A stretch of 64,000 nt of DNA, taken from the NCBI GenBank assembly GCA_026129905.1, contig JAHCHE010000018.1:62001-126000 (forward strand). The letters are read 5' to 3'. The stretch comes from Bryobacteraceae bacterium. GTDB lineage: Bacteria; Acidobacteriota; Terriglobia; Bryobacterales; Bryobacteraceae. A program made the position numbers and the translations under genes. Under the pieces are notes generated by a model. It ran no database searches, was not told the DNA's origin, and saw nothing but the letters and a program-made list of their open reading frames with translations. Positions 1-64,000 of this stretch are shown piece by piece; position 1 is the first letter of the stretch; each line of letters begins with the position of its first letter.

Positions 1-2
1 TG

Positions 3-641
3 CAGGAGGGCGCCCGCGTCAACCCCGACTGGCTGACGCGATTCCTCGCGAATCCCGCCCTCAGCGAACGCGACGCGAATCGCAACGGCGTCCGAACCTA
101 CCTCCATATCCGCATGCCGACCTTCCATTTTTCGCCAAATGAAATCAGGACGCTGGTCCGATTCTTTGAGGCGCTGGCGGGACAGCCCAGTCCGCACATC
201 CCGACCAGGCTTGAACCGCTTGACGACCGCGAACGGCTGATGGCACGCGCGTTGTTCTCGTCGAAAGCCGCGCCCTGCCTGAAGTGTCACCTGGTGGGTA
301 ATCCCTCGCACGATCGCTTCGCCACGGCGCCGAACTTCCTTCAGGCCGCTGAGCGCCTCAAACCCGGTTGGACAACGCGGTGGATGATCGATCCGCAGGC
401 GATCAGCCCCGGCACGGCGATGCCCTCGGGGCTGTTCCGCCAGGACGGCGCTCATTGGGTGTTCGCCGGTCCAACGCCCGACATATTCAAAGGTTACTCG
501 CGGGATCACGTGCAGTTATTAGTGCGGTATATGTTCCAACTTACGGCCGAAGAGCAGAGGCAGCTTATACAACAGTTGCCCTCAACGGCGGAGGTCAGAC
601 AGGAGAAGCCTCTCGTGGCCATGGAGAGGAGCGGGCCGTAG
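3..641 (+). CDS. c-type cytochrome, C-terminal part (start outside window)
   Basis: The frame is open from the window edge, so only the C-terminus is seen. One heme-binding CLKCH motif lies at 276-290. The part before it (NPDWLTRFLANP ... RMPTFHFSP) looks like the tail of another cytochrome c fold, with Met-Pro as a possible axial-ligand loop, so an earlier CxxCH probably lies off the window. After the heme motif, a DPQAISPGTAMPSG stretch is the likely Met ligand region. The product is presumably a periplasmic or membrane-attached di- or multiheme cytochrome passing electrons to the oxidase encoded downstream. The gene ends 44 bases before the next one and points the same way. The exact family was not identified. 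Confidence 0.8.
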   Translation, partial: QEGARVNPDWLTRFLANPALSERDANRNGVRTYLHIRMPTFHFSPNEIRTLVRFFEALAGQPSPHIPTRLEPLDDRERLMARALFSSKAAPCLKCHLVGNPSHDRFATAPNFLQAAERLKPGWTTRWMIDPQAISPGTAMPSGLFRQDGAHWVFAGPTPDIFKGYSRDHVQLLVRYMFQLTAEEQRQLIQQLPSTAEVRQEKPLVAMERSGP

Positions 642-685
642 AACATAGCAGAGAACATCCGCAAAAGAAGGAGAGAGGGGACAAG

Positions 686-1561
686 ATGCAAAAACAAGAA
701 TGGAACCGCTGTAGAGCGCGGCGCGGGCTTCTTACATGCGCCGCCGCTTCCTTGCTTGCCTTTGGCGCCGGCTGCGGCGGCGAGCGAACCGAGCAGGCGC
801 AGGAACAGCCGGGGGCAGAAGGCGGAGCCGTATGGAAACCGACCGGTCAGGAAGGAAGCGTCACCGGCAAGATCAATTTCCAGGGACAGCCGCCCAAGTA
901 CCGGGCGATCTTGATGGATGCCGACTCGGTTTGCGCGGCGCAGCACTCCGGCCCCGTATACCCGGATTCGGTGGTCGTCAACAACAACGGCACGCTGCGC
1001 AATGTCTTCGTGTACGTCAAGAGCGGCCTGGAGGGGAAGAGCTTCGAAGTTCCGTCCGATTCGGTCGAGTTGGACCAGGAAGGCTGCATTTACAAACCGC
1101 ACGTGCTCGGCATCCAGGCTCGCCAGCAACTGAAGGTTGTCACCAGCGACAACACGACGCATAACATCCACCCCATCCCCAAGGTGAACCGGGAGTGGAA
1201 TGTCTCGCAGCCGCCCGGCGCCGATCCCATCATGCAGACTTTCAGCCGGCCCGAAACCAGCATCCCGGTGAAGTGCAATCAGCATCCCTGGATGCGCGCC
1301 TACATCCACGTGATGGGACACCCGTTCTATGCGGTGTCGGGCGACGACGGCTCGTTCAAGATCGAGGGATTGCCCGCCGGCGAGTATGAACTCGAGGCCG
1401 TGCACGAGGAATACGGCGCGACGACCCAGAAAGTGACCGTGGCCGCCAACCAGCCGTCTGCCGCGGACTTCGGCTTCAACGCCAAACAGGCCTACGGCCC
1501 GAGTTCGCTGAAAATGATGCCGGCGCTTGCGCTGTCCTGCTGCGCCCACGGTTCCGATTGA
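686..1561 (+). CDS. Lipoprotein with cupredoxin-like / carboxypeptidase regulatory-like domain
   Basis: The 291-residue product starts at the ATG after a purine-rich GGAGAGAGGGG ribosome site; a longer upstream frame has no such site and overlaps the cytochrome gene. The N-terminus has a basic region, a hydrophobic segment and a lipobox (LAFGAGC), so it is a predicted lipoprotein. The middle resembles a plastocyanin-like fold (TTHNIHP, then VKCNQHPWM, which could supply His/Cys copper ligands). The end resembles a regulatory-like beta-sandwich (DGSFKIEGLPAGEYELEA). Such proteins accompany cytochrome oxidase genes in Acidobacteriota. A copper or electron-transfer role is inference. It may be co-transcribed with ctaB, whose start is 19 bases downstream. 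Confidence 0.75.
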   Translation: MQKQEWNRCRARRGLLTCAAASLLAFGAGCGGERTEQAQEQPGAEGGAVWKPTGQEGSVTGKINFQGQPPKYRAILMDADSVCAAQHSGPVYPDSVVVNNNGTLRNVFVYVKSGLEGKSFEVPSDSVELDQEGCIYKPHVLGIQARQQLKVVTSDNTTHNIHPIPKVNREWNVSQPPGADPIMQTFSRPETSIPVKCNQHPWMRAYIHVMGHPFYAVSGDDGSFKIEGLPAGEYELEAVHEEYGATTQKVTVAANQPSAADFGFNAKQAYGPSSLKMMPALALSCCAHGSD

Positions 1562-1580
1562 GCGCCCCGGGACCCCGATC

Positions 1581-2534
1581 ATGGATCAAACCAAGCCGGT
1601 CGGAACGCTGCTCGCCTCGTCCCATGCCTCGCTGCCCGGCGGCGCGATAGGCGCCGAGACGACCTGGTTCGCTCTGAAAAGCGAAAAACTGGCCGCGTAC
1701 CTCGAACTCACCAAGCCCCGCATCACGCTGCTGATCTTCTTCGTGGCGATCGCGGGCTTCTGGATGGGGTCAAGTGGCGTTCCCGATCTGCTTCGGCTGT
1801 TTGACACGATTCTTGGTATTGGCTTACTGGCCGGCGGTATCTTCGCGCTGAACCAGTACCTCGAGAGGGACGTCGATGCGCGAATGCGCCGCACCGAGAG
1901 CCGTCCGCTCCCCACCGGCCGGATTCTCCCCGCCGAGGCGCTGTGCTTCGGAACTTCGCTAGCCGTGTTGGGGATTTTGTATCTGGGGTTGCGCGTCAAT
2001 GTCACCAGCGGCGTGCTCGCCTTCTTGACGCTGGTCAGTTACCTGTTTCTCTACACGCCCTTGAAGCGGCGGACGGCGCAGTGTACCCTGATCGGCGCGT
2101 TTCCCGGCGCCGTCCCGCCTCTGCTCGGATGGGCGGCGGCGCGCAACGAACTCACCGTCGAGGCGTGGACCCTGTTCGCCATTCTGTTCCTGTGGCAGTT
2201 CCCGCACTTTCATGCCATCGCTTGGTTGTATCGCGAGGATTATGCGCGCGGCGGCATACGCATGCTGCCGGTGATCGAGGAGGAAGGCATAATGACGGGC
2301 CGGCAAATCGTCGGCTTCACTTTCCTGCTCGTCATCGTCAGTACGGTTCCCTGGTTGCTTTCGCTCGCCGGCGCCGTGTATTTCGCGGGCGCTGTTCTGT
2401 CGAGCGCTCTGTTCTTTTATCTGGGCATTCGTATGGCCCGGTCGAAGTCGAAGTGGCAGGCGCGCCGCCTGCTGCTTGCGTCGGTCGTATATCTGCCGGC
2501 GCTGTTTTTGTTGATGGTGCTGGACAAGCAATAG
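1581..2534 (+). CDS. ctaB: Protoheme IX farnesyltransferase (heme O synthase)
   Basis: Converts heme B to heme O by adding a farnesyl group, the first step towards the heme A needed by the neighbouring oxidases. The 317-residue product is a polytopic membrane protein of the UbiA superfamily. The first Asp-rich motif is in NQYLERDVDARMRRTESRP and the second conserved loop is YREDYARGGIRMLPV; both bind the prenyl diphosphate through magnesium. The ATG at 1581 is chosen because earlier in-frame starts overlap the preceding gene and add a non-conserved leader. The family identity is very clear. No heme A synthase (ctaA) gene is visible in the window. Confidence 0.95.
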   Translation: MDQTKPVGTLLASSHASLPGGAIGAETTWFALKSEKLAAYLELTKPRITLLIFFVAIAGFWMGSSGVPDLLRLFDTILGIGLLAGGIFALNQYLERDVDARMRRTESRPLPTGRILPAEALCFGTSLAVLGILYLGLRVNVTSGVLAFLTLVSYLFLYTPLKRRTAQCTLIGAFPGAVPPLLGWAAARNELTVEAWTLFAILFLWQFPHFHAIAWLYREDYARGGIRMLPVIEEEGIMTGRQIVGFTFLLVIVSTVPWLLSLAGAVYFAGAVLSSALFFYLGIRMARSKSKWQARRLLLASVVYLPALFLLMVLDKQ

Positions 2535-2579
2535 AGCCGCGAGGCTCTCGCTGCTTGCATGTAAGGAGGGTTGGACTCA

Positions 2580-3377
2580 ATGCCGCTGGCATTGGCGTTT
2601 TTCTTCTGGGCGATGGCTCTGATCACCGTGGCCCTGTTCATCGCCCGGGTGTGGTGGTTGCCCGAACTGGCCTCGGCTCACGGCGGAGCGATCGACGACC
2701 AACTGGTGCTGACGCTCGTCCTCGCCGGCATCGTGTTCTTTCTCGCCCAGGCCGCGCTCGGCTACTTCATCTGGCGCTTTCGCGCCCGGGGCTCGGAGCG
2801 CGCGTCTTACTGGCACGAGAATCCCAAGATGGAGGTGACCTGGACGGTTGCCACGGCGATCCTGTTCATCGGTCTGGGCATCCAGGGCAACCGCGTCTGG
2901 GCCAAGTACATTCTGACGCAGGCGCCGCCCGACGCCGTGACCGTCGAGGTCACCGGCCAGCAGTTCGCCTGGAACATGCGCTACGCCGGCGCCGACGGCA
3001 AGTTTGGCCGGACCGACCCCAAGCTCATCAACGACGCCAACGCCAACTTCCTGGGCCTCGATGAGGCCGACCCCGCCGCCCATGACGACGTCCTCACGCA
3101 GAATCTGATGGCCATCCCCGTGAATCGCCCCATCGGCGTAATTCTGCGCGCCAAGGACGTGACCCACAGCTTCTATGTGCCGCAGTTGCGCGTCAAGCAG
3201 GACGCCGTGCCGGGTATGGGCATCCGCGTGACGTTCACCGCGACGAAAACAGGCGAATTCGAAATTGCCTGCGCGGAGTTGTGCGGCATGCAGCACTACA
3301 AAATGCGCGGTCGGCTGCTGGTAATGAGCGACGCCGACTACGAGAAATGGCTGAAGGACCGGGCCGCTGCGCAATAG
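2580..3377 (+). CDS. coxB: Cytochrome c oxidase subunit II (aa3 branch, no fused cytochrome)
   Basis: Receives electrons through the dinuclear CuA centre. Two N-terminal membrane helices (residues about 1-20 and 38-60) precede the periplasmic cupredoxin domain. CuA ligands are visible: His in VTHSFYVP, then C231-A-E-L-C235-G-M-Q-H239-Y-K-M242. The 265-residue protein ends shortly after this domain, so it lacks the C-terminal heme c domain found in the second subunit II at 17448. The ATG at 2580 is preferred over an in-frame TTG at 2571 because the AAGGAGG site sits about ten bases before the ATG but next to the TTG. Confidence 0.95.
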   Translation: MPLALAFFFWAMALITVALFIARVWWLPELASAHGGAIDDQLVLTLVLAGIVFFLAQAALGYFIWRFRARGSERASYWHENPKMEVTWTVATAILFIGLGIQGNRVWAKYILTQAPPDAVTVEVTGQQFAWNMRYAGADGKFGRTDPKLINDANANFLGLDEADPAAHDDVLTQNLMAIPVNRPIGVILRAKDVTHSFYVPQLRVKQDAVPGMGIRVTFTATKTGEFEIACAELCGMQHYKMRGRLLVMSDADYEKWLKDRAAAQ

Positions 3378-3402
3378 CGCCCCTGGCAACGAGGAGAACG
3401 TA

Positions 3403-5166
3403 ATGGCAGGACACGCCGCGGTAATGGAAGCTCCCACCGGCTTCATCCGCAAGTACATTTTCAGCATCGATCACAAGGTCATCGGCATTCAGTACCTGCT
3501 GCTGGCGCTGTTTGCCGTCTTCCTGGGCATGGTTCTGTCCGCATTTATGCGGCTGCGCCTGGCATGGCCCGAGGAGAAGTGGCCCCTGCTGCAGCAGATC
3601 TTCCCGCAGGGGTTCGCCGGCGGTCCGATGACGCCGGAGTTCTACCTCGCGATGATGACGATGCACGGGACGATCATGGTGTTCTTCGTCCTCACTACGG
3701 CGCCGCTATCGGGCTTCGGCAATTACTTCCTGCCGATCCAGGTCGGCGCGCGGGACATGGCCTTCCCCATCCTCAACATGCTGTCGTTCTGGATCACCTT
3801 CGTCGCCATGGCCGTCATGGTAATGGCGCTGTTCGCCACCGGGGGCGCGCCCATCGCGGGGTGGACCTCCTACGCGCCGCTCAGTGCGCTCGGCCAGGTC
3901 GCGGGTCCCGGATTGGGGGCGGGCCAGACCCTCTGGATCGTCAGCATCGCCATCTTCTGCGTCGCGTCGCTGTTGACGTCGTTGAATTTCCTCACCACGA
4001 CGCTCAACCTCCGCGCGCGCGGCATGTCTCTGTTGCGCATGCCCCTGACGGTCTGGGCCTGGTTCACCACCGCTATGCTGGCGCTGCTGGCCTTCCCGGT
4101 TCTCCTGGCCGGAGGCATCCTCCTGCTTCTGGACCGCGTGGGCGGAACCAGTTTCTTCATCCCCGGCGGACTGGTAGTGAGCGACCAGTTGATTCCGCAC
4201 CAGGGTGGATCCCCGCTGCTGTGGCAGCATCTATTCTGGTTCTTCGGTCACCCCGAGGTGTACATCGCCATTCTTCCCGGCATGGGCGTCACCTCGCACA
4301 TTCTGTCCACCTTCGCCCGCAAGCCGGTCTTCGCGTATAAGGCGATGGTTGGGGCGATCTTCGCCATCGGCTTCATCAGCTATATCGTGTGGGGCCACCA
4401 CATGTTCATGAGCGGCATGAGCCCCTTCTCCTCGATGGCCTTTTCCATCACAACGCTGGCCGTCGGCGTGCCTTCGGCCATCAAGACCTTCAACTGGCTG
4501 GCGACCCTGTGGGGTGGACAGATCCGCTTCACCTCCTCCATGTTGTACGCGCTCGGCTTCGTCTCGCTGTTTGTTTCCGGCGGAGTGACGGGAATGCTGC
4601 TGGCGCAACCCGCCGTCGACGTCGCGCTCCACGATACCTACTTCGTCGTCGCGCATTTCCACATCATCATGGGCGTCGCGGCCATCTTCGGCATCTTCGC
4701 CGGCCTCCACTTCTGGTTTCCGAAGATGTTCGGGCGGATGATGGACGAGCGGCTCGGCAAGATCCACTTCTGGATCACCATCGCCGGCGTCTACGCGATC
4801 TTTATGCCGATGCATTACCTCGGCGTCGCCGGCGCGCTCCGCCGCTATGCGCAGTTGACCGAGTTCGACTTCCTGCGGCCCATGCAGCCGCTACACCAGT
4901 TCATTACCGTAGCGGCCTTCGTCACCATCGCCGCGCAACTGATCTTCGTTTTCAACTTCTTCTACAGCATGTTCAAAGGCAAACGCGCCGGCGCCAATCC
5001 CTGGGAGGCGACGACGCTCGAGTGGATCATTCCCTCCCCTCCCCCGCATGACAACTTCGGCCCCATCGAGCCGGTGGTGAACCACGGGCCGTACGAGTAC
5101 AGCGTACCGGGCGCCGCGAAGGATCACATCATGCAGACGGCCCCCGCTGAGGAAGCGAGGCGCTGA
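3403..5166 (+). CDS. coxA: Cytochrome c oxidase subunit I, A1-type
   Basis: Catalytic subunit of a proton-pumping heme-copper oxidase, 587 residues with about 12-14 membrane helices. Ligands can be placed: H88 (MTMHGT, low-spin heme), H283 with Y287 in GHPEVY (CuB and cross-linked Tyr), H332-H333 (WGHHMF, CuB), H418 and H420 (VAHFH, high- and low-spin hemes). E285 in HPEVY is the D-channel glutamate that defines the A1 subtype. The gene is 25 bases after coxB and overlaps the next gene by one base (TGATG). The subtype contrasts with the second subunit I at 18395. Confidence 0.97.
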   Translation: MAGHAAVMEAPTGFIRKYIFSIDHKVIGIQYLLLALFAVFLGMVLSAFMRLRLAWPEEKWPLLQQIFPQGFAGGPMTPEFYLAMMTMHGTIMVFFVLTTAPLSGFGNYFLPIQVGARDMAFPILNMLSFWITFVAMAVMVMALFATGGAPIAGWTSYAPLSALGQVAGPGLGAGQTLWIVSIAIFCVASLLTSLNFLTTTLNLRARGMSLLRMPLTVWAWFTTAMLALLAFPVLLAGGILLLLDRVGGTSFFIPGGLVVSDQLIPHQGGSPLLWQHLFWFFGHPEVYIAILPGMGVTSHILSTFARKPVFAYKAMVGAIFAIGFISYIVWGHHMFMSGMSPFSSMAFSITTLAVGVPSAIKTFNWLATLWGGQIRFTSSMLYALGFVSLFVSGGVTGMLLAQPAVDVALHDTYFVVAHFHIIMGVAAIFGIFAGLHFWFPKMFGRMMDERLGKIHFWITIAGVYAIFMPMHYLGVAGALRRYAQLTEFDFLRPMQPLHQFITVAAFVTIAAQLIFVFNFFYSMFKGKRAGANPWEATTLEWIIPSPPPHDNFGPIEPVVNHGPYEYSVPGAAKDHIMQTAPAEEARR

Positions 5167-5861
5167 TGCCCGCCGCGACCATTCCGGCCACCGGCGACCT
5201 GCTCCGGCCAGGCGCTGGTGGACCAGGAGCAGGCGACGGAAGCTTCGGCGGCGATGGCGACGGCGGTCGTCGTCCATCGCCCCGCGCCCGCCAGACGCAC
5301 CGGCTTGGCATATGGCTGGGGCTGGCCAGCGTCACGATGTTGTTCCTGGGACTCACCAGCGCGTTCATCGTCCGGGAGAAACTCGGCGGCGAGTGGGCGG
5401 AGTTCGCCATGCCGCCGCTGCTCGTTGTGAACACGCTCGTCCTTCTGGCGAGCAGCGCAGCGCTGGAAAGATCGAAACGCGCCCTCGCCGGGATCGTCCC
5501 TTCCGGCGCCCGGCCTGCTGTCTCCGGCGTCGAGGTTCCGCCCGCTTACAACACGTGGCTTCTTGCGGCGGTTGCTCTTGGCTTGCTGTTTCTGGTCGGA
5601 CAGGCGGTCGCCTGGCAGCAGCTTTCGGCCCGCGGCATCTATCTGAGCACGAACCCGCACAGTTCCTTCTTCTACACGTTGACGGGCATGCACGGGCTGC
5701 ACCTTCTTGGCGGTCTGGTCGCCTTGGGCTACCTGACGGCTTGGCGCGGCCGCCTTCCCTTGCTCGCGCTGAGGCGGCGCACGGAGGCGACGGCCATCTA
5801 CTGGCACTTCATGGACGGACTGTGGGTCTATTTGCTCCTGTTGCTTTTCGTGTGGAAGTAG
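5166..5861 (+). CDS. coxC: Cytochrome c oxidase subunit III, copy 1
   Basis: 231-residue membrane protein of the heme-copper oxidase subunit III family. After a Gly/Pro-rich N-terminus of about 40 residues come five predicted helices, the size of the short five-helix forms. Family marks include GMHGLHLLGG and the closing YWHFMDGLWVYLLLLLFVW. It starts inside the coxA stop codon, indicating translational coupling. A second subunit III gene follows directly at 5892; the two are clearly divergent paralogues. Which one packs against subunit I cannot be told from sequence. Confidence 0.9.
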   Translation: MPAATIPATGDLLRPGAGGPGAGDGSFGGDGDGGRRPSPRARQTHRLGIWLGLASVTMLFLGLTSAFIVREKLGGEWAEFAMPPLLVVNTLVLLASSAALERSKRALAGIVPSGARPAVSGVEVPPAYNTWLLAAVALGLLFLVGQAVAWQQLSARGIYLSTNPHSSFFYTLTGMHGLHLLGGLVALGYLTAWRGRLPLLALRRRTEATAIYWHFMDGLWVYLLLLLFVWK

Positions 5862-5891
5862 GCGACGCAGGAAGAATAAGGAGAATATCGC

Positions 5892-6521
5892 ATGGCTGAA
5901 GCCAATGTGGGAGAACTGACCGCTACGTGGGAGGGAGGCGTTTCCCCCTACGCCGTAGGCCACAAGAAACTCGGGATGTGGTTGTTCATCCTGTCGGATT
6001 CGCTGACATTCTCGGCCTTGTTGATCGGCTACGCCTACGTCCGGATGGCGAGCGACAATTGGCCGACGCCGTTCCATCTTTGGCCGTCCGTCACTATGGC
6101 CACGCTGATGACCGTCGTCCTGCTGTCGTCCAGTCTCACCATGGTCCTGGGCGTTTCCGCCTCGCAGCGCGGCGATCGGCCGCGAGCCGTTCGATACATC
6201 CTGTTCACCATCCTGGGTGGGCTGGCGTTCATCGTGCTCCACGTCAACGAGTGGCTCGACCTCATCCACGAGGGTGTCCGCTTGTGGGAGAACCCCTGGG
6301 GCGTGCCGCTGTTCGGCGCGACGTTCTTCACGCTGACCGGCCTGCACATGTTCCACGTCGCCACCGGCCTGATCTATCTCGGCGTCGTCGCCGCCGGCGT
6401 GTCGCGCGGGCGCTTTACGCACGAGGATGTCGAGGTTAGCGGTCTCTACTGGCATTTTGTCGATCTGGTCTGGATGTTCGTTTTTCCGCTGGTCTATCTG
6501 CTGTCGATCAGCATGCAATAA
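5892..6521 (+). CDS. coxC: Cytochrome c oxidase subunit III, copy 2
   Basis: 209-residue five-helix subunit III paralogue. KKLGMWLFILSDSLTFSALL matches helix III of the family, GLHMFHVATGLIYL the His-containing helix, and YWHFVDLVWMFVFPLVYL the conserved C-terminal helix. An AAGGAGAA ribosome site precedes the ATG. It lies 30 bases after copy 1 and 30 bases before subunit IV, inside the same operon. Two adjacent subunit III genes suggest either a heterodimeric arrangement or alternative subunits. Confidence 0.92.
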   Translation: MAEANVGELTATWEGGVSPYAVGHKKLGMWLFILSDSLTFSALLIGYAYVRMASDNWPTPFHLWPSVTMATLMTVVLLSSSLTMVLGVSASQRGDRPRAVRYILFTILGGLAFIVLHVNEWLDLIHEGVRLWENPWGVPLFGATFFTLTGLHMFHVATGLIYLGVVAAGVSRGRFTHEDVEVSGLYWHFVDLVWMFVFPLVYLLSISMQ

Positions 6522-6551
6522 ACGGGAGCTTGGATTAAAAGGAGAAGGCGC

Positions 6552-6869
6552 ATGTCTGCCCATTCGGCGCATGAAGGTTCGCATAGTCACGGACGGCTAT
6601 TCGCGTGGGTTTGGATTTACCTGCTGGTTTTGACGGCCGTGGAAGTGGTGCTCGCCTATGTGCACGTGCTTCCGCCGGCCGGGATGCTGTTTCTGCTAAT
6701 GGCCCTGTCGATTGTCAAAGCGGCGTTGATTATCGCCTATTTCATGCATCTGCGTTATGAACGCATGAACCTGATCTTGAGCCTCGTACCTTCGGTGGTG
6801 GTTGTGATCGCCTTGCTGTTCGCGTTCTTCCCGGACAGTTTCCGGCTGCTGAATCTGAGGGTACACTGA
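6552..6869 (+). CDS. coxD: Cytochrome c oxidase subunit IV (prokaryotic type)
   Basis: 105-residue protein with a His-rich N-terminus (HSAHEGSHSHG) and three membrane helices, the usual size and topology of the small prokaryotic subunit IV. The central SIVKAALIIAYFMHLRYE matches the family pattern of a Lys near the middle helix and FMHLR at its end. AAAAGGAGAAGG precedes the ATG. Thought to stabilise the CuB region during assembly. It is two bases from the next gene. Confidence 0.9.
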   Translation: MSAHSAHEGSHSHGRLFAWVWIYLLVLTAVEVVLAYVHVLPPAGMLFLLMALSIVKAALIIAYFMHLRYERMNLILSLVPSVVVVIALLFAFFPDSFRLLNLRVH

Positions 6870-6871
6870 AC

Positions 6872-7099
6872 ATGCGCGCCAATCGCTTCGGCCACCTCGC
6901 GTTAGCGCTGTTCGCCTCGGCGAACGCCTTCGGCCAGTGCAGCATGTGCCGGACCGCGCTGGAATCCAATCCGGAATTCGGCGACGCCATCAACGCCGGA
7001 ATCCTGATCCTGCTCGTTCCCGCGGTGCTTCTGTTCAGCGGGGTTTACGCCATTGCCTTCCGTTATCATGATTCAGCGGAGCCTGACGATTCCGAATGA
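6872..7099 (+). CDS. Small membrane protein with CxxC motif, oxidase-operon associated
   Basis: 75 residues: a cleavable-looking signal (ALALFASANAFGQ), then CSMCRTALESNP, then one helix (AGILILLVPAVLLFSGVYAIAF) and an acidic tail. The CxxC after the predicted cleavage site would face the periplasm and could bind copper or act as a thiol pair. Its start is two bases after the subunit IV stop, so it is very probably translated with the oxidase. It resembles small uncharacterised proteins in acidobacterial oxidase clusters. Function unknown; a role in copper or heme delivery is a guess. Confidence 0.75.
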   Translation: MRANRFGHLALALFASANAFGQCSMCRTALESNPEFGDAINAGILILLVPAVLLFSGVYAIAFRYHDSAEPDDSE

Positions 7100-7124
7100 T
7101 AATTCCGCGCATGCGTGGAGAACG

Positions 7125-7430
7125 ATGGAACGAATCATCATCATTGCGCTGAGCGCGTTGATCTCGGCCGTCGCGTTGGTCGTCGCCGCCGCGGTCCTGA
7201 TCTCCGGACAAATCCAGAAGCAGGGTCTGGATGCGCTCTTCCTCATCCTGGTCTGTCTGCTGCTTGTCGCCGCTTTCCTGCCGATCCCCGTCCAGGCGTT
7301 TCGCCGTGGCGAGTTGCAGGCCGCGCTCAAGCGCGCGAAAGGCGAAGCCAAGGATAAGAAGAACGCAACGGCGACCGCCGCGCCCCAGCAAGAGCCCGTG
7401 GCGCAGCGGAAAACGGAAGAAAGCGGCTAG
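7125..7430 (+). CDS. Small two-helix membrane protein, unknown function
   Basis: 101 residues. Two hydrophobic segments (IIIIALSALISAVALVVAAA and ALFLILVCLLLVAAFLPI) are followed by a basic, Lys/Ala/Gln-rich cytoplasmic tail with likely helical character. The ATG at 7125 is used because GTGGAG lies six bases before it; upstream starts would overlap the previous gene. It sits in the oxidase operon between the CxxC protein and the HEAT protein. No family recognised. Confidence 0.65.
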   Translation: MERIIIIALSALISAVALVVAAAVLISGQIQKQGLDALFLILVCLLLVAAFLPIPVQAFRRGELQAALKRAKGEAKDKKNATATAAPQQEPVAQRKTEESG

Positions 7431-7445
7431 AAAAGGAATCGACCA

Positions 7446-8306
7446 GTGTCGCACGCGAGCAAATCAGCGAACCCCGCGCCGCATGGCGCCCGCTCCTCCG
7501 CGCGTTCAACCATTCTGCTGACCGCGCTGGCCGTTGCCTTCGTCGCCGTGCCGTTCCTTTTCTGGCAGGGAACCTGGTTCGGGCGTCCTTTGAAGTCTGA
7601 GGAAATCGACCGCTATCTTGCCGACGACAACCACCCGCGCAAGATCCAGCACGCGCTTTCGCAGATCGTAACCCGCATCTCCCGGGGCGATCCGGAAGCC
7701 CCGCGCTGGTATCCGCGCATTGTCGAACTGGCCCGGCATCCCACCACCCAGATTCGCGTGACCGCTGCCTGGGCGATGTCGCAGGACGGGCAGTCCGGCG
7801 CTTTCCACGACGTTCTCAGGCACCTTCTGCGCGATCCCGAGGTTATGGTCCGGCGAAACGCCGCCCTGTCGCTGATCCGGTTCGGAGATTCGGCGGGCCG
7901 CGAAGAACTGCTCCAGATGCTCGCTCCTTATACGGTCCGCGCTCCTGTGTCCGGACAAGCGTCGGTCCAGCTCGTCGACGGCCAGGAGATCGGGACCGGC
8001 ACGCTCCTCGCTCGCATTACCGCCTCCGATGGCAACGTCGCGGAAGTGCGCTCCCCCTTCGCGGGAAACGTGAACGCCATCTTCGCCCGGGACGGCGCCC
8101 GCGTCGAGGAAGGAGCGCCGCTGGTGGCCGTGGAAGCCGGCGAAGATCAGGTCTGGGAGGCTTTGCGTGGTCTGTATCTGATCGGACGTCCGGACGACCT
8201 TCCAGCCATCCAGCGTTACGAAGACGCCGGCGACCGTATCGGAAAACAGGCGGCGCTGACGGCGCGCTCTATACGTACTCGCGCGGAACCGACGTCCACG
8301 CGCTGA
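7446..8306 (+). CDS. HEAT-repeat protein with lipoyl/barrel-sandwich fold, membrane anchored
   Basis: 286 residues, GTG start behind an AAAAGGAA site. One N-terminal helix (residues about 22-42, ILLTALAVAFVAVPFLFW) anchors the protein. Residues about 60-160 are HEAT-like repeats (TQIRVTAAWAMSQDGQ, PEVMVRRNAALSLIRFGD). Residues about 165-240 form a barrel-sandwich domain (VRAPVSGQASVQLVDGQEIGTGTLL ... SPFAGNV ... DGARVEEGAPLVAVE) like those of biotinyl/lipoyl carriers and membrane-fusion proteins, but no obvious modifiable lysine loop is seen. As the last gene of the oxidase operon, an assembly or scaffold role is likely. Its 3' end overlaps the convergent ferredoxin gene by 38 bases. Confidence 0.75.
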   Translation: MSHASKSANPAPHGARSSARSTILLTALAVAFVAVPFLFWQGTWFGRPLKSEEIDRYLADDNHPRKIQHALSQIVTRISRGDPEAPRWYPRIVELARHPTTQIRVTAAWAMSQDGQSGAFHDVLRHLLRDPEVMVRRNAALSLIRFGDSAGREELLQMLAPYTVRAPVSGQASVQLVDGQEIGTGTLLARITASDGNVAEVRSPFAGNVNAIFARDGARVEEGAPLVAVEAGEDQVWEALRGLYLIGRPDDLPAIQRYEDAGDRIGKQAALTARSIRTRAEPTSTR

Positions 8307-8682
8307 CCGGCCGGTTCGGCACGGCGGGCAAATCCACTCCGCGCTCGCCTTCCCATTCTTCGATCGACACCATCTCGATTGCGTCCCAGGGACATCCGTC
8401 CAGAAACGTGCCGTCCGGTCCCTTGCTGGTGCACTTGGCGCAGCCGATGCAAGTGGACTTATCGACCTCGATGCGCCCGAACGGAGGATTGTCCTCGTCC
8501 GGTATCCAAAACATGCACGCTTCCACCGGGCAGTACGCCACGCATACGGGCGAACCGGAGCAGCCAGTGCAATTCACGTTGATCACCGCAAGTTGCTTTG
8601 GCTTGCGCTTCCGCAGGTCCGTACGTCCATGGGACATCGGCTCCATCTTCGGAAGGTCCACGGTTTCTTCGAGCGCAATCAT
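8269..8682 (-). CDS. Dicluster [4Fe-4S] ferredoxin-like protein
   Basis: 137 residues with two iron-sulfur binding sets: CTGCSGSPVCVAYCP (C-x2-C-x5-C-x3-C-P) and CIGCAKC followed by a 12-residue loop and CPW. No signal peptide, so it is probably cytoplasmic. The ATG at 8682 is used; an in-frame TTG at 8703 is the alternative. It is transcribed divergently from actA and convergently with the HEAT gene. Its location between two respiratory operons suggests a soluble electron carrier, but the partner is unknown. Confidence 0.8.
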   Translation of the reverse strand: MIALEETVDLPKMEPMSHGRTDLRKRKPKQLAVINVNCTGCSGSPVCVAYCPVEACMFWIPDEDNPPFGRIEVDKSTCIGCAKCTSKGPDGTFLDGCPWDAIEMVSIEEWEGERGVDLPAVPNRPVSAWTSVPREYV

Positions 8683-8994
8683 AAAGCCCTCTGTGCGTAA
8701 CAATTGGGTCGGCGGAAGCGCATCCCGCTCTCGCCCCGTTTCCAGTTATCTCATGCGTATCACATCCGCTACCCGCTTTTCAACTGCCATGCCGTCATGC
8801 TTGGCCGGCGCCGGGATTTTTTGCTCCCTCGCAGTACGGAATGGCTTGCGCGCAATGAAATTCGATACCCGCAGGAGACCCGCTTCGATCCGAATTTGAC
8901 AACAAGCGGCGAATCGTCCTTATACTAGGAAACACGCCGCTGTGGTATCGCGGTATCGGCTGGATGTGAACTGAACTGGGCTGGGAACCGGGGG
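8683..8994. other. Divergent intergenic region between ferredoxin and actA
   Basis: 312 bases without a supported gene. The right half carries a sigma70-like promoter reading into actA (separate entry). Any ferredoxin promoter must lie in the left part, where no clear elements were seen. Confidence 0.6.
8896..8926 (+). promoter_or_regulatory. Predicted sigma70-type promoter of the ACIII-caa3 operon
   Basis: A perfect -35 hexamer TTGACA at 8896-8901 and TATACT at 8921-8926 (one mismatch to TATAAT) are separated by 19 bases, slightly long. Transcription would start near 8933, leaving a leader of about 60 bases before actA. It is the best promoter match seen in the respiratory block. Confidence 0.6.
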
Positions 8995-9642
8995 ATGCAA
9001 GTTTTCCATCCGAGCACTAACACCATATCGCGCGTCAGCATCTTCGGAGCCGTTTTCTTCATCGCCGGTCTGCTCTGGCTTTTGAACGCCTTTCACCGTT
9101 CCTCTTACTACACCGAAGTCGGCGTACCCATCGACCAGCCGATTCCCTTCAGCCACAAGCACCACGTCCAGGGCATCGGCATCGACTGCCGGTACTGCCA
9201 CTCCTCCGTCGAGTTCTCTTCCTTCGCCGGCATGCCCGCCACCGAAACTTGCATGAGCTGCCATTCCCAGATCTGGGCCGACAGCCCTATGCTCGAACCC
9301 GTGCGCGCCAGCTTTCGAACGGGTGAACCGATCCAGTGGATACGCGTTCACGACCTTCCCGGCTTCGTTTACTTCGATCACAGCATTCATGTCAACAAGG
9401 GCATCGGCTGCGCAAGCTGTCACGGACGCGTGGACCTGATGCCGCTGATGTGGAAGGTGAACACCCTGCACATGGAGTGGTGCCTGGAGTGTCATCGCGA
9501 ACCGCAGCGGTTTGTTCGCCCGCGCGAAGAGGTCTTCAACATGTCGTGGCAGCCGCCCGCGGACCAGGCCGCGCTCGGCGAAAAGCTGGTGCGCGAGTAC
9601 AAGATTCGCAAGCTCACGGATTGTTCGAGTTGCCATCGATGA
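8995..9642 (+). CDS. actA: Alternative complex III subunit ActA, pentaheme cytochrome c
   Basis: 215 residues. One N-terminal helix (residues about 14-33) anchors a periplasmic domain carrying five heme motifs in order: CRYCH, CMSCH, CASCH, CLECH and CSSCH. This number, the single anchor, and the following NrfD and molybdopterin-like genes identify ActA. The hemes pass electrons from the ActB/ActC quinol site towards ActE and the oxidase. The ATG follows a GGGAACCGGGGG ribosome site. The stop codon overlaps the actB start (ATGA). Confidence 0.96.
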   Translation: MQVFHPSTNTISRVSIFGAVFFIAGLLWLLNAFHRSSYYTEVGVPIDQPIPFSHKHHVQGIGIDCRYCHSSVEFSSFAGMPATETCMSCHSQIWADSPMLEPVRASFRTGEPIQWIRVHDLPGFVYFDHSIHVNKGIGCASCHGRVDLMPLMWKVNTLHMEWCLECHREPQRFVRPREEVFNMSWQPPADQAALGEKLVREYKIRKLTDCSSCHR

Positions 9643-12620
9643 ACCCATCAGCCAGCAGTCGCGGTCCGGTCGATTTCGACTCCCTGCGCGAGCTCCTCGC
9701 CCGTTCCCGGGGTCGTGAGTACTGGCGGAGCCTCGAGGAACTCGCGCAAACGCCGCAGTTTCGACGGCAACTCGAGAACGAATTCCCCCCCGGCATACTC
9801 GATGCCCCGAACGCATTGAATCGCCGCCGCCTGCTGCAACTGATGGGCGCCTCCCTTGGCCTGGCCGGGTTGAGCGCCTGCACCCGGCAGCCGCCGGAAA
9901 AGATCGTGCCCTATGTGCGGGCGCCGGAGGAATTCGTCCCGGGCAGGCCTTTGTACTACGCCACCGGTTGGGCCGTCTCGGGCGTGGCGCTCGGGGTGCT
10001 CGTCGAGAGCCACATGGGCCGCCCCACCAAGGTGGAAGGCAATCCGGAGCACCCGGGCAGCCTCGGGGCCACGGACGCCTTCGCGCAGGCTTCAATCCTT
10101 TCGCTATACGATCCCGACCGCGCCAAGGTGGTCATGCGCCTGGGGCGGATCAGCGGCTGGGTCAATTTCCTCGCCGCCGTCGAACAGGAACGCGAACGCC
10201 TGCTCGCGCGGCGCGGCGCCGGCTTCTGGATTCTCACGGAAACGGTGACTTCGCCGACGCTCGCGGCCCAACTCGGCAAACTCCTGGCGCAATTCCCCGA
10301 GGCGCGCTGGCGCCAGTACGAACCCGTAGGAAACGACTCGGCGCGGCAGGGCGCCATCCTGGCCTTTGGGCAGCCCGCAAATACCATCTACCGGTTTCGC
10401 GACGCCCGGGTTGTCCTCTCGCTCGATGCCGATTTCCTCGGCTGCGGTCCGGGTAGCGTGCGCTACGCGCGCGACTTCATCGCGGGCCGCCGGCCGGAAG
10501 GCGCGGAAACCGCAATGAACAGGCTCTATGTCGTCGAGCCGGCGCCGTCGGTGACCGGTTCGATGGCGGATCATCGCCTTCCGGCGACCAATGCCGGGAT
10601 CGATCGGTTTGCTCGGGCGCTCGCCGCGAGGCTCGGCATCGCTTCACCCGGCGCGGACGAATCCCTTCACGGCGATTTCCTCGCCGCCGTCGCCGGCGAT
10701 CTCCGCGCCAACGCCGGCGCGTCCGTCGTGGTGGCGGGTGCGGAGCAACCTGCCTCCGTCCACGCGCTTGCGCATGCGATGAACCAGGCGCTGGGCAACA
10801 CCGGCAAGACGGTTCTCCATACCGACCCCTTGGAGGCCCAGCCCGCCGACCAGGCCGCCTCCTTGCGCGAGCTTGCCGAGGAGATGGCCGCGCGCCGCGT
10901 CGACACGCTGCTGATCCTGGGCGGCAATCCCGTTTATACGGCGCCGGCCGACCTCCAGTTTCGCGAACGCCTCGACAGTGTCCGCCTCCGGATCCACTCC
11001 AGCCTCTACGAAGAGGAGACTTCCGAACTCTGCCACTGGAGCCTGCCGGAGGTCCATCCCTACGAGTCCTGGGGAGATGCCCGAGCCTACGACGGCGCGG
11101 TGACGCTCATGCAGCCGCTGGTGGCCCCCCTCTATGCCGGCAAGTCTCCGCTGGAGATCGTTGCCGCGTTCAATGGCGAGCCTTCCAAGACCGATCGCGA
11201 CCTGGTTCGCGAATACTGGCAGGGACAACGCCCCGGCGGCGACTTCGAGTCGTTCTGGAACAAATCCGTGCACGACGGCTTCATCGAGGGCAGCGCCTTG
11301 CCCGCCAAGTCGCCGCCGTTGAACGCCGGGTTTGCCGCCGGCCTCCCCGCCCCGCCTCAGGATGATGGAATCGAGGTGAGCATTCGCCCCGATCCCACCA
11401 TCTGGGACGGCCGCTTCGCCAACAACGGCTGGCTCCAGGAACTGCCGAAACCGGTAACCAAGCTGACCTGGGACAATCCCGCGCTGGTAAGCCCCGCTTT
11501 GGCGGAGCGCCTGCAATTGCGCACCGGCGACGTTATCACTATCAACTTAGAAAACCGCTCGGTCCGGGCGCCCGTATGGATCCTGCCAGGTCATGCCGAT
11601 CAGGCGGTCACCGTTCACCTTGGCTACGGCCGGACGCGCGGTGGACATATCGCCGCCGGCGCCGGTTTCAACGCTTATCCGCTGCGGACCTCCACCCGAC
11701 CCTGGTCCGCCTCCGGCGCGCGCATCGAAAAGACCGGCAGGCGCGTTTCGCTGGCCTGCACGCAGAACCACCACAGCATGGAAGGCCGTCCGCTGGTTCG
11801 CGCGGCGACGCTGGAAGAGTTCCGCAAGGAACCGGATTTCGCCCAACACATGGGGCACGAGCCCGACCCCAGCCACGCGCTATTCCCCGTCTTCCAATAC
11901 GAGGGCTACAAGTGGGGCATGTCCATCGATCTGAACGCCTGCACCGGGTGCAGCGCCTGCGTTATCGCCTGCCAGGCCGAGAACAACATACCCGTCGTGG
12001 GCCGGAACGAGGTGATCCGCGGGAGGGAGATGCACTGGATCCGCGTAGACCGCTACTTCTCCGACGACCTCGACAATCCGGCCATCCACACGCAGCCGAT
12101 CCCCTGCATGCACTGCGAAACCGCCCCCTGCGAGGTGGTGTGTCCCGTGAACGCGACGGTTCACAGCGGCGAGGGTCTCAACCAGATGGTCTACAACCGC
12201 TGCGTCGGGACGCGGTACTGCGCCAACAACTGTCCTTACAAAGTCCGGCGGTTCAATTTCTACCTCTATGCCGACTGGGACACGCCGAGTCTCAAGCTGC
12301 TCCGCAATCCCGATGTTACCGTGCGGTCCCGCGGCGTCATGGAAAAGTGCACCTACTGCGTGCAGCGCATCAACGCGGCGAGAATCGAATCCGAGAAGGA
12401 AGATCGAGCCATCCGCGACGGCGATATCGTTCCGGCGTGCGCGCAGGCCTGCCCCACACAGGCGATCGTGTTCGGCGACCTGAACGACCCGAGCAGCCGC
12501 GTGGCCGGGCTGAGCAAAGATCCGCGCAACTACGGGATTCTGACCGAACTCAATACCCGGCCGCGCACAACGTACCTGGCGCGCCTGCGCAACCCGAATC
12601 CGGCGCTCGAAAAGGGCTGA
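9639..12620 (+). CDS. actB: Alternative complex III subunit ActB, molybdopterin-like plus iron-sulfur protein
   Basis: 993-residue fusion. Residues about 61-81 form a Tat-like signal (NRRRLLQLMGASLGLAG) placed after a 60-residue N-terminal extension, as is usual for ActB. A large molybdopterin-oxidoreductase-like domain follows, which in ActB family members holds no Mo cofactor. The C-terminal ferredoxin domain has cysteine sets CTGCSACVIAC, CMHCETAPCEVVC, CVGTRYCANNC, CTYC and CAQAC, matching three [4Fe-4S] clusters and one [3Fe-4S]. The ATG inside the actA stop is chosen because an upstream extension would lie within actA. A [3Fe-4S] cluster near ActC is thought to receive the quinol electrons. 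Confidence 0.96.
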   Translation: MNPSASSRGPVDFDSLRELLARSRGREYWRSLEELAQTPQFRRQLENEFPPGILDAPNALNRRRLLQLMGASLGLAGLSACTRQPPEKIVPYVRAPEEFVPGRPLYYATGWAVSGVALGVLVESHMGRPTKVEGNPEHPGSLGATDAFAQASILSLYDPDRAKVVMRLGRISGWVNFLAAVEQERERLLARRGAGFWILTETVTSPTLAAQLGKLLAQFPEARWRQYEPVGNDSARQGAILAFGQPANTIYRFRDARVVLSLDADFLGCGPGSVRYARDFIAGRRPEGAETAMNRLYVVEPAPSVTGSMADHRLPATNAGIDRFARALAARLGIASPGADESLHGDFLAAVAGDLRANAGASVVVAGAEQPASVHALAHAMNQALGNTGKTVLHTDPLEAQPADQAASLRELAEEMAARRVDTLLILGGNPVYTAPADLQFRERLDSVRLRIHSSLYEEETSELCHWSLPEVHPYESWGDARAYDGAVTLMQPLVAPLYAGKSPLEIVAAFNGEPSKTDRDLVREYWQGQRPGGDFESFWNKSVHDGFIEGSALPAKSPPLNAGFAAGLPAPPQDDGIEVSIRPDPTIWDGRFANNGWLQELPKPVTKLTWDNPALVSPALAERLQLRTGDVITINLENRSVRAPVWILPGHADQAVTVHLGYGRTRGGHIAAGAGFNAYPLRTSTRPWSASGARIEKTGRRVSLACTQNHHSMEGRPLVRAATLEEFRKEPDFAQHMGHEPDPSHALFPVFQYEGYKWGMSIDLNACTGCSACVIACQAENNIPVVGRNEVIRGREMHWIRVDRYFSDDLDNPAIHTQPIPCMHCETAPCEVVCPVNATVHSGEGLNQMVYNRCVGTRYCANNCPYKVRRFNFYLYADWDTPSLKLLRNPDVTVRSRGVMEKCTYCVQRINAARIESEKEDRAIRDGDIVPACAQACPTQAIVFGDLNDPSSRVAGLSKDPRNYGILTELNTRPRTTYLARLRNPNPALEKG

Positions 12621-12623
12621 GAC

Positions 12624-14006
12624 ATGGACAGCGATCAACGACAGGAATCGGTAGGAGTGGACGACATCGCGCCGGTCATTGCGCCGGGTCACGACTATTC
12701 CACCGTCACCGACCAGATCAGCACCATCGTGCTGACGCGGCGGACCCCGCGCCAGTGGTTGATCGGCTTCTCCATCGCGTTCGTCGTCTCGATGGCGCTG
12801 CTGTACAGCATTGCGTACCTGCTCCTGAAAGGGACCGGCATTTGGGGCATCAACAATCCCGTGGGATGGGGATTCGCGATCATCAACTTCGTCTGGTGGA
12901 TCGGCATCGGCCACGCCGGCACGCTGATCTCCGCCATTCTGCTCCTGTTGCGCCAGCAGTGGAGGACCTCCATCAACCGGTTCGCCGAGGCCATGACCCT
13001 GTTCGCCGTGGCCTGCGCCGGCCTGTTTCCCATCCTCCACATGGGCCGGCCTTGGCTGGCTTACTGGCTGGTTCCCTATCCCAACACGATGGACACGTGG
13101 CCCCAGCCCCGCAGCCCCCTTGTGTGGGACGTTTTCGCCGTGACCACCTACGGCACGGTGTCCGCGCTTTTCTGGTTTGTCGGCCTGATACCTGACCTCG
13201 CCACCCTGCGCGACCGCGCGACTTCCCTTTTGGCTAAGAAAATCTACGGGATTCTTGCCATGGGCTGGCGCGGGTCCGCCCGGCACTGGTATCGATACGA
13301 AACCGCCTACCTCTTGCTCGCCGGTCTGGCCACGCCGCTCGTGGTGTCCGTCCACACGGTGGTGAGTTTCGACTTCGCCATCAGCATCGTCCCCGGCTGG
13401 CACGCCACCATCTTCCCGCCCTACTTCGTCGCGGGCGCCATCTACGCCGGCTTCGCCATGGTGCTGACGCTCTCCATCCCGCTTCGCGCCTTCTACAATC
13501 TGGGCGACTTCATCACCATGCGCCACATCGACAATATGGCCAAAATCATGCTCGCCACCGGACTCATCGTCGGCTATGGCTACATCGTCGAAGCGTTCAT
13601 GGCCTGGTACAGCGGGCATCCCGCCGAGATCTACATGATCGCCAACCGGCTTCAGGGACCCTACCGGTACGTCTTCTGGGCTCTCATCCTCTGTAACGTC
13701 ATACTGATCCAGACCCTCTGGTCGGCCCGCGTGCGCAGGAACGTGATTCTGCTCTGGTTCATCAGCATCGTGGTCGGCATCGGCATGTGGCTGGAGCGTT
13801 TCGTCATCGTCGTTACGAGTCTCCACCGGGACTACCTGCCGTCTTCATGGGGCATGTACTATCCCACGTTCTGGGACTGGAGCACGTACATCGGTACCAT
13901 TGGACTCTTCTGCGCCCTGCTGTTCCTGTTCCTGCGCTTCCTGCCGATGATTTCCATCTTCGAAATGAGGACCATCGTGCCCCAGGATGGCGCGCCTAAG
14001 CACTGA
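12624..14006 (+). CDS. actC: Alternative complex III subunit ActC, NrfD-like quinol-binding membrane protein
   Basis: 460 residues with about ten membrane helices, NrfD/PsrC family. Typical segments include GFAIINFVWWIGIGHAGTLI, with the His/Gly-rich quinol-site helix, RFAEAMTLFAVACAGLFPILH, and SVHTVVSFDFAISIVPGWH. ActC and its paralogue ActF form the membrane core; ActC carries the quinol site and a putative proton path. It starts three bases after actB and ends two bases before actD. Confidence 0.95.
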   Translation: MDSDQRQESVGVDDIAPVIAPGHDYSTVTDQISTIVLTRRTPRQWLIGFSIAFVVSMALLYSIAYLLLKGTGIWGINNPVGWGFAIINFVWWIGIGHAGTLISAILLLLRQQWRTSINRFAEAMTLFAVACAGLFPILHMGRPWLAYWLVPYPNTMDTWPQPRSPLVWDVFAVTTYGTVSALFWFVGLIPDLATLRDRATSLLAKKIYGILAMGWRGSARHWYRYETAYLLLAGLATPLVVSVHTVVSFDFAISIVPGWHATIFPPYFVAGAIYAGFAMVLTLSIPLRAFYNLGDFITMRHIDNMAKIMLATGLIVGYGYIVEAFMAWYSGHPAEIYMIANRLQGPYRYVFWALILCNVILIQTLWSARVRRNVILLWFISIVVGIGMWLERFVIVVTSLHRDYLPSSWGMYYPTFWDWSTYIGTIGLFCALLFLFLRFLPMISIFEMRTIVPQDGAPKH

Positions 14007-14008
14007 CC

Positions 14009-14545
14009 ATGGCGAGACCGCGGATCTACGGAGTGATGGCGGAGTACGAAAACCCGGGGGAACTTCTGTCGGCCGCCGAGCAAGCGTATGCCGAAGGCTA
14101 CCGGCAGTTGGACGCGTATTCTCCCATGCCGATCCACGGTCTGGCGGAGGCGATCGGATTTCGCGGAACCCGCCTCCCTCTGCTGGTCCTCATTGGCGGA
14201 ATCCTCGGCTTCGTGCTCGCCTACCTGATGCTTTGGTCGATCGAGACCATCATCTACCCGGTCAACGTCGGCGGCCGCCCTCACAATAGCTGGCCCGCTT
14301 TTATCCCCATCATGTTCGAGACCACCGTTCTGGTGGCCGCGATCACCGCCGTTCTCGGAATGCTCGGAATGAACGGCCTTCCGATGCCCTATCATCCCGT
14401 ATTCAATAATCCGCGCTTCGTCACCGCGAGCCGGCACAGGTTCTTCCTGTGCATCGAGTCGCGCGATCCGAAATTCGACGCTGATGCGACGGCGAAGTTC
14501 CTTCAGCAGACCCACGCCAGGACGGTCTCGGAAGTGGAATGGTGA
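14009..14545 (+). CDS. actD: Alternative complex III subunit ActD (DUF3341)
   Basis: 178 residues. A cytoplasmic N-terminal domain (MAEYENPGELLSAAEQAYAEGY, typical of DUF3341) precedes two membrane helices (LLVLIGGILGFVLAYLMLW and MFETTVLVAAITAVLGML) and a C-terminal domain with HPVFNNPRF. In ACIII it packs beside ActC/ActF without cofactors. It overlaps actE by seven bases. Confidence 0.93.
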   Translation: MARPRIYGVMAEYENPGELLSAAEQAYAEGYRQLDAYSPMPIHGLAEAIGFRGTRLPLLVLIGGILGFVLAYLMLWSIETIIYPVNVGGRPHNSWPAFIPIMFETTVLVAAITAVLGMLGMNGLPMPYHPVFNNPRFVTASRHRFFLCIESRDPKFDADATAKFLQQTHARTVSEVEW

Positions 14546-15120
14546 AACAGCGTAGATCCATCGTCGTTCCGGCGTCGCTCTGCGTCGCGCTGCTCGCTGC
14601 CTGCCGTCAGGACATGCACGATCAGCCGAAGTACAAGCCGCTGACAGCCAGCGACTTCTTCACCGACGGAATGGCGTCCCGCGGCGCGGTGGACGGAACC
14701 ATCGCCCGTGGACAACTGGCCGACGACAGCCGCATGTTCGAAGGCCGCGCAGGCAACGACCCGATCGCCGCTTTTCCCTTCAAGGTCACGAAAGCCGACG
14801 CGGAACGCGGACGCCAGCGCTACGACATCTACTGCGCTCCGTGTCATGGCGCGCTTGGCGACGGACGGGGCATGGTGGTCGAGCGCGGATTCCGGCAGCC
14901 TCCGTCGTATCACATCGACCGGTTGCGCGAAGCTCCGGTCGGCCATTACTTCGACGTGATTACCAACGGCTTTGGCGCCATGCCGAGCTACGCCTCCCGC
15001 GTACCCGTCCGCGACCGGTGGGCCATTGTCGCGTATGTGCGCGCCCTGCAACTCAGTCAGAACGCCAGGGTGCAGGATCTTACCCCTGAAGATCGCCAGA
15101 AACTGGGAGTGGTTGAATGA
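14539..15120 (+). CDS. actE: Alternative complex III subunit ActE, monoheme cytochrome c lipoprotein
   Basis: 193 residues. A short signal ending in the lipobox LLAAC anchors the protein by lipid. One heme motif, CAPCH, follows RGRQRYDIY; Met in GFGAMPSYASRV is the probable sixth ligand. ActE accepts electrons from ActA and delivers them to a soluble cytochrome or directly to the oxidase. The start lies within the actD end, and the stop overlaps actF by four bases (ATGA). Confidence 0.95.
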   Translation: MVKQRRSIVVPASLCVALLAACRQDMHDQPKYKPLTASDFFTDGMASRGAVDGTIARGQLADDSRMFEGRAGNDPIAAFPFKVTKADAERGRQRYDIYCAPCHGALGDGRGMVVERGFRQPPSYHIDRLREAPVGHYFDVITNGFGAMPSYASRVPVRDRWAIVAYVRALQLSQNARVQDLTPEDRQKLGVVE

Positions 15121-16268
15121 ACGTGGCCGAGCCAACTCCGGATCTCCAGCGCTACCAGCAGCGCGCCTTGTTGCTCGGCGGCGTCGCTATCGCGCTCTGC
15201 GCCCTTGGCGCGATCTGGAGCCCGCAACAATTCTTTCAGTCTTATTTGATCGGCTATATCTTCTGGCTTGGCGTCACCCTCGGGTGTCTCAGCATCGCCA
15301 TTCTCCACCAGCTCGTGGGCGGACAGTGGGGCCTGGCGATCCGGCGGCTGCTCGAATCCGCCTCGCGGACGCTTCCGCTGATGGTTGTATTGATCGTTCC
15401 GCTGCTGTTCGGTCTGCGTCGCATTTATGTCTGGGCGCGGCATGAGGCCGTAGCCAGCGATCACTTGCTCGAGCACAAAACCCCGTATCTCAACGTCCCG
15501 TTCTTCCTTGTCCGAGCCGTCCTCTATTTCGCGGTCTGGTTGGCTCTCGTCTACCTTGTCAGCCGAAATTCGCGCGAGCCGGAGATGCCACCCGCGGGCG
15601 GCGCCAACCGGCTGACAAAAGCCGCCGGCTTCGGACTCGTGCTCTACATCCTGACGGCGACCTTCGCCGCTTTCGATTGGCAGATGTCCATCGAGCCGCA
15701 CTGGTACTCCACCGTCTACGGCGTGATTTTCATTTTCGGCCACGCCCTTACGGCGATGGCTTTCGTGATCATAGTGCTTTTCCTGCTCTCGACGCGGAGG
15801 GAGGTGGCGGACGCGCTTCAGCCCCAACGGTTCCACGATCTGGGCAATCTCCTGCTCGCCTTCGTGATGTTGTGGGCCTACGTCTCGTTTTCCCAGTTCC
15901 TGATCATTTGGTCCGGCAACCTCCCCGAAGAGGTCACTTGGTACCTGGCCCGTATGAACGGCGGATGGCAGTGGCTCGCCGTGGCGCTGGCCGTCTTCCA
16001 TTTCTTCGCTCCCTTCCTCGTGCTGCTGAGCCGGCAGAACAAGCGCCGCCTTCACCGACTGGCTTGGCTCGCCGGAGCGCTCCTGTTCATGCGCCTGATC
16101 GACCTGTTCTGGACCGTCATCCCGGCCTTCCATCCCAAGCAGCTATGGATCCACTGGATGGACCTCCTCGCCCCGATCGGCATCGGCGGCGTCTGGATCA
16201 GCCTCTTCGTCGCGCAACTTCGCAAGCGGGCGATCGTCCCCGCTCCGCTGGAAGGAGCTTCATCGTGA
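15117..16268 (+). CDS. actF: Alternative complex III subunit ActF, NrfD-like paralogue
   Basis: 383 residues with about ten helices. It is a paralogue of ActC, with matching helices such as FFQSYLIGYIFWLGVTLGCL and FQMSIEPHW-like DWQMSIEPHWYSTVYG. It forms the second membrane half of ACIII; the quinol site is thought to be in ActC rather than here. The stop overlaps the next start (GTGA). Confidence 0.94.
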   Translation: MNVAEPTPDLQRYQQRALLLGGVAIALCALGAIWSPQQFFQSYLIGYIFWLGVTLGCLSIAILHQLVGGQWGLAIRRLLESASRTLPLMVVLIVPLLFGLRRIYVWARHEAVASDHLLEHKTPYLNVPFFLVRAVLYFAVWLALVYLVSRNSREPEMPPAGGANRLTKAAGFGLVLYILTATFAAFDWQMSIEPHWYSTVYGVIFIFGHALTAMAFVIIVLFLLSTRREVADALQPQRFHDLGNLLLAFVMLWAYVSFSQFLIIWSGNLPEEVTWYLARMNGGWQWLAVALAVFHFFAPFLVLLSRQNKRRLHRLAWLAGALLFMRLIDLFWTVIPAFHPKQLWIHWMDLLAPIGIGGVWISLFVAQLRKRAIVPAPLEGASS

Positions 16269-16657
16269 ACGAACATCCGGAAAACGCTCACGAGAAAACC
16301 GACGTCAGCATTCGCGGCCTCGTCTACTTCGGCGCCGGCGTCGTCGCGCTGATCGGAGTGGCTGCCGTCGCGATGTTGTTGCTCTTCAAGTTCCTGGAAG
16401 CCCGGCCGGAACCGCCGGCTTCGCCCCTGGCGCACACCCGCGAGTCGCCGCCCGAGCCGCGGCTGCAAGTGAACCCGAGCCGAGACCTCGATCGGCTGCT
16501 GACCGCCGAGACAAACCTGCTCGACAGCTACGGCTGGGTGGACAAAGACGCCGGAGTCGTCCGCATTCCCGTCGATCGCGCCATCGCCATGCTGGCCGAA
16601 CGCGGATTCCCCGAAGATCGGCGACTGCCTCAATCCGCCCGGGAGGCGAACCGATGA
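16265..16657 (+). CDS. Small single-helix membrane protein in ACIII-caa3 operon
   Basis: 130 residues from a GTG overlapping the actF stop. A polar N-terminus precedes one helix (GLVYFGAGVVALIGVAAVAMLLLF), then a Pro-rich linker and a periplasmic domain containing RDLDRLLTAETNLLDSYGWVDK and VRIPVDRAIAMLAERGFP. The IP(V/I)xRAM pattern is common to small proteins encoded between actF and SCO genes. Its stop overlaps the SCO1-like gene by four bases. Probably an assembly or accessory subunit; function unproven. Confidence 0.8.
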   Translation: MNEHPENAHEKTDVSIRGLVYFGAGVVALIGVAAVAMLLLFKFLEARPEPPASPLAHTRESPPEPRLQVNPSRDLDRLLTAETNLLDSYGWVDKDAGVVRIPVDRAIAMLAERGFPEDRRLPQSAREANR

Positions 16658-17451
16658 CCGTTGCCGGACGCCTGTTGGCGATTGGTCTCGCGGCGTCCGC
16701 CGCCCTCGTGGCGCAGACGGCGCTCCCGGAGCCACTGCGTAACGTCGGAATCGATCAGCGTCTCAATCAACAAACGCCACTCGACTTGATCTTTCGCGAT
16801 GAAACCGGGCGCCAGGTCGCCCTGCGAGAGTACTTCAACGGAAAGCCGGTGATCCTCTCCCTGGTCTACTACCACTGCCCGATGCTGTGCGGCATGGCGA
16901 CGGACGGCCTGGTGAGTACCCTCCGCGCCGTACCGCTTAACATTCATCGCGACTTCCAGATAGTCACCGTCAGCTTCGATCCCGACGAAAAACCGGCCCT
17001 TGCCGCCGAAGCCAGGTCCCGAACCCTCGCCCGCTTCAAGCGCCCCGGCGCCGAACTCGGATGGCATTTCCTTACCGGCGACGAACCGGCAATCCGCTCC
17101 CTCGCCGAAGCGGTCGGCTTTCGCTACGCGCCCGATGGAAACGGCGAGTTCGCGCACGCCACCGCCATCATGATCCTTACGCCGGATGGCCGCATCGCTC
17201 GCTACCTGTACGGCGTCGAATACCCGCCCCGCGACCTCCGCCTCGCGCTGGTCGAGGCTTCCGCCGGAAAGATCGGCTCCCGCGTGGACCAGTTGCTCCT
17301 GTACTGCTTTCACTACGACCCGTCGTTCGGCAGGTACAGTTTCGTCGTGATGAACGTCATCCGCATCCTCGGCGTGGCCACCGTGCTCCTCCTGGGCGGC
17401 TTCATCGCCCAGATGTTCTGGCGCGACCGGCGCAGGGTGAACCCGTCATGA
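16654..17451 (+). CDS. SCO1/SenC-like copper chaperone with C-terminal membrane anchor
   Basis: 265 residues. A signal-like N-terminus (residues 1-20) precedes a thioredoxin-fold domain with the copper-binding CPMLC motif (after VYYH), and a distal His in GEFAHATAIMIL. These are the SCO copper ligands. A second hydrophobic segment at the C-terminus (IRILGVATVLLLGGFIAQMF) would anchor the protein, an addition to the usual N-terminally anchored SCO. It is placed immediately before subunit II of the caa3 oxidase, so it probably metallates that CuA. Overlaps both neighbours by four bases. Confidence 0.92.
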   Translation: MTVAGRLLAIGLAASAALVAQTALPEPLRNVGIDQRLNQQTPLDLIFRDETGRQVALREYFNGKPVILSLVYYHCPMLCGMATDGLVSTLRAVPLNIHRDFQIVTVSFDPDEKPALAAEARSRTLARFKRPGAELGWHFLTGDEPAIRSLAEAVGFRYAPDGNGEFAHATAIMILTPDGRIARYLYGVEYPPRDLRLALVEASAGKIGSRVDQLLLYCFHYDPSFGRYSFVVMNVIRILGVATVLLLGGFIAQMFWRDRRRVNPS

Positions 17452-18398
17452 TTGGCTTCCCGCTATTCCCCGAGCAGGCCTCCACCGTTGCCGGCAGCGT
17501 CGACCTGATGTACTTCATCCTGACGGCGATTACCGTCTTCTTCTCCACGCTGATTTTTGTCCTGATTTTCTATTTCGCCGTCAAGTACCGCCGCCGCCGG
17601 CCCGATGAGATCCCCCCTCCCATGCACGGGGCTCTCCGGTTGGAGTTGGCATGGAGCATCCTCCCCCTCTTCATCGCGCTGTCGCTGTTCGCCGGAGGAA
17701 CCGCCATCTACTTCCGCAATGTCGCCATTCCGCCCGGAGCGATGGAGATCTATGTCGTCGGCAAGCAGTGGATGTGGAAGTTGCAGCATCCCGAGGGACC
17801 GCGGGAGATCAACGAGCTTCATGTGCCGATCGGCCAGGCGGTCAAGCTGACGATGACTTCCGAGGACGTCATCCACAGCTTCTATGTGCCGGCGTTCCGC
17901 GTCAAGATGGATGTGATTCCCGGCCGTTACACCTCCCTCTGGTTTCAGCCGACCAAGCCCGGAAGGTACCACCTGTTCTGCGCGGAGTATTGCGGCACCA
18001 ATCATTCGGCCATGAAAGGCTGGGTCCACGTCATGGAGCAGGTGGATTACAACAACTGGCTCGGTGGCGGCGCCACTGGCGAGAGCATGAGTCAGGCTGG
18101 GGAGCGGTTGTTCAACCAGTTGGGTTGCTTAACCTGCCATCGCGCCACCGCCCCCGGCCGCGGCCCCGTCCTCGAGGGACTTTACGGCAGCACAGTCCAC
18201 CTGCAATCGGGCGAGACGGTGGTTGCGGACGAGGCTTACATCCGCGAATCGATTCTGCGGCCACAGGCCAGGATTGTGGCCGGCTATCGCACCCAGATGC
18301 CGACCTTCCAGGGCCAGATCTCCGAGGAAGGCCTGCTGCAACTGATCGCCTATATCAAGTCCCTCGCGCCCAAAGAAAGGATTGACACGGCGCAATGA
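17448..18398 (+). CDS. coxB: Cytochrome c oxidase subunit II with fused cytochrome c (caa3 branch)
   Basis: 316 residues. Two N-terminal helices, then the CuA cupredoxin domain with His in VIHSFYVP and [12 protein letters not shown], then a C-terminal cytochrome c domain with CLTCH and a likely Met ligand in YRTQMPTF. The fusion marks a caa3 oxidase that can take electrons directly from ACIII. The ATG is inside the SCO gene stop; earlier in-frame codons would run through the SCO gene. Overlaps coxA by four bases. Confidence 0.96.
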
Positions 18399-20015
18399 GT
18401 ACCGTAAGCGAGCCCATTGCCGGAACTAAGGTCCATTACCTGAACGCGGACTACGGCATCAAGTCGTGGCTCCTCACCACGGACCACAAGCGGATCGCCC
18501 TGCTCTATCTCGCCGGCATCACCTTTTTCTTCTTCATCGGCGGAGCGTTCGCCGTCTTGATGCGTCTCGAACTCGTCACGCCTCAGGGCGACATGATGCA
18601 GCCCGAGACCTACAACAAGATGTTCACCATGCATGGCGTGATGATGATCTTCTTCTTCCTCATCCCGTCCATCCCCGCCGTGCTGGGCAACTTCCTCGTG
18701 CCGATGATGATCGGCGCCCGCGACCTCGCCTTTCCCAAAATCAACCTGCTGAGCTGGTATATCGCCATGATCGGCGGCGCCTTCACCCTCTACGCCGTCG
18801 TCGCCGGCGGCGTCGATACCGGGTGGACGTTCTACACCCCCTACAGCAGCACCTATTCGAACACCCACGTCATCGCCACCGCGGTCGGCGTCTTCATCAG
18901 CGGCTTTTCGTCAATCCTCACGGGCCTGAATTTCATCGTCACCATCCACAAAATGCGGGCGCCGGGCATGACCTGGTTTCGCCTCCCTCTCTTCATCTGG
19001 GCCCACTACGCCACCAGCATTATTCAGGTGCTCGGCACGCCTGTGGTTGCCATCACCATCCTGCTGGTCGGCCTCGAACGAGGGTTCAACATCGGCATAT
19101 TCGACCCGGAGCTCGGCGGAGACCCCATCCTCTTCCAGCACTTGTTCTGGTTCTATTCGCACCCCGCGGTCTACATCATGATCCTCCCCGGCATGGGCGT
19201 GATCAGCGAACTGGTCACCTGCTTCGCCCGGAAGAAAATTTTCGGCTACGCCTTCGTCGCCGGATCCAGCGTCGCCATCGCCGTCCTCGGCTTCCTCGTC
19301 TGGGGCCACCACATGTTCGTAAGCGGACAATCCGTCTACTCCGGCATGGTCTTCTCGGTTTTGAGCTTTCTGGTAGCCATCCCCTCGGCCATCAAGGTGT
19401 TCAACTGGACGGCGACGCTTTACAAAGGCTCCATCGTCTACATGACCCCGATGCTCTACGCCTTCGGCTTCATCGGCCTGTTCACCATCGGCGGTCTTAC
19501 CGGACTCTTTCTCGCTACGCTTGCCGTCGACGTCCACGTGCACGACACCTATTTCGTCGTCGCCCATTTCCACTACATCATGGTCGGCGGCGCGATCATG
19601 GCGTACCTCGGCGGAATTCACTACTGGTGGCCCAAGATCAGCGGGAAGCTCTACCCGGAGGGCTGGGCAAGGCTATCCGCCGGTATCCTCTTCATCGGCT
19701 TCAATCTCACCTTTTTCCCGCAGTTCATCCTCGGCTACCTCGGCATGCCGCGCCGCTATCATGCCTACCCGGAGGAATTCCAGGTCCTCAACGTGATGTC
19801 GTCGGCCGGCGCCTCCATCCTCGGCGTCGGGTACCTGATTCCCATGATCTATCTCGTCTGGTCGATGCGTTACGGACGCCCTTCCCCGCCCAACCCGTGG
19901 GGTTCGGCGGGACTGGAATGGAAGACGCCGTCGCCTCCCCCGACCTTCAACTTCGACAAGACGCCGGTCATCACCGAGGATCCCTACATCTACTCTCATG
20001 ACGAGGAGGTGGAGG

Positions 20016-20023
<8 letters not shown>
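18395..20023 (+). CDS. coxA: Cytochrome c oxidase subunit I, A2-type (caa3 branch)
   Basis: 542 residues, twelve helices. Ligands: His in MFTMHGVMM (low-spin heme), H256 and Y260 in Y254-S255-H-P-A-V-Y, H305-H306 (WGHHMF), and the [11 protein letters not shown] pair. The D-channel glutamate of A1 enzymes is replaced by Ala258, and a Tyr-Ser pair lies one turn earlier, which is the signature of A2-type oxidases such as the Rhodothermus caa3. This is a different subtype from the subunit I at 3403. Confidence 0.97.
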
Positions 20024-20662
<639 letters not shown>

Positions 20663-20663
<1 letters not shown>

Positions 20664-20965
20664 TGACGCACCACGTCGAGCCGAGAAAGGTCTACTTCGG
20701 TATCTTCGCCGCCTTGATGGTCCTGACGGCCCTCACCGTGCTAGTGGCGATGTTCGACTTGGGCCGCTTCAACATTGTCGTGGCGTTGTCCATCGCCTGC
20801 GCGAAGGCTTTCCTCGTCGTGATGTTCTTCATGCACCTGCGCTTCGCCAAGCCGTTGACGCAGGTCATGGTCGCCGGCGGCCTGCTGTGGCTTGTCATTC
20901 TCCTGTCGGGCACGATTACGGACTACATAAGCCGTGGCTGGCTCGGCATCGTCCCCGGATGGTGA
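20663..20965 (+). CDS. coxD: Cytochrome c oxidase subunit IV (caa3 branch)
   Basis: 100 residues, three helices, prokaryotic subunit IV family (IACAKAFLVVMFFMHLRFAK is the conserved central helix). Starts within the coxC stop and closes the operon that began with actA. No clear terminator follows before the next gene at 21013. Confidence 0.9.
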
Positions 20966-21012
20966 CCTTGGCGCTCCGCTGCTTGGTTCCGTGTTACGGT
21001 GAAATCTAGGAC

Positions 21013-22677
21013 GTGCGCGGTTCCTCCGGGTTCGGTTTATTCCTATGCATCCTTCTGGCCGGCGTCGCGAACGCGCAGAACGCCGCTTCGCCCATCCACT
21101 TCACCTTCCGGTCCATTCCCTTCACCCTCGATAACTCCGAAACCCCACGGCGCCACGCCCCGGAAACCATGGCCGGCGGGTTGGCGGTCTTCGATTACGA
21201 CGGCGATGGCGACCTGGACATCTTCTTCACCAACGGCGCCGATATCCGCACCTTGAAGAAGACGTCGCCCAAGTACTTCAACCGCCTGTTCGCCAACGAC
21301 GGCAAAGGGAACTTCACCGACGTCACCGAAAAAGCCGGCGTCGCCGGCTACGGCTACGATACCGGCGTGGCGGTGGCCGACTACGACAACGACGGCGACC
21401 TGGACATGTTCGTCGCCGGCGTCCACCGTTACACCTTCTACCGCAACAACGGCGACGGAACGTTCACCGATTTCACCTCACAGGCCGGCCTCGACAAGCC
21501 TGACCTGGAATTCGGCCCCCTTTGGGCCGTCGGCGCCGCCTGGGTCGACGTCAACCGTGACGGCCTGCTCGACCTCTTCGTCGTCAACTACCTAAGCTGG
21601 GACCCCAAGACCGAACCCACCTGCCAGTACGAGGGCGCCCTCGAATACTGCCACCCCCGGCTCTACAAGGAACTCCCCAACCGGCTCTACCTGAACAATG
21701 GGGACGGAACGTTCACTGATATTTCGCAGGAGTCCGGAATCCGCGCGCACCCCGGCAAGGGCATGGGCGTGTGCGTCGCGGATTTCGACCTCGACGGGCG
21801 GATGGACATCTTCGTCGCCAACGACAAGCTGTTCAACTTCCTGTTCCACGATAAAGGCGGCGCCAAGTTCGACGAGGTCGCTTTTGAAGCGGGTGTGGCC
21901 CTGCCCGAACATGGCAACTTCATCTCCGGGATGGGCGTCGACTGCCGCGACATCGATAACGATTCCTATCCCGACATCGCCTTCGTCGCCCTGGACAACG
22001 AGACCTTTCCCCTCTTTCGAAATACCGGGAAGAACCTCCTCTTCGAGGAAGTCACCTCCTCCAGCGGCCTGACGCGCCAGAGCAGGCCGATGGCGGGCTA
22101 CAGCCCCGCCATCTACGACTTCGACAATGATGGCTGGAAAGACCTGTTCGTCACGCGCGGCCACGTCCAGTCGCCTTTCATGAGCGGCCGCGTCCAGGTC
22201 GACCAGCACAACAGCGTCTTCCGGAATATCGGCAAGGGTAAGATGGTCGCTCTTACCGAGGAAGCGGGCTTCACCGCCCAACCGCCCCGGCGTCACCGTG
22301 GTTCTGCCCAAGGCGACCTGAACGGCGACGGCCTCCTGGACATTGTCGTGTCGGCGCTACAGGCCCCCGCCGAGATCTGGATCAACGACAGCCCTGGCGC
22401 CAACCGCTGGCTCGCTCTGGATCTTCAGGGAACCACCAGCAATCGCGACGGCATCGGCGCGCGCATCAAGCTCGTCACCAAAAACGGCCCCCAATACAAC
22501 CACGTCTCCTCCGCCGTCGGCTACGCCTCGGCCAGCGCCGGACCGGTCCACTTCGGCCTCGGCGACGCCGACGTCGCCGACCTCATCGAGATCCACTGGC
22601 CTTCCGGCATCGTCCAGCGCCTGGAAAAGGTGAAGGCGAACCAAAGGATCAAGGTCACCGAGCCCGCCAAACCCTGA
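21013..22677 (+). CDS. Secreted FG-GAP/VCBS propeller with ASPIC/UnbV domain (CRTAC1-like)
   Basis: 554 residues from a GTG; the signal peptide (FGLFLCILLAGVANAQ) is clear. At least seven calcium-binding FG-GAP-like motifs follow, e.g. DYDGDGDLDIFF, DYDNDGDLDMFV, DFDLDGRMDIFV and DLNGDGLLDIVV, consistent with an integrin-type beta-propeller. Residues about 470-550 form an ASPIC/UnbV domain (NRDGIGARIKL ... IEIHWPSGIVQ). Such proteins are expanded in Solibacter-like genomes; their substrate is unknown. The gene stands alone, 47 bases after the oxidase operon. Confidence 0.88.
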   Translation: MRGSSGFGLFLCILLAGVANAQNAASPIHFTFRSIPFTLDNSETPRRHAPETMAGGLAVFDYDGDGDLDIFFTNGADIRTLKKTSPKYFNRLFANDGKGNFTDVTEKAGVAGYGYDTGVAVADYDNDGDLDMFVAGVHRYTFYRNNGDGTFTDFTSQAGLDKPDLEFGPLWAVGAAWVDVNRDGLLDLFVVNYLSWDPKTEPTCQYEGALEYCHPRLYKELPNRLYLNNGDGTFTDISQESGIRAHPGKGMGVCVADFDLDGRMDIFVANDKLFNFLFHDKGGAKFDEVAFEAGVALPEHGNFISGMGVDCRDIDNDSYPDIAFVALDNETFPLFRNTGKNLLFEEVTSSSGLTRQSRPMAGYSPAIYDFDNDGWKDLFVTRGHVQSPFMSGRVQVDQHNSVFRNIGKGKMVALTEEAGFTAQPPRRHRGSAQGDLNGDGLLDIVVSALQAPAEIWINDSPGANRWLALDLQGTTSNRDGIGARIKLVTKNGPQYNHVSSAVGYASASAGPVHFGLGDADVADLIEIHWPSGIVQRLEKVKANQRIKVTEPAKP

Positions 22678-22686
22678 GCCGGCTGG

Positions 22687-23676
22687 TCAGTCCGCGCAGG
22701 CCGGCTTCCGCTTCAGCAGTCCCTGTTGCCAGTACCACACGATCGCTTGCCGCAGGCTCTCCTCCATCGGCGTATAAGCGATTCCAAGTTCCCGTATCGC
22801 CTTCGAGCCGTCCACCTGGAATCCATGCGTCACGTGCGCGATCGTCTCCCGGGGCAGCATCGGCGGCCGCCTGCGCAGATTCGCGATCGCTTCCTCCATG
22901 CCGAGAACGATCCGCACCGCGAACGCCGGCGCAACAGGCGGGACGCGCGCCCCCGCCAGTCTGCACGCCTGGCCCATCCACTCCGCGGTCGTCGCCGTTC
23001 GTTCCGACAGGATGTACTCCTCGCCGGCCGGCTTGCCGGCGGCGAGTACGTGCGCCCGCCCCACGTCGTCCACATTCACGAAGCTCATCACTCCCGGAAA
23101 AATCGCCGGGAAGCGGCCGTTCAACACTCCGACAATCGCCTGGCCCGTGGGCTTCAGATCGCCCGCTCCGATCACCCCCGCCGGTTTCAGAATCACCGCC
23201 GGAGCGCCCTTGCCGATGTACGATTTCACAACCTGTTCTGCTTCGTACTTGGCGCGTTCGTACCGGCTTAGAAAATAGCCCCGGTGCGGCGTCGTCTCGT
23301 TCCCCACCGTCCCTTTCGGCTCGCCCACGGTGAAGCCCGTGCTCGTGTAAACCACCTTCCCCACGCCGCGCCGGAGCGCCGCCTCCATCGCGTTGTGCGT
23401 TCCGTCGATCTCCGTCCGCATCAGTTGCCGCTCGTCCTGCACCCAGAACTCGTAAACGGCCGCGGCGTGATACAGCGCGTCGCAGCCCCCGAGCGCGGCC
23501 TCAATGGACGCTTGGTCGAGAATGTCGCCGTAGGAGATCTCCACCCCCGCCCGTTCCAGCCATTGCGTCTTGCTGGTCCTCCGCGCCAGCGCCCGCACCC
23601 TGTCGCCCTGCTGCAGGAGCGCCCGGACAATGCCTCCCCCCACGAATCCGGTTGCCCCCGTTACCAGTGCCGTCAT
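22687..23676 (-). CDS. NAD-dependent epimerase/dehydratase (extended SDR)
   Basis: 329 residues. N-terminal nucleotide motif GATGFVGGG, then the catalytic YERAK (Tyr-x3-Lys) and a Ser/Thr in VVYTSTGFTVG, all typical of atypical extended SDRs. The overall pattern (HAAAVYEFW, KPAGVIGAGD, ILSERTATTAEW) resembles the dihydroflavonol-4-reductase/HpnA-like group. Substrate cannot be assigned. Its start is six bases after the stop of the NHL gene, so the two form an operon. Confidence 0.85.
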   Translation of the reverse strand: MTALVTGATGFVGGGIVRALLQQGDRVRALARRTSKTQWLERAGVEISYGDILDQASIEAALGGCDALYHAAAVYEFWVQDERQLMRTEIDGTHNAMEAALRRGVGKVVYTSTGFTVGEPKGTVGNETTPHRGYFLSRYERAKYEAEQVVKSYIGKGAPAVILKPAGVIGAGDLKPTGQAIVGVLNGRFPAIFPGVMSFVNVDDVGRAHVLAAGKPAGEEYILSERTATTAEWMGQACRLAGARVPPVAPAFAVRIVLGMEEAIANLRRRPPMLPRETIAHVTHGFQVDGSKAIRELGIAYTPMEESLRQAIVWYWQQGLLKRKPACAD

Positions 23677-23682
23677 CTCGTT

Positions 23683-24666
23683 TCAGTGGTTCGACTTCAG
23701 CCCTTCGGTCGGCCCAAGCCCGCGCTCCAGCCACCCCGGATACCACCGGAACACGTTCCCTGTCAGGCTGCCGATGAAGATCTCCTTGCCGGGCGTCACG
23801 TGAATCCAGTGGCCCGGGCTCTCCATCGCGCCGAGAATCTTTCCGCTGTCAACGTCGACGCGCATGATCCGCCCCGCCAGCGTGTCGTAGGTCAGGTTCT
23901 CGATGTTGTTGCGGTGCGTGATCACCCAGACTTCGTCCTTGTCCGTGATGAAGATGTTCTGCGTGGCCCCAAGGTGCGTCCACTGCTTCAGAAACCGCCC
24001 GTTGGCGTCGCATATCTGTATCCGGTTGTTCTCGCGGTCGCTGACGTAAACGTGCCCCTGGCTGTCCACCGCCACCGAATGCGGGGTGTTGAATTCACCC
24101 GTATTGGTTCCGAACTTCCCCCACGCGAGCAGGTACTTGCCCTCCTTCGAAAACTTGACCACGCGCGAATTGCCGTATCCGTCCGAAACATAGAACTCGC
24201 CCGAGCGCGCGAAGGCGATGTCGGTTGGCCGGTTGAACGTCCGCTCGTCCGTGCCCGCCTGCCCTTTCACGCCCAGCTTCAGAAGAAGCTCCCCGTTGCG
24301 ATCGAACTTGAACACCTGGTGATCGCCGTTATCGGTCACCCACACGTTCCCCTGCGGGTCCACCCTGAGCCCGTGTTCGTTGCCGAACATGCCCCGGCCC
24401 CACGATCGCAGATACTTTCCTTTGGCGTCGAAGACAATGAGCGGATCCGCCTTTGTCCCACGATGAAAGACGTACACCTCGCCCTTGGCGTCCGCGGCGA
24501 CCGCGGAAACCCGGCCGAATTTCCACCCGTCCGGCATCGTATCCGGCTCCTCGCCGAACCGGATGTTAACCCGGTATTTCAGCAAACCGCCTTCGTGCGG
24601 ATACCAGCCGTCCATACCCCATGCCAGCGCCGCAAGGCCCAACAGCATCCCGAAACGCAACGTCAT
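23683..24666 (-). CDS. Secreted NHL-repeat beta-propeller
   Basis: 327 residues from the ATG preceded by CAGGAGCAAGAG; an upstream start adds nine residues. A signal peptide (MLLGLAALAWG) precedes about six NHL-like blades: NEHGLRVDPQGNVWVTDNGDHQVFKFDRNG, each with a V(W/Y)V(T/S)D core and R-(V/I) before the next strand. This resembles peptidyl-alpha-hydroxyglycine lyase-like propellers, but activity cannot be claimed. Pairs with the SDR gene downstream. Confidence 0.8.
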   Translation of the reverse strand: MTLRFGMLLGLAALAWGMDGWYPHEGGLLKYRVNIRFGEEPDTMPDGWKFGRVSAVAADAKGEVYVFHRGTKADPLIVFDAKGKYLRSWGRGMFGNEHGLRVDPQGNVWVTDNGDHQVFKFDRNGELLLKLGVKGQAGTDERTFNRPTDIAFARSGEFYVSDGYGNSRVVKFSKEGKYLLAWGKFGTNTGEFNTPHSVAVDSQGHVYVSDRENNRIQICDANGRFLKQWTHLGATQNIFITDKDEVWVITHRNNIENLTYDTLAGRIMRVDVDSGKILGAMESPGHWIHVTPGKEIFIGSLTGNVFRWYPGWLERGLGPTEGLKSNH

Positions 24667-24710
24667 CGCTCTTGCTCCTGTCGCTCCAATCAATCACACC
24701 CCGGCGGACA

Positions 24711-24817
24711 GCGCAACCGGCCGCCGCGCCCCGCTCCGCACGCCTCGCGGAGAATCGCCGCCCCCCCTCGCCACCCGTCCCGCGCGCAACCGGCCGCCGC
24801 CCGCTCCGCACGCCTCG
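24711..24817. repeat. Imperfect direct repeat, GC-rich, about 35 bases twice
   Basis: Copies at 24711-24747 and 24784-24817 share GCGCAACCGGCCGCCGC and then CCGCTCCGCACGCCTCG; the first has three extra bases in the middle. They lie in the 191-base gap between the divergent NHL and 87-residue membrane protein genes. Role unknown. Confidence 0.75.
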
Positions 24818-24857
24818 GCGCGAACAGCTTAGCATAGGAGTGAACGAAGGAGGACTC

Positions 24858-25121
24858 ATGCCGTCCTGGATGGTGTTCGCCGCTTACGGCGGTTCCGTCT
24901 TCTTGGCGCTGTTATTGCTCTACCTGTTCCGGCGTAAAACCTGGTATTGGCACATTCTCGCTCTGGTGGCCGCATTTGTCATCGGGCTGACGCCGCCGCC
25001 GGAATCCATCCGCGGAAGCCGGACCGACGTCGTGATCGGCTCGATATTTTTCTTCCTGTTCTTCTGGGGCGTGTGCGCTCCCCTGTTTGGCCGCCGCCGG
25101 ACCCAAATCAACGTGTCGTGA
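24858..25121 (+). CDS. Small membrane protein, unknown function
   Basis: 87 residues with a strong AAGGAGG site before the ATG. Three hydrophobic segments (VFAAYGGSVFLALLLLYLF, HILALVAAFVIGL, VIGSIFFFLFFWGVCAPLF) with short basic loops (FRRKTWYWH, FGRRRTQ). It stands before the symporter gene with a 109-base gap. No family recognised. Confidence 0.7.
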   Translation: MPSWMVFAAYGGSVFLALLLLYLFRRKTWYWHILALVAAFVIGLTPPPESIRGSRTDVVIGSIFFFLFFWGVCAPLFGRRRTQINVS

Positions 25122-25230
25122 CAGCCCCGCCTCGCAACGGTTTTGCTAGACTTGGGTGGGCGCGACGCGCGCGGCGGACCCCAGGTTGCATTGCCGCGCC
25201 TTGCCCGGCAACTACCCGGAGAGGTCCGAC

Positions 25231-26880
25231 GTGACGCTTCACTTCGTTGACTACTTCATCCTCGCAATCTATTTTGCTTTCGTTCTTGGAATCGGCTGGG
25301 TCCTCAAGAAGCGAGTTACCAGCAGTTCCGACTTCCTGACTTCCAGCCGTTCCGTTCCCCTTTGGATCACCAGCCTCGCCTTCGTCGCCACCAATCTCGG
25401 CGCCCAGGAACTGGTTGGCATGTGCGCTTCCGGCGCCAAGTACGGCATCATGACTTCCCACTTCTACTGGGTCGGCGCGATCCCGGCGATGCTCTTCGTC
25501 GGCGTGTTCATGATGCCTTTCTATTACGGCAGCAAGGCGCGCAGCGTTCCCGAGTACCTCAAGCTCCGCTTCGACGAGAAGACCCGCGGTTTCAACGCCA
25601 TTGCTTTCGCCGTCATGACCATCTTCTCGTCCGGCATTTCCATGTATGCGCTCGGCCTGCTGTTCCAGTTGGTGCTCGGCTGGAGTTTCTTTTCCAGCAT
25701 TCTCCTCTCGGCGGCCATCGTCCTGATCTACACGTTTCTGGGCGGGCTGACCAGCGCAATTTACAACGAGGTGCTCCAGTTCTTCCTCATCATGCTTGGC
25801 TTCGCGCCTTTGGCGTACTTCGCGGTAGCTCGAGCAGGCGGCTGGGAAGGCATGGCCTCGCGGCTCCCCGAAGCCTGGACCCATTCCTGGAAGTACGCCG
25901 GCGACGCCGCGGCTAACCCGATGGGCATCGAAGTATTCGGCATCTTCGCCGGGCTTGGATTCGTGCTTTCCTTCGGCTACTGGTGCACCAACTACCTCGT
26001 CGTCCAGCGCGCCATGGCCGCCGATTCGATGGCCGCCGCCCGCCTCACCCCGATCGTCGGCGCCTTCCCGAAGATGTTCATCCCATTCATCGTCATCCTC
26101 CCCGGTTTGGCCGCCCTCGCGCTGACCAAAATGGGAGACGGCTATTCCCTCCCCATCAAGGGCGACAGCTACGATTACGACCAGGCGATCACCACCCTGA
26201 TGGCGCAGTTCTATCCCTCCGGCATGCTCGGCGTCGGCCTCACCGCTCTCATGGCTTCCTTCATGTCCGGCATGGCCGGCAACGTGACGGCGTTCAACAC
26301 CGTTTGGACCTACGACATCTACCAGAGCTACATCCGCAAGAAAGCCCCGGATTCCCACTACCTCTGGATGGGCCGGATGACAACGATATTCGGGACCCTC
26401 CTCTCCATCGGCGCCGCGTACCTTGCCACCTTGTACAACAACCTGATGGATCTGCTGCAACTCGTGTTCAGCTTTGTAAATGCTCCCCTGTTCGCCACGT
26501 TCCTGCTCGGCATGTTTTGGAAGCGGTCCACCGGACACGGCGCCTTCACCGGCCTTGTAGCCGGCACCGGGGCCGCCGCCCTCACCCACGGCCTCACGAT
26601 GGCCGAGGGCAAAGGCGGCTGGCTGGGGAACCTCCACGAGTTCCCCTCCGTAATGGCCCAGAACTTCTGGATTGCCATCATGGCCTGGAGCGCCTGCTTT
26701 GTTACCACCATCGCCATCAGCCTCATCACCAGGCCCAGGCCGCAACAGGAATTGCAGGGTCTCGTCTACGGCGTCACGAAAATCCCCCATGAAGGCGGCG
26801 TCCCCTGGTACATGCGTCCCGCCCCACTGTCGGTGGCCGCCGGCATCGTCTGTATTCTGCTTAACCTGATCTTCTGGTAA
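25231..26880 (+). CDS. Sodium:solute symporter (SSS family), sugar-type
   Basis: 549 residues from a GTG with GGAGAGG seven bases upstream; a longer frame has no ribosome site and a charged leader. About 13-14 helices. Motifs: SRSVPLWITSLAFVATNLGAQELVG (Na1/substrate helix), MMPFYYGSKARSVPEYLKLRFDEKTR, and GMAGNVTAFNTVWTYDIYQ. The loop and helix pattern resembles the galactose/glucose (SGLT-like) group. The galactokinase gene lies 163 bases downstream, so galactose uptake is likely but inferred from context. Confidence 0.88.
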   Translation: MTLHFVDYFILAIYFAFVLGIGWVLKKRVTSSSDFLTSSRSVPLWITSLAFVATNLGAQELVGMCASGAKYGIMTSHFYWVGAIPAMLFVGVFMMPFYYGSKARSVPEYLKLRFDEKTRGFNAIAFAVMTIFSSGISMYALGLLFQLVLGWSFFSSILLSAAIVLIYTFLGGLTSAIYNEVLQFFLIMLGFAPLAYFAVARAGGWEGMASRLPEAWTHSWKYAGDAAANPMGIEVFGIFAGLGFVLSFGYWCTNYLVVQRAMAADSMAAARLTPIVGAFPKMFIPFIVILPGLAALALTKMGDGYSLPIKGDSYDYDQAITTLMAQFYPSGMLGVGLTALMASFMSGMAGNVTAFNTVWTYDIYQSYIRKKAPDSHYLWMGRMTTIFGTLLSIGAAYLATLYNNLMDLLQLVFSFVNAPLFATFLLGMFWKRSTGHGAFTGLVAGTGAAALTHGLTMAEGKGGWLGNLHEFPSVMAQNFWIAIMAWSACFVTTIAISLITRPRPQQELQGLVYGVTKIPHEGGVPWYMRPAPLSVAAGIVCILLNLIFW

Positions 26881-26885
26881 TTCAT

Positions 26886-27068
26886 ATGGACCTGCGAACT
26901 CCTTCGGGACTTCTGTTCACGATCCTGGGCGTCATTCTCTTCGCCATGGCGATCCTGTCGCCCGGCTCGCGCGCGCCAATGGTGGAAGCCAACGTGAACC
27001 TGGTGGGCGGACTCGTCTTTCTCGGCTTTGGATTGGTGATGCTATGGATGGCGCGGCGCGCGGCCTGA
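26886..27068 (+). CDS. Small two-helix membrane protein
   Basis: 60 residues, starting five bases after the symporter stop and overlapping galK by 25 bases. Two hydrophobic segments (LLFTILGVILFAMAIL and NLVGGLVFLGFGLVMLWM) with a basic C-terminus. The tight spacing supports that it is translated; function unknown. Confidence 0.6.
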   Translation: MDLRTPSGLLFTILGVILFAMAILSPGSRAPMVEANVNLVGGLVFLGFGLVMLWMARRAA

Positions 27069-28192
27069 TCGACGCATTCCAGGAGCGCTTCCCCGACAGC
27101 GCCTGCGCGGGCGTGTGGCGCGCGCCGGGTCGCGTCAACCTCATCGGAGAACACACCGATTACAATCTCGGCTTCGTGCTTCCCGTCGCGCTCGACATGG
27201 CCTGCTACGTGGCGCGGGGGCCCGCCGCCGGCGGCCGCCTCAACGTCCATTCCCGCAACATGAACGACGCGCGCTCCTGGCCCGTCTCCGCCTTGCCCAC
27301 CCTGCAGCCATCGAAGGACTGGAGCGACTATGTTGCCGGAGTCGCCGTTCAGCTTGTAAAAGCCGGCTACCCCGTCGAGCCTTCGAATCTCTTCATCCAC
27401 AGCGCGGTGCCGTTTGGTGGCGGCCTCAGTTCATCGGCGTCCCTCGAAGTCTCCGTCGCACTCGCCTTGCTCGGCGACCGCGTCATGGACCGCGTGGAAC
27501 TCGCCAAACTCGCCCGCCGCGCCGAAAACGAGTTCGCCGGCATGCCCTGCGGCATTATGGACCAGTACATCTCCGTCTTCGGCCAGGAGGACTCCGCCCT
27601 CAAAATCGATTGCCGCAGCCTGGAATTCGAAGTGGTGCGTCTGCCGGCCGGGATCGAGATCGTCGCCGTCAATACCATGGTGAAGCACGAGTTGGGCGGC
27701 ACGGCCTACCGCGAGCGCGTCGCCGAGTGCGCCGCCGCGGCCGAGGCCATCCGCCGCCGCCATCCCGAAGTCGCCAGCCTGCGAGACGCGAACCTCGATC
27801 AGTTGGAACTCATCGACGGCGTGCCCCGCCAACGCGCGCGGCACATTATTACCGAGAACCGCCGCGTCGAGGACTTTGTCGCCGCCTCCGCCCGCGGCGA
27901 TCTTGCCGCCATGGGCGCGCTCTTTGTCGCTTCCCACCGCAGTCTCCAGCACGATTATGAAGTGAGCTGCGAGGAGCTGGATTTCCTGGTCGAGACGGCC
28001 ACCGCCATCCCCGGCGTCTACGGCAGCCGCATGACCGGAGGCGGATTCGGCGGTTGTACCGTCAACCTCCTGGAACCCGGAACATCGGCGCGCTTTCAGG
28101 AGGCCATGGCGAAGGCCTATCGCGACCGTTTCGCCATCGAACCCCGCTTCTATCCCTGCAAGCCCTCGCACGGCGCGCGTCGAATCGCCTGA
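27044..28192 (+). CDS. galK: Galactokinase
   Basis: 382 residues, GHMP kinase family: phosphorylates galactose at C1 with ATP, first step of the Leloir pathway. The galactokinase signature GRVNLIGEHTDYN is complete, with GGGLSSSASLEV as the ATP loop, CGIMDQYISVFG as the catalytic Asp segment, and GSRMTGGGFGGC near the end. The ATG at 27044 lies within the preceding small gene. Neither galT nor galE is in the window. Confidence 0.95.
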   Translation: MDGAARGLIDAFQERFPDSACAGVWRAPGRVNLIGEHTDYNLGFVLPVALDMACYVARGPAAGGRLNVHSRNMNDARSWPVSALPTLQPSKDWSDYVAGVAVQLVKAGYPVEPSNLFIHSAVPFGGGLSSSASLEVSVALALLGDRVMDRVELAKLARRAENEFAGMPCGIMDQYISVFGQEDSALKIDCRSLEFEVVRLPAGIEIVAVNTMVKHELGGTAYRERVAECAAAAEAIRRRHPEVASLRDANLDQLELIDGVPRQRARHIITENRRVEDFVAASARGDLAAMGALFVASHRSLQHDYEVSCEELDFLVETATAIPGVYGSRMTGGGFGGCTVNLLEPGTSARFQEAMAKAYRDRFAIEPRFYPCKPSHGARRIA

Positions 28193-28224
28193 CCGCCGCT
28201 TCGCTTCACAGGTCCCGGCGCGGG

Positions 28225-28230
28225 TATAAT
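28225..28230 (+). promoter_or_regulatory. Possible -10 element before the GH50-like gene
   Basis: A perfect TATAAT sits 22 bases before the ATG at 28252. No well-spaced -35 hexamer is seen (TTCACA at 28205 is only 14 bases upstream), so this is weak. Confidence 0.35.
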
Positions 28231-28251
28231 CGGCTCCGAGGACAAGGTAAC

Positions 28252-28395
28252 ATGGCCTTAAAATCCTTCTTTATACTTTTCTGCGCCGCGGCGCCCGCCT
28301 TCTTGGCGAGCGGCGAAACGCGGCTGCTCGAATCGTTCGAAACCGGCGTTGCGCCGAAAACTGTTCACTCCAAGGCCGAGCGGCGCCGCCGAACG
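28252..28395 (+). pseudogene. Detached signal-peptide segment of the GH50-like gene (out of frame)
   Basis: From the ATG at 28252 the reading is MALKSFFILFCAAAPAFLASG, a typical signal peptide, followed by ETRLLESFETG, which suits the start of a secreted hydrolase. This frame loses sense near 28375, where the frame one step over gives AAERATNGKYALRVIAEP and continues through the whole enzyme. The span 28252-30382 is one base over a multiple of three. A single-base indel in the GC-rich 28345-28395 stretch, real or from sequencing, explains it. Confidence 0.7.
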
Positions 28396-30382
28396 CGCGA
28401 CCAACGGCAAGTACGCCCTCCGCGTGATCGCCGAACCGGCGCGGGAGGCCCAGGTGGAAATTCCTGTGCGGGGCCCCTCGTCCGATTGGACGCCGCACGG
28501 AAGCATTGCCGTGGACGTCGTCAACGCCTCCCGCCAACAGACCTCGCTCACCATCGAGGTGGAGGACTCCTCCGGCGCCACATCCGCCGGCCGCACGGTC
28601 GTCCCCGTGCGTCCGGCCGAAAGCGTAAGCCTCGCTCTCCCCCTCAACCCGCCCGGCCCGCTCGACATGGGCATGCGCGGGGAACCGCCGATCCCGGGAT
28701 TTCAGTTGCTGGTGGCCGATCACAAGCCCGTGACGCTCAAACGGATGGCTCTGGTCCGCGTCAGGATCCCCGCGAACGCGGCGCCCACCACGCTCTTCAT
28801 CGACAATCTGCGCGCCGGACCCTCGGTTTCCTATGACCGTATTGTCGACCGCTTCGGCCAGTTTTCGAAAGCCCAATGGCCGGGCAAGCTCGCCGGCGAA
28901 GCGGACCTCGCCGCCCGCTGGCGCGAGGAACGGGCGGAACTGCAGGCGCGCCCCTCGCTCCCCGGGCGCGATCAATATGGCGGCTGGGCCGCCGGCCCCA
29001 AGCTCAAAGCGACCGGTTTCTTCCGCGCCGAGAAGCGAAACGGCAAGTGGTGGCTCGCAACGCCGGACGGCCATCTCTTCTTCTCGCTCGGGCTGAACTC
29101 GATCAACTACGTGGAAGGAAATACCGTGGTAAAAGGCCGCGAGGGCATGTTCGAGTGGCTGCCCAAAGACGGCGATCCGCTGGCTTCCCACCGCGCCCCT
29201 CCCGAAGGACACGCTCCCCTCGGCCTCAAAATCAAGTTGTTCTCCGGCCGCGGCTTCAATTTCTACACCGCCAATCTCGAGCGCAAGTACGGCAAGGACT
29301 GGATCGCCGAGTGGCGCAAAATCACTCTGGCCAGGCTCCGCGCCTGGGGCTTCAACACCATCGCCAACTGGTCGGACCCGTCGCTCTACGACTTGAAGCA
29401 GGCGCCCTACACCGCCACTCTCGACATCGGCGGCAACCACGCCCGGCTGTCGAGCGGTTCCGACTACTGGACCCGCATGCACGACTCGTTCGATCCCGTT
29501 TTCGCCAAGTCGGTGGACAGCACCGTTCGCGATCTGGCGACGCGCCGCCGCAACGATCCCTGGTGCATTGGCTACTTCGTTGACAACGAGCTGCCCTGGG
29601 GCGGAATGCGCGACCCGCGCACCCGCTACGGACTCGCCCTCGGCGCCCTCTCCCTCGGTCCGGAATCCCCGGCCAAACGCGCCCTTGTCGCTCAACTCAA
29701 GAGCCGTTACGGCGCCATCGAGAAGCTGAACCAGTCCTGGACCGCGCGATTCGCTTCCTGGGAGGCCCTCGAAAAGCCTGCCAAGTGGGATGCGGACCTC
29801 AATGCCGCCATGCAGCGCGACCTCGGCCTCTTCGTCAAGGAACTCGCCGAACGCTACTTTCGCACGATTCGCGACGCCCTGAAGAAATACGATCCGAATC
29901 ACATGTACCTGGGCACGCGTTTCGCCTGGTACACCTCCGAGGAAGTCCACGCCGCGGCCGAATTCTGCGATGTCGTCAGCTTCAACATCTACCGCGCTGT
30001 TGTGGATCCGGCGCAATACGCCATACTCGACGAAATCGACCGTCCGGTTGTCATCGGCGAGTTCCACATGGGCGCGCTCGATCGCGGCATGTTCCACACC
30101 GGCCTGGTCGCCTCCCGCGATCAGGACGAGCGGGCCCGCATGTACCAGGCCTACGTGCGCAGCGTCGCCGCCCATCCCAAGCTCGTCGGCAGCCATTTCT
30201 TCAAATACGTTGATGAGCCGGTCGTCGGCCGCCCGGGGGACGGCGAAAACTACAACATCGGTTTCGTCACCATCACCGACAGCCTGTACCCTGAGATGAT
30301 CGCCGCCGCGAAGCAGTTGCACGCTGCGATCTACGACGAACGCGATCGAGGACTGCCCCCGCAGGTCTCCTCGGCGCGATAA
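28349..30382 (+). CDS. Glycoside hydrolase clan A, GH50 beta-agarase-like
   Basis: 677 residues if begun at the TTG at 28349; the true start is probably the ATG at 28252 in another frame. A beta-sandwich-like N-terminal region (residues about 1-190) precedes a TIM-barrel domain. GKWWLATPDGHLFFSLGLNS marks the start of the barrel as in GH50 agarases. Catalytic acid is the Glu in YFVDNELPWG and the nucleophile the Glu in VVIGEFHMG. GH50 enzymes cleave agarose or related beta-galactans from the outside of the cell. Next to galK and the symporter, breakdown of a galactose polymer is a reasonable inference. Confidence 0.75.
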   Translation: MRRKLFTPRPSGAAERATNGKYALRVIAEPAREAQVEIPVRGPSSDWTPHGSIAVDVVNASRQQTSLTIEVEDSSGATSAGRTVVPVRPAESVSLALPLNPPGPLDMGMRGEPPIPGFQLLVADHKPVTLKRMALVRVRIPANAAPTTLFIDNLRAGPSVSYDRIVDRFGQFSKAQWPGKLAGEADLAARWREERAELQARPSLPGRDQYGGWAAGPKLKATGFFRAEKRNGKWWLATPDGHLFFSLGLNSINYVEGNTVVKGREGMFEWLPKDGDPLASHRAPPEGHAPLGLKIKLFSGRGFNFYTANLERKYGKDWIAEWRKITLARLRAWGFNTIANWSDPSLYDLKQAPYTATLDIGGNHARLSSGSDYWTRMHDSFDPVFAKSVDSTVRDLATRRRNDPWCIGYFVDNELPWGGMRDPRTRYGLALGALSLGPESPAKRALVAQLKSRYGAIEKLNQSWTARFASWEALEKPAKWDADLNAAMQRDLGLFVKELAERYFRTIRDALKKYDPNHMYLGTRFAWYTSEEVHAAAEFCDVVSFNIYRAVVDPAQYAILDEIDRPVVIGEFHMGALDRGMFHTGLVASRDQDERARMYQAYVRSVAAHPKLVGSHFFKYVDEPVVGRPGDGENYNIGFVTITDSLYPEMIAAAKQLHAAIYDERDRGLPPQVSSAR

Positions 30383-30463
30383 AGGAACGGCGCTCCCTCG
30401 CGCCAGCCGTCGAGCCAACGCCGATTTTCCAGCCAGGGGCGACCTCCCGCCGCGGCCGGACCC

Positions 30464-31288
30464 TTAATGTCCACCGGTGTGCCCCCCCGGCTTGGACACG
30501 TCAGCTTTCTCCTCGCGCTCCTCGGCCACCGCTTGCTGCTGCGACGCTGCCCCCTCCGCGGGACCGTACTTCACGGTCACGGAGATCCGGCGGTTCGACG
30601 CATGGTTGGGTTCGTCCGGTTTGCGCAGGCGCTGATCTGCATATCCGCGGACTTCCGCCACCTGGTCCGAACGCAGCCCGTCCCTCTGCATCAGTCTCCG
30701 GGCCGCGTTCGCCCGATCGGTCGACAGCTCCCAGTTCGTATACGCGTCTTTCGACCCGAAGGGCCGCGCATCCGTGTGGCCTTCGATCAACACCAGGTTC
30801 GGAAGCCGCGCCAGTTCCGCCGCCAACAGGTGGAGCATCTCCTCGCCAGGTCCGGTCGGCTGGGCGTTGCCCGTTTCGAAAAATGTCCCCACCTCTTTCT
30901 CGAGCAACTCGATCCGCAGCCCCTCGCCCGTCACTGTCATCTGGACCTGGTCTTTCAGCGCGGCCATCTCCGGCATTTGCTTGATCGCGTCCTCCAGCTT
31001 CTCCTTCAGCTTGTTCATGTCGCTCTTGCCGATGCCGATGCCTTCCCCGATCCCGCCCTGCCCGCTCCCCTGCGCTGCGCCCTTTCCGGACGGGTCCCGG
31101 AAATAGCCGGCCACTGCCTGTTTCACCGTGTCGCTGGTGTTCATCAGCCACAACACGATGAATAGGGCCATCATCGCGGTGACGAAGTCCGCGTACGCTA
31201 CTTTCCACGCCCCGCCGTGATGGCCGCCGTGACCGCCCTTCTTCTTGACGATGATGATCGGCGCGTTGTCTGGGTTCTGCACGGACAT
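30464..31288 (-). CDS. motB: Flagellar motor stator protein MotB
   Basis: 274 residues. A short cytoplasmic N-terminus rich in Lys/Gly/His, then one helix (ADFVTAMMALFIVLWLMNT) whose Asp is the proton-binding residue. The plug and linker follow, then an OmpA/peptidoglycan-binding domain (IEGHTDARPFGSK ... NWELSTDRANAARRLM) ending in a conserved R-x-x-x-R-I-S-V. It begins nine bases after motA. No other flagellar genes are in the window. Confidence 0.93.
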   Translation of the reverse strand: MSVQNPDNAPIIIVKKKGGHGGHHGGAWKVAYADFVTAMMALFIVLWLMNTSDTVKQAVAGYFRDPSGKGAAQGSGQGGIGEGIGIGKSDMNKLKEKLEDAIKQMPEMAALKDQVQMTVTGEGLRIELLEKEVGTFFETGNAQPTGPGEEMLHLLAAELARLPNLVLIEGHTDARPFGSKDAYTNWELSTDRANAARRLMQRDGLRSDQVAEVRGYADQRLRKPDEPNHASNRRISVTVKYGPAEGAASQQQAVAEEREEKADVSKPGGHTGGH

Positions 31289-31297
31289 CGCCGTCCC

Positions 31298-32134
31298 TCA
31301 CTTCCCGCGGCAGGCTTTTTCCACCGCCTGGAAAGTGGGTCGCACGTGCGGCGGGATCACGCGGCGCGCGAATTCAACGCTGAGTAGCGGCGACGTCCCT
31401 TTGACAAACGCGATCACCGCCACCCGCAGCACATGTAAGAACTGCCCTTCCTCGTCCGCCGCTTTCCCCATCTTCGACGCCATTGGCCCCAGCAGGCCGT
31501 AACACAACAAAATGCCTAAGAACGTTCCCACTAGCGCCGCCGCCACTTTGTGGCCGATCTCCTCCGGCGGGCCGCCCAGCGCGCCCATCGTGATTACCAC
31601 GCCCAGCACCGCCGCCACAATGCCCAATCCCGGCAGCGCGTCCGCGACGGTCGTCAACGCCGCCACGGGTTGCTGTGCGTGATGGTGGTGGACTTCCATG
31701 TCCAACTCCATCATCTGGTCCAGCTCGAAAGGAGTCGGCCCTCCGGTCATCGCCATGCGCAGCGTGTCGCAGACGAAATCCCGGGCGTGATGGTCCCAGC
31801 TCTTGAACAGCTCGCTCTTCGCCGGCTCCTCGACGTCCTGCTCCAGCGCCGATAGGCCCCCCTTCCTTGCCTTCTGCATCACCGCGTAAAGCTGCGTCAT
31901 CGTTTTCAGATACGTCGCTTCTCCGAATTTTGAACCGCCGAACACTCCCTTCATCCCGCTCAGCATCCCCTTCAGAATGCTCGGAGGATTGGCGATCAGG
32001 ACGGTGCCCGCCGCCGCGCCGCCGATAATTACCAGCTCCGCCGGCTGAACGAGTACCATCAAATTTCCGTGCTCAAGCAAATACCCGCCGATAACCGCCC
32101 CGAATACAACGAGAATTCCAATAATTCCGAACAT
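31298..32134 (-). CDS. motA: Flagellar motor stator protein MotA
   Basis: 278 residues with four helices. N-terminal FGIIGILVVFGAVIGGYLLEHG, cytoplasmic domain with DVEEPAKSELF and DTLRMAMTGG, and the P-loop-like pair of helices ALPGLGIVAAVLGVVITMGAL and ALVGTFLGILLCYGLLGP, which hold the conserved prolines. It forms the ion channel with MotB, driven by the proton motive force. Confidence 0.93.
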   Translation of the reverse strand: MFGIIGILVVFGAVIGGYLLEHGNLMVLVQPAELVIIGGAAAGTVLIANPPSILKGMLSGMKGVFGGSKFGEATYLKTMTQLYAVMQKARKGGLSALEQDVEEPAKSELFKSWDHHARDFVCDTLRMAMTGGPTPFELDQMMELDMEVHHHHAQQPVAALTTVADALPGLGIVAAVLGVVITMGALGGPPEEIGHKVAAALVGTFLGILLCYGLLGPMASKMGKAADEEGQFLHVLRVAVIAFVKGTSPLLSVEFARRVIPPHVRPTFQAVEKACRGK

Positions 32135-32156
32135 GATCGTGAACTTTTTCGCGGAC

Positions 32157-33125
32157 CTACCCGACTCCCCACCTGCCGGCGTCTCCCTCCCGCCGCCCTC
32201 CGTCTCCGGCGCTCTCCCGGCGCGCCGCCAGCGCTTGGCGCACCCGCGCCTCGACGGACTCCATCCCCTCCTTCGGCCGGACCAGCGTAGCGGCGGCCGA
32301 CGCCGTCACGCTCAACGGATCCCCCCACCATTCCACGTTCGAGGCCTTGATCAAAGCCGCCAGCCTGCGCGCCAGTTGAGCCGCCCCCTCGCTGCTGCAC
32401 CCCTGAATAAGCACCCGGAATCCGCACCGCTCCCAGCGCGTCACTACGTCGTACGCCCCGACGTTCGCCTCCAGCGTGCGGGCCATCATATTCATCGCGC
32501 TGTCGATGAACCTCTGACCAAACCGATGATCCAGGTCCTTCACTCCGTCCAGTTCCACGCCGATCCAGCCCGTCGGCGTCCCGAACCGGTCCATCTCGGC
32601 CAGCGCATATTCCAACTTCATCTCTCCGTATGCCCGGTTCGCCGCCCCCGTTGTCCGGTCGCCTCCGCCGTGACCCTCCAGCGCAAACAGTTCCGGACGC
32701 GCCGTCAGGTTCGCTCTTTCGAATACCTCGAGCGCGCCCGCGATCCGCCCGTCTGGACCGTGGACCGCGTGCGCCTGAACCCGCACGGGAATCCGGTGGC
32801 CGTGCCGGTGCCGCAGGTAGACCGTCGCCGAACTTGCATGGCCCGAATCCATCACCTGCCGGAGCGGGCAGGCTTTTCCACACAACGGCGCGCCCTCCTC
32901 GTCGCAGTGCATCAGCAGGTCCGCCTCGCACAGACGGCCCGTCACGTCCTGGGTCAGATACCCGGTGATCCGTTCCGCCCCATGATTCCAATACGCAATG
33001 CGGCGCTCCCGATCCACCACGTAGAGCCCGTCGTCGATCTCGTCCAGCAGCGATCGGAGCAACTCCGGATCCCCGAACGCCTGCTTCAGTAAGGAGTCTC
33101 CCGGTCCCATCTCGGGTAGAGCCAT
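32157..33125 (-). CDS. PAS domain protein with degenerate GGDEF domain
   Basis: 322 residues. Residues about 20-140 are a PAS domain (DEIDDGLYVVDRERRIAYWNHGAERITGY) with extra Cys (GKACPLRQVMDSG). Residues about 150-300 match a diguanylate cyclase fold, but the GGDEF signature is replaced by RWERCGFRVLI, so cyclase activity is unlikely. It could sense a signal and bind c-di-GMP or a partner. It lies 22 bases before motA and on the same strand, so motility control is a reasonable inference. Confidence 0.8.
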   Translation of the reverse strand: MALPEMGPGDSLLKQAFGDPELLRSLLDEIDDGLYVVDRERRIAYWNHGAERITGYLTQDVTGRLCEADLLMHCDEEGAPLCGKACPLRQVMDSGHASSATVYLRHRHGHRIPVRVQAHAVHGPDGRIAGALEVFERANLTARPELFALEGHGGGDRTTGAANRAYGEMKLEYALAEMDRFGTPTGWIGVELDGVKDLDHRFGQRFIDSAMNMMARTLEANVGAYDVVTRWERCGFRVLIQGCSSEGAAQLARRLAALIKASNVEWWGDPLSVTASAAATLVRPKEGMESVEARVRQALAARRESAGDGGRREGDAGRWGVG

Positions 33126-33171
33126 GATGCGCCTACGCCCTTCTCATCGGAACGAAACCCCGCCGCCTTTA

Positions 33172-33201
33172 CCCTCGTGTTTCCCCTCGTGTTTACCTCG
33201 T
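33172..33201. repeat. Short tandem repeat of CCTCGTG
   Basis: Three copies of a CCTCGTG core, the first two with a TTT tail, lie just before the paired hairpins in the gap between the PAS-GGDEF gene and the PQQ dehydrogenase gene. Confidence 0.6.
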
Positions 33202-33205
33202 GGCG

Positions 33206-33245
33206 CACGTTCTCAACGTGCCGTGTCCGCACTCCTGCGGACACT
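33206..33245. repeat. Two adjacent perfect hairpins
   Basis: 33206-33222 has a 7-bp stem GCACGTT/AACGTGC with loop CTC; 33224-33245 has a 9-bp stem GTGTCCGCA/TGCGGACAC with loop CTCC. They are separated by one base. Could be a REP-like element or a terminator for the upstream + strand; no T tract is strong enough to decide. Confidence 0.7.
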
Positions 33246-33372
33246 CTTCCCTTCCGAGCCAGGTTCGTCCCCGCGACCGCAACCTCATTGCTACGATTAG
33301 GAGGTTCCGCAGTGCGGCGGCAGGCCGCTTCGGCGGTAGACCAACTCGTCACGTAATGAAGGGGAATCCACC

Positions 33373-35346
33373 ATGCTCGGCGCGCGAATCCTTGGGGCAA
33401 GTCTGTTGTCGTTCACCCTTTCCGCCCAGGACCCCGGCGCCGGTCAGGCCCTGTACGCCACGCACTGCGCGGTCTGTCACGGAGCGGCGGCGGAGGGCGG
33501 CTCGGGACCGGACCTCACCAGCCCCCGCTGGCTCGAAACCGTCACCGACGGCGAACTGGACCGCGTCATCCGCGACGGCAAGTCCGGCGCGGCGATGCCC
33601 GCTTTCCCGTCCCTCGCTCCCGCCCAGCGGCTCGCCCTCGTGCGACATTTGCGCGCCCTTTCCGCTCAGGCCGTTCAACCCGTCACCGGCCTGGCCGCCC
33701 CGCCGGTCCGCGTTCCTCCTTCCCGCTTGCTTGACGCCGCCGGCGAGACCGGCAACTGGCTCATGTACGGCCGCGACTATGGCAACCAGCGATTCAGCTC
33801 CCTCGCCCAGATCAACCGGGACAACGTCGCCAACCTGGTCCCCGTCTGGACCTTTCAAACGGGCGTTCCTGACGGCCTGCAAGCAACTCCTTTGGTCGTC
33901 GACGGCGTCATCTATCTCTCGACATCGTGGAATCATGTCTTTGCCATCGACGCCCGAACCGGCGCCGAATTGTGGCGCTACCGCCGCCGGCTTCCCGAGA
34001 AACTCACCTACTGTTGCGGACCGGTCAATCGCGGCGTCGCGATCTGGAATGGCACGCTATACCTCGCCACGCTGGACGCCCACTTGACGGCCCTCGACGC
34101 CCGCACCGGCCGCGTTCGGTGGGATGTCGAAATGGGGAAAGTCGAGGACAACCTCAGCGCCACCGGTCCGCCGCTGGTCGTCGGCGATATGGTGATCGTC
34201 GGCATCGCCGGAGGCGATTACCCCAGCCGCTGCTTCATCGACGCCTACGACGCCGCCAGCGGCAAGAGGCTTTGGCGCTTCTACACCGTCCCCGCCCCCG
34301 GCGAGCCCGGCGCCGAAACCTGGTCCGGCGACGCGTGGCAGCGCGGCGGCGCCGCCACCTGGATGTCCGGCGCCTACGACCCGGAATTGAACCTTGTCTT
34401 CTGGGGCGCCGGCAATCCCTACCCCGATTACGACGGCGACGCCCGCCCCGGCGACAATCTCTACTCCAACAGCCTGCTCGCGCTCGACGCCCGCACCGGC
34501 AAGCGCAAGTGGCACTACCAGTTCACGCCGGGTGACGTCTGGGACTACGACGGCGTCAATGAGTCCGTCTTCGCCGACCTCGAACTCGACGGCCGCGTGG
34601 TGAAAGCCCTGTTGCACGCCGACCGCAACGGCCACCTCTACGCCCTCGAGCGCGCCACCGGAAAACTGCTGTACGCCAAGCCCTTCGTGCGCGTAACCTG
34701 GGCGAAAGGTTTCGACGCCAACGGCCGCCCCATTGTCGATCCGTCCAAAATCCCGACTCCCGAGGGCGTCGAAGTCTGTCCCGGCGCCGCCGGCGGCAAG
34801 GAGTGGAACGCCAGCGCCTACTATCCCCGCAACGGGCTGCTCTTCCTGCCGGTCATCGAAAACTGCGCCATGTTCTTTAATCACGGTGTCGAGGCGAAGC
34901 GGCGCGGCCTGCCTCCGGGGCCAAGCGGCTTCCGCTATCTGCCCGGCCAGGCCTACGGCAAAGTGATGGCGGTCCGCGCCGCGACCGGCGACAAAGTGTG
35001 GGAAGTGCGCACCCGCACGCCGATGGGCGGTGGCATGCTCGCCACCGCCGGCGGCCTCGTGTTCACCGGTGACGCCGAAGGCAACTTCCTCGCTTACGAT
35101 GCCGAGACCGGCGCCCAGCTCTGGTCCTTTCAGACGGGCTCGGGCCTCCGCGCCGCCCCCGTCGCGTTCACCGTCGACGGGAAGCAGTACATCGCGGTGG
35201 CTTCCGGCATGGCGGGCGCCGTCGGCGGCTACACCGGCGCCGGGGCCCCGTGGATGAAGAACTACCGCACCGGTAACACGCTCTACGTCTTCGCCCTGTT
35301 CGAACCCGGCGCCTCGTCCCGCTTCCACGGTGGCGCGCGACGGTGA
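33373..35346 (+). CDS. PQQ-dependent dehydrogenase with N-terminal cytochrome c
   Basis: 657 residues. The signal peptide (ILGASLLSFTLSAQ) is followed by a cytochrome c domain (CAVCH; MPAF as Met ligand) and an eight-bladed quinoprotein propeller. PQQ-site marks: Cys-Cys vicinal disulfide in YCCGPVNRG, W-motif blades (AIDARTGAELWRYRR, ALDARTGKRKWHYQ), and Asp in DVWDYDG as catalytic base. Oxidises an alcohol or sugar in the periplasm and passes electrons through its own heme. AAGGGGAA precedes the ATG. Similar to the gene at 47233 but distinct. Confidence 0.9.
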   Translation: MLGARILGASLLSFTLSAQDPGAGQALYATHCAVCHGAAAEGGSGPDLTSPRWLETVTDGELDRVIRDGKSGAAMPAFPSLAPAQRLALVRHLRALSAQAVQPVTGLAAPPVRVPPSRLLDAAGETGNWLMYGRDYGNQRFSSLAQINRDNVANLVPVWTFQTGVPDGLQATPLVVDGVIYLSTSWNHVFAIDARTGAELWRYRRRLPEKLTYCCGPVNRGVAIWNGTLYLATLDAHLTALDARTGRVRWDVEMGKVEDNLSATGPPLVVGDMVIVGIAGGDYPSRCFIDAYDAASGKRLWRFYTVPAPGEPGAETWSGDAWQRGGAATWMSGAYDPELNLVFWGAGNPYPDYDGDARPGDNLYSNSLLALDARTGKRKWHYQFTPGDVWDYDGVNESVFADLELDGRVVKALLHADRNGHLYALERATGKLLYAKPFVRVTWAKGFDANGRPIVDPSKIPTPEGVEVCPGAAGGKEWNASAYYPRNGLLFLPVIENCAMFFNHGVEAKRRGLPPGPSGFRYLPGQAYGKVMAVRAATGDKVWEVRTRTPMGGGMLATAGGLVFTGDAEGNFLAYDAETGAQLWSFQTGSGLRAAPVAFTVDGKQYIAVASGMAGAVGGYTGAGAPWMKNYRTGNTLYVFALFEPGASSRFHGGARR

Positions 35347-35361
35347 GGCGCTGCGGCGCTC

Positions 35362-36111
35362 CTATTGCCGCCGCTCTTGGTACGCCGCGTCCGCCGGGTT
35401 CGCCGGACAGTCCGCGCAGGCCAGGCCCGGGAATCGCCGCTCCAGTTCCCTGGCCACGGCCGACGGCGACCTTTCCGTGTAATTCGCCGGAATCGCGAAC
35501 AATGACTCGTCGGGCGCTCCAACTTGCACCCAGCGGGCCTGCATCTCTTGCGTCAGCCGGAGCGACCCGTCCGCCGAACGAACATACGCCTTGCTGCGCA
35601 GCGCGTAGCAATCCAGTTCCGGAGCCAGCCAGTTCTCGATCCGCGCCAGCGAACCCTGTGCGAGATCCTCGGTGATCTTCACCACCTCGAAGCCGAGCGC
35701 CCGGCCGCGCTCACCGCCGGCTTCCGAGCAGGCCCGCGCCGCGTTGCGCGCCTGCGCAAGTTCCCCCGCCGTCAGTTCGTACGTGGTTGTCGATTCCGTG
35801 ATCCCGTCAACATCGGTCTTTCGTCCGGCGATCGTATCGGTGATGGATCTCAGTTCCCGCCATGCGCCATCCGGCGCCTGGACGGCGCTCACCGTTGCCC
35901 GCGATCCGTCCTCGCGTACCGCCATGGTGGACTCCATCCGCATCCCGACAGAGCCGTCCGGGCGATAAACCGATTTGATTTCTTGAACCGTGAACGCCAC
36001 AAGCTTGTCCGAGGCGGCGTGAACCGAAGCGAGCACAAAGCCAACGATTGCGGCAATCCCTGCGGTGAGAATCGTCGCAACGGCTGTGCCAACGATGTAC
36101 TTCCTCATCAT
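35362..36111 (-). CDS. Membrane-anchored or secreted protein, unknown function
   Basis: 249 residues. An N-terminal hydrophobic segment (YIVGTAVATILTAGIAAIVGFVLASVHA) would be a signal or anchor. The rest is soluble, mixed alpha/beta, with two Cys near the end (LACADCPANP). No recognised family. It is convergent with the PQQ dehydrogenase gene (15-base gap). The Cys-rich peptide gene at 36157 lies upstream on the same strand, 45 bases away. Confidence 0.7.
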   Translation of the reverse strand: MMRKYIVGTAVATILTAGIAAIVGFVLASVHAASDKLVAFTVQEIKSVYRPDGSVGMRMESTMAVREDGSRATVSAVQAPDGAWRELRSITDTIAGRKTDVDGITESTTTYELTAGELAQARNAARACSEAGGERGRALGFEVVKITEDLAQGSLARIENWLAPELDCYALRSKAYVRSADGSLRLTQEMQARWVQVGAPDESLFAIPANYTERSPSAVARELERRFPGLACADCPANPADAAYQERRQ

Positions 36112-36130
36112 CGTGTACCCTCCCGACGTG

Positions 36131-36158
36131 CAGTTCTGTCCTGTAACAGTTCTGTCCT
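36131..36158. repeat. 12-base direct repeat
   Basis: CAGTTCTGTCCT occurs at 36131-36142 and again at 36147-36158, with four bases between. The second copy overlaps the stop codon region of the Cys-rich peptide gene. Possibly a duplication scar. Confidence 0.75.
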
Positions 36159-36441
36159 AGACGCAAACATTTCCCAAGCATTGGTTGTACAACCCTCCAA
36201 GGCAGTACGAACCATAAAGACAAGTCTCGGCGTAGCCGTAACAGATAGTACCAGAGCGACATTGGTCGTACGCGCATAGTCTGCTGCCGGCACAATTGTC
36301 GGCATAGTAACAGACACGCTTTTCGCGCACATATAAAGGTGAGCTGCCACCTCCGCAATACTGCGCCGTTACACGAGCCGTCGTTAACGCGACACAAACA
36401 AGCCATGCTAGAATCATTACTCTGAATATTGATCTCTTCAT
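36157..36441 (-). CDS. Small Cys-rich secreted peptide
   Basis: 94 residues from an ATG with a GGAGATAGAGGG site. A signal peptide (FRVMILAWLVCVALTTARVTAQ) precedes a mature part of about 68 residues with ten Cys and many Tyr and Gly (YCGGGSSPLYVREKRVCYYA, then repeated C-x5-C spacing). An even number of Cys suggests five disulfides. AT content is clearly higher than in neighbouring genes, which hints at transfer. No family recognised; possible roles include a secreted toxin, bacteriocin-like peptide or adhesive peptide. Confidence 0.65.
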   Translation of the reverse strand: MKRSIFRVMILAWLVCVALTTARVTAQYCGGGSSPLYVREKRVCYYADNCAGSRLCAYDQCRSGTICYGYAETCLYGSYCLGGLYNQCLGNVCV

Positions 36442-36772
36442 TCCCTCTATCTCCCCTACCAGTATATTGCGGCATGCCGCCGGCGCGGCGTCGCAAACAT
36501 GCAGGCACATTATACTGTCGATTCGGGTGTGTGTCAAGACAAACCAATAGATCTGACAATCAAATCAAGTATCGTGTAGTCAAGTATTGGTGGCCGCTCG
36601 TAACCGGCGAATGAGCACCGATTACGTCTACATCATGCAGTTTGAAGGCGACAGGATCGCCCAGATGACCAAGGTGTGAAATGCCAGTCTCGCGCTGAAG
36701 GACCTCGGCTGGATATAGCGGCGACCGCCGGTACAACGTTCCATCGCCCAGCTCAATAGCCGCCGCGCGCCG
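36442..36772. other. Low-GC intergenic region with gene remnant
   Basis: 331 bases without an intact gene between the Cys-rich peptide and the YpdA-like gene. AT-rich up to about 36600, where promoter elements for the Cys-rich gene would lie. The right part has the SnoaL-like remnant (separate entry). Confidence 0.6.
36611..36718 (+). pseudogene. Remnant of a SnoaL-like/ester cyclase gene (C-terminus)
   Basis: The frame reads MSTDYVYIMQFEGDRIAQMTKV, then TGA (36677-36679), then NASLALKDLGWI and TAG. This resembles the C-terminus of SnoaL-like (NTF2-fold) proteins, where a Trp-Asn pair follows the Lys-(I/V). A TGG to TGA change explains the stop. No upstream part of the gene is present, so it is a truncated and interrupted relic. 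Confidence 0.55.
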
Positions 36773-37759
36773 TCATTCCCCCCGCAAGCTGTTGGCGATC
36801 GCTTCGGCGATCAGCCGCCCGTGGAATCTTCCGTTCTCGATGAAGATCTCGTTTGTCTGCATGCCCGCCACCAGCACGCCCGCCAGGTAGATCCCTTTCC
36901 GATCGCTCTCCAGCGTCTGTGGGTCCGTGTAGGGCCGTTCGGTGTCCGGCTGGAACGTGATCCCGTGAACCGCGAGGAACTCCACGTCCGGGCGGTAGCC
37001 GGTCATCGCGAAGACAAAATCGTTCTTCAGCGTGACGAGCCCTTCCGGCGTTTCGACGTCGATTTCCAGCGGGCGAATCGCGGTTAGCCGCGAATGGAAA
37101 TACGCCTTAATCTCTCCGTTTTTGATTCGATTCTCGATGTTTGGCTTGATCCAATACTTGACGCTGTCGGAAATCCCCGGCCCCCGGTGAATCAGCGTCA
37201 CCCGCGCCCCGGTCCAATACAGCTCCAGCGCTCCAATGGCCGCCGAGTTCTTCGCGCCCACCACCGCCACGTCATGGTTGTAGTAAGGGTGCGGCTCCTT
37301 GTAGTAGTGAATCACCTTGTCCAGTTCTTCGCCCGGAACGTTAAGCAGGTTCGGCCTGTCATAGTAGCCGGTGGCGAGTATGACCTTCCTCACACGGTAC
37401 GCATGCGGGCATTCGTTCCGGTCCCGCGTACGCACGGTGAACGCGCTGTCGCTCCCGTCGATTCCCTCCACCTGCTCGTACTGATGGATGTTCAGCCCGT
37501 AGTGGTCCGCCACCTTCCGGTAGTACTTCAGCGCCTCCGTCCGGTTCGGCTTCTCGTTCAGCGAGGTCATCGGGATGTCCCCGATCTCGAGCAGTTCCGG
37601 CGTCGTGAAGAAGACCATGTTGGTCGGATAGTGGTACAGCGAGTTGACAACGCATCCCTTATCGAAGATCACCGCGTCGATGCCCCGCCGCTTCAGCTCG
37701 ATGCCGCAGGCCAGTCCAGTCGGACCCGCGCCCACCACCGCCGCCTCGTGCGCGTTCAC
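36773..37759 (-). CDS. ypdA: YpdA-like FAD/NAD(P) oxidoreductase (putative bacillithiol disulfide reductase)
   Basis: 328 residues from a GTG that overlaps the alaS stop (GTGA). FAD motif GAGPTGLACGIELKRRG at the N-terminus; a second dinucleotide motif at GAKNSAAIGALELYWTG; ATGYYD and closing GIYLAGVLVAGMQTNEIFIENG. The family acts with NADPH on bacillithiol disulfide in Firmicutes; whether this host makes bacillithiol is unknown here. A longer frame running into alaS is not supported. Confidence 0.85.
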   Translation of the reverse strand: MNAHEAAVVGAGPTGLACGIELKRRGIDAVIFDKGCVVNSLYHYPTNMVFFTTPELLEIGDIPMTSLNEKPNRTEALKYYRKVADHYGLNIHQYEQVEGIDGSDSAFTVRTRDRNECPHAYRVRKVILATGYYDRPNLLNVPGEELDKVIHYYKEPHPYYNHDVAVVGAKNSAAIGALELYWTGARVTLIHRGPGISDSVKYWIKPNIENRIKNGEIKAYFHSRLTAIRPLEIDVETPEGLVTLKNDFVFAMTGYRPDVEFLAVHGITFQPDTERPYTDPQTLESDRKGIYLAGVLVAGMQTNEIFIENGRFHGRLIAEAIANSLRGE

Positions 37760-40398
37760 AGCAGGCCTTCCACGGACGCGTAGACGTTCTCCAGCGCTTC
37801 GGAGAGCGCCGCCGTGTCCTTCCCCCCGGCTTCGGCTATATCGGGCCTGCCTCCGCCCTTGCCCCCGAGCGCCTTCGCCACCTCGCCAACCAGCTTCCCG
37901 GCGTGCACCTTGCCCGTGAGGTCCTTGGTGACCGCCGATACCAGCGCGATGCTGGAATCCTCGCTCGAGGCGAGCACCACCACCGCCGTCTTCCACTTGT
38001 TCCGTAGCGCGTCCGCAAGCGCCCGCAGTTGCGGCCGGTCCATCCCGTCCACGCGTCCTGCGAGCACCTTGACGCCCTTCAGTTCGCGAGCCTGTTGCTC
38101 CAGTCCGCTCGCCTGCGCCTGCGCCAACCGGATCTTCAACTGATCCACCTGCCGTTCCAGCGCCTTTTGGTGCGCCACCAGCCGCTCCACCTGCTCCACC
38201 AGTTCCGGTTCCGCCGCGCGCACCGTCTGCGCCACCCGGTTCAGCGCGCCGGCCGTCTCCTGGAACCGTTGCAGCGCCCCTTCGCCCGTGATCGCCTCGA
38301 TCCGCCGCACGCCCGCCGAGATGCTGCCCTCGTAGGTGACCTTGCACAACCCGATATCGCCGGTCCGCTTCACGTGCGTCCCGCCGCAAAGCTCCTTGCT
38401 GAAATCCTCCACCGCCACCACGCGCACGCGGTCGCCGTACTTCTCGCCGAACAGCGCCATCGCCCCGGTGGTCAGGGCCTGGTCCAGCTCCATCACCTTG
38501 GTCTGTACATCCTTGTTGGAAAGGACCTGCTCGTTCATTAACCGCTCCACCTCCGCGGTCTCCTCCGGATCCATCGCGGCGTAGTGCGTGAAATCGAACC
38601 GCAGGCGCGCCGGCTCCACGACGCTGCCGGCCTGCTTCACGTGCGGCCCCAGCACCCGCCGCAGCGCCGCGTGCAGCAGGTGCGTCGCGGTGTGATTCCG
38701 CATCGTCGACGCGCGCCGCGAAGCGTCCACCTGCGCGCGCAAGCGGTCGCCGGGCTGAATCGCGGCGGCCGTCTTGATCCGGTGAACCGTCAACCCTGGA
38801 ACCGGCGCATACGCATCGGTCACCGTGGCCAGCCTCTCCCCGCTTTCGCTCAGCAAGACGCCGCGATCGCCCACCTGCCCGCCGGCCTCGGCGTAGAAAG
38901 GAGTGCGGTCCAACACCAACTCCGCCTCTACGCCCGCCTCCAGCTTGTCCACCTGCTTCTGGTTCTGGATCAGCGCCGCCACCACGCCCTCGGCTTCCAG
39001 CGTCTGGTACCCCAGAAACTCCGCCCGCCGCTTCGATGAAAGCGCCTGGTACACGCCGGCAATCTGCGCCTTGTCGGCGCCCTTCCAGCTTGCCCGCGCC
39101 CGAGCCCGCTGGTCCTCCATCGCCTGCTCGAACCCCTCCTGGTCGATGGCCAGCCCGTACTCGCGCGCCATTTCCTCCTGTTCGTCCAAAGCCAGGCCGT
39201 AGGTGTCGTACAGTTTGAAGGCCGCCGCGCCCGCCAGCACGCCTCCGGTCGCCGCCCTCGCCTCGTCGTGGAAGAACCGCTCGGCCACCTGGAAGGTCGT
39301 GGCGTAGCGGTGCTCTTCATCCTTCACGATCCGCGCCACCCGCTGCACGCTGTCGAGCAGCTCCGGGTAAGCCGGTTCCATCAACTCGGCTACGTAGCCG
39401 GTCAGCTTGTACAGGAAGGGCTCCTGGGCGCCCGTCCGCCGCGCGTGCCGCATTGCCCGCCGCAGAATCTTCCGCAGCACGTAGCCCCGGCCCTCGTTCG
39501 ATGGAACCACTCCGTCGTGAATCAAGAAGGTCGCGGCCCGGCTGTGGTCCGCCGCGATCCGCAGAGCGGCGTCCGTCGCCGGATCCACCCCCTCGCCCAC
39601 GCCCAGCAGTTCCCCGGCCTGGGTGACGATCGGCGCGATCAGGTCCGTCTCGTAATTCGACAGCTTGCCCTGCAGGATCGCGGCCACCCGTTCCAGACCC
39701 ATGCCCGTGTCGATGGATGGCCGCGGCAGCCGCGTCAGTATGCCCGCCCCGTCCCGGTCGAACTGCATGAACACCAGGTTCCAGATCTCCACGTAGCGCC
39801 CGCCCGCGTCGCTCGGAAACGGCTCGTCGTCCCGCCCCCCTTCCCCCGTTCCTGGTCCCAGGTCGTAATGGATCTCCGAGCACGGACCGCACGGCCCGGT
39901 CTCGCCCATCTGCCAGAAGTTGTCCTTCTCGTCGCAGCGGAAAATCCGGTCCGCCGGGACCCCCGCCACTGTCTGCCACAACTCCCCGGCTTCGTCGTCT
40001 TCGCGGAAGATGGTGACGTACAGCCGGTCCTTCGGCAGGCAGAAATCCTTCGTGATCAGGTCCCAGGCGAAGGCGATCGCCTCGGCTTTGAAGTAGTCGC
40101 CGAACGAGAAGTTGCCCAGCATCTCGAAAAACGTGTGGTGCCGCCGCGTGTATCCGACGTTTTCCAGGTCGTTATGCTTGCCCCCGGCGCGCACGCACTT
40201 CTGCGAGGAGCAGGCCCGCGCGTAGTCGCGCTTCTCCAGGCCCAGAAACACATCCTTGAACTGGTTCATCCCCGCGTTGGTAAACAGCAGCGTCGGATCG
40301 TTCGCCGGAACCAGCGACGAGCTCGGGACGGCGCGATGGCCGCGTTGCGCAAAGAAAGTAAGGAACTTATGGCGTATTTCGTGCCCGGTCACAACCAT
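37756..40398 (-). CDS. alaS: Alanyl-tRNA synthetase
   Basis: 880 residues, class II synthetase. The aminoacylation core has FTNAGMNQFKDVFLG (motif 1 region), RRHHTFFEMLGNFSFGDYFK and the motif 3 region LRIAADHSRAATFLI. The editing domain has the zinc motif HTATHLLHAALR with CGGTHV. A C-terminal coiled coil (QVERLVAHQKALERQVDQLKIRLAQ) and a DHHA1 domain rich in Gly (GGKGGGRPDIAEAGG) complete it. The ATG at 40398 is chosen; GTG two codons later or an ATG further upstream are possible. Confidence 0.96.
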   Translation of the reverse strand: MVVTGHEIRHKFLTFFAQRGHRAVPSSSLVPANDPTLLFTNAGMNQFKDVFLGLEKRDYARACSSQKCVRAGGKHNDLENVGYTRRHHTFFEMLGNFSFGDYFKAEAIAFAWDLITKDFCLPKDRLYVTIFREDDEAGELWQTVAGVPADRIFRCDEKDNFWQMGETGPCGPCSEIHYDLGPGTGEGGRDDEPFPSDAGGRYVEIWNLVFMQFDRDGAGILTRLPRPSIDTGMGLERVAAILQGKLSNYETDLIAPIVTQAGELLGVGEGVDPATDAALRIAADHSRAATFLIHDGVVPSNEGRGYVLRKILRRAMRHARRTGAQEPFLYKLTGYVAELMEPAYPELLDSVQRVARIVKDEEHRYATTFQVAERFFHDEARAATGGVLAGAAAFKLYDTYGLALDEQEEMAREYGLAIDQEGFEQAMEDQRARARASWKGADKAQIAGVYQALSSKRRAEFLGYQTLEAEGVVAALIQNQKQVDKLEAGVEAELVLDRTPFYAEAGGQVGDRGVLLSESGERLATVTDAYAPVPGLTVHRIKTAAAIQPGDRLRAQVDASRRASTMRNHTATHLLHAALRRVLGPHVKQAGSVVEPARLRFDFTHYAAMDPEETAEVERLMNEQVLSNKDVQTKVMELDQALTTGAMALFGEKYGDRVRVVAVEDFSKELCGGTHVKRTGDIGLCKVTYEGSISAGVRRIEAITGEGALQRFQETAGALNRVAQTVRAAEPELVEQVERLVAHQKALERQVDQLKIRLAQAQASGLEQQARELKGVKVLAGRVDGMDRPQLRALADALRNKWKTAVVVLASSEDSSIALVSAVTKDLTGKVHAGKLVGEVAKALGGKGGGRPDIAEAGGKDTAALSEALENVYASVEGLL

Positions 40399-40447
40399 AT
40401 TGTGGCATAGCGGCTTCTCCCGGCCCGCCGCGATGTAAAGTATTGGC

Positions 40448-41653
40448 ATGACCGAGCATTCCAACCCTCATCCGGCCCGGCGCCGGTTCCTGCAATCCGC
40501 CGGCGGACTCATGGTGCTTCGTCCCGAAACCGTCTTTGGCAGCCAGGCCAACTCCGCCGTCGAGGTCGGCCTCGTCGGCTGCGGCGGCCGCGGCAATTGG
40601 ATCGGCCCTTTCTTCCCCGAGTTCACGGGCGCGCGCATCGTCGCCCTCGCCGACGTCATCCAGAGCCACCTCGATTCCACCCGCGAGAAGTTCAAGGTCG
40701 AGGCGTCGAAGGCGTTCTACGGTCCCGAAGCCTATAAGGAACTCGCTAACTCCAAGCTCGACGCCGTGGTCATCGAGACGCCGCCCTACTTCCATCCGGA
40801 CCAGGCCCGCGCCGCCGTCGATGCCGGCAAGCACGTGTTCCTCGCCAAGCCCGTCGCCGTCGACGTGCCCGGCTGCAAGAGCATCCTCGAGAGCGGCAAG
40901 CGCGCCAAGGGCAAGCTGAGTTTCCTTGTCGATTTCCAGACCCGAGCCCAGCCCGTCTACCAGGAAGCCGCCGCCCGCGTGCACCGCGGCGACATCGGCA
41001 AGCCCGTCTTCGCGCAGGTCTACTATCACGCCAACCGCCCGTCGAAGGACCGCACGCAGCCCGGCATGGACCCCGGACAGGCCCGGGTCCTGAACTTCTA
41101 CATGGACCGCGCCCTCGGCGGCGACATCATCGTCGAGCAGAACATCCACGTCATCGACGTCGCCAACTGGTTCCTCCAGGCCCATCCGGTGAAAGCGTTT
41201 GGAACGGGCGGCCGGACGGATTGGACTGGCACCGAATATGATGCCGGCGACGCATGGGACCACTTCCTGGTCACCTACTGGTACCCGAACGCCAACGCCG
41301 ACTTCAATTCCCACCAGTTGACCCGCGCCGTCGCCGACCTCTGCGTCCGCTGCTTCGGCATTAAAGGCGCCGTCGATTCCCACTACGGCGGCATGGTTCG
41401 CATCGTCGGCGACAACGAATGGATGGGCGCCGAAAAGGACGATACCTTCCGCCAGGGCGCCATCAACAACGTGAAGGCGTTCATCGAAAGCATCCGCACG
41501 GGCAAGCTCGTCAACAACGCCGAACAGGCGGTGGAAAGCAACCTCACCGCCATCCTCGGCCGCATGGCCGCCTACGCCGGCCGCGAAGTCACCTGGGACG
41601 AAATGATGCGATCCAACGAGCGCTTCGAAGCCGCGCTCCGGCTCCGCTGGTAG
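40448..41653 (+). CDS. Gfo/Idh/MocA-family oxidoreductase with Tat-like signal
   Basis: 401 residues. A twin-arginine-like start (PARRRFLQSAGGLMVL) suggests export folded with its cofactor. Rossmann motif GLVGCGGRGNW, then the conserved FLAKPVAVDVPG (Glu-Lys-Pro-like signature with Ala) and the catalytic-domain helix with EQNIHVIDVANWF. Dehydrogenation of a sugar or sugar derivative is the family role; substrate unknown. The 3' end of this gene is partly duplicated at 42890-43016. Confidence 0.88.
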   Translation: MTEHSNPHPARRRFLQSAGGLMVLRPETVFGSQANSAVEVGLVGCGGRGNWIGPFFPEFTGARIVALADVIQSHLDSTREKFKVEASKAFYGPEAYKELANSKLDAVVIETPPYFHPDQARAAVDAGKHVFLAKPVAVDVPGCKSILESGKRAKGKLSFLVDFQTRAQPVYQEAAARVHRGDIGKPVFAQVYYHANRPSKDRTQPGMDPGQARVLNFYMDRALGGDIIVEQNIHVIDVANWFLQAHPVKAFGTGGRTDWTGTEYDAGDAWDHFLVTYWYPNANADFNSHQLTRAVADLCVRCFGIKGAVDSHYGGMVRIVGDNEWMGAEKDDTFRQGAINNVKAFIESIRTGKLVNNAEQAVESNLTAILGRMAAYAGREVTWDEMMRSNERFEAALRLRW

Positions 41654-41799
41654 TGATTCTCTGAACCAGTAATTTTCGAACAGGGTCACGACCTATCCTT
41701 CGGGCACCGACCCTCCTCGGATCTCGCGAAGCCGTTTGGCAGCCTCCAGGTTATGGTAAGCTGACGCTGCGCCGCGTCCAACCGCCCCAGGAGTCTGCT

Positions 41800-42762
41800 A
41801 TGAGTCGGCTTCTATGGATGCTCGCCGTTATGGCAACGGGGACGCCTGCCCAAACGCCTCCACTCCGCGGCGCCGGGTATGCGATTCCTACCTTCGGCAG
41901 GTATGCCCCGGGACAGATCATCTCTGTGTTCGTAGCCGGATTGGACGCGCCACTGAATTCGACCGCGCCAACACTGGCGTTACCGACAACTCTCGAGGGA
42001 GTGACCGTAACGGCCGTTGAAATGAGGACTGGCGGCTTTTCAGGCGATCTGCCTGTTCTGGCCGTCACCAGTTCTCAATTCTACGGCGGGGTTTCCGTCG
42101 AAGCTCCCGATGTCGCCGCGATCACGGTTCAGATGCCTTCCTTGCCGATCTGCATACCCGAGGCCGGGCCGAACCCGTGCTGGTACGAGCCCCATGTCAT
42201 CGTCACGGTAAGGCAGAACGGCATTGAATTGGCCGCCTCCGAGTTCATTCAAGCGCAGCACAATCTCCACATCCTGAATGCGTGCGACACCGTCACTTCG
42301 CCGTTTCTCTCGGCCGATATCAAGCTCGCGCAGATGCTCGCGAACTGCTATCCGATCGTGGCGCACGCTAACGGCCGGATTGTCACCGGCGATAACCCCG
42401 CCAAGCCCGGCGAAACCGTTGTGGTTCTGGCGACCGGCGCCGGGCTTCCGCGCACCCCATTGGGCATGCCAGCCACGGGCGTTGAACCGGCGTATGATAC
42501 GGGCAGCTTTAGTGTCTCATTCGACTATCGACCGGATGTTTATGGATTTGGCGGATCGGTCGAGTCACTCAGTGGCGGGAGCCCACCGGACTACGCCGGT
42601 CCGGCGCCAGGAATGGTAGGAATTGATCAGATCAACATCCGCCTGCCGGATGTGTTTCCGCCCGAGACGCGTAACTGCGAAGGCTTCGCCGATACGAACG
42701 TTGGAATCGGCATCGCCAGGGGTAGTTCAGCGAAAAGAGTGCGTCTGTGCGTGGCGATCTGA
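41800..42762 (+). CDS. Solibacter-type secreted protein (TIGR03437-like)
   Basis: 320 residues with a signal peptide (LLWMLAVMATGTPAQT) and beta-rich remainder. RYAPGQIISVFVAGLD near the N-terminus and NPAKPGETVVVLATGAGLP ... GMVGIDQINIRLPDVFP near the C-terminus match the repeated pattern of the TIGR03437 domain, found in many paralogues in Solibacter. Function unknown; likely surface beta-sandwich. Lies between the duplicated gene ends (see findings). CCAGGAG precedes the ATG. Confidence 0.75.
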   Translation: MSRLLWMLAVMATGTPAQTPPLRGAGYAIPTFGRYAPGQIISVFVAGLDAPLNSTAPTLALPTTLEGVTVTAVEMRTGGFSGDLPVLAVTSSQFYGGVSVEAPDVAAITVQMPSLPICIPEAGPNPCWYEPHVIVTVRQNGIELAASEFIQAQHNLHILNACDTVTSPFLSADIKLAQMLANCYPIVAHANGRIVTGDNPAKPGETVVVLATGAGLPRTPLGMPATGVEPAYDTGSFSVSFDYRPDVYGFGGSVESLSGGSPPDYAGPAPGMVGIDQINIRLPDVFPPETRNCEGFADTNVGIGIARGSSAKRVRLCVAI

Positions 42763-42816
42763 CCGATCCCGTCATTCTCGGACGAAAAGCGCGGGCCAGA
42801 GACCAGCCTCCCCTGC

Positions 42817-42889
42817 TCACACAACAACCACCGATTTCAACGCAGGCGGCAGCACTCGGCCGAGGCGGTAGGCGCCCGGGAGCCCCTCG
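42817..42889 (-). pseudogene. Duplicated 3' end of selD (remnant)
   Basis: Aligns without gaps to 43657-43729 at an offset of 840 bases; about 64 of 69 compared bases agree. The frame ends with a TGA where selD has TAA. It is only the last ~24 codons, so not functional. Confidence 0.85.
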
Positions 42890-43016
42890 GGCAAGCTCGT
42901 CAACAACGCCACCGCCATCCTCGGCCGAATGGCCGCCTATGCCGGCCGCGAAGTCGCGTGGGACGAAGGATGCGATCCACCGAGGGGTTTGACGCCACCC
43001 TCCGGCTCCGCTGGTA
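42890..43016 (+). pseudogene. Duplicated 3' end of the Gfo/Idh/MocA gene (remnant)
   Basis: Corresponds to 41503-41653, beginning GGCAAGCTCGTCAACAACGCC and ending CTCCGGCTCCGCTGG plus a stop. Relative to the intact gene it has a 24-base deletion and a one-base deletion that shifts the frame. Not functional. Confidence 0.85.
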
Positions 43017-43019
43017 ACC

Positions 43020-43047
43020 TTGTTCCGCCGCGGGATACGGTTATACT
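43020..43047 (+). promoter_or_regulatory. Predicted promoter of the MazEF-like pair
   Basis: TTGTTC at 43020-43025 and TATACT at 43042-43047, 16 bases apart. Transcription would begin at about the antitoxin ATG (43054), so the mRNA may be leaderless. Short inverted ATAC/GTAT arms flank the -10 element and could be an operator. Confidence 0.55.
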
Positions 43048-43053
43048 ACGGGT

Positions 43054-43293
43054 ATGAAAACCGCCGTTTCGCTGCCTAATGACGTGTTCCACGAAGCGGA
43101 GCGATACGCCAGGCGGACACGGAAGTCCCGTAGTCAGCTCTACGCGGAAGCGCTTTCCGAGTACCTTGCGCGTCACGCGCCGGATGAGGTGACGGAAAAC
43201 ATGAACCGTGTAGTGGATCAGTTAGGCGAGTCTCGACCTGATCCCTTCGTCGCCGGCGCGGCGCGGCGGGTGCTCAAAGGCGTCGAGTGGTAG
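43054..43293 (+). CDS. Antitoxin of MazEF-like system (ribbon-helix-helix)
   Basis: 79 residues. The N-terminal MKTAVSLPNDVFHEAERYAR with a later RSQLYAEALSEYLARH is a typical ribbon-helix-helix DNA-binding domain. The acidic/Pro-rich C-terminus (VVDQLGESRPDPFVAGAARR) would bind and block the toxin. It overlaps the toxin gene by seven bases. It probably represses its own promoter. Confidence 0.85.
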   Translation: MKTAVSLPNDVFHEAERYARRTRKSRSQLYAEALSEYLARHAPDEVTENMNRVVDQLGESRPDPFVAGAARRVLKGVEW

Positions 43294-43634
43294 AGGTTAC
43301 GCAGGGCGAAATCTGGTGGGCCGACTTGCCGGAGCCCACCGGGTCCGGTCCCGGGTTTCGGCGGCCCGTCGTGGTGCTTCAGGGCAATCACTTGAATCGG
43401 AGCAGGCTCGCGACTGTTGTATGCGTGCCCCTCACCAGCAACATAACTTGGGCGGGCGCGCCTGGAAATACGCTTCTCCTGTCCATGATCACCGGTCTAC
43501 CGAAGGACTCGGTTGCCAACGTCTCGCAGATCATTGCCCTTGACCAGTCGCTCCTCACCGAACGTGTTGGGCGGGTTGCGCCCAGACAGTTCGCGCAGAT
43601 TCTCCACGGAATCGACGTGGTACTCGGCCGGTGA
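43287..43634 (+). CDS. MazF/PemK-like endoribonuclease toxin
   Basis: 115 residues from a GTG inside the antitoxin end. EVTQGEIWWADLPEPTGSGPGFRRPVVVLQ carries the family's conserved GEIW and Arg-Arg-Pro segment, and VCVPLTSNI the Thr-Ser core. Cuts mRNA at short sequences when free of the antitoxin. The pair lies within the duplicated region between the gene-end copies. Confidence 0.9.
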   Translation: MVEVTQGEIWWADLPEPTGSGPGFRRPVVVLQGNHLNRSRLATVVCVPLTSNITWAGAPGNTLLLSMITGLPKDSVANVSQIIALDQSLLTERVGRVAPRQFAQILHGIDVVLGR

Positions 43635-43656
43635 GCCTGAAGCGTGAGCCAGAGCC

Positions 43657-44679
43657 TTACACAACAACCACCGATTTCAACGCAGGCGGCAGCACCCGGC
43701 CGAGACGATAAGCGCCCGGCAGCCCCTCGATCAGGCGCGGCGCGTCCGCTTCATTCAGCGCGATCAGCAACCCGCCCGAGGTCTGAGGATCGTACAGCAG
43801 GTTCACGATCTCCTCGGGCATTCCTTCGCGGATTTCCGTGTTGCAGCCGGCGAACTCCCGGTTGTTCTTCAACCCTCCGGGGATCGCGCCCCGCCTGGCG
43901 TACTCCAACGCGCCTGGCAAGAACCGCACCGCCGCCGCATCGATCTCGACTTTGACCTTGCTCGCGCGCGCCATCTCGAGCGCGTGCCCGACCAGGCCGA
44001 AACCCGTGATGTCCGTGCACCCGTGCGCATCCACGCTCAGCATCGCCTCGCAGGCGCTCCGGTTGAGTTCCAGCATCGACTCCGTCGACGCCCTGACATC
44101 CTCCTCCGACGCGATCCCGCGCTTGAGCGCCGTCGAAATCACGCCCGTCCCGATCCGCTTGGTGAAGACCAACGCATCGCCCGCCCGCGCGCCCGCATTC
44201 GTCAGGATACGGTCCGGATGGACCAGCCCCGTCACCGCGTAGCCGAACTTGATCTCGTCGTCGTTGATGCTGTGGCCGCCGAGAATGACGCAGCCCGCCT
44301 CGCGGATCTTCTCCGCGCCGCCCCGCAGAATCTCCTCCAGCGTGTCAAGGTCCCCATTCACCGGGTACGCCACAATCGACAACGCCGATATCGGCCGCCC
44401 TCCCATCGCATACACGTCGCTCAGCGAATTCGCCGCCGCGATCGCGCCGAACGTGTACGGGTCGTCCACGATCGGCGTGAAGAAATCCACCGTCTGCACC
44501 AGGGCGCACTCCGGCGTCAACTTGTACACGCCCGCGTCGTCGGCCGTGTCAAAGCCTACCAGAACATTCTCATTGGTCACGCGCGGCAACCGGCCGAGCA
44601 CCTGGTCCAAAACCTTTGGACTCAACTTCGACGCTCAACCGGCCGCTTTCACGTGCGCCGTCAGCTTCCGCTCGCGCAT
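43657..44679 (-). CDS. selD: Selenide, water dikinase, selenocysteine-containing
   Basis: Makes selenophosphate from selenide and ATP. The 340-residue product is read from the ATG at 44679, which has a perfect AAGGAGG seven bases before it, through an in-frame TGA at 44635-44637 (codon 15) decoded as selenocysteine: AHVKAAG-Sec-ASKLSPKVLD. The active-site Cys/Sec followed by Lys three residues later (K18) is the family signature. Starting after the TGA would remove the catalytic site. Other marks are DFFTPIVDDPYTFGAIAAAN, GGHSINDDEIKFGYAVTG and DITGFGLVGH. The last codons are duplicated at 42817-42889. Confidence 0.92.
44605..44621 (-). promoter_or_regulatory. Candidate bacterial SECIS hairpin in selD
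   Basis: On the selD strand GTCCAAA-GGT-TTTGGAC forms a perfect 7-bp stem with a GGT loop, starting 13 bases after the TGA. The loop falls about 21-23 bases after the stop codon, within the window known for bacterial SECIS elements, and has the guanines expected for SelB binding. Confidence 0.65.
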
Positions 44680-44700
44680 TTCCTCCTTACAGACTGCTCT

Positions 44701-45624
44701 TCACCGCAGGGCCCGGGCTTCCGCGATCGTCCATTCCGGCGTGCCTCCCGCCCGGCTTGCCACCAGCGCCCCAACCCGGTTCGCGAAATCCGCGATCTCC
44801 GCCGCTTTCCAGCCGTTGCCCAACCCGTGGACAAACGCCGCCGCGAAGGCGTCGCCCGCGCCTACCGCGTCGGCCACCCGAACCGCGTACCCCGGCGCCT
44901 TGACGAACTCGCCGCCCGCCAGAAGCGAGCAGCCGCTTCCGCCCTGCGTCACGCAAATCGCCTCCCAACCGAACCGCCCTGCGCTCTCCCGGCAGAACGC
45001 CTCGACATCGCGCCCAGGCATCGCGAGCATCCCCGCGATTGCCTCCATCTCAACGTCGTTAAGCTTCACCACCGCCGCGCAGCCCAGCAGCTCGCGCACC
45101 AACTCCGCGGTATACGAATCGCGCCGCAGGTTCACATCGTAGAACCGCCGAGCCTGCGGCATAGCGTCCAGCAGCGTCCGCGTCAGTTCCCTGGCGTGCG
45201 GATTCATCTGGTACAACGTGCCGAAGTAGATCCAGTCCGGCGCAGGCTCGGCCAGTTCCCGAAGCGCCGCCGGCGACAGTTCGGCGTAGTCGTATGCGGC
45301 TGGCCGGTGAATGACGAACGTCGGCTGGCCCGCCCCGTCCACCGTCACCGTCACAATCCCGGTCGGATGTCCCGCCGCAGTCCGGATGTAACGGGTATCG
45401 AGTCCCGCCTCCGCCGCCCGCTGTAACGCCCGCCAGCCCCGTTCGTCGTCGCCCACCGCGCTCACAAATCGAACGTCGTGACCGAGCCGCGCGGCATGAA
45501 CCGCGAAATTCAGCGTCGCGCCCCCCAGGTGCTCCCCGTCCCCGAAGACGTCCCAGAGAATCTCCCCGGCGCAGACGATCTTCAGCCGCCTCGGACCCGT
45601 CTCAGAGACCCGCCCCGTCGCCAA
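44701..45624 (-). CDS. PfkB-family carbohydrate kinase (fructokinase-like)
   Basis: 307 residues from a TTG with GGAGG six bases before it. Family marks: AGEILWDVFGDGEHLGGATLNFAVHAARLG (N-terminal substrate region), NLNDVE-like KLNDVEMEAI, and the C-terminal catalytic DAVGAGDAFAAAFVHG. Phosphorylates a sugar, perhaps fructose; substrate not certain. It starts inside the end of the glycosylase gene (23-base overlap) and ends 21 bases before the selD ATG, so the three may be one transcript. Confidence 0.88.
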   Translation of the reverse strand: MATGRVSETGPRRLKIVCAGEILWDVFGDGEHLGGATLNFAVHAARLGHDVRFVSAVGDDERGWRALQRAAEAGLDTRYIRTAAGHPTGIVTVTVDGAGQPTFVIHRPAAYDYAELSPAALRELAEPAPDWIYFGTLYQMNPHARELTRTLLDAMPQARRFYDVNLRRDSYTAELVRELLGCAAVVKLNDVEMEAIAGMLAMPGRDVEAFCRESAGRFGWEAICVTQGGSGCSLLAGGEFVKAPGYAVRVADAVGAGDAFAAAFVHGLGNGWKAAEIADFANRVGALVASRAGGTPEWTIAEARALR

Positions 45625-46225
45625 GGCTCCTCCACAGGTACCAGGCCGCCACGGTCGCGTACGGCCGCCATCTTTGTCCCATGCGCTCCACGTCGCTCGG
45701 AGAGGGCAGCGTATCCAGCCCGTACGCCCGCCGAATCGCCGCGCGAATCCCCAGGTCCCCTGCCGGAAGCACGTCCAATCGCCGAAGCGCGAAGATCAGG
45801 TACATGTGGACCGTCCACGCGCCCACCCCGCGCAACGCGGTCAATGCCCGCATCACCTCTTCATCGGAGGCGTTCTCCAGCGCCGCGAGGTCCAGCGTCC
45901 CGTCGCAGCACTTCCCCGCCAGTTCCCGCAGGTACTCGATCTTGCGCCCCGACAGCCCCGCCGCCCGCAGCGCGCCCGCCTCGAGTTCCAGCACCGATCG
46001 CGGCGACATCGGGCTTCCATTCGATGCCGCCTGCTCCAGCCGCCGGTAGATGGTCAGCGCCACTTTACCGGAAAGTTGCTGGTAGACGATGCACCGCGCC
46101 ATCGTCGCGAAATCCGGCGGCGAGTACTGAATCCCGTACGGCCCCAGTTCGTCGATCAGCCGCCGCAGCACCGGGTCGGCGCGCCTCAACCGCCGGATGG
46201 CCTTTTCAACGGAAACTGGATGCAT
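45602..46225 (-). CDS. HhH-GPD DNA glycosylase (AlkA/3-methyladenine type)
   Basis: 207 residues from the ATG at 46225; a GTG at 46243 would add six. Helix-hairpin-helix region with LTALRGVGAWTVHMYLIFALRRLDVLPAGDLGIR carries the Gly-Val-Gly hairpin and the catalytic Asp. IVYQQLSGKVALTIYRRLE matches the substrate-pocket helix. Removes alkylated bases in base-excision repair. Divergent from the VWFA gene, 35 bases away. Confidence 0.88.
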   Translation of the reverse strand: MHPVSVEKAIRRLRRADPVLRRLIDELGPYGIQYSPPDFATMARCIVYQQLSGKVALTIYRRLEQAASNGSPMSPRSVLELEAGALRAAGLSGRKIEYLRELAGKCCDGTLDLAALENASDEEVMRALTALRGVGAWTVHMYLIFALRRLDVLPAGDLGIRAAIRRAYGLDTLPSPSDVERMGQRWRPYATVAAWYLWRSLGDGAGL

Positions 46226-46260
46226 GCCAACCGCATCTACCACTATGTAATTGTAAACGT

Positions 46261-47223
46261 ATGAGAGCGCTACTCCCGCTTTCTCTTGCCGCCGCTCTGG
46301 CCCTGCCCCTGTTGCCGCAACAGGAGCCCCCCGGCCTCCCGGAGGAGGAGTCGGTCATCAAGGTTGACGTCGATGTCGTCAACATACTCTGTTCCGTTCG
46401 CGACAAGAGCGGCCGCCTGATTCCCAATCTCACGAAGGATGACTTCGAGATCTACGAGGACGGCAAACCCCAGGAGATCCGCTATTTCGCCCGCGAATCC
46501 GACCTGCCTCTCACGATTGGTCTCCTTGTCGACGTCAGCAAGAGCCAGGAAACGCTCATCGGCATCGAAAAGCAGGCCGCGGCCCGCTTCTTCGCCGACG
46601 TTCTCCGCAAGAAAGACCTCGCCTTCCTGATCAGCTTCGGCGCCGACGCGGAACTGTTGCAGGACCTCACCGGTTCCCCTGAAGCCCTGCGCCGCGGGCT
46701 CGAAGAACTCCGGCTGAACGCCGGAGCCGGCGGCATCCATCCCGGCCCCGTACCCACCGCCCGGCCGCGCGGCACCATCCTTTACGATGCCGTGTACCTT
46801 GCCGCCGAGGATCGCCTCCGCCGCGAAGTAGGACGAAAGGCTATCGTGGTCATCACCGACGGCGTCGACGTCGGCAGCCGCATCGACCGGTCCGGCGCCA
46901 TCGAAGCCGCCCAGAAATCCGACGCCATCGTCTACAGCATCTATTACGCGGACCCCAACTACCAATACATGGCCAACGGCTTCGGCGACCTGAAGAAAAT
47001 GTCGGAAGAAACCGGCGGGCGCGTTCTCCGCGTCACCCGCAAAGCCCCGCTCGAGACGATCTTCAAGGACATTCAAGAGGAAATGCGCAGCCAGTATTCC
47101 ATCGGCTACATCCCCGCCAATCCGGCAAAAGACGGCTCCTTCCGCAAGATCGAAATCCGACTCAAAGAAAAGGGCCTCAAAGCGCAGGCGCGCAAGGGCT
47201 ACTACGCCTCGCGCCAGAGTTGA
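46261..47223 (+). CDS. VWFA-related acidobacterial domain protein (TIGR03436 type)
   Basis: 320 residues with a signal-like N-terminus (LPLSLAAALALPLLPQ). VIKVDVDVVNILCSVRDKSGRLIPNLTKDDFEIYEDGKPQ is the typical beta-rich N-terminal part. The VWA domain has a MIDAS-like GLLVDVSKSQETL and ends with GYIPANPAKDGSFRKIEIRL. Found in many copies in Acidobacteriota; function unknown, likely periplasmic adhesion or assembly. No ribosome site is seen before the ATG, so translation may be leaderless. Confidence 0.85.
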   Translation: MRALLPLSLAAALALPLLPQQEPPGLPEEESVIKVDVDVVNILCSVRDKSGRLIPNLTKDDFEIYEDGKPQEIRYFARESDLPLTIGLLVDVSKSQETLIGIEKQAAARFFADVLRKKDLAFLISFGADAELLQDLTGSPEALRRGLEELRLNAGAGGIHPGPVPTARPRGTILYDAVYLAAEDRLRREVGRKAIVVITDGVDVGSRIDRSGAIEAAQKSDAIVYSIYYADPNYQYMANGFGDLKKMSEETGGRVLRVTRKAPLETIFKDIQEEMRSQYSIGYIPANPAKDGSFRKIEIRLKEKGLKAQARKGYYASRQS

Positions 47224-47232
47224 TCCTAATAT

Positions 47233-49188
47233 CTAATCCGTCAGCGCGAACGCCAGCACGTTCGACCCGGCCGCCACCGCGACATATTGCCGCCCGTCCG
47301 CCATGTACGTCATCGGCGACGCCTTCCATGTCTGGTTGGTCTGGAAATGCCACAGCGGTTTTCCCGTCTTCGAATCCACCGCCGCGAACGCGCCGGAATC
47401 CTCCCCGAAAAAGACCAACCCGCCCGCCGTCGCCAGCACCCCGCCCCAGGAATCCGCAAGGCCGGTCTGCGGATACTCCCACGCAATTCGTCCGCTTTCC
47501 AGGTCGATCGCCCGCAGGATCTTCTGCCCCGGCTCGCCCGGGACGCGCCGGGTCGATCCGTCGTAGTACGACTTCCCGGGTTCCCACTTACCGGGTGTCT
47601 TGATATAGATGTTACATTTCTCCAGCGCCTGCACGTAGAACAATCCCGTCCCGGGCTCGTACGCCGTTGACATCCAGTTGGTGGCGCCTTCCACCGCCGG
47701 ACACGCTTTCGTCCCCTCGATCGACGGTTCGCTGTCCGGCAGCAGAACCGGCCTGCCGTCCTTGCCCACGCCGCTCGCCCACGTCAGCTTCTTCACAAAC
47801 GGCTTCGCCAGTAGCAGTTCCCCGTTCGTTCGATCCAGGACATAGAAGATGCCGTTGCGGTTGGCCTGCGCCAGCAGCTTGCGGGGTCCTCCCCGGTAGT
47901 TCGCGTCGATCAGCATGGGCGTCTGCGTGGCGTCCCAGTCGTGGACATCGTGCGGCGTGAACTGGTAGTACCACCGCAGCTTGCCCATCTCGGGTTCCAG
48001 CGCCACCACCGCGCTCGAGTACAGGTTGTCGCCCGGACGAACGTCGCCGTTGTAGTCGGGGCAGGGATTCCCCGTCGGCCAGTACAGCAGGTTTAGCTCC
48101 GCATCGTACGTGCCCGTCAACCACGCCGCCGCGCAGCCGTGTTTTAGCGACGCCTCGGACCACGTCTCTGAACCCGGTTCCCCCGGCGCCGGCACCGTGA
48201 AGAACCGCCACGCAATCTCCCCCGTCGCAGCTCGGAATGCCGCGATCACTCCCCGCACGCCTTCATCTCCGCCCGAAGTCCCCGAGATCACCAGGTCCCC
48301 AACCACCAGCGGCGCCGACGTCGCCCCGTAGTGCAATCGGTAGTCGGCGATTTCCACATCCCACGCCAGCTCGCCCGTGAAGCGGTTCAGCGCCACCAGG
48401 CGCGCGTTGTCCGTGGCGAGGAACACCCGGTCCCCGCGCACCGCGACGCCCCGGTTTATCCCTCCCGCCGCATCCCCAATCAGCCCGTGGGTACGCGGCC
48501 GCCGCCACTGCCACAGACGCCGTCCGCTCGCCGCGTCCAGCGCGTGCACTTCATTCGCCCCCGTGACGTACATGATGCCGCCGATCACCACCGGCGTCGT
48601 TTGCAGCCTCTGCGAACTCGGTATCGGGTACGCCCACCGCGGCGACAGCCGATCCACGTTCGCCGCAGTGATCTGCTTGAGCGGACTGCGGCGGTTACCC
48701 CCGTCGACGCCGTGATAGGTGGACCAATCCACCGCGTCGCCTTTCCCGCGCCGTAACGCTCCTGCCGCCTTCGTCAGCAGGTGGATGCGCCCGCCGAGGT
48801 CCCGGATCTGAAGGTCGTAGTTGCTCTCGTTGAGAATGTACCCTTCGATCGTCGAGCCGTCCTCGAGCCGCACCGAAGCTCGCCGGAACTCCGCCGCCGG
48901 CCGCTCCAGCGATCGCAGATATGCGGTGATCTGGCGCGCCTGTTCGTCCGTCAACCTCGACGGCGGCATCCCGCGGTCCGGAAGCCCGCGCCGCATCAGG
49001 TCCGTCAGGTCGGCGTCGTTCCGGCCGGCGAGCCTCCCGAACAGCGACGGCCCCCGTTCGCCCCCTGCCGCGTCGCCGCCGTGACAGTGACCGCAGTGCG
49101 TCTCGAACGCGCGCTTGCCCCCCGGCGCGGGGCGCTCCTGTGCTGTTAGCGGAATGGCAAGAAGAAGAACCCAGGCAGGCATTCGCAT
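47233..49188 (-). CDS. PQQ-dependent dehydrogenase with N-terminal cytochrome c, second copy
   Basis: 651 residues from the ATG at 49188 (MRMPAW); upstream codons of the frame have no ribosome site. Signal peptide (VLLLAIPLTAQ), then a cytochrome domain (CGHCH; GMPPS as Met region). A ~50-residue beta segment (VRLEDGSTIEGYILNESNYDLQ) is inserted before the quinoprotein propeller. Catalytic Asp in DVHDWDATQTP. Unlike the copy at 33373, the Cys-Cys pair before NRG is absent (AAGGINRGVA). Periplasmic oxidation of an unknown alcohol or sugar. Confidence 0.88.
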   Translation of the reverse strand: MRMPAWVLLLAIPLTAQERPAPGGKRAFETHCGHCHGGDAAGGERGPSLFGRLAGRNDADLTDLMRRGLPDRGMPPSRLTDEQARQITAYLRSLERPAAEFRRASVRLEDGSTIEGYILNESNYDLQIRDLGGRIHLLTKAAGALRRGKGDAVDWSTYHGVDGGNRRSPLKQITAANVDRLSPRWAYPIPSSQRLQTTPVVIGGIMYVTGANEVHALDAASGRRLWQWRRPRTHGLIGDAAGGINRGVAVRGDRVFLATDNARLVALNRFTGELAWDVEIADYRLHYGATSAPLVVGDLVISGTSGGDEGVRGVIAAFRAATGEIAWRFFTVPAPGEPGSETWSEASLKHGCAAAWLTGTYDAELNLLYWPTGNPCPDYNGDVRPGDNLYSSAVVALEPEMGKLRWYYQFTPHDVHDWDATQTPMLIDANYRGGPRKLLAQANRNGIFYVLDRTNGELLLAKPFVKKLTWASGVGKDGRPVLLPDSEPSIEGTKACPAVEGATNWMSTAYEPGTGLFYVQALEKCNIYIKTPGKWEPGKSYYDGSTRRVPGEPGQKILRAIDLESGRIAWEYPQTGLADSWGGVLATAGGLVFFGEDSGAFAAVDSKTGKPLWHFQTNQTWKASPMTYMADGRQYVAVAAGSNVLAFALTD

Positions 49189-49267
49189 CGCAGCCTCATT
49201 CTCACACGTCGAAACAGGCTGCGGCGAGGGGCGGCGCCTTTGGGTTACCAAGACGCCGCCCTTTTGT

Positions 49268-49648
49268 CTATATGGCGAGCATTCGATGGAAAAACGAGCG
49301 ATAGCGCCGGAGCGCCTGCCGGAGATCTTCCGTCGACGCCTCCCCGTCGCCGTGCGACCACTGCTGCTCCAGGTCGGACCGGGCTTTCGAAAAGGTCTCC
49401 GCAAGCTCCCGCATGGCCTCCGCCACCAGGCTGTCCGCCTCCTCCACCGAGCGCCGCGGGTCGTCCACGAAGCTCGTTTGGATGGCGTCCCAGCGCCGTC
49501 TCAGATCCCCGCCCCGGTCTTCGGCGAACAGCGGCGCCTGGCGCCACTCCTCGTCTGTCCGCGGCGTTTCCGCTCGTTCCGGCGGCGGCTCCTCCCGCCG
49601 GGCCATCCCGGCGAGATCCGCCGTCGTCAATGTCGTCTCTCGCTCCAT
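49268..49648 (-). CDS. Conserved protein, paralogue of the upstream gene
   Basis: 126 residues. The ATG at 49648 follows AAGGAGGAGGTG; an in-frame GTG at 49654 sits too close to this site. It has no membrane segment. SFVDDPRRSVEEADSLVAEAMRELAETF ... DLEQQW ... STEDLRQALRRYRSFF matches the second half of the protein encoded at 49651, so this is a soluble paralogue of that domain. Function unknown. Confidence 0.75.
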   Translation of the reverse strand: MERETTLTTADLAGMARREEPPPERAETPRTDEEWRQAPLFAEDRGGDLRRRWDAIQTSFVDDPRRSVEEADSLVAEAMRELAETFSKARSDLEQQWSHGDGEASTEDLRQALRRYRSFFHRMLAI

Positions 49649-49650
49649 CT

Positions 49651-50283
49651 TCACCTCCTCCTTATTACCGGCCGCTCCTCCTCCCGCAGGGTTCGAGTCG
49701 TCATCCCTGACCGGCGCGCGGCAACGTCGTCTTCGGTATACGAAACGCGCTCCGGCTCTCCCAACAGCTCTTCAAACAGCTCGCGGTAATGGACCAGGGC
49801 CTGTCGCAGGTCTTCCGTATCCGCCGTGTTCTCCCTCCGCCGCAGTTCAATCCGGTGAGCCGCCCGGTAATTCTCGACCACGGTCGGATAGTGAACCGAA
49901 ATATCCGCCGCCTGTTGCTCGAAATCGTGCACCGGGTACCCCCGCTCTTCCATCACCTCGGCGATCAGCCGGTCCGCCTCGGCCACCGCAAGCCCGGGAT
50001 CGTCAACGAATCGCGCTTGACCCTCCAGCCAGTCGCGCCGGAACGTCTCGCGTTGCGAGGGCGTCAGGCTCCGTATGTGCAACTTTGATACCCGTTGCTC
50101 CCGCCGCGCCAGTTCGGCTTCAGCCCTCGCCTCGCTGCCGTATTCCCGCACGGCTTTGTCGTACTCGGGACCGAACTGTTGTTTGAGCCGCTTCGACGGC
50201 TCGATCTTGAATTTGTAGAATGCCAGCGCCGCCGCTCCGATAACGATTACGGCCACCAGCAGTATCCAACCCAGTTCGCTCAT
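49651..50283 (-). CDS. Conserved membrane-anchored protein with DDP-EAD-DFEQQ domain
   Basis: 210 residues with an N-terminal helix (GWILLVAVIVIGAAALAFY), a charged, probably coiled segment (EYGSEARAEAELARREQRVSKLHIRSL) and a domain RFVDDPGLAVAEADRLIAEVMEERGYPVHDFEQQAADISVHYP ... TEDLRQALVHYRELFEEL. The same type of protein recurs in Acidobacteriota and Actinobacteria without known function. TTAAGGAGGAGTG precedes the ATG. Overlaps or abuts the paralogue at 49268. Confidence 0.8.
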   Translation of the reverse strand: MSELGWILLVAVIVIGAAALAFYKFKIEPSKRLKQQFGPEYDKAVREYGSEARAEAELARREQRVSKLHIRSLTPSQRETFRRDWLEGQARFVDDPGLAVAEADRLIAEVMEERGYPVHDFEQQAADISVHYPTVVENYRAAHRIELRRRENTADTEDLRQALVHYRELFEELLGEPERVSYTEDDVAARRSGMTTRTLREEERPVIRRR

Positions 50284-50296
50284 ATTTCACTCCTCC

Positions 50297-50356
50297 TTAA
50301 CGAAGAAGCAGGAACAGGATCAGGATCAGCAGCACCAAACCGATCGGAATATACAT
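50297..50356 (-). CDS. 19-residue membrane micropeptide
   Basis: MYIPIGLVLLILILFLLLR and a TAA stop. A GGGAGG site sits seven bases before the ATG. It is one hydrophobic helix with a basic end, 13 bases before the gene at 50283 and on the same strand. Too short for most gene finders; translation is supported only by the ribosome site. Confidence 0.5.
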   Translation of the reverse strand: MYIPIGLVLLILILFLLLR

Positions 50357-50593
50357 TTCGTAACCTCCCGTCCTCACCGGTTGCAATTGACTTTCCAATG
50401 CCCAAGTGACGCTTGAGCAGGCGCTTGGCCCTCCGCGGCCTTCGCTGGCTCAGAAGTAACTTCGCGATGTGTCGATTCCACCGGGGCGAAACCCCAGCCA
50501 GGCGGCCGGCTGATCGAGAGTTCCTGCCGTCATACCGGCGCCCTTTCCGGCGCTATCCTTTTTCAGAGTCCACGCCGCGAATAAGGAGTCGCC

Positions 50594-51766
50594 ATGAAGA
50601 TCACCGAAGTCCGTGCCCGGGTCGTCGAATGGAGAGGCAAAACCGTCCCCTTACCGCCTCACTTGTGCACAAATCCGATGGACCTGCTCGCGCTGCCCGC
50701 CGGCGCAATGCAGGGCTTCGCCTTCCACGGTTGGCTGATCGTCGAAGTTTTCACCGACGCCGGGCACGTCGGCATCGGCAACGCAGCCCTCTGTCCCCGC
50801 GTCACGAAGAACGTCATCGACCTCTACTTGAAGCCGCTGCTGCTCGGCGCCGACCCCTTCGACGTCGAGTTCCTCTGGCAGCACATGTACCGCAAGACCC
50901 TGGCGTTTGGCCGCAAGGGCATCGGCATGGCGGCCATCAGCGCGTTGGACATCGCGCTTTGGGACGCTATGGGCAAAGCCGCGGGGCAGCCCGTTTACCG
51001 TCTGCTTGGAGGCCGCACAAAGGAGAGGATTCCTGTCTATGCGAGCCGCCTCTACAACCAGGCCCCCGAAGACGCCCAAGCCGAAGCCCGACGCTACCTC
51101 GACGAAGGCTATCGCGCGATGAAGTTGCGCTTCGGATGGGGCCCCGTGGACGGCGCGGCCGGCATGGAGAGCAACCTCGCGCTCGTGCGCGCCATCCGCG
51201 ACGTGACCGGCTACGGCATCGATCTCATGGCCGACGCCTATATGGGCTGGACGTTGGACTACGCCAAACGAATGCTGCCGCTGCTCGAGCCCTACCGGCT
51301 GCGCTGGCTCGAGGAGCCGGTGATCCCGGACGACATCCACGGCTACGCCGACTTGAAAGCGATGGGCCGCGTCCCGATCGCCGGCGGCGAGCACGAGTTC
51401 ACCCTCTACGGATTCCGCCAGTTGCTGGAAGCCCGCGCCGTGGACTACATCCAGTTCGACACGAACCGCGTCGGCGGACTCACCCAGGCCCGGAAGATCG
51501 CCGCGCTCGCCGAGGCCTACTCTGTCCCCGTCGTCCCGCACGCCGGCCAGATGCATAACTTCCACGTCGTTATGGCCAGCTTAAACTCCCCCATGGCGGA
51601 GTTCTTCCCCATCGTCGACGTGGAGGTGGGCAACGAGTTGTTCTGGTACATCTTCCAGGGCGAACCGTTGCCCGTCGACGGCCACATTCAGTTACACGAC
51701 GATGTTCCCGGGCTCGGCCTCGCCATCAAAGAGGACGATCTCAAGCAGTTCGACGTCATCGAATGA
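50594..51766 (+). CDS. Enolase-superfamily dehydratase, L-rhamnonate dehydratase-like
   Basis: 390 residues of the mandelate racemase/muconate lactonising group. The capping domain covers residues 1-130. Metal ligands: Asp in MADAYMGW, Glu in WLEEPVIP and Glu in GGEHEF. Acid-base His in VVPHAGQMHNFHVVMA. The motif SPMAEFFP near the end is characteristic of rhamnonate dehydratases. AATAAGGAG precedes the ATG. Removes water from an acid sugar; a rhamnose pathway role is an inference. Confidence 0.88.
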   Translation: MKITEVRARVVEWRGKTVPLPPHLCTNPMDLLALPAGAMQGFAFHGWLIVEVFTDAGHVGIGNAALCPRVTKNVIDLYLKPLLLGADPFDVEFLWQHMYRKTLAFGRKGIGMAAISALDIALWDAMGKAAGQPVYRLLGGRTKERIPVYASRLYNQAPEDAQAEARRYLDEGYRAMKLRFGWGPVDGAAGMESNLALVRAIRDVTGYGIDLMADAYMGWTLDYAKRMLPLLEPYRLRWLEEPVIPDDIHGYADLKAMGRVPIAGGEHEFTLYGFRQLLEARAVDYIQFDTNRVGGLTQARKIAALAEAYSVPVVPHAGQMHNFHVVMASLNSPMAEFFPIVDVEVGNELFWYIFQGEPLPVDGHIQLHDDVPGLGLAIKEDDLKQFDVIE

Positions 51767-51824
51767 TCCGGGTCTGCGGTCTGACGCCGCCACTGGTCAC
51801 ACGGGCCGCGTAGAATATCCTTTC

Positions 51825-53486
51825 ATGCGATCCCTTGCCCTGGCGCTTGTCACGGCGTCGCTGTGCGCGCAACCGCGGTTCGAAGTCACCTTCGATTCGA
51901 AAGCCCGAGTGGCTCCGGCGGACGGCCGGCTGATCGTGGTGGTCTCGAAACAGCTCGAAGGCGAACCGCGGTTTCAGGTGACCTGGGGCCTCGGGACGCA
52001 GCAGATCTTCGGGACCGACGTGGACGGCTGGAAGCCGGGCGAGGTCGCAACGGTCGACGCCGCCGCCGCCGGCGACCCTCTCCGCAGCCTCCGCGATCTT
52101 CCGCCGGGCGAGTACAACATCCAGGCGGCGCTGAACGTCTACGAGACCTTTCATCGCCGCGATGGCCACGTCGTCAAGCTCCACATGGACCAGGGTGAGG
52201 GTCAGAGGTGGAACCGCTCGCCGGGCAACCTCCTCAGCAAGCCGCGGCGCGTCGCTATCACGGCCGACTCGGTAGTCTCCATCGAGCTGACCGAGGCGAT
52301 TCCGCCGATCGAGCCTCCGAAGGACACCAAATTCCTCCGCTCCGTGAGCATCGAGAGCAAGCTCCTCAGCCGGTTCTGGGGCCGCCCCATGCGGCTAGGC
52401 GCCATCGTGCTGGTTCCCGAAGGGTTCGACGAAAACCCGGAGCGGCGCTATCCCGTCGCATTCTGGCAGGACCATTTCTCCGCGGAGTTCTCGATGTTCC
52501 GGGAAACGCCGCCCTCCGCGGAATCGAAAGGCGGCGGCCGGAGATGGGCCGCCTTGCAATACCGGTTTTATCAGGATTGGATCTCCGGCGAACTGCCAAA
52601 AATGCTGCTGGTAATTACCCAGCACGCTACGCCGTACTACGACGACTCCTACGGCGTCAACAGCGCCAACATGGGACCTTATGGAGACGCCTTGACCCAG
52701 GAGTTGTATCCCGAGATCGAACGCCGCTTCCGCGCCATCGGCCAGCCCTGGGCGCGCGTGCTGTTCGGCGGCTCCACCGGCGGCTGGATGTCGCTCGCCC
52801 AGCAGATCTTTTATCCCGACTATTTCGGCGGCGCCTGGGGCTTCTGTCCCGACCCGGTGGACTTCCACGCGTTTCAGACCATCGACGTCTATCGCGATTC
52901 CAACGCCTACTTCGATGAAGGGCCGTTCGCGCGGCTGCCCAAGCTGCTCGGGCGGCAGGCGAACGACCGCGTCCTTGCGACGATGGAGAGCTTCAGCCGG
53001 CAGGAAGCCGCGCTCGGCTCGCGCGCACGGTCCGGCGGACAGCTCGACGCCTTCCACGCCGTCTTCGGACCCGCGGCTTCCGACGGCTACCCCGCCAGGC
53101 TCTGGGATCCGGAGACCGGGGCGATTGACGCCGCTGTCGCCAAATACTGGCGCCAGCATTACGACCTGGCGGCGCTGCTCGCGCGCGATTGGCGCCGGCT
53201 CGGCCCGAAGTTGGTCGCCAAGCTGCACGTTACCATGGGCACGAAGGACACCTTCTACCTGGACGCCGCGGCGCGCCGCATGGAACGATTCCTCGAAAGC
53301 ACGAAATTTCCCGACAAGGGGCCGTATTATGGCGGGCAATTCGTGTTCGGCAATAACGAGCCTCACTGTTATCTCGGCGACATTCCATCCGGCGTGCCGA
53401 TTTTAACGTACTATTTGCCGATATTCGCCGAGCACATGGCTTCTCTGGCCCCGCCTGGCGCCGACGTGAAGAGCTGGAGGCCCTGA
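51825..53486 (+). CDS. Secreted alpha/beta-hydrolase (putative esterase family)
   Basis: 553 residues with a signal peptide (LALALVTASLCAQ). Residues about 1-190 are a beta-rich N-terminal domain. The alpha/beta-hydrolase core carries the nucleophile Ser in FGGSTGGWMS, and the His is probably that in GNNEPHCYLG. Similar to PF00756 esterases that act on carbohydrate esters. It lies 58 bases after the dehydratase gene. Confidence 0.8.
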   Translation: MRSLALALVTASLCAQPRFEVTFDSKARVAPADGRLIVVVSKQLEGEPRFQVTWGLGTQQIFGTDVDGWKPGEVATVDAAAAGDPLRSLRDLPPGEYNIQAALNVYETFHRRDGHVVKLHMDQGEGQRWNRSPGNLLSKPRRVAITADSVVSIELTEAIPPIEPPKDTKFLRSVSIESKLLSRFWGRPMRLGAIVLVPEGFDENPERRYPVAFWQDHFSAEFSMFRETPPSAESKGGGRRWAALQYRFYQDWISGELPKMLLVITQHATPYYDDSYGVNSANMGPYGDALTQELYPEIERRFRAIGQPWARVLFGGSTGGWMSLAQQIFYPDYFGGAWGFCPDPVDFHAFQTIDVYRDSNAYFDEGPFARLPKLLGRQANDRVLATMESFSRQEAALGSRARSGGQLDAFHAVFGPAASDGYPARLWDPETGAIDAAVAKYWRQHYDLAALLARDWRRLGPKLVAKLHVTMGTKDTFYLDAAARRMERFLESTKFPDKGPYYGGQFVFGNNEPHCYLGDIPSGVPILTYYLPIFAEHMASLAPPGADVKSWRP

Positions 53487-53495
53487 ACCCCGTCT

Positions 53496-54590
53496 TTACG
53501 CCGGATGGCGCGGCGCGACGCCCGCTTCGAGCGGAACAAGCCCCGCCGCTCCTGCATCGGAACCGCCGGACATCCGCTTCAACTGGCCGCAGGCGGCGTA
53601 GATGTCGAGCCCCCGAGGCTTCCGGACAAAACACGGAAAGCTCCGCCGGAGGACCTGTTGGAACGCATGAACCCGCTCCGGCTCGGGCGTCTCGAACAGT
53701 ATGCCGGGACCGGGGTTCAGCGCGATCAGGTTCACTTTGCAGTTCAGGCGCGCCAGCAACCGCGCTACCCGGCGGGCGTCGGCGTCGCTGTCGTTGACTC
53801 CCCTGAGCAGCACGTATTCGAACGTCAGCTTTTCCCACGGGCGCAACGGATAAGCGCGGCACGCCTCCAGCAAATCGGACAGGCGATACTTCCGCGTCAC
53901 CGGCATCAACTGTCGGCGCTGTTCCTCCGTTGACGCGTTCAGCGAAACGGCGAGTTTCGGACGCGTCGGCGCGCGGCCGAGTTCCTCAATCCGGGGCACA
54001 ATGCCGCTGGTGGACAGCGTCATCCGGCGCTGCGAGACGCCGACGCCCGCGGGATCCGCCAGCAAGCGCGTGGCTTTCAGTACATTTGGCAGGTTCAGGA
54101 GCGGTTCGCCCTGTCCCATCGTGACGATGTTCAGCTTCGCGCTCTCCGGGTCGAGACGCTGATCGAGTGCGGCGAAAAGAACCTGGCCCACGATCTCTCC
54201 GGTCGTCAGGTTGCGCTCCAGACCCATCAGCGCCGTAAGGCAGAATTTGCAGTCGACAGCGCATCCCACCTGCGTCGAGATGCAGATCGTGTAACGGCCG
54301 TCCTCGGGCATCACTACGGTCTCTACCATCAGACCGTCTTGAAGCCGGAGGAGATAGCGTATCGTTCCGTCGGCCGAGTCGTAGCGCTGTTGCAGTTCCG
54401 GCAGGCCGACGGATGCGGTCTCGGCGAGGCGCCGCCGCAGGTCGCGCGGGATGTTGGTGATTCCGGCAAGCGACGGGACCCGGCGGCGGTACACCGCCTC
54501 ATAGATCTGCCGGGCGCGGTACGCCGGCTCGTCCGGGCCCAGAACGGCCGCGATGTCGGCCAGTTCCATGCCGATCAGCGAAGGGCCCAT
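53496..54590 (-). CDS. rlmN: 23S rRNA / tRNA (adenine-C2) methyltransferase RlmN
   Basis: 364 residues, radical SAM methyltransferase. The cluster motif is CAVDCKFC after TQVG; SAM-binding GQGEP (usual form MGMGEP); the C-terminal Cys in DIYAACGQL is the methylated Cys of the mechanism. Methylates A2503 of 23S rRNA and A37 of some tRNAs. GGGAG precedes the ATG. Ends nine bases from the convergent esterase gene. Confidence 0.95.
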
Positions 54591-54686
54591 CTCCCGGTAT
54601 TTTACGGCTGCGGCCGGGCCCCCCGCCGTGAACCTGTCAAACAGCCCGCCCGGCGCATTTTCGAGATCCGCGACGCCGCGCCGAAT

Positions 54687-56417
54687 TCACTCCCCCCGCC
54701 TCCCTATGGTTTGGGAGGACGAGTCGCTGGTACCCCAGACGACGGCCGTGCCCCAGACGACGGCGAAACCTTGATTCGTACTCGTGCCCCAAATCACGGC
54801 TGTGCCCCACACCACGGCCGAGTCGTTCACGATGACGTTCGAGCCCCAGACGACGGCGGTGCTCCAAACCGAGCCCGCATCCCATGCTCCGCCGGGAGCG
54901 CCGTGGATGGTCGTCAGTCCTGTGGTCTCGTCGTAGGCAGCCGTGGGAGACAACGCCGGGCCCGACGCCAATTCCGTGTCGTTCAGCGCCGCCCAAATGT
55001 CCAGGTAACCGGCCCCCACCGTGAACAGGTCATAGGTGACCTGATACGTGGCGCCGGTGAGCGCATCCGTGCCCACGCTGGTCGAGGGCAGGTTCGTGGT
55101 GGCCGTCCGCATTAAACGGGCTTTCACCTGATCCGGCGTAAGCTCGGGGTTCTTTTGCAGCAGCAGCGCGGCGGCCCCGGAGACCATCGGGGCGGCCATG
55201 CTTGTGCCGCTTAGCCGCATGTAGGACGTCCCTTTCACTATCGAATAACTCGCTTTGTAGTAGGAAATCGGGACCACGTTTTCCGGGTACCAGAAGCGGA
55301 GGAAAGAGTTCGGCGCAAGCGCCGAGGCGATTCGGTTACCTGGCGCCACCAGGTCCGGTTTAACGACGTGGTCGAGCAGCGTCGGACCTTTGGAGCTGTA
55401 ACTCGCCATCAAGTCATCGGGCCGCTCTTTCGTGTCCATATTCTTCATGGCGCCGACGGTGATGACGTACGGACTGTTGCCGGGCGAGGCGATGGTCGCG
55501 TAGCCGCTGGTCCCGCGCGAGTTGTCCCGGCCGTTGTTGCCGGCAGCCACAACAACTACCAGGCCGGCTTCCCACGCTCGCGCCACCCCCTGGCACAGCG
55601 GGTCCAGGCCGTAGCTTTCCTGAATCGAGCGGCCCAACGACAGGTTGATGACCCGGATGTTGTATTTCTCTTTCAGCTCGATCGCCCGGTCGATGGCTGC
55701 CAGGACGGACGAATCCGTTCCTCGTCCTTTCGCATCCAGGACGCGCAAGTTGATGAGGTGGACCTTCGGCGCAATTCCGAGGAATGTGATGGCATAGTTG
55801 GAGCCTGTGGAAGCGGCGCCATTCCCGCCGGCGATCCCTGCCACATGGGTCCCATGGCCGTACAGATCGTCCGTCCGGGGGTCGCCGGGAATGAAGCTTT
55901 CCGCGTAGACGACGCGCGTCCGCAGATCGGGGTGGTCGGAGGCGATCCCGCTATCGATGATGGCTATGCCGACCCCGTTGCCGGTCCAGCCGTACTGCAG
56001 CGCCACATCGGCGCCAACCGACGGTTGCGCGAACTCCATGTGGCCCGCGACGCTTCGGTCCGGCGAGATGTAGTGGATGGCCGGATCCCTTGCGAGATCC
56101 TTGAGCGCGCCCGCCGACAACCTCACCAGGCCGGCCGGGACGTTCTTGTACTTCTTCTTGAGCTTGCCGCCCCGCGCCGTAACCTTCCCGACATCGGCCT
56201 GTGTCGGCGCCGAATGGAACTGCACGATCGCGTCGACAGTCGCCGCCGGGGCCAGTTGTTCAAGGTCGCGGCTCAGCGGGCCCGCCGTCAATGCGCGCGA
56301 GAGCAGTCCCAGCGCCAATGCTGTTTTCAGCCATGTCGGCAACCCTCTTCGTGGCGCCGGCCGGCAGGGAAAGGATCGAAGCGTGTCTGTCCAGTGTCTG
56401 TCGTTGGTATCATGCAT
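54687..56417 (-). CDS. Subtilisin-like S8 serine protease with Val-Trp-Gly C-terminal repeats (copy 1)
   Basis: 576 residues. A hydrophobic signal (WLKTALALGLLSRALTAG) precedes an inhibitor-I9-like prodomain. Catalytic triad: Asp in IAIIDSGIAS, His in GHGTHVAG, Ser in GTSMAAPMVSG. The last ~60 residues contain VWG-type repeats (AVVWGTAVIWGT). Probably secreted or bound to the cell surface. The second copy lies directly upstream on the same strand, 33 bases away. Confidence 0.92.
   Translation of the reverse strand: MHDTNDRHWTDTLRSFPCRPAPRRGLPTWLKTALALGLLSRALTAGPLSRDLEQLAPAATVDAIVQFHSAPTQADVGKVTARGGKLKKKYKNVPAGLVRLSAGALKDLARDPAIHYISPDRSVAGHMEFAQPSVGADVALQYGWTGNGVGIAIIDSGIASDHPDLRTRVVYAESFIPGDPRTDDLYGHGTHVAGIAGGNGAASTGSNYAITFLGIAPKVHLINLRVLDAKGRGTDSSVLAAIDRAIELKEKYNIRVINLSLGRSIQESYGLDPLCQGVARAWEAGLVVVVAAGNNGRDNSRGTSGYATIASPGNSPYVITVGAMKNMDTKERPDDLMASYSSKGPTLLDHVVKPDLVAPGNRIASALAPNSFLRFWYPENVVPISYYKASYSIVKGTSYMRLSGTSMAAPMVSGAAALLLQKNPELTPDQVKARLMRTATTNLPSTSVGTDALTGATYQVTYDLFTVGAGYLDIWAALNDTELASGPALSPTAAYDETTGLTTIHGAPGGAWDAGSVWSTAVVWGSNVIVNDSAVVWGTAVIWGTSTNQGFAVVWGTAVVWGTSDSSSQTIGRRGE
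54726..54872 (-). repeat. Val-Trp-Gly repeat region of subtilase copy 1
   Basis: About six units of the form A-V-(V/I)-W-G-(T/S), with a variable insert between some of them. Shorter than the matching region of copy 2. Confidence 0.75.
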
Positions 56418-56450
56418 AAGGCTTGCCTATCTTGGGTCAGGTTTTTGCCA

Positions 56451-58181
56451 TCAGTTCTCCCCGTTGACGAGTTGGTTCAAGCTCTCCATTGAGGCACTGT
56501 TTCCCGTACCCCAAATAGCCGCGGTACCCCAGACTGCCGCGTTGCCCGTTACGCCCGCGGTGCCCCAAACCGCCGCGCTCCCCCACACCGCGCTGGTGCC
56601 CCAAACGGCCGCCGCACCCTCGACGAACGCGCTGGAACCCCAGACCGCCGCGGAGCCCCAGACCGCCGCCGTACCCCACAGCGCGGCTTTCCCCCAGATC
56701 GAGGTATTGGCGTTGACCACCCGTACTTTGTTCGTGCCCGCGTCGAAAACTGCGATGGGCGATGCCGCCGTGCTTCCCGCCGGTACAACGTCCAGGGTGT
56801 TGAGAGCGGCCCAGACGTCCAGATATCCGGCGCCAACCGTGAAGATGTCGTATTGGCTGACATATTGCCTGTTCGTGACCGGGTCGACAGCCGTGCTGTA
56901 CATCGGGAAGATCTTCGTGGCTGTCTTCATCAGCCGCGCCTTGACGGTTTCAGGCGTCAACGCCGGGTCTTTGTGCAGCATCAAGGCGACGGCGCCGCTG
57001 ACCATGGGCGCCGCCATGCTCGTGCCGCTCAGCCGATAGTAGTCGGCCGAATAGCTCTTGCTGGAAGTGGATTGGTAGTACGAGTAGAGAATCTTGTTGG
57101 CCGTGGAGTTCGTCGCGATCAGGCTTTTTGACGCGGCAAGCGACACGATCCGGTTCCCTGGCCCCACCAGGTCGGGCTTGACCACGTGATCGATCAAGGT
57201 CGGCCCCTTGGAACTGTAACTGGCGATGCGATCGTCGGCGCGCGACGGCGTGCCCATGTGTTTCATGGCCCCCACGGTGATCGCCAGGGGGTCGTTCGCC
57301 GGAGAGGTGATGGTTGCGTAGCCGTCGGTTCCCAGGGACTGATTTCGACCTTCGTTTCCCGCCGCCACCACGACGACGATTCCCGCCTTCCAGGCGCGCT
57401 CCACCGCCTGGCAGAGCGGATCCTTGGTATAGCCCTCAAACACGGGCCGCCCCAAGGAAATGTTAATGACGCGAATGTTGTAGGTGTTTTTTATCTTAAT
57501 GGCGTGGTCGATCGCGCTGATGACGTTGCTATCGGTCCCCACGCCGTTGGCATCGAGCACCCGCAGGTTGATCAGCCTGGCATGGGCGGCGATGCCGCGG
57601 AACGTCTTGAAGTACCCCGTACCGGTGGAAGCGGCGCCGTTGCCCGCGATGATGCCGGCGACGTGCGTCCCATGGCCATGCTGGTCGGTCGTGCTCGTGA
57701 CCTTCGGAACAAAGCTCTTGCTGTAGACCACGCGCGAGGTGTTGGGTGCGTTCGCGATAGCCAGATCCTTGGGCGGAAGGACTCCGCTGTCGATGATTGC
57801 AACCCCAATGCCGGAGCCGTCCCAACCATATTGCAGCGCGAGAGGAACGCCCACCGTCGGAATGGAGTAGTCCAACGTGGGCCCGATCTCCCGGTCCGGG
57901 GAGATGTAGACGACCTCGGGGTCGGCGGCGAGATCGTCCAGCGTGTCCGACGACACGGCGTATGCCGCCGATTGGATCAGGCCAAGTTCGGTCTTGAGAC
58001 GGCCGCCGCGCTGCTGGATCTTGGCGTGCTGCTTGCTGGCGGGAGACGAGGCAAACTGGACGATCACGTCGACCGTGGATCCGGGTTTCGAAGCCTTCAG
58101 GTCTCGGGCCAGCTTCGGCGAACCGGCCCAACACGTGACTGGGATTATCAAAAGCGCGAATTTTCCTATTGATGCTCGCAT
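56451..58181 (-). CDS. Subtilisin-like S8 serine protease with Val-Trp-Gly C-terminal repeats (copy 2)
   Basis: 576 residues from the ATG at 58181; a GTG at 58214 is an alternative start. Signal peptide (IGKFALLIIPVTCWAG), prodomain, then the triad Asp in VAIIDSGVLP, His in GHGTHVAG and Ser in GTSMAAPMVSG. The C-terminus has about ten or more W-G repeats (AAVWGSAAVWGS). It shares its layout and much sequence with copy 1, so a tandem duplication is likely. Substrate unknown. Confidence 0.92.
   Translation of the reverse strand: MRASIGKFALLIIPVTCWAGSPKLARDLKASKPGSTVDVIVQFASSPASKQHAKIQQRGGRLKTELGLIQSAAYAVSSDTLDDLAADPEVVYISPDREIGPTLDYSIPTVGVPLALQYGWDGSGIGVAIIDSGVLPPKDLAIANAPNTSRVVYSKSFVPKVTSTTDQHGHGTHVAGIIAGNGAASTGTGYFKTFRGIAAHARLINLRVLDANGVGTDSNVISAIDHAIKIKNTYNIRVINISLGRPVFEGYTKDPLCQAVERAWKAGIVVVVAAGNEGRNQSLGTDGYATITSPANDPLAITVGAMKHMGTPSRADDRIASYSSKGPTLIDHVVKPDLVGPGNRIVSLAASKSLIATNSTANKILYSYYQSTSSKSYSADYYRLSGTSMAAPMVSGAVALMLHKDPALTPETVKARLMKTATKIFPMYSTAVDPVTNRQYVSQYDIFTVGAGYLDVWAALNTLDVVPAGSTAASPIAVFDAGTNKVRVVNANTSIWGKAALWGTAAVWGSAAVWGSSAFVEGAAAVWGTSAVWGSAAVWGTAGVTGNAAVWGTAAIWGTGNSASMESLNQLVNGEN
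56505..56702 (-). repeat. Val-Trp-Gly repeat region of subtilase copy 2
   Basis: Six-residue units (A-A-V-W-G-T/S) repeated about ten to twelve times, with Trp every sixth position. Repetitive at the DNA level too. Confidence 0.85.
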
Positions 58182-58284
58182 TTTGCTCACTATTTCTTGT
58201 CCGGCTCGCCGCACAATCGACGGCCGCTTCGTCTAGTGACCGTGAACGGGAAAGACCTCACGAACGCCGTGAAAGGTCCAAAGT

Positions 58285-58310
58285 CAGGTCGGACTGGGCG
58301 GACCGACCTG
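58285..58310. repeat. Inverted repeat, 8-bp arms
   Basis: CAGGTCGG and CCGACCTG flank a ten-base loop. Lies upstream of subtilase copy 2; could be an operator or a terminator. Confidence 0.65.
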
Positions 58311-58314
58311 AAGT

Positions 58315-58329
58315 ACTAGACGTACTAGT
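58315..58329. repeat. Inverted repeat ACTAG-N5-CTAGT
   Basis: Five-base arms with a five-base spacer, four bases after the previous inverted repeat. CTAG is rare in most bacteria, so a protein-binding site is possible. Confidence 0.5.
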
Positions 58330-58615
58330 ATGGTAGCGGAACAACACCTCAGGGTCCAGAACTCTTGTGGGGGCGCCGAGCCGGCGCAAGCGCGGGGATC
58401 GGACAGGCGGCTCGTTAATGACTCGCCGGTGGCCTTGGCGGTCTGCGTCCCCTCAAGACCCACCGCGTCGCCGCGCGGCGACGAGCGCGGAACGACCTTT
58501 CGACCCAGACTTCCCGTCGTTGCGCCGTCCGGAGCGCGTGTGCTAGTGTAACGGACTTGGGACCCCTTTCTAAGGTTTCCTAATTGTTCATTCTTAACCG
58601 GTTTCCGGTATCCAG

Positions 58616-59065
58616 ATGGATGCGGTTCTAAATCAGTTGGGCGGGCTCATGCTCCGAGCCTTGCCGACGTTCATCCTCCTCGTCATCCTGCACTTCTATC
58701 TCAAATGGGCCTTTTACGGACCCATGGACCGCCTCCTCTACCGCCGCTGGGAGGCGACCGAAGGTGCGCGGAAGGCGGCCAAGGACGCGTTGGCGGCCGC
58801 CGACGCCAGGAGCGCCGCCTACCAGGAAGCGATTCGAAACGCGCGCGGCGAAGTCTTCGCCGAACACGAACGGATCCGCCGTGAGTGGCAGCGCCGGCAG
58901 GCCGCGGCCATCGAAGAAACGCGCCGAAAGAGCGAATCCGCGATCCGCGAAGCGAAAGACGCGCTGGCTGCGGAAGCTTCCGCCGGCAGGCTGACGCTTG
59001 CAGCTCGGAGCGAAGCGCTCGCCGAAGAGATCGCTGCCGCGCTGCTCCGCAGGAGGGCCAGTTGA
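58616..59065 (+). CDS. atpF': ATP synthase subunit b' (F0)
   Basis: 149 residues. One N-terminal helix (RALPTFILLVILHFYLKW) and a long charged helix typical of subunit b/b' stalks. Placed before a second b-type gene and overlapping it by four bases. Part of the peripheral stalk linking F0 to F1. A weak ribosome site precedes the ATG. Confidence 0.85.
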   Translation: MDAVLNQLGGLMLRALPTFILLVILHFYLKWAFYGPMDRLLYRRWEATEGARKAAKDALAAADARSAAYQEAIRNARGEVFAEHERIRREWQRRQAAAIEETRRKSESAIREAKDALAAEASAGRLTLAARSEALAEEIAAALLRRRAS

Positions 59066-59673
59066 AGGTCAGGCCGGTGGTCTTGCTTATTGCCCTGCTC
59101 CTGGCGCTCGCCGGCTTCGCCAGGGCGCAGGCGGTGGCCGAAGGCGCGCCCGAGCCGGCCCACGGAAGCGCCGAAGAAGAACACCACGACAGCAGCACGT
59201 TCTGGAAGACCGTCAATTTCGCCATCCTGGCCGCCGCCATCGGGTACGGAATGGCCAAGTTCGGCGGTGCGTTCTTCCGGTCTCGAACGGCCGAAATCCA
59301 GAGCGGCATCGCCGAAGCCACCAGGCTGCGGCAGGAAGCCGAGGCGCGGGCCGCCGATATGGAGCGCCGCATGGCAAACCTGAGCGCCGAAGTGGAGGAA
59401 CTCCGGCGCGCCGCGCGCGAGGAACTCGAGGCCGAGGAGCGCCGGTTCGCGGCTGAGACCGAACAACTGGTCGTCCGGATGCAAGCCAACGCCGAGCAGG
59501 AGATCGCGTCCGCCGCCAATCAGGCCCGCAAGGAACTGCGAGCGTACTCGGCCGAGTTGGCTCTCGAGCTTGCCCGCCGCAAGATCCAAAGCCGCATGAC
59601 CCCGGAACTGGCCGACGATCTCGTCGACGCGTTCGTTCGCGACCTGGACCGCCTTCCTCAAAGAGTCAAGTAG
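59062..59673 (+). CDS. atpF: ATP synthase subunit b (F0)
   Basis: 203 residues from a TTG with AGGAGG five bases before it. A hydrophobic leader (VVLLIALLLALAGFARAQ) like a signal peptide precedes the usual single helix (TVNFAILAAAIGYGMAKFGG) and the long coiled-coil stalk. The extra leader is typical of b subunits in Acidobacteriota. Together with b' it probably forms a heterodimeric stalk. Confidence 0.9.
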   Translation: MKVRPVVLLIALLLALAGFARAQAVAEGAPEPAHGSAEEEHHDSSTFWKTVNFAILAAAIGYGMAKFGGAFFRSRTAEIQSGIAEATRLRQEAEARAADMERRMANLSAEVEELRRAAREELEAEERRFAAETEQLVVRMQANAEQEIASAANQARKELRAYSAELALELARRKIQSRMTPELADDLVDAFVRDLDRLPQRVK

Positions 59674-59676
59674 AAG

Positions 59677-60222
59677 ATGTCGCTCGCCATTGCAAACCGG
59701 TATGCGCACGCTCTGGCCGACGTCGTGCTCGATCCATCGTCCGGAATCGACGCGCGGCGCTCCGCCGGCCAGCTCCGGTCCGTGGAGGCGCTGGTGAAGG
59801 AGTCGCCGGACCTTCGCGCCGTGCTGATGAACCCCGCCGTGACCCCGCCGCGGAAACGCGCGGTCGTCTCGCGCCTGGTCGAGCCGCTGGCGTTGCCGCC
59901 GGCCTTGCGCAATTTCCTGTTCGTCCTTATCGACCGGCGGCGGATCGGACTGCTGGACGAGATCCGCCAGGCGTTCGAGAACGTGCTCGATCAGCGGCTC
60001 GGCGTCGTGCGGGCGGACATCGCTTCCGCCAAGGACCTCGATGCCGGCCAGCGCGCGATGCTGACCGAAAAGCTGGCCATGCTCACCGGCAGCCAGGTCC
60101 GGCCCGAATACGCGGTCGACCCGTCGCTGTTGGGCGGCGCCGTGGTGCGCATCGGTTCCACCATCTACGATGGCTCGCTGCGCGGGCAGATGGAGGCGTT
60201 GCGCAAGCGTTTGACGGAATAG
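59677..60222 (+). CDS. atpH: ATP synthase subunit delta (F1)
   Basis: 181 residues, OSCP/delta family: ANRYAHALADVVLD at the N-terminus, ALRNFLFVLIDRRRIGLLDEI in the middle and the C-terminal DPSLLGGAVVRIGSTIYDGSLRGQ are all conserved. Joins the stalk to the alpha3beta3 head. It starts three bases after atpF. Confidence 0.95.
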   Translation: MSLAIANRYAHALADVVLDPSSGIDARRSAGQLRSVEALVKESPDLRAVLMNPAVTPPRKRAVVSRLVEPLALPPALRNFLFVLIDRRRIGLLDEIRQAFENVLDQRLGVVRADIASAKDLDAGQRAMLTEKLAMLTGSQVRPEYAVDPSLLGGAVVRIGSTIYDGSLRGQMEALRKRLTE

Positions 60223-60291
60223 AACCCCGCCGCCGTTCGGACGGAGCGTTCGGCGCCGTCGAGCCGCGTTTTTGCGAAGCAGGTATTTACT

Positions 60292-61815
<1,524 letters not shown>

Positions 61816-61830
61816 CCAAGGACCCGAGCC

Positions 61831-62718
61831 ATGCCCAGCCTGATCGACATCCGCAGGCGCATCCGGTCGGTGCGCAATACGCAGCAGATCACCAAGGCCA
61901 TGAAGATGGTCTCCACCGCGCGGCTGCGGCGGGCGCAGGAGCGGGTGGTCGCGGCGCGCCCCTACGCGCGCATCCTGCGGGAAATGGTGGCCAACGTCGC
62001 CGCCGCCGTGGCCGCCGCCGGTACGGCGGGAGGGACGGAAGCGCCGGACGATCAGCCGTTGCATCCGCTGCTGGCGGCTCGCCCGGAGCAGCGCGTCCTG
62101 CTCCTGTTCTTCACGGCCGACCGAGGGCTCGCCGGCGCGTTCAACTCGAATCTCATCAAGGCCGCCCAGCGATTTCTGGTGGAAAACGCCGCGCGAACCG
62201 TGGAATTGGAATTGATCGGGCGTAAAGCCAGGGACTTTTTCCGGAAACGTCCCGTCCGCGTGGCCGGCGAGCAGATCGGGCTGGGAAACAAGGCCCTCTA
62301 CGAAGACATCGCGCCGGTGATCGACAAAGTGATCGACCGCTATCGGAAACAGGAGATCGACGCCGTTTATCTCCTGTACAACGAGTTCAAGAGCGTCCTG
62401 TCGCAAAAGCTGACCGTGGTTCGCATCCTGCCGATCGAACTCCCGGCGGTCGCGGCCGAACGCGAGTACATCTACGAGCAGCCGCCGGAGGAACTGCTCC
62501 GATTGCTCCTGCCGCGCTATGTCGGTATCGCCGTTCACCACGCGCTGCTCGAATCGACAGCGGCCGAGCACGCGGCCCGCATGACGGCCATGGACGCGGC
62601 CACCACCAACGCCGGCGAATTGATCGAAAAATTGACGCTTTACATGAACCGCGTGCGGCAGGCCAGCATCACGCGCGAAATCATCGAAGTAGTCAGCGGC
62701 GCGGCCGCGCTCGACTAG
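61831..62718 (+). CDS. atpG: ATP synthase subunit gamma (F1)
   Basis: 295 residues: N-terminal helix IDIRRRIRSVRNTQQITKAMKMVSTARL and the C-terminal MTAMDAATTNAGELIEKLTLYMNRVRQASITREIIEVVSGA are both conserved. Rotating shaft in the head. The region after residue 60 holds an Ala-rich insertion (ANVAAAVAAAGTAGG). Confidence 0.96.
   Translation: MPSLIDIRRRIRSVRNTQQITKAMKMVSTARLRRAQERVVAARPYARILREMVANVAAAVAAAGTAGGTEAPDDQPLHPLLAARPEQRVLLLFFTADRGLAGAFNSNLIKAAQRFLVENAARTVELELIGRKARDFFRKRPVRVAGEQIGLGNKALYEDIAPVIDKVIDRYRKQEIDAVYLLYNEFKSVLSQKLTVVRILPIELPAVAAEREYIYEQPPEELLRLLLPRYVGIAVHHALLESTAAEHAARMTAMDAATTNAGELIEKLTLYMNRVRQASITREIIEVVSGAAALD

Positions 62719-64000
<1,282 letters not shown>

Follow-up and report, generated by a model that had tools for sequence, protein, structure and literature searches.

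Two adjacent S8 proteases encoded within 64,000 nucleotides of a Bryobacteraceae genome (contig JAHCHE010000018.1; this whole stretch is the window below) end in an array of short units built around tryptophan and glycine, and the locus raises the question of what such a tail is and what it may do for the enzyme that carries it. To our knowledge, the extracellular enzymes of Acidobacteriota are poorly known. No description of Trp-hexad tails of this kind on proteases appeared among the titles and abstract openings listed in literature searches.

Architecture of the two proteases

An earlier note on this DNA had described two adjacent S8 proteases with a shared layout, and both proteins indeed exceed the curated PF00082 cut-off of 21.8 bits and carry a hexad tail at the C-terminus. 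The coordinates it gave were correct, its start for P0002 being an in-frame ATG with a GTG at 58214. P0001 lies 33 bp downstream of P0002 on the same strand, and the features of both are as follows.

56451..58214, minus strand: P0002, S8 subtilase with an 11-hexad tail, from GTG (in-frame ATG at 58181); open reading frame and translation, PF00082 at 169.6 bits
58122..58181, minus strand: likely Sec signal peptide of P0002, MRASIGKFALLIIPVTCWAG; sequence inspection only
56913..57818, minus strand: catalytic S8 domain of P0002, residues 133-434; PF00082, the AlphaFold model of the protein resembling pro-subtilisins (best match 3afg)
56715..56756, minus strand: linker hairpin of P0002 just ahead of the tail, with strands at 456-460 and 465-469 in the model; AlphaFold
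54687..56417, minus strand: P0001, S8 subtilase of 576 aa with a shorter tail; open reading frame and translation, PF00082 at 202.5 bits
56283..56336, minus strand: likely signal-peptide core of P0001, TWLKTALALGLLSRALTA; likewise by inspection
55092..55982, minus strand: catalytic S8 domain of P0001, residues 146-442; PF00082

The catalytic residues D142, H181 and S399 and the oxyanion residue N287 (P0002 numbering) are invariant in all nine paralogues. Judged by these motifs, P0001 and P0002 are S8 subtilases with an intact catalytic apparatus, and proteolysis is their predicted activity. An N-terminal propeptide is suggested by a match to Inhibitor_I9 below the cut-off and by the likeness of the AlphaFold model to pro-subtilisins. 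The tail is contiguous with the catalytic domain and joined to it by a conserved linker; the linker hairpin modelled in P0002 is weakly supported, since the mean pLDDT in its two ten-residue blocks is 64 and 56. A scan for promoters and terminators between 53300 and 59600 gave counts close to chance.

The repeat array

The tails occupy the following positions.

56454..56702, minus strand: Trp-hexapeptide tail of P0002, residues 505-587, with nine W-G hexads, two degenerate hexads and an NGEN terminus
56454..56465, minus strand: C-terminal NGEN of P0002; a G-[ED] close to the C-terminus is a recurrent feature among family members
54690..54890, minus strand: Trp-hexapeptide tail of P0001, residues 510-576, with six W[GS] hexads, one GAWD hexad, degenerate units and an RGE terminus

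The W[GS] units of P0001 start at residues 518, 524, 537, 543, 555 and 561, with a seventh tryptophan, within GAWD, six residues ahead of the first; those of P0002 start at 507, 513, 519, 525, 538, 544, 550, 562 and 568, and the degenerate hexads AFVEGA and AGVTGN bring its total to 11. The "about six" units formerly reported are right for P0001; the "ten to twelve" hold for P0002 with the degenerate units included (11) and fail without them (9). Tryptophans follow each other at six residues in both proteins, apart from one gap of 13 and one of 12 in each. When the last 90 residues were shuffled, as many tryptophan pairs six apart as observed arose in none of 20,000 shuffles for P0002 and in 3 of 20,000 for P0001. 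The spacing 6,6,13,6,12,6 is common to P0001, L003, L005, L019, L023 and L040, and many relatives show other spacings.

The consensus of 468 hexads, from 60 of 80 proteins, reads V/A/I at i-2, V/L/I at i-1, W at i (by construction), G at i+1 (87%), S/D/T/E/N at i+2 and S/N/T at i+3. Apart from position i this fits the hexad of the left-handed β-helix (LbH). Two simple rules for the assembly of such units were discarded: hexads do not always come in multiples of three (11 in P0002, 10 in L018), and a period of three hexads per turn finds no lag-3 peak in hexad similarity, which is 0.806, 0.815 and 0.754 at lags 1 to 3.

Family and distribution

The source genome holds nine tailed paralogues; its four remaining S8 loci yielded no Trp-hexad array. 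The relatives analysed are the best 80 of at least 562 confirmed loci, ranked with a query that included the tail, so that the set favours tailed proteins. Closed frames were obtained for 74 of these 80; their tails comprise 7 with aliphatic hexads (for example GVLISD and GVILGD), 3 unclassified and 64 with tryptophan repeats, the last under a loose rule that also admits L069, without any six-residue spacing, and L071, L072, L074 and L086, with few or no sixes and mainly spacings of 10 to 19. The aliphatic hexads occupy the same place in sister S8 proteases as the tryptophan repeats.

In 18 chosen regions all 21 arrays are hosted by S8 proteases, and in the samples checked, where real arrays were judged by eye, every array with a readable host frame belongs to such an enzyme. 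A plasmid search matched 544 records, all below 60% identity; among the five listed, four are annotated as S8 proteases and one has no feature. The Trp-hexad tail recurs on related proteases across Acidobacteriota. A second tailed frame occurs at 4 of the 80 relative loci, and the only neighbours noticed repeatedly near the paralogues were further tailed copies in tandem. An explanation through neighbouring genes was set aside, the ten genes chosen near the paralogues in C6, C22, C36 and C11 being of different kinds.

Structure prediction and the link to aliphatic hexapeptides

The structure prediction that the earlier note had proposed was run, and both AlphaFold models are of low confidence in the tail. 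For P0002 with 41 relatives the catalytic part is mostly good and the pLDDT of the tail is about 24; for the regular tail of L087 with four relatives the mean pLDDT is 40 and the pTM 0.33, this weak model placing a strand in each hexad over most of the array. Foldseek gave four matches to the tryptophan-tail model, none of them significant. At this level of modelling an ordered aromatic stack is plausible. By rough side-chain volumes, a standard LbH would be overpacked with three inward tryptophans in each rung.

Direct matching to Pfam Hexapep (PF00132, cut-off 27) gave nothing for either full-length window protein or for its isolated tail, and among 42 family members the unmodified tryptophan tails gave no match above cut-off and a single one at E 0.17. 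Position i is tryptophan in the window tails and aliphatic in the sister tails alone. The aliphatic tail of L078 scores 30.1 bits, and those of L077, L081 and L096 fall below the cut-off. The tails of the window clade (10 rows) align by hhalign with the tryptophan tails of the sister clade (probability 95.9, E 5.7e-9) over the repeats alone, a match that convergence might also produce; the latter align in turn with the aliphatic tails (five hand-chosen rows in each set; probability 94.8, E 4.9e-8) over a region that includes a non-repetitive junction. In this alignment, as in a de novo one, tryptophan falls on the aliphatic position. Compared directly, the window-clade and aliphatic tails show no match (probability 0.2, E 0.32), and the link therefore runs in two steps, by way of the sister-clade tryptophan tails. 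The term "hexapeptide-like" formerly applied to the tail is apt in this indirect sense, through sister proteases whose tails Pfam recognises as Hexapep.

When tryptophan was replaced by isoleucine in silico, Hexapep was listed for all five tails and for none of the five unmodified; L007 (41.3) and L092 (33.9) rose above the cut-off, and L087 (23.5), P0002 (18.8) and P0001 (15.1) remained below it. Reversed sequences are unsuited as a control here because a reversed hexad has the same pattern, and permuted hexads were used instead; none of ten listed Hexapep. Repeats of this sort can give misleading Pfam matches, as the permuted controls show: one exceeded the Collagen cut-off of 27.2 with 35.6, and one gave a weak LbH_EIF2B match of 12.1 bits.

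Phylogeny and selection

An unrooted tree, built by a quick method, comprises 84 catalytic domains, of which 78 carry a tail label and six none; L064, L079, L089, L090 and L095, two of them aliphatic-tailed, had been dropped beforehand. It requires a single switch between tail kinds, with an SH-aLRT of 91. None of 500 label shuffles required as few changes. The dN/dS of the tail is 0.097 between P0002 and L002 and 0.111 between P0001 and L005, where the catalytic domain gives 0.086 and 0.101, with synonymous sites heavily changed in both paralogue pairs. The tail is under purifying selection, much like the catalytic domain.

Discussion

With a probability of roughly 45%, we propose that the tail may be a hexapeptide-repeat β-solenoid in which tryptophan occupies the aliphatic core position, acting as an extracellular stalk or attachment module. 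The tail would be related to the LbH-type tails of sister subtilases, tryptophan replacing the aliphatic core residue. The proteases would be exported, probably by Sec, and matured through loss of the N-terminal propeptide, and the tail would remain part of the mature enzyme, forming a rigid stalk that may position it through attachment to envelope or matrix or through self-association. A more specific version is doubtful: one tryptophan per hexad would stack into ladders, either within a widened coil or along its faces, and a single evolutionary switch would separate this coil from an ordinary aliphatic hexapeptide helix in the same protease family. The tail would then represent a solenoid class of its own, new to science, and an enzyme-attachment module widespread outside the cell in Acidobacteriota, without a Pfam or NCBIfam model.

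We regard it as unlikely that the tail is instead a cleaved sorting or outer-membrane translocation signal, whose repeat and terminal G-[ED]-x motif would be read by an export machine and then removed. The C-terminal position, the strong conservation, the multi-copy family and the G[ED] found in the last five residues of 50 of 68 tailed proteins agree with it. However, arrays reach about 40 hexads, which is unusual for a signal, and in the samples checked every array with a readable host frame sits on an S8 protease, while a sorting signal is as a rule common to many cargo types. Furthermore, the earlier view that the tail is no known secretion or anchoring signal was borne out: a match to a Pfam or NCBIfam sorting or anchoring family, named beforehand as the refuting outcome, was found for neither the window proteins and their tails nor ten relatives.

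A role as intramolecular chaperone or C-terminal propeptide, needed for folding or inhibition before being cut off, is slightly less probable again. The conserved linker and a purifying selection resembling that of the catalytic domain are consistent with it; an N-terminal propeptide is already suggested, however, and 6 to 40 repeat units are an unusual form for a chaperone. The chance that the tail forms amyloid-like cross-β fibrils clustering the protease in a matrix is low. The repeats are short and hydrophobic-aromatic, and most hexads form a strand in the weak model, which would suit such fibrils; the PDB also contains Vpr, another S8 peptidase, in fibril form (8jmw). The sequence match to Vpr, however, covers residues 103-316 of P0002, the catalytic part and not the tail, the irregular gaps of 13 and 12 recur in several relatives, and an aliphatic tail of a sister protease matches Hexapep. 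Equally improbable is a disordered expansion that arose by replication slippage and lacks a specific role. Although the AlphaFold confidence is very low, the DNA contains 18-bp tandem repeats and the DNA units of L007 are nearly identical, the dN/dS of about 0.1 in two pairs with much-changed synonymous sites, the spacing preserved in several relatives and the link to a structural repeat recognised by Pfam speak against it.

Should the tail prove to be a hexapeptide β-helix in tryptophan form, these proteases would offer a natural series, from tryptophan through intermediate to aliphatic and from about 6 to 40 repeats, with which to probe how the core of a β-solenoid accommodates its largest residue. 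It would also put a name to an unmodelled domain on a multi-copy protease family of Acidobacteriota.

Comparison with known systems

The best NCBIfam match of the protease domains is to the mycosins of type VII secretion (TIGR03921; 165.1 and 139.9 bits), and both scores lie under the curated equivalog cut-off of 278.75; inspection showed no C-terminal membrane helix. The Ice_binding β-solenoid (PF11999, DUF3494), present in the tail region of the relative L088, is a different domain and was not found in P0001 or P0002. The C-terminal domain of Tk-SP is a jelly-roll, with no hexapeptide array. Tk-SP (3afg, 9ues), an S8 subtilase with an accessory C-terminal domain, shares the propeptide and S8 domain and gives the best matches in sequence and structure. 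From the Hexapep/LbH class (PF00132; LpxA, LpxD, GlmU and γ-carbonic anhydrase) the tail differs in carrying tryptophan rather than an aliphatic residue at i, in a fold prediction that lacks confidence and in its host, apparently a secreted protease and not a cytoplasmic acyltransferase; both have in common the six-residue period, glycine at i+1, polar residues at i+2 and i+3 and a small or β-branched residue at i+4.

Two adjacent tailed proteases and their paralogues

The positions that the earlier note had given for two adjacent S8 subtilases were confirmed by open reading frames and translations, which place both genes on the same strand with a spacing of 33 bp.

54687-56417, minus strand: P0001, 576 aa
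56451-58214 from GTG, or to 58181 from ATG, minus strand: P0002

The hydrophobic N-terminus of each protein reads by inspection as a Sec signal, the propeptide region of both gives an Inhibitor_I9 match below the cut-off, and the S8 domain scores far over the Pfam cut-off in each, placing both in family S8. The C-terminal array comprises six W[GS] units in P0001 and nine in P0002, the latter holding two additional degenerate hexads. On shuffling the last 90 residues, the observed number of tryptophan pairs six apart was reached in 3 of 20,000 trials for P0001 and in 0 of 20,000 for P0002. Beside the pair, a 1486-codon open frame (58819-63279, minus strand) runs antisense to apparent ATP synthase genes (58885-62718, plus strand) and is probably spurious, the DNA being GC-rich.

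Nine close members of the family are present in the 8.57 Mb source assembly, all of them tailed: two in contig C10, which holds the window, two in C22, three in C6 and one each in C36 and C11. A Pfam search located 13 S8 places genome-wide; the S8 frames outside the tailed nine in C36, C71 and C12 show no tryptophans six apart, and the 8 kb scanned around the C28 place, where motifs did not single out the S8 frame, contain no array and a lone WG pair in a frame taken for chance. A DNA scan for three consecutive WG hexads gave 18 matches, 17 within seven of the nine tailed genes; the remaining match is in an unrelated frame where contig C25 ends. P0001 and its paralogue L005 were missed, their runs of consecutive units being too short. 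Between C10 and C22 the pairs match one-to-one (P0002 with L002, P0001 with L005, both starred at 100 in the tree), and thus the pair was either duplicated as a unit or derives from a common tandem ancestor. Another paralogue, L003, is followed immediately downstream by an S8 protease of a different kind (L015:6952-9357), which has a PA domain and lacks the tryptophan array.

Distribution of the tail

The best 80 of 562 confirmed stretches from a scan of public genomes, ranked in a way that favours tailed proteins, are labelled mostly as Acidobacteriota or its subgroups. The exceptions are five Pseudomonadota rows, L041 (Acidimicrobiia) and L073 ('bacterium' only). The five (L071, L074, L075, L082 and L083, gammaproteobacterial) carry a modified hexad whose loops are acidic (GYLWSDG, NLWADG), and L041, of actinomycetotal label, groups inside the acidobacterial tailed proteases, reflecting either transfer or mis-binning. 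Contig ends cut six frames, leaving 74 closed ones, of which 64 are tryptophan-tailed by a loose rule (spacing is irregular in L069 and a few others), seven aliphatic-tailed and three unclassified: in L057 the tail is encoded just downstream in a different frame, L095 is broken inside the domain, and L028 stops right after the domain with a contig end close by. Apart from L028, this tail-favouring selection showed no relative with an intact C-terminus that lacked a tail. Among close relatives the family is patchy, occurring at E 1e-60 in 9 of 41 genomes including the source genome; each of the nine has between one and nine matches, some being fragments in broken assemblies.

The WG-hexad DNA pattern matched in 41 of 199 Acidobacteriota genomes, part of these being chance matches. 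Inspection of 30 loci (L113, L115-L143) left 11 judged real arrays and 19 unrelated frames; S8 motifs stand in frame with nine of the former, and contig ends cut the other two. In a second scan, covering 12 of the pattern-matching genomes and 18 array regions chosen from nine of them, all 21 array genes were S8 (19 by motif, L179 and L185 by Pfam), one of which, L188, is interrupted inside the tail. Arrays on these S8 proteases of other Acidobacteriota reach about 40 hexads (L183), with about 32 in L172.

Nature of the hexad

The analysis of 468 hexads from 60 proteins gives the pattern [VAI]-[VLI]-W-[GS]-[SDTEN]-[SNT]. Left-handed beta-helix (LbH) hexapeptides follow [LIV]-[GAED]-x-x-[STAV]-x, a pattern that the tail hexad fits, the tryptophan position aside. 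Several sister proteases have aliphatic hexads at the tail position (e.g. GVILGD, GVLISD, GIVVAS); the L078 tail exceeds the cut-off of the Pfam LbH repeat, Hexapep (PF00132), and three more score under that threshold. The aliphatic tail region of a Pyrinomonadaceae relative contains an Ice_binding domain (PF11999; L088:3692-6694). Those tryptophan tails that were scanned with Pfam gave no Hexapep match.

Sister-clade tryptophan tails (A3: L087, L070, L076, L092 and L094) share with aliphatic tails (A5) a non-repetitive junction around W-x-[QE]; de novo alignment and profile comparison (E 4.9e-8) both place the tryptophan over aliphatic residues. Window-clade tails (A6) align with A3 over the repeats only (E 5.7e-9), and direct comparison of A6 with aliphatic tails gave no alignment (E 0.32), so the relation of the window tails to Hexapep is inferred in two steps. 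In the unrooted tree of 84 domains a single switch between tail kinds suffices (SH-aLRT 91). In L080, whose contig ends once two tryptophan hexads have been passed, the junction is of the aliphatic type, and the protein branches next to the aliphatic clade. Replacing tryptophan by isoleucine in silico made Hexapep appear in five of five tails, above the cut-off in two (L092 and the same-genome paralogue L007), neither from the window. Hexad-permuted controls gave Hexapep in 0 of 10, together with one weak LbH_EIF2B match and one Collagen match above its cut-off, which are a warning against such repeat scans.

AlphaFold modelled most of the catalytic part well, the match being to pro-subtilisins, with a tail pLDDT of about 24 in the full-length model. 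Modelled alone, the regular tryptophan tail of L087 shows one strand in each hexad along most of its length (mean pLDDT 40), without significant match in a PDB comparison. Given this low confidence, the solenoid proposal is based on sequence. A normal LbH would probably not accommodate three inward tryptophans per turn, and the coil may therefore be wider or shifted; threefold periodicity among hexads was sought and not found.

Proposed role

From these features we infer a mechanism in which the protease would be exported by Sec and matured via its N-terminal propeptide, while the C-terminal tail, as a putative rigid solenoid, would position the enzyme outside the cell through attachment or self-association. 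G-[ED] recurs near the C-terminus in 50 of 68 tailed proteins, where it might serve either as a cap or as a signal for recognition. The tail might alternatively be a sorting signal that is cleaved off, a C-terminal propeptide, a fibril-forming element or a meaningless expansion. Against the last of these, tail dN/dS is 0.097 (P0002 against L002) and 0.111 (P0001 against L005), next to 0.086 and 0.101 for the respective catalytic domains, and neutral expansion does not describe the tail.

No Pfam or NCBIfam model matches the window tails above cut-off, and no description of the tail was found among the open-access papers that the literature searches listed. We do not assign the window tails to Hexapep/LbH, since they show neither of two defining features, the profile match and the aliphatic core; they may work like these repeats.
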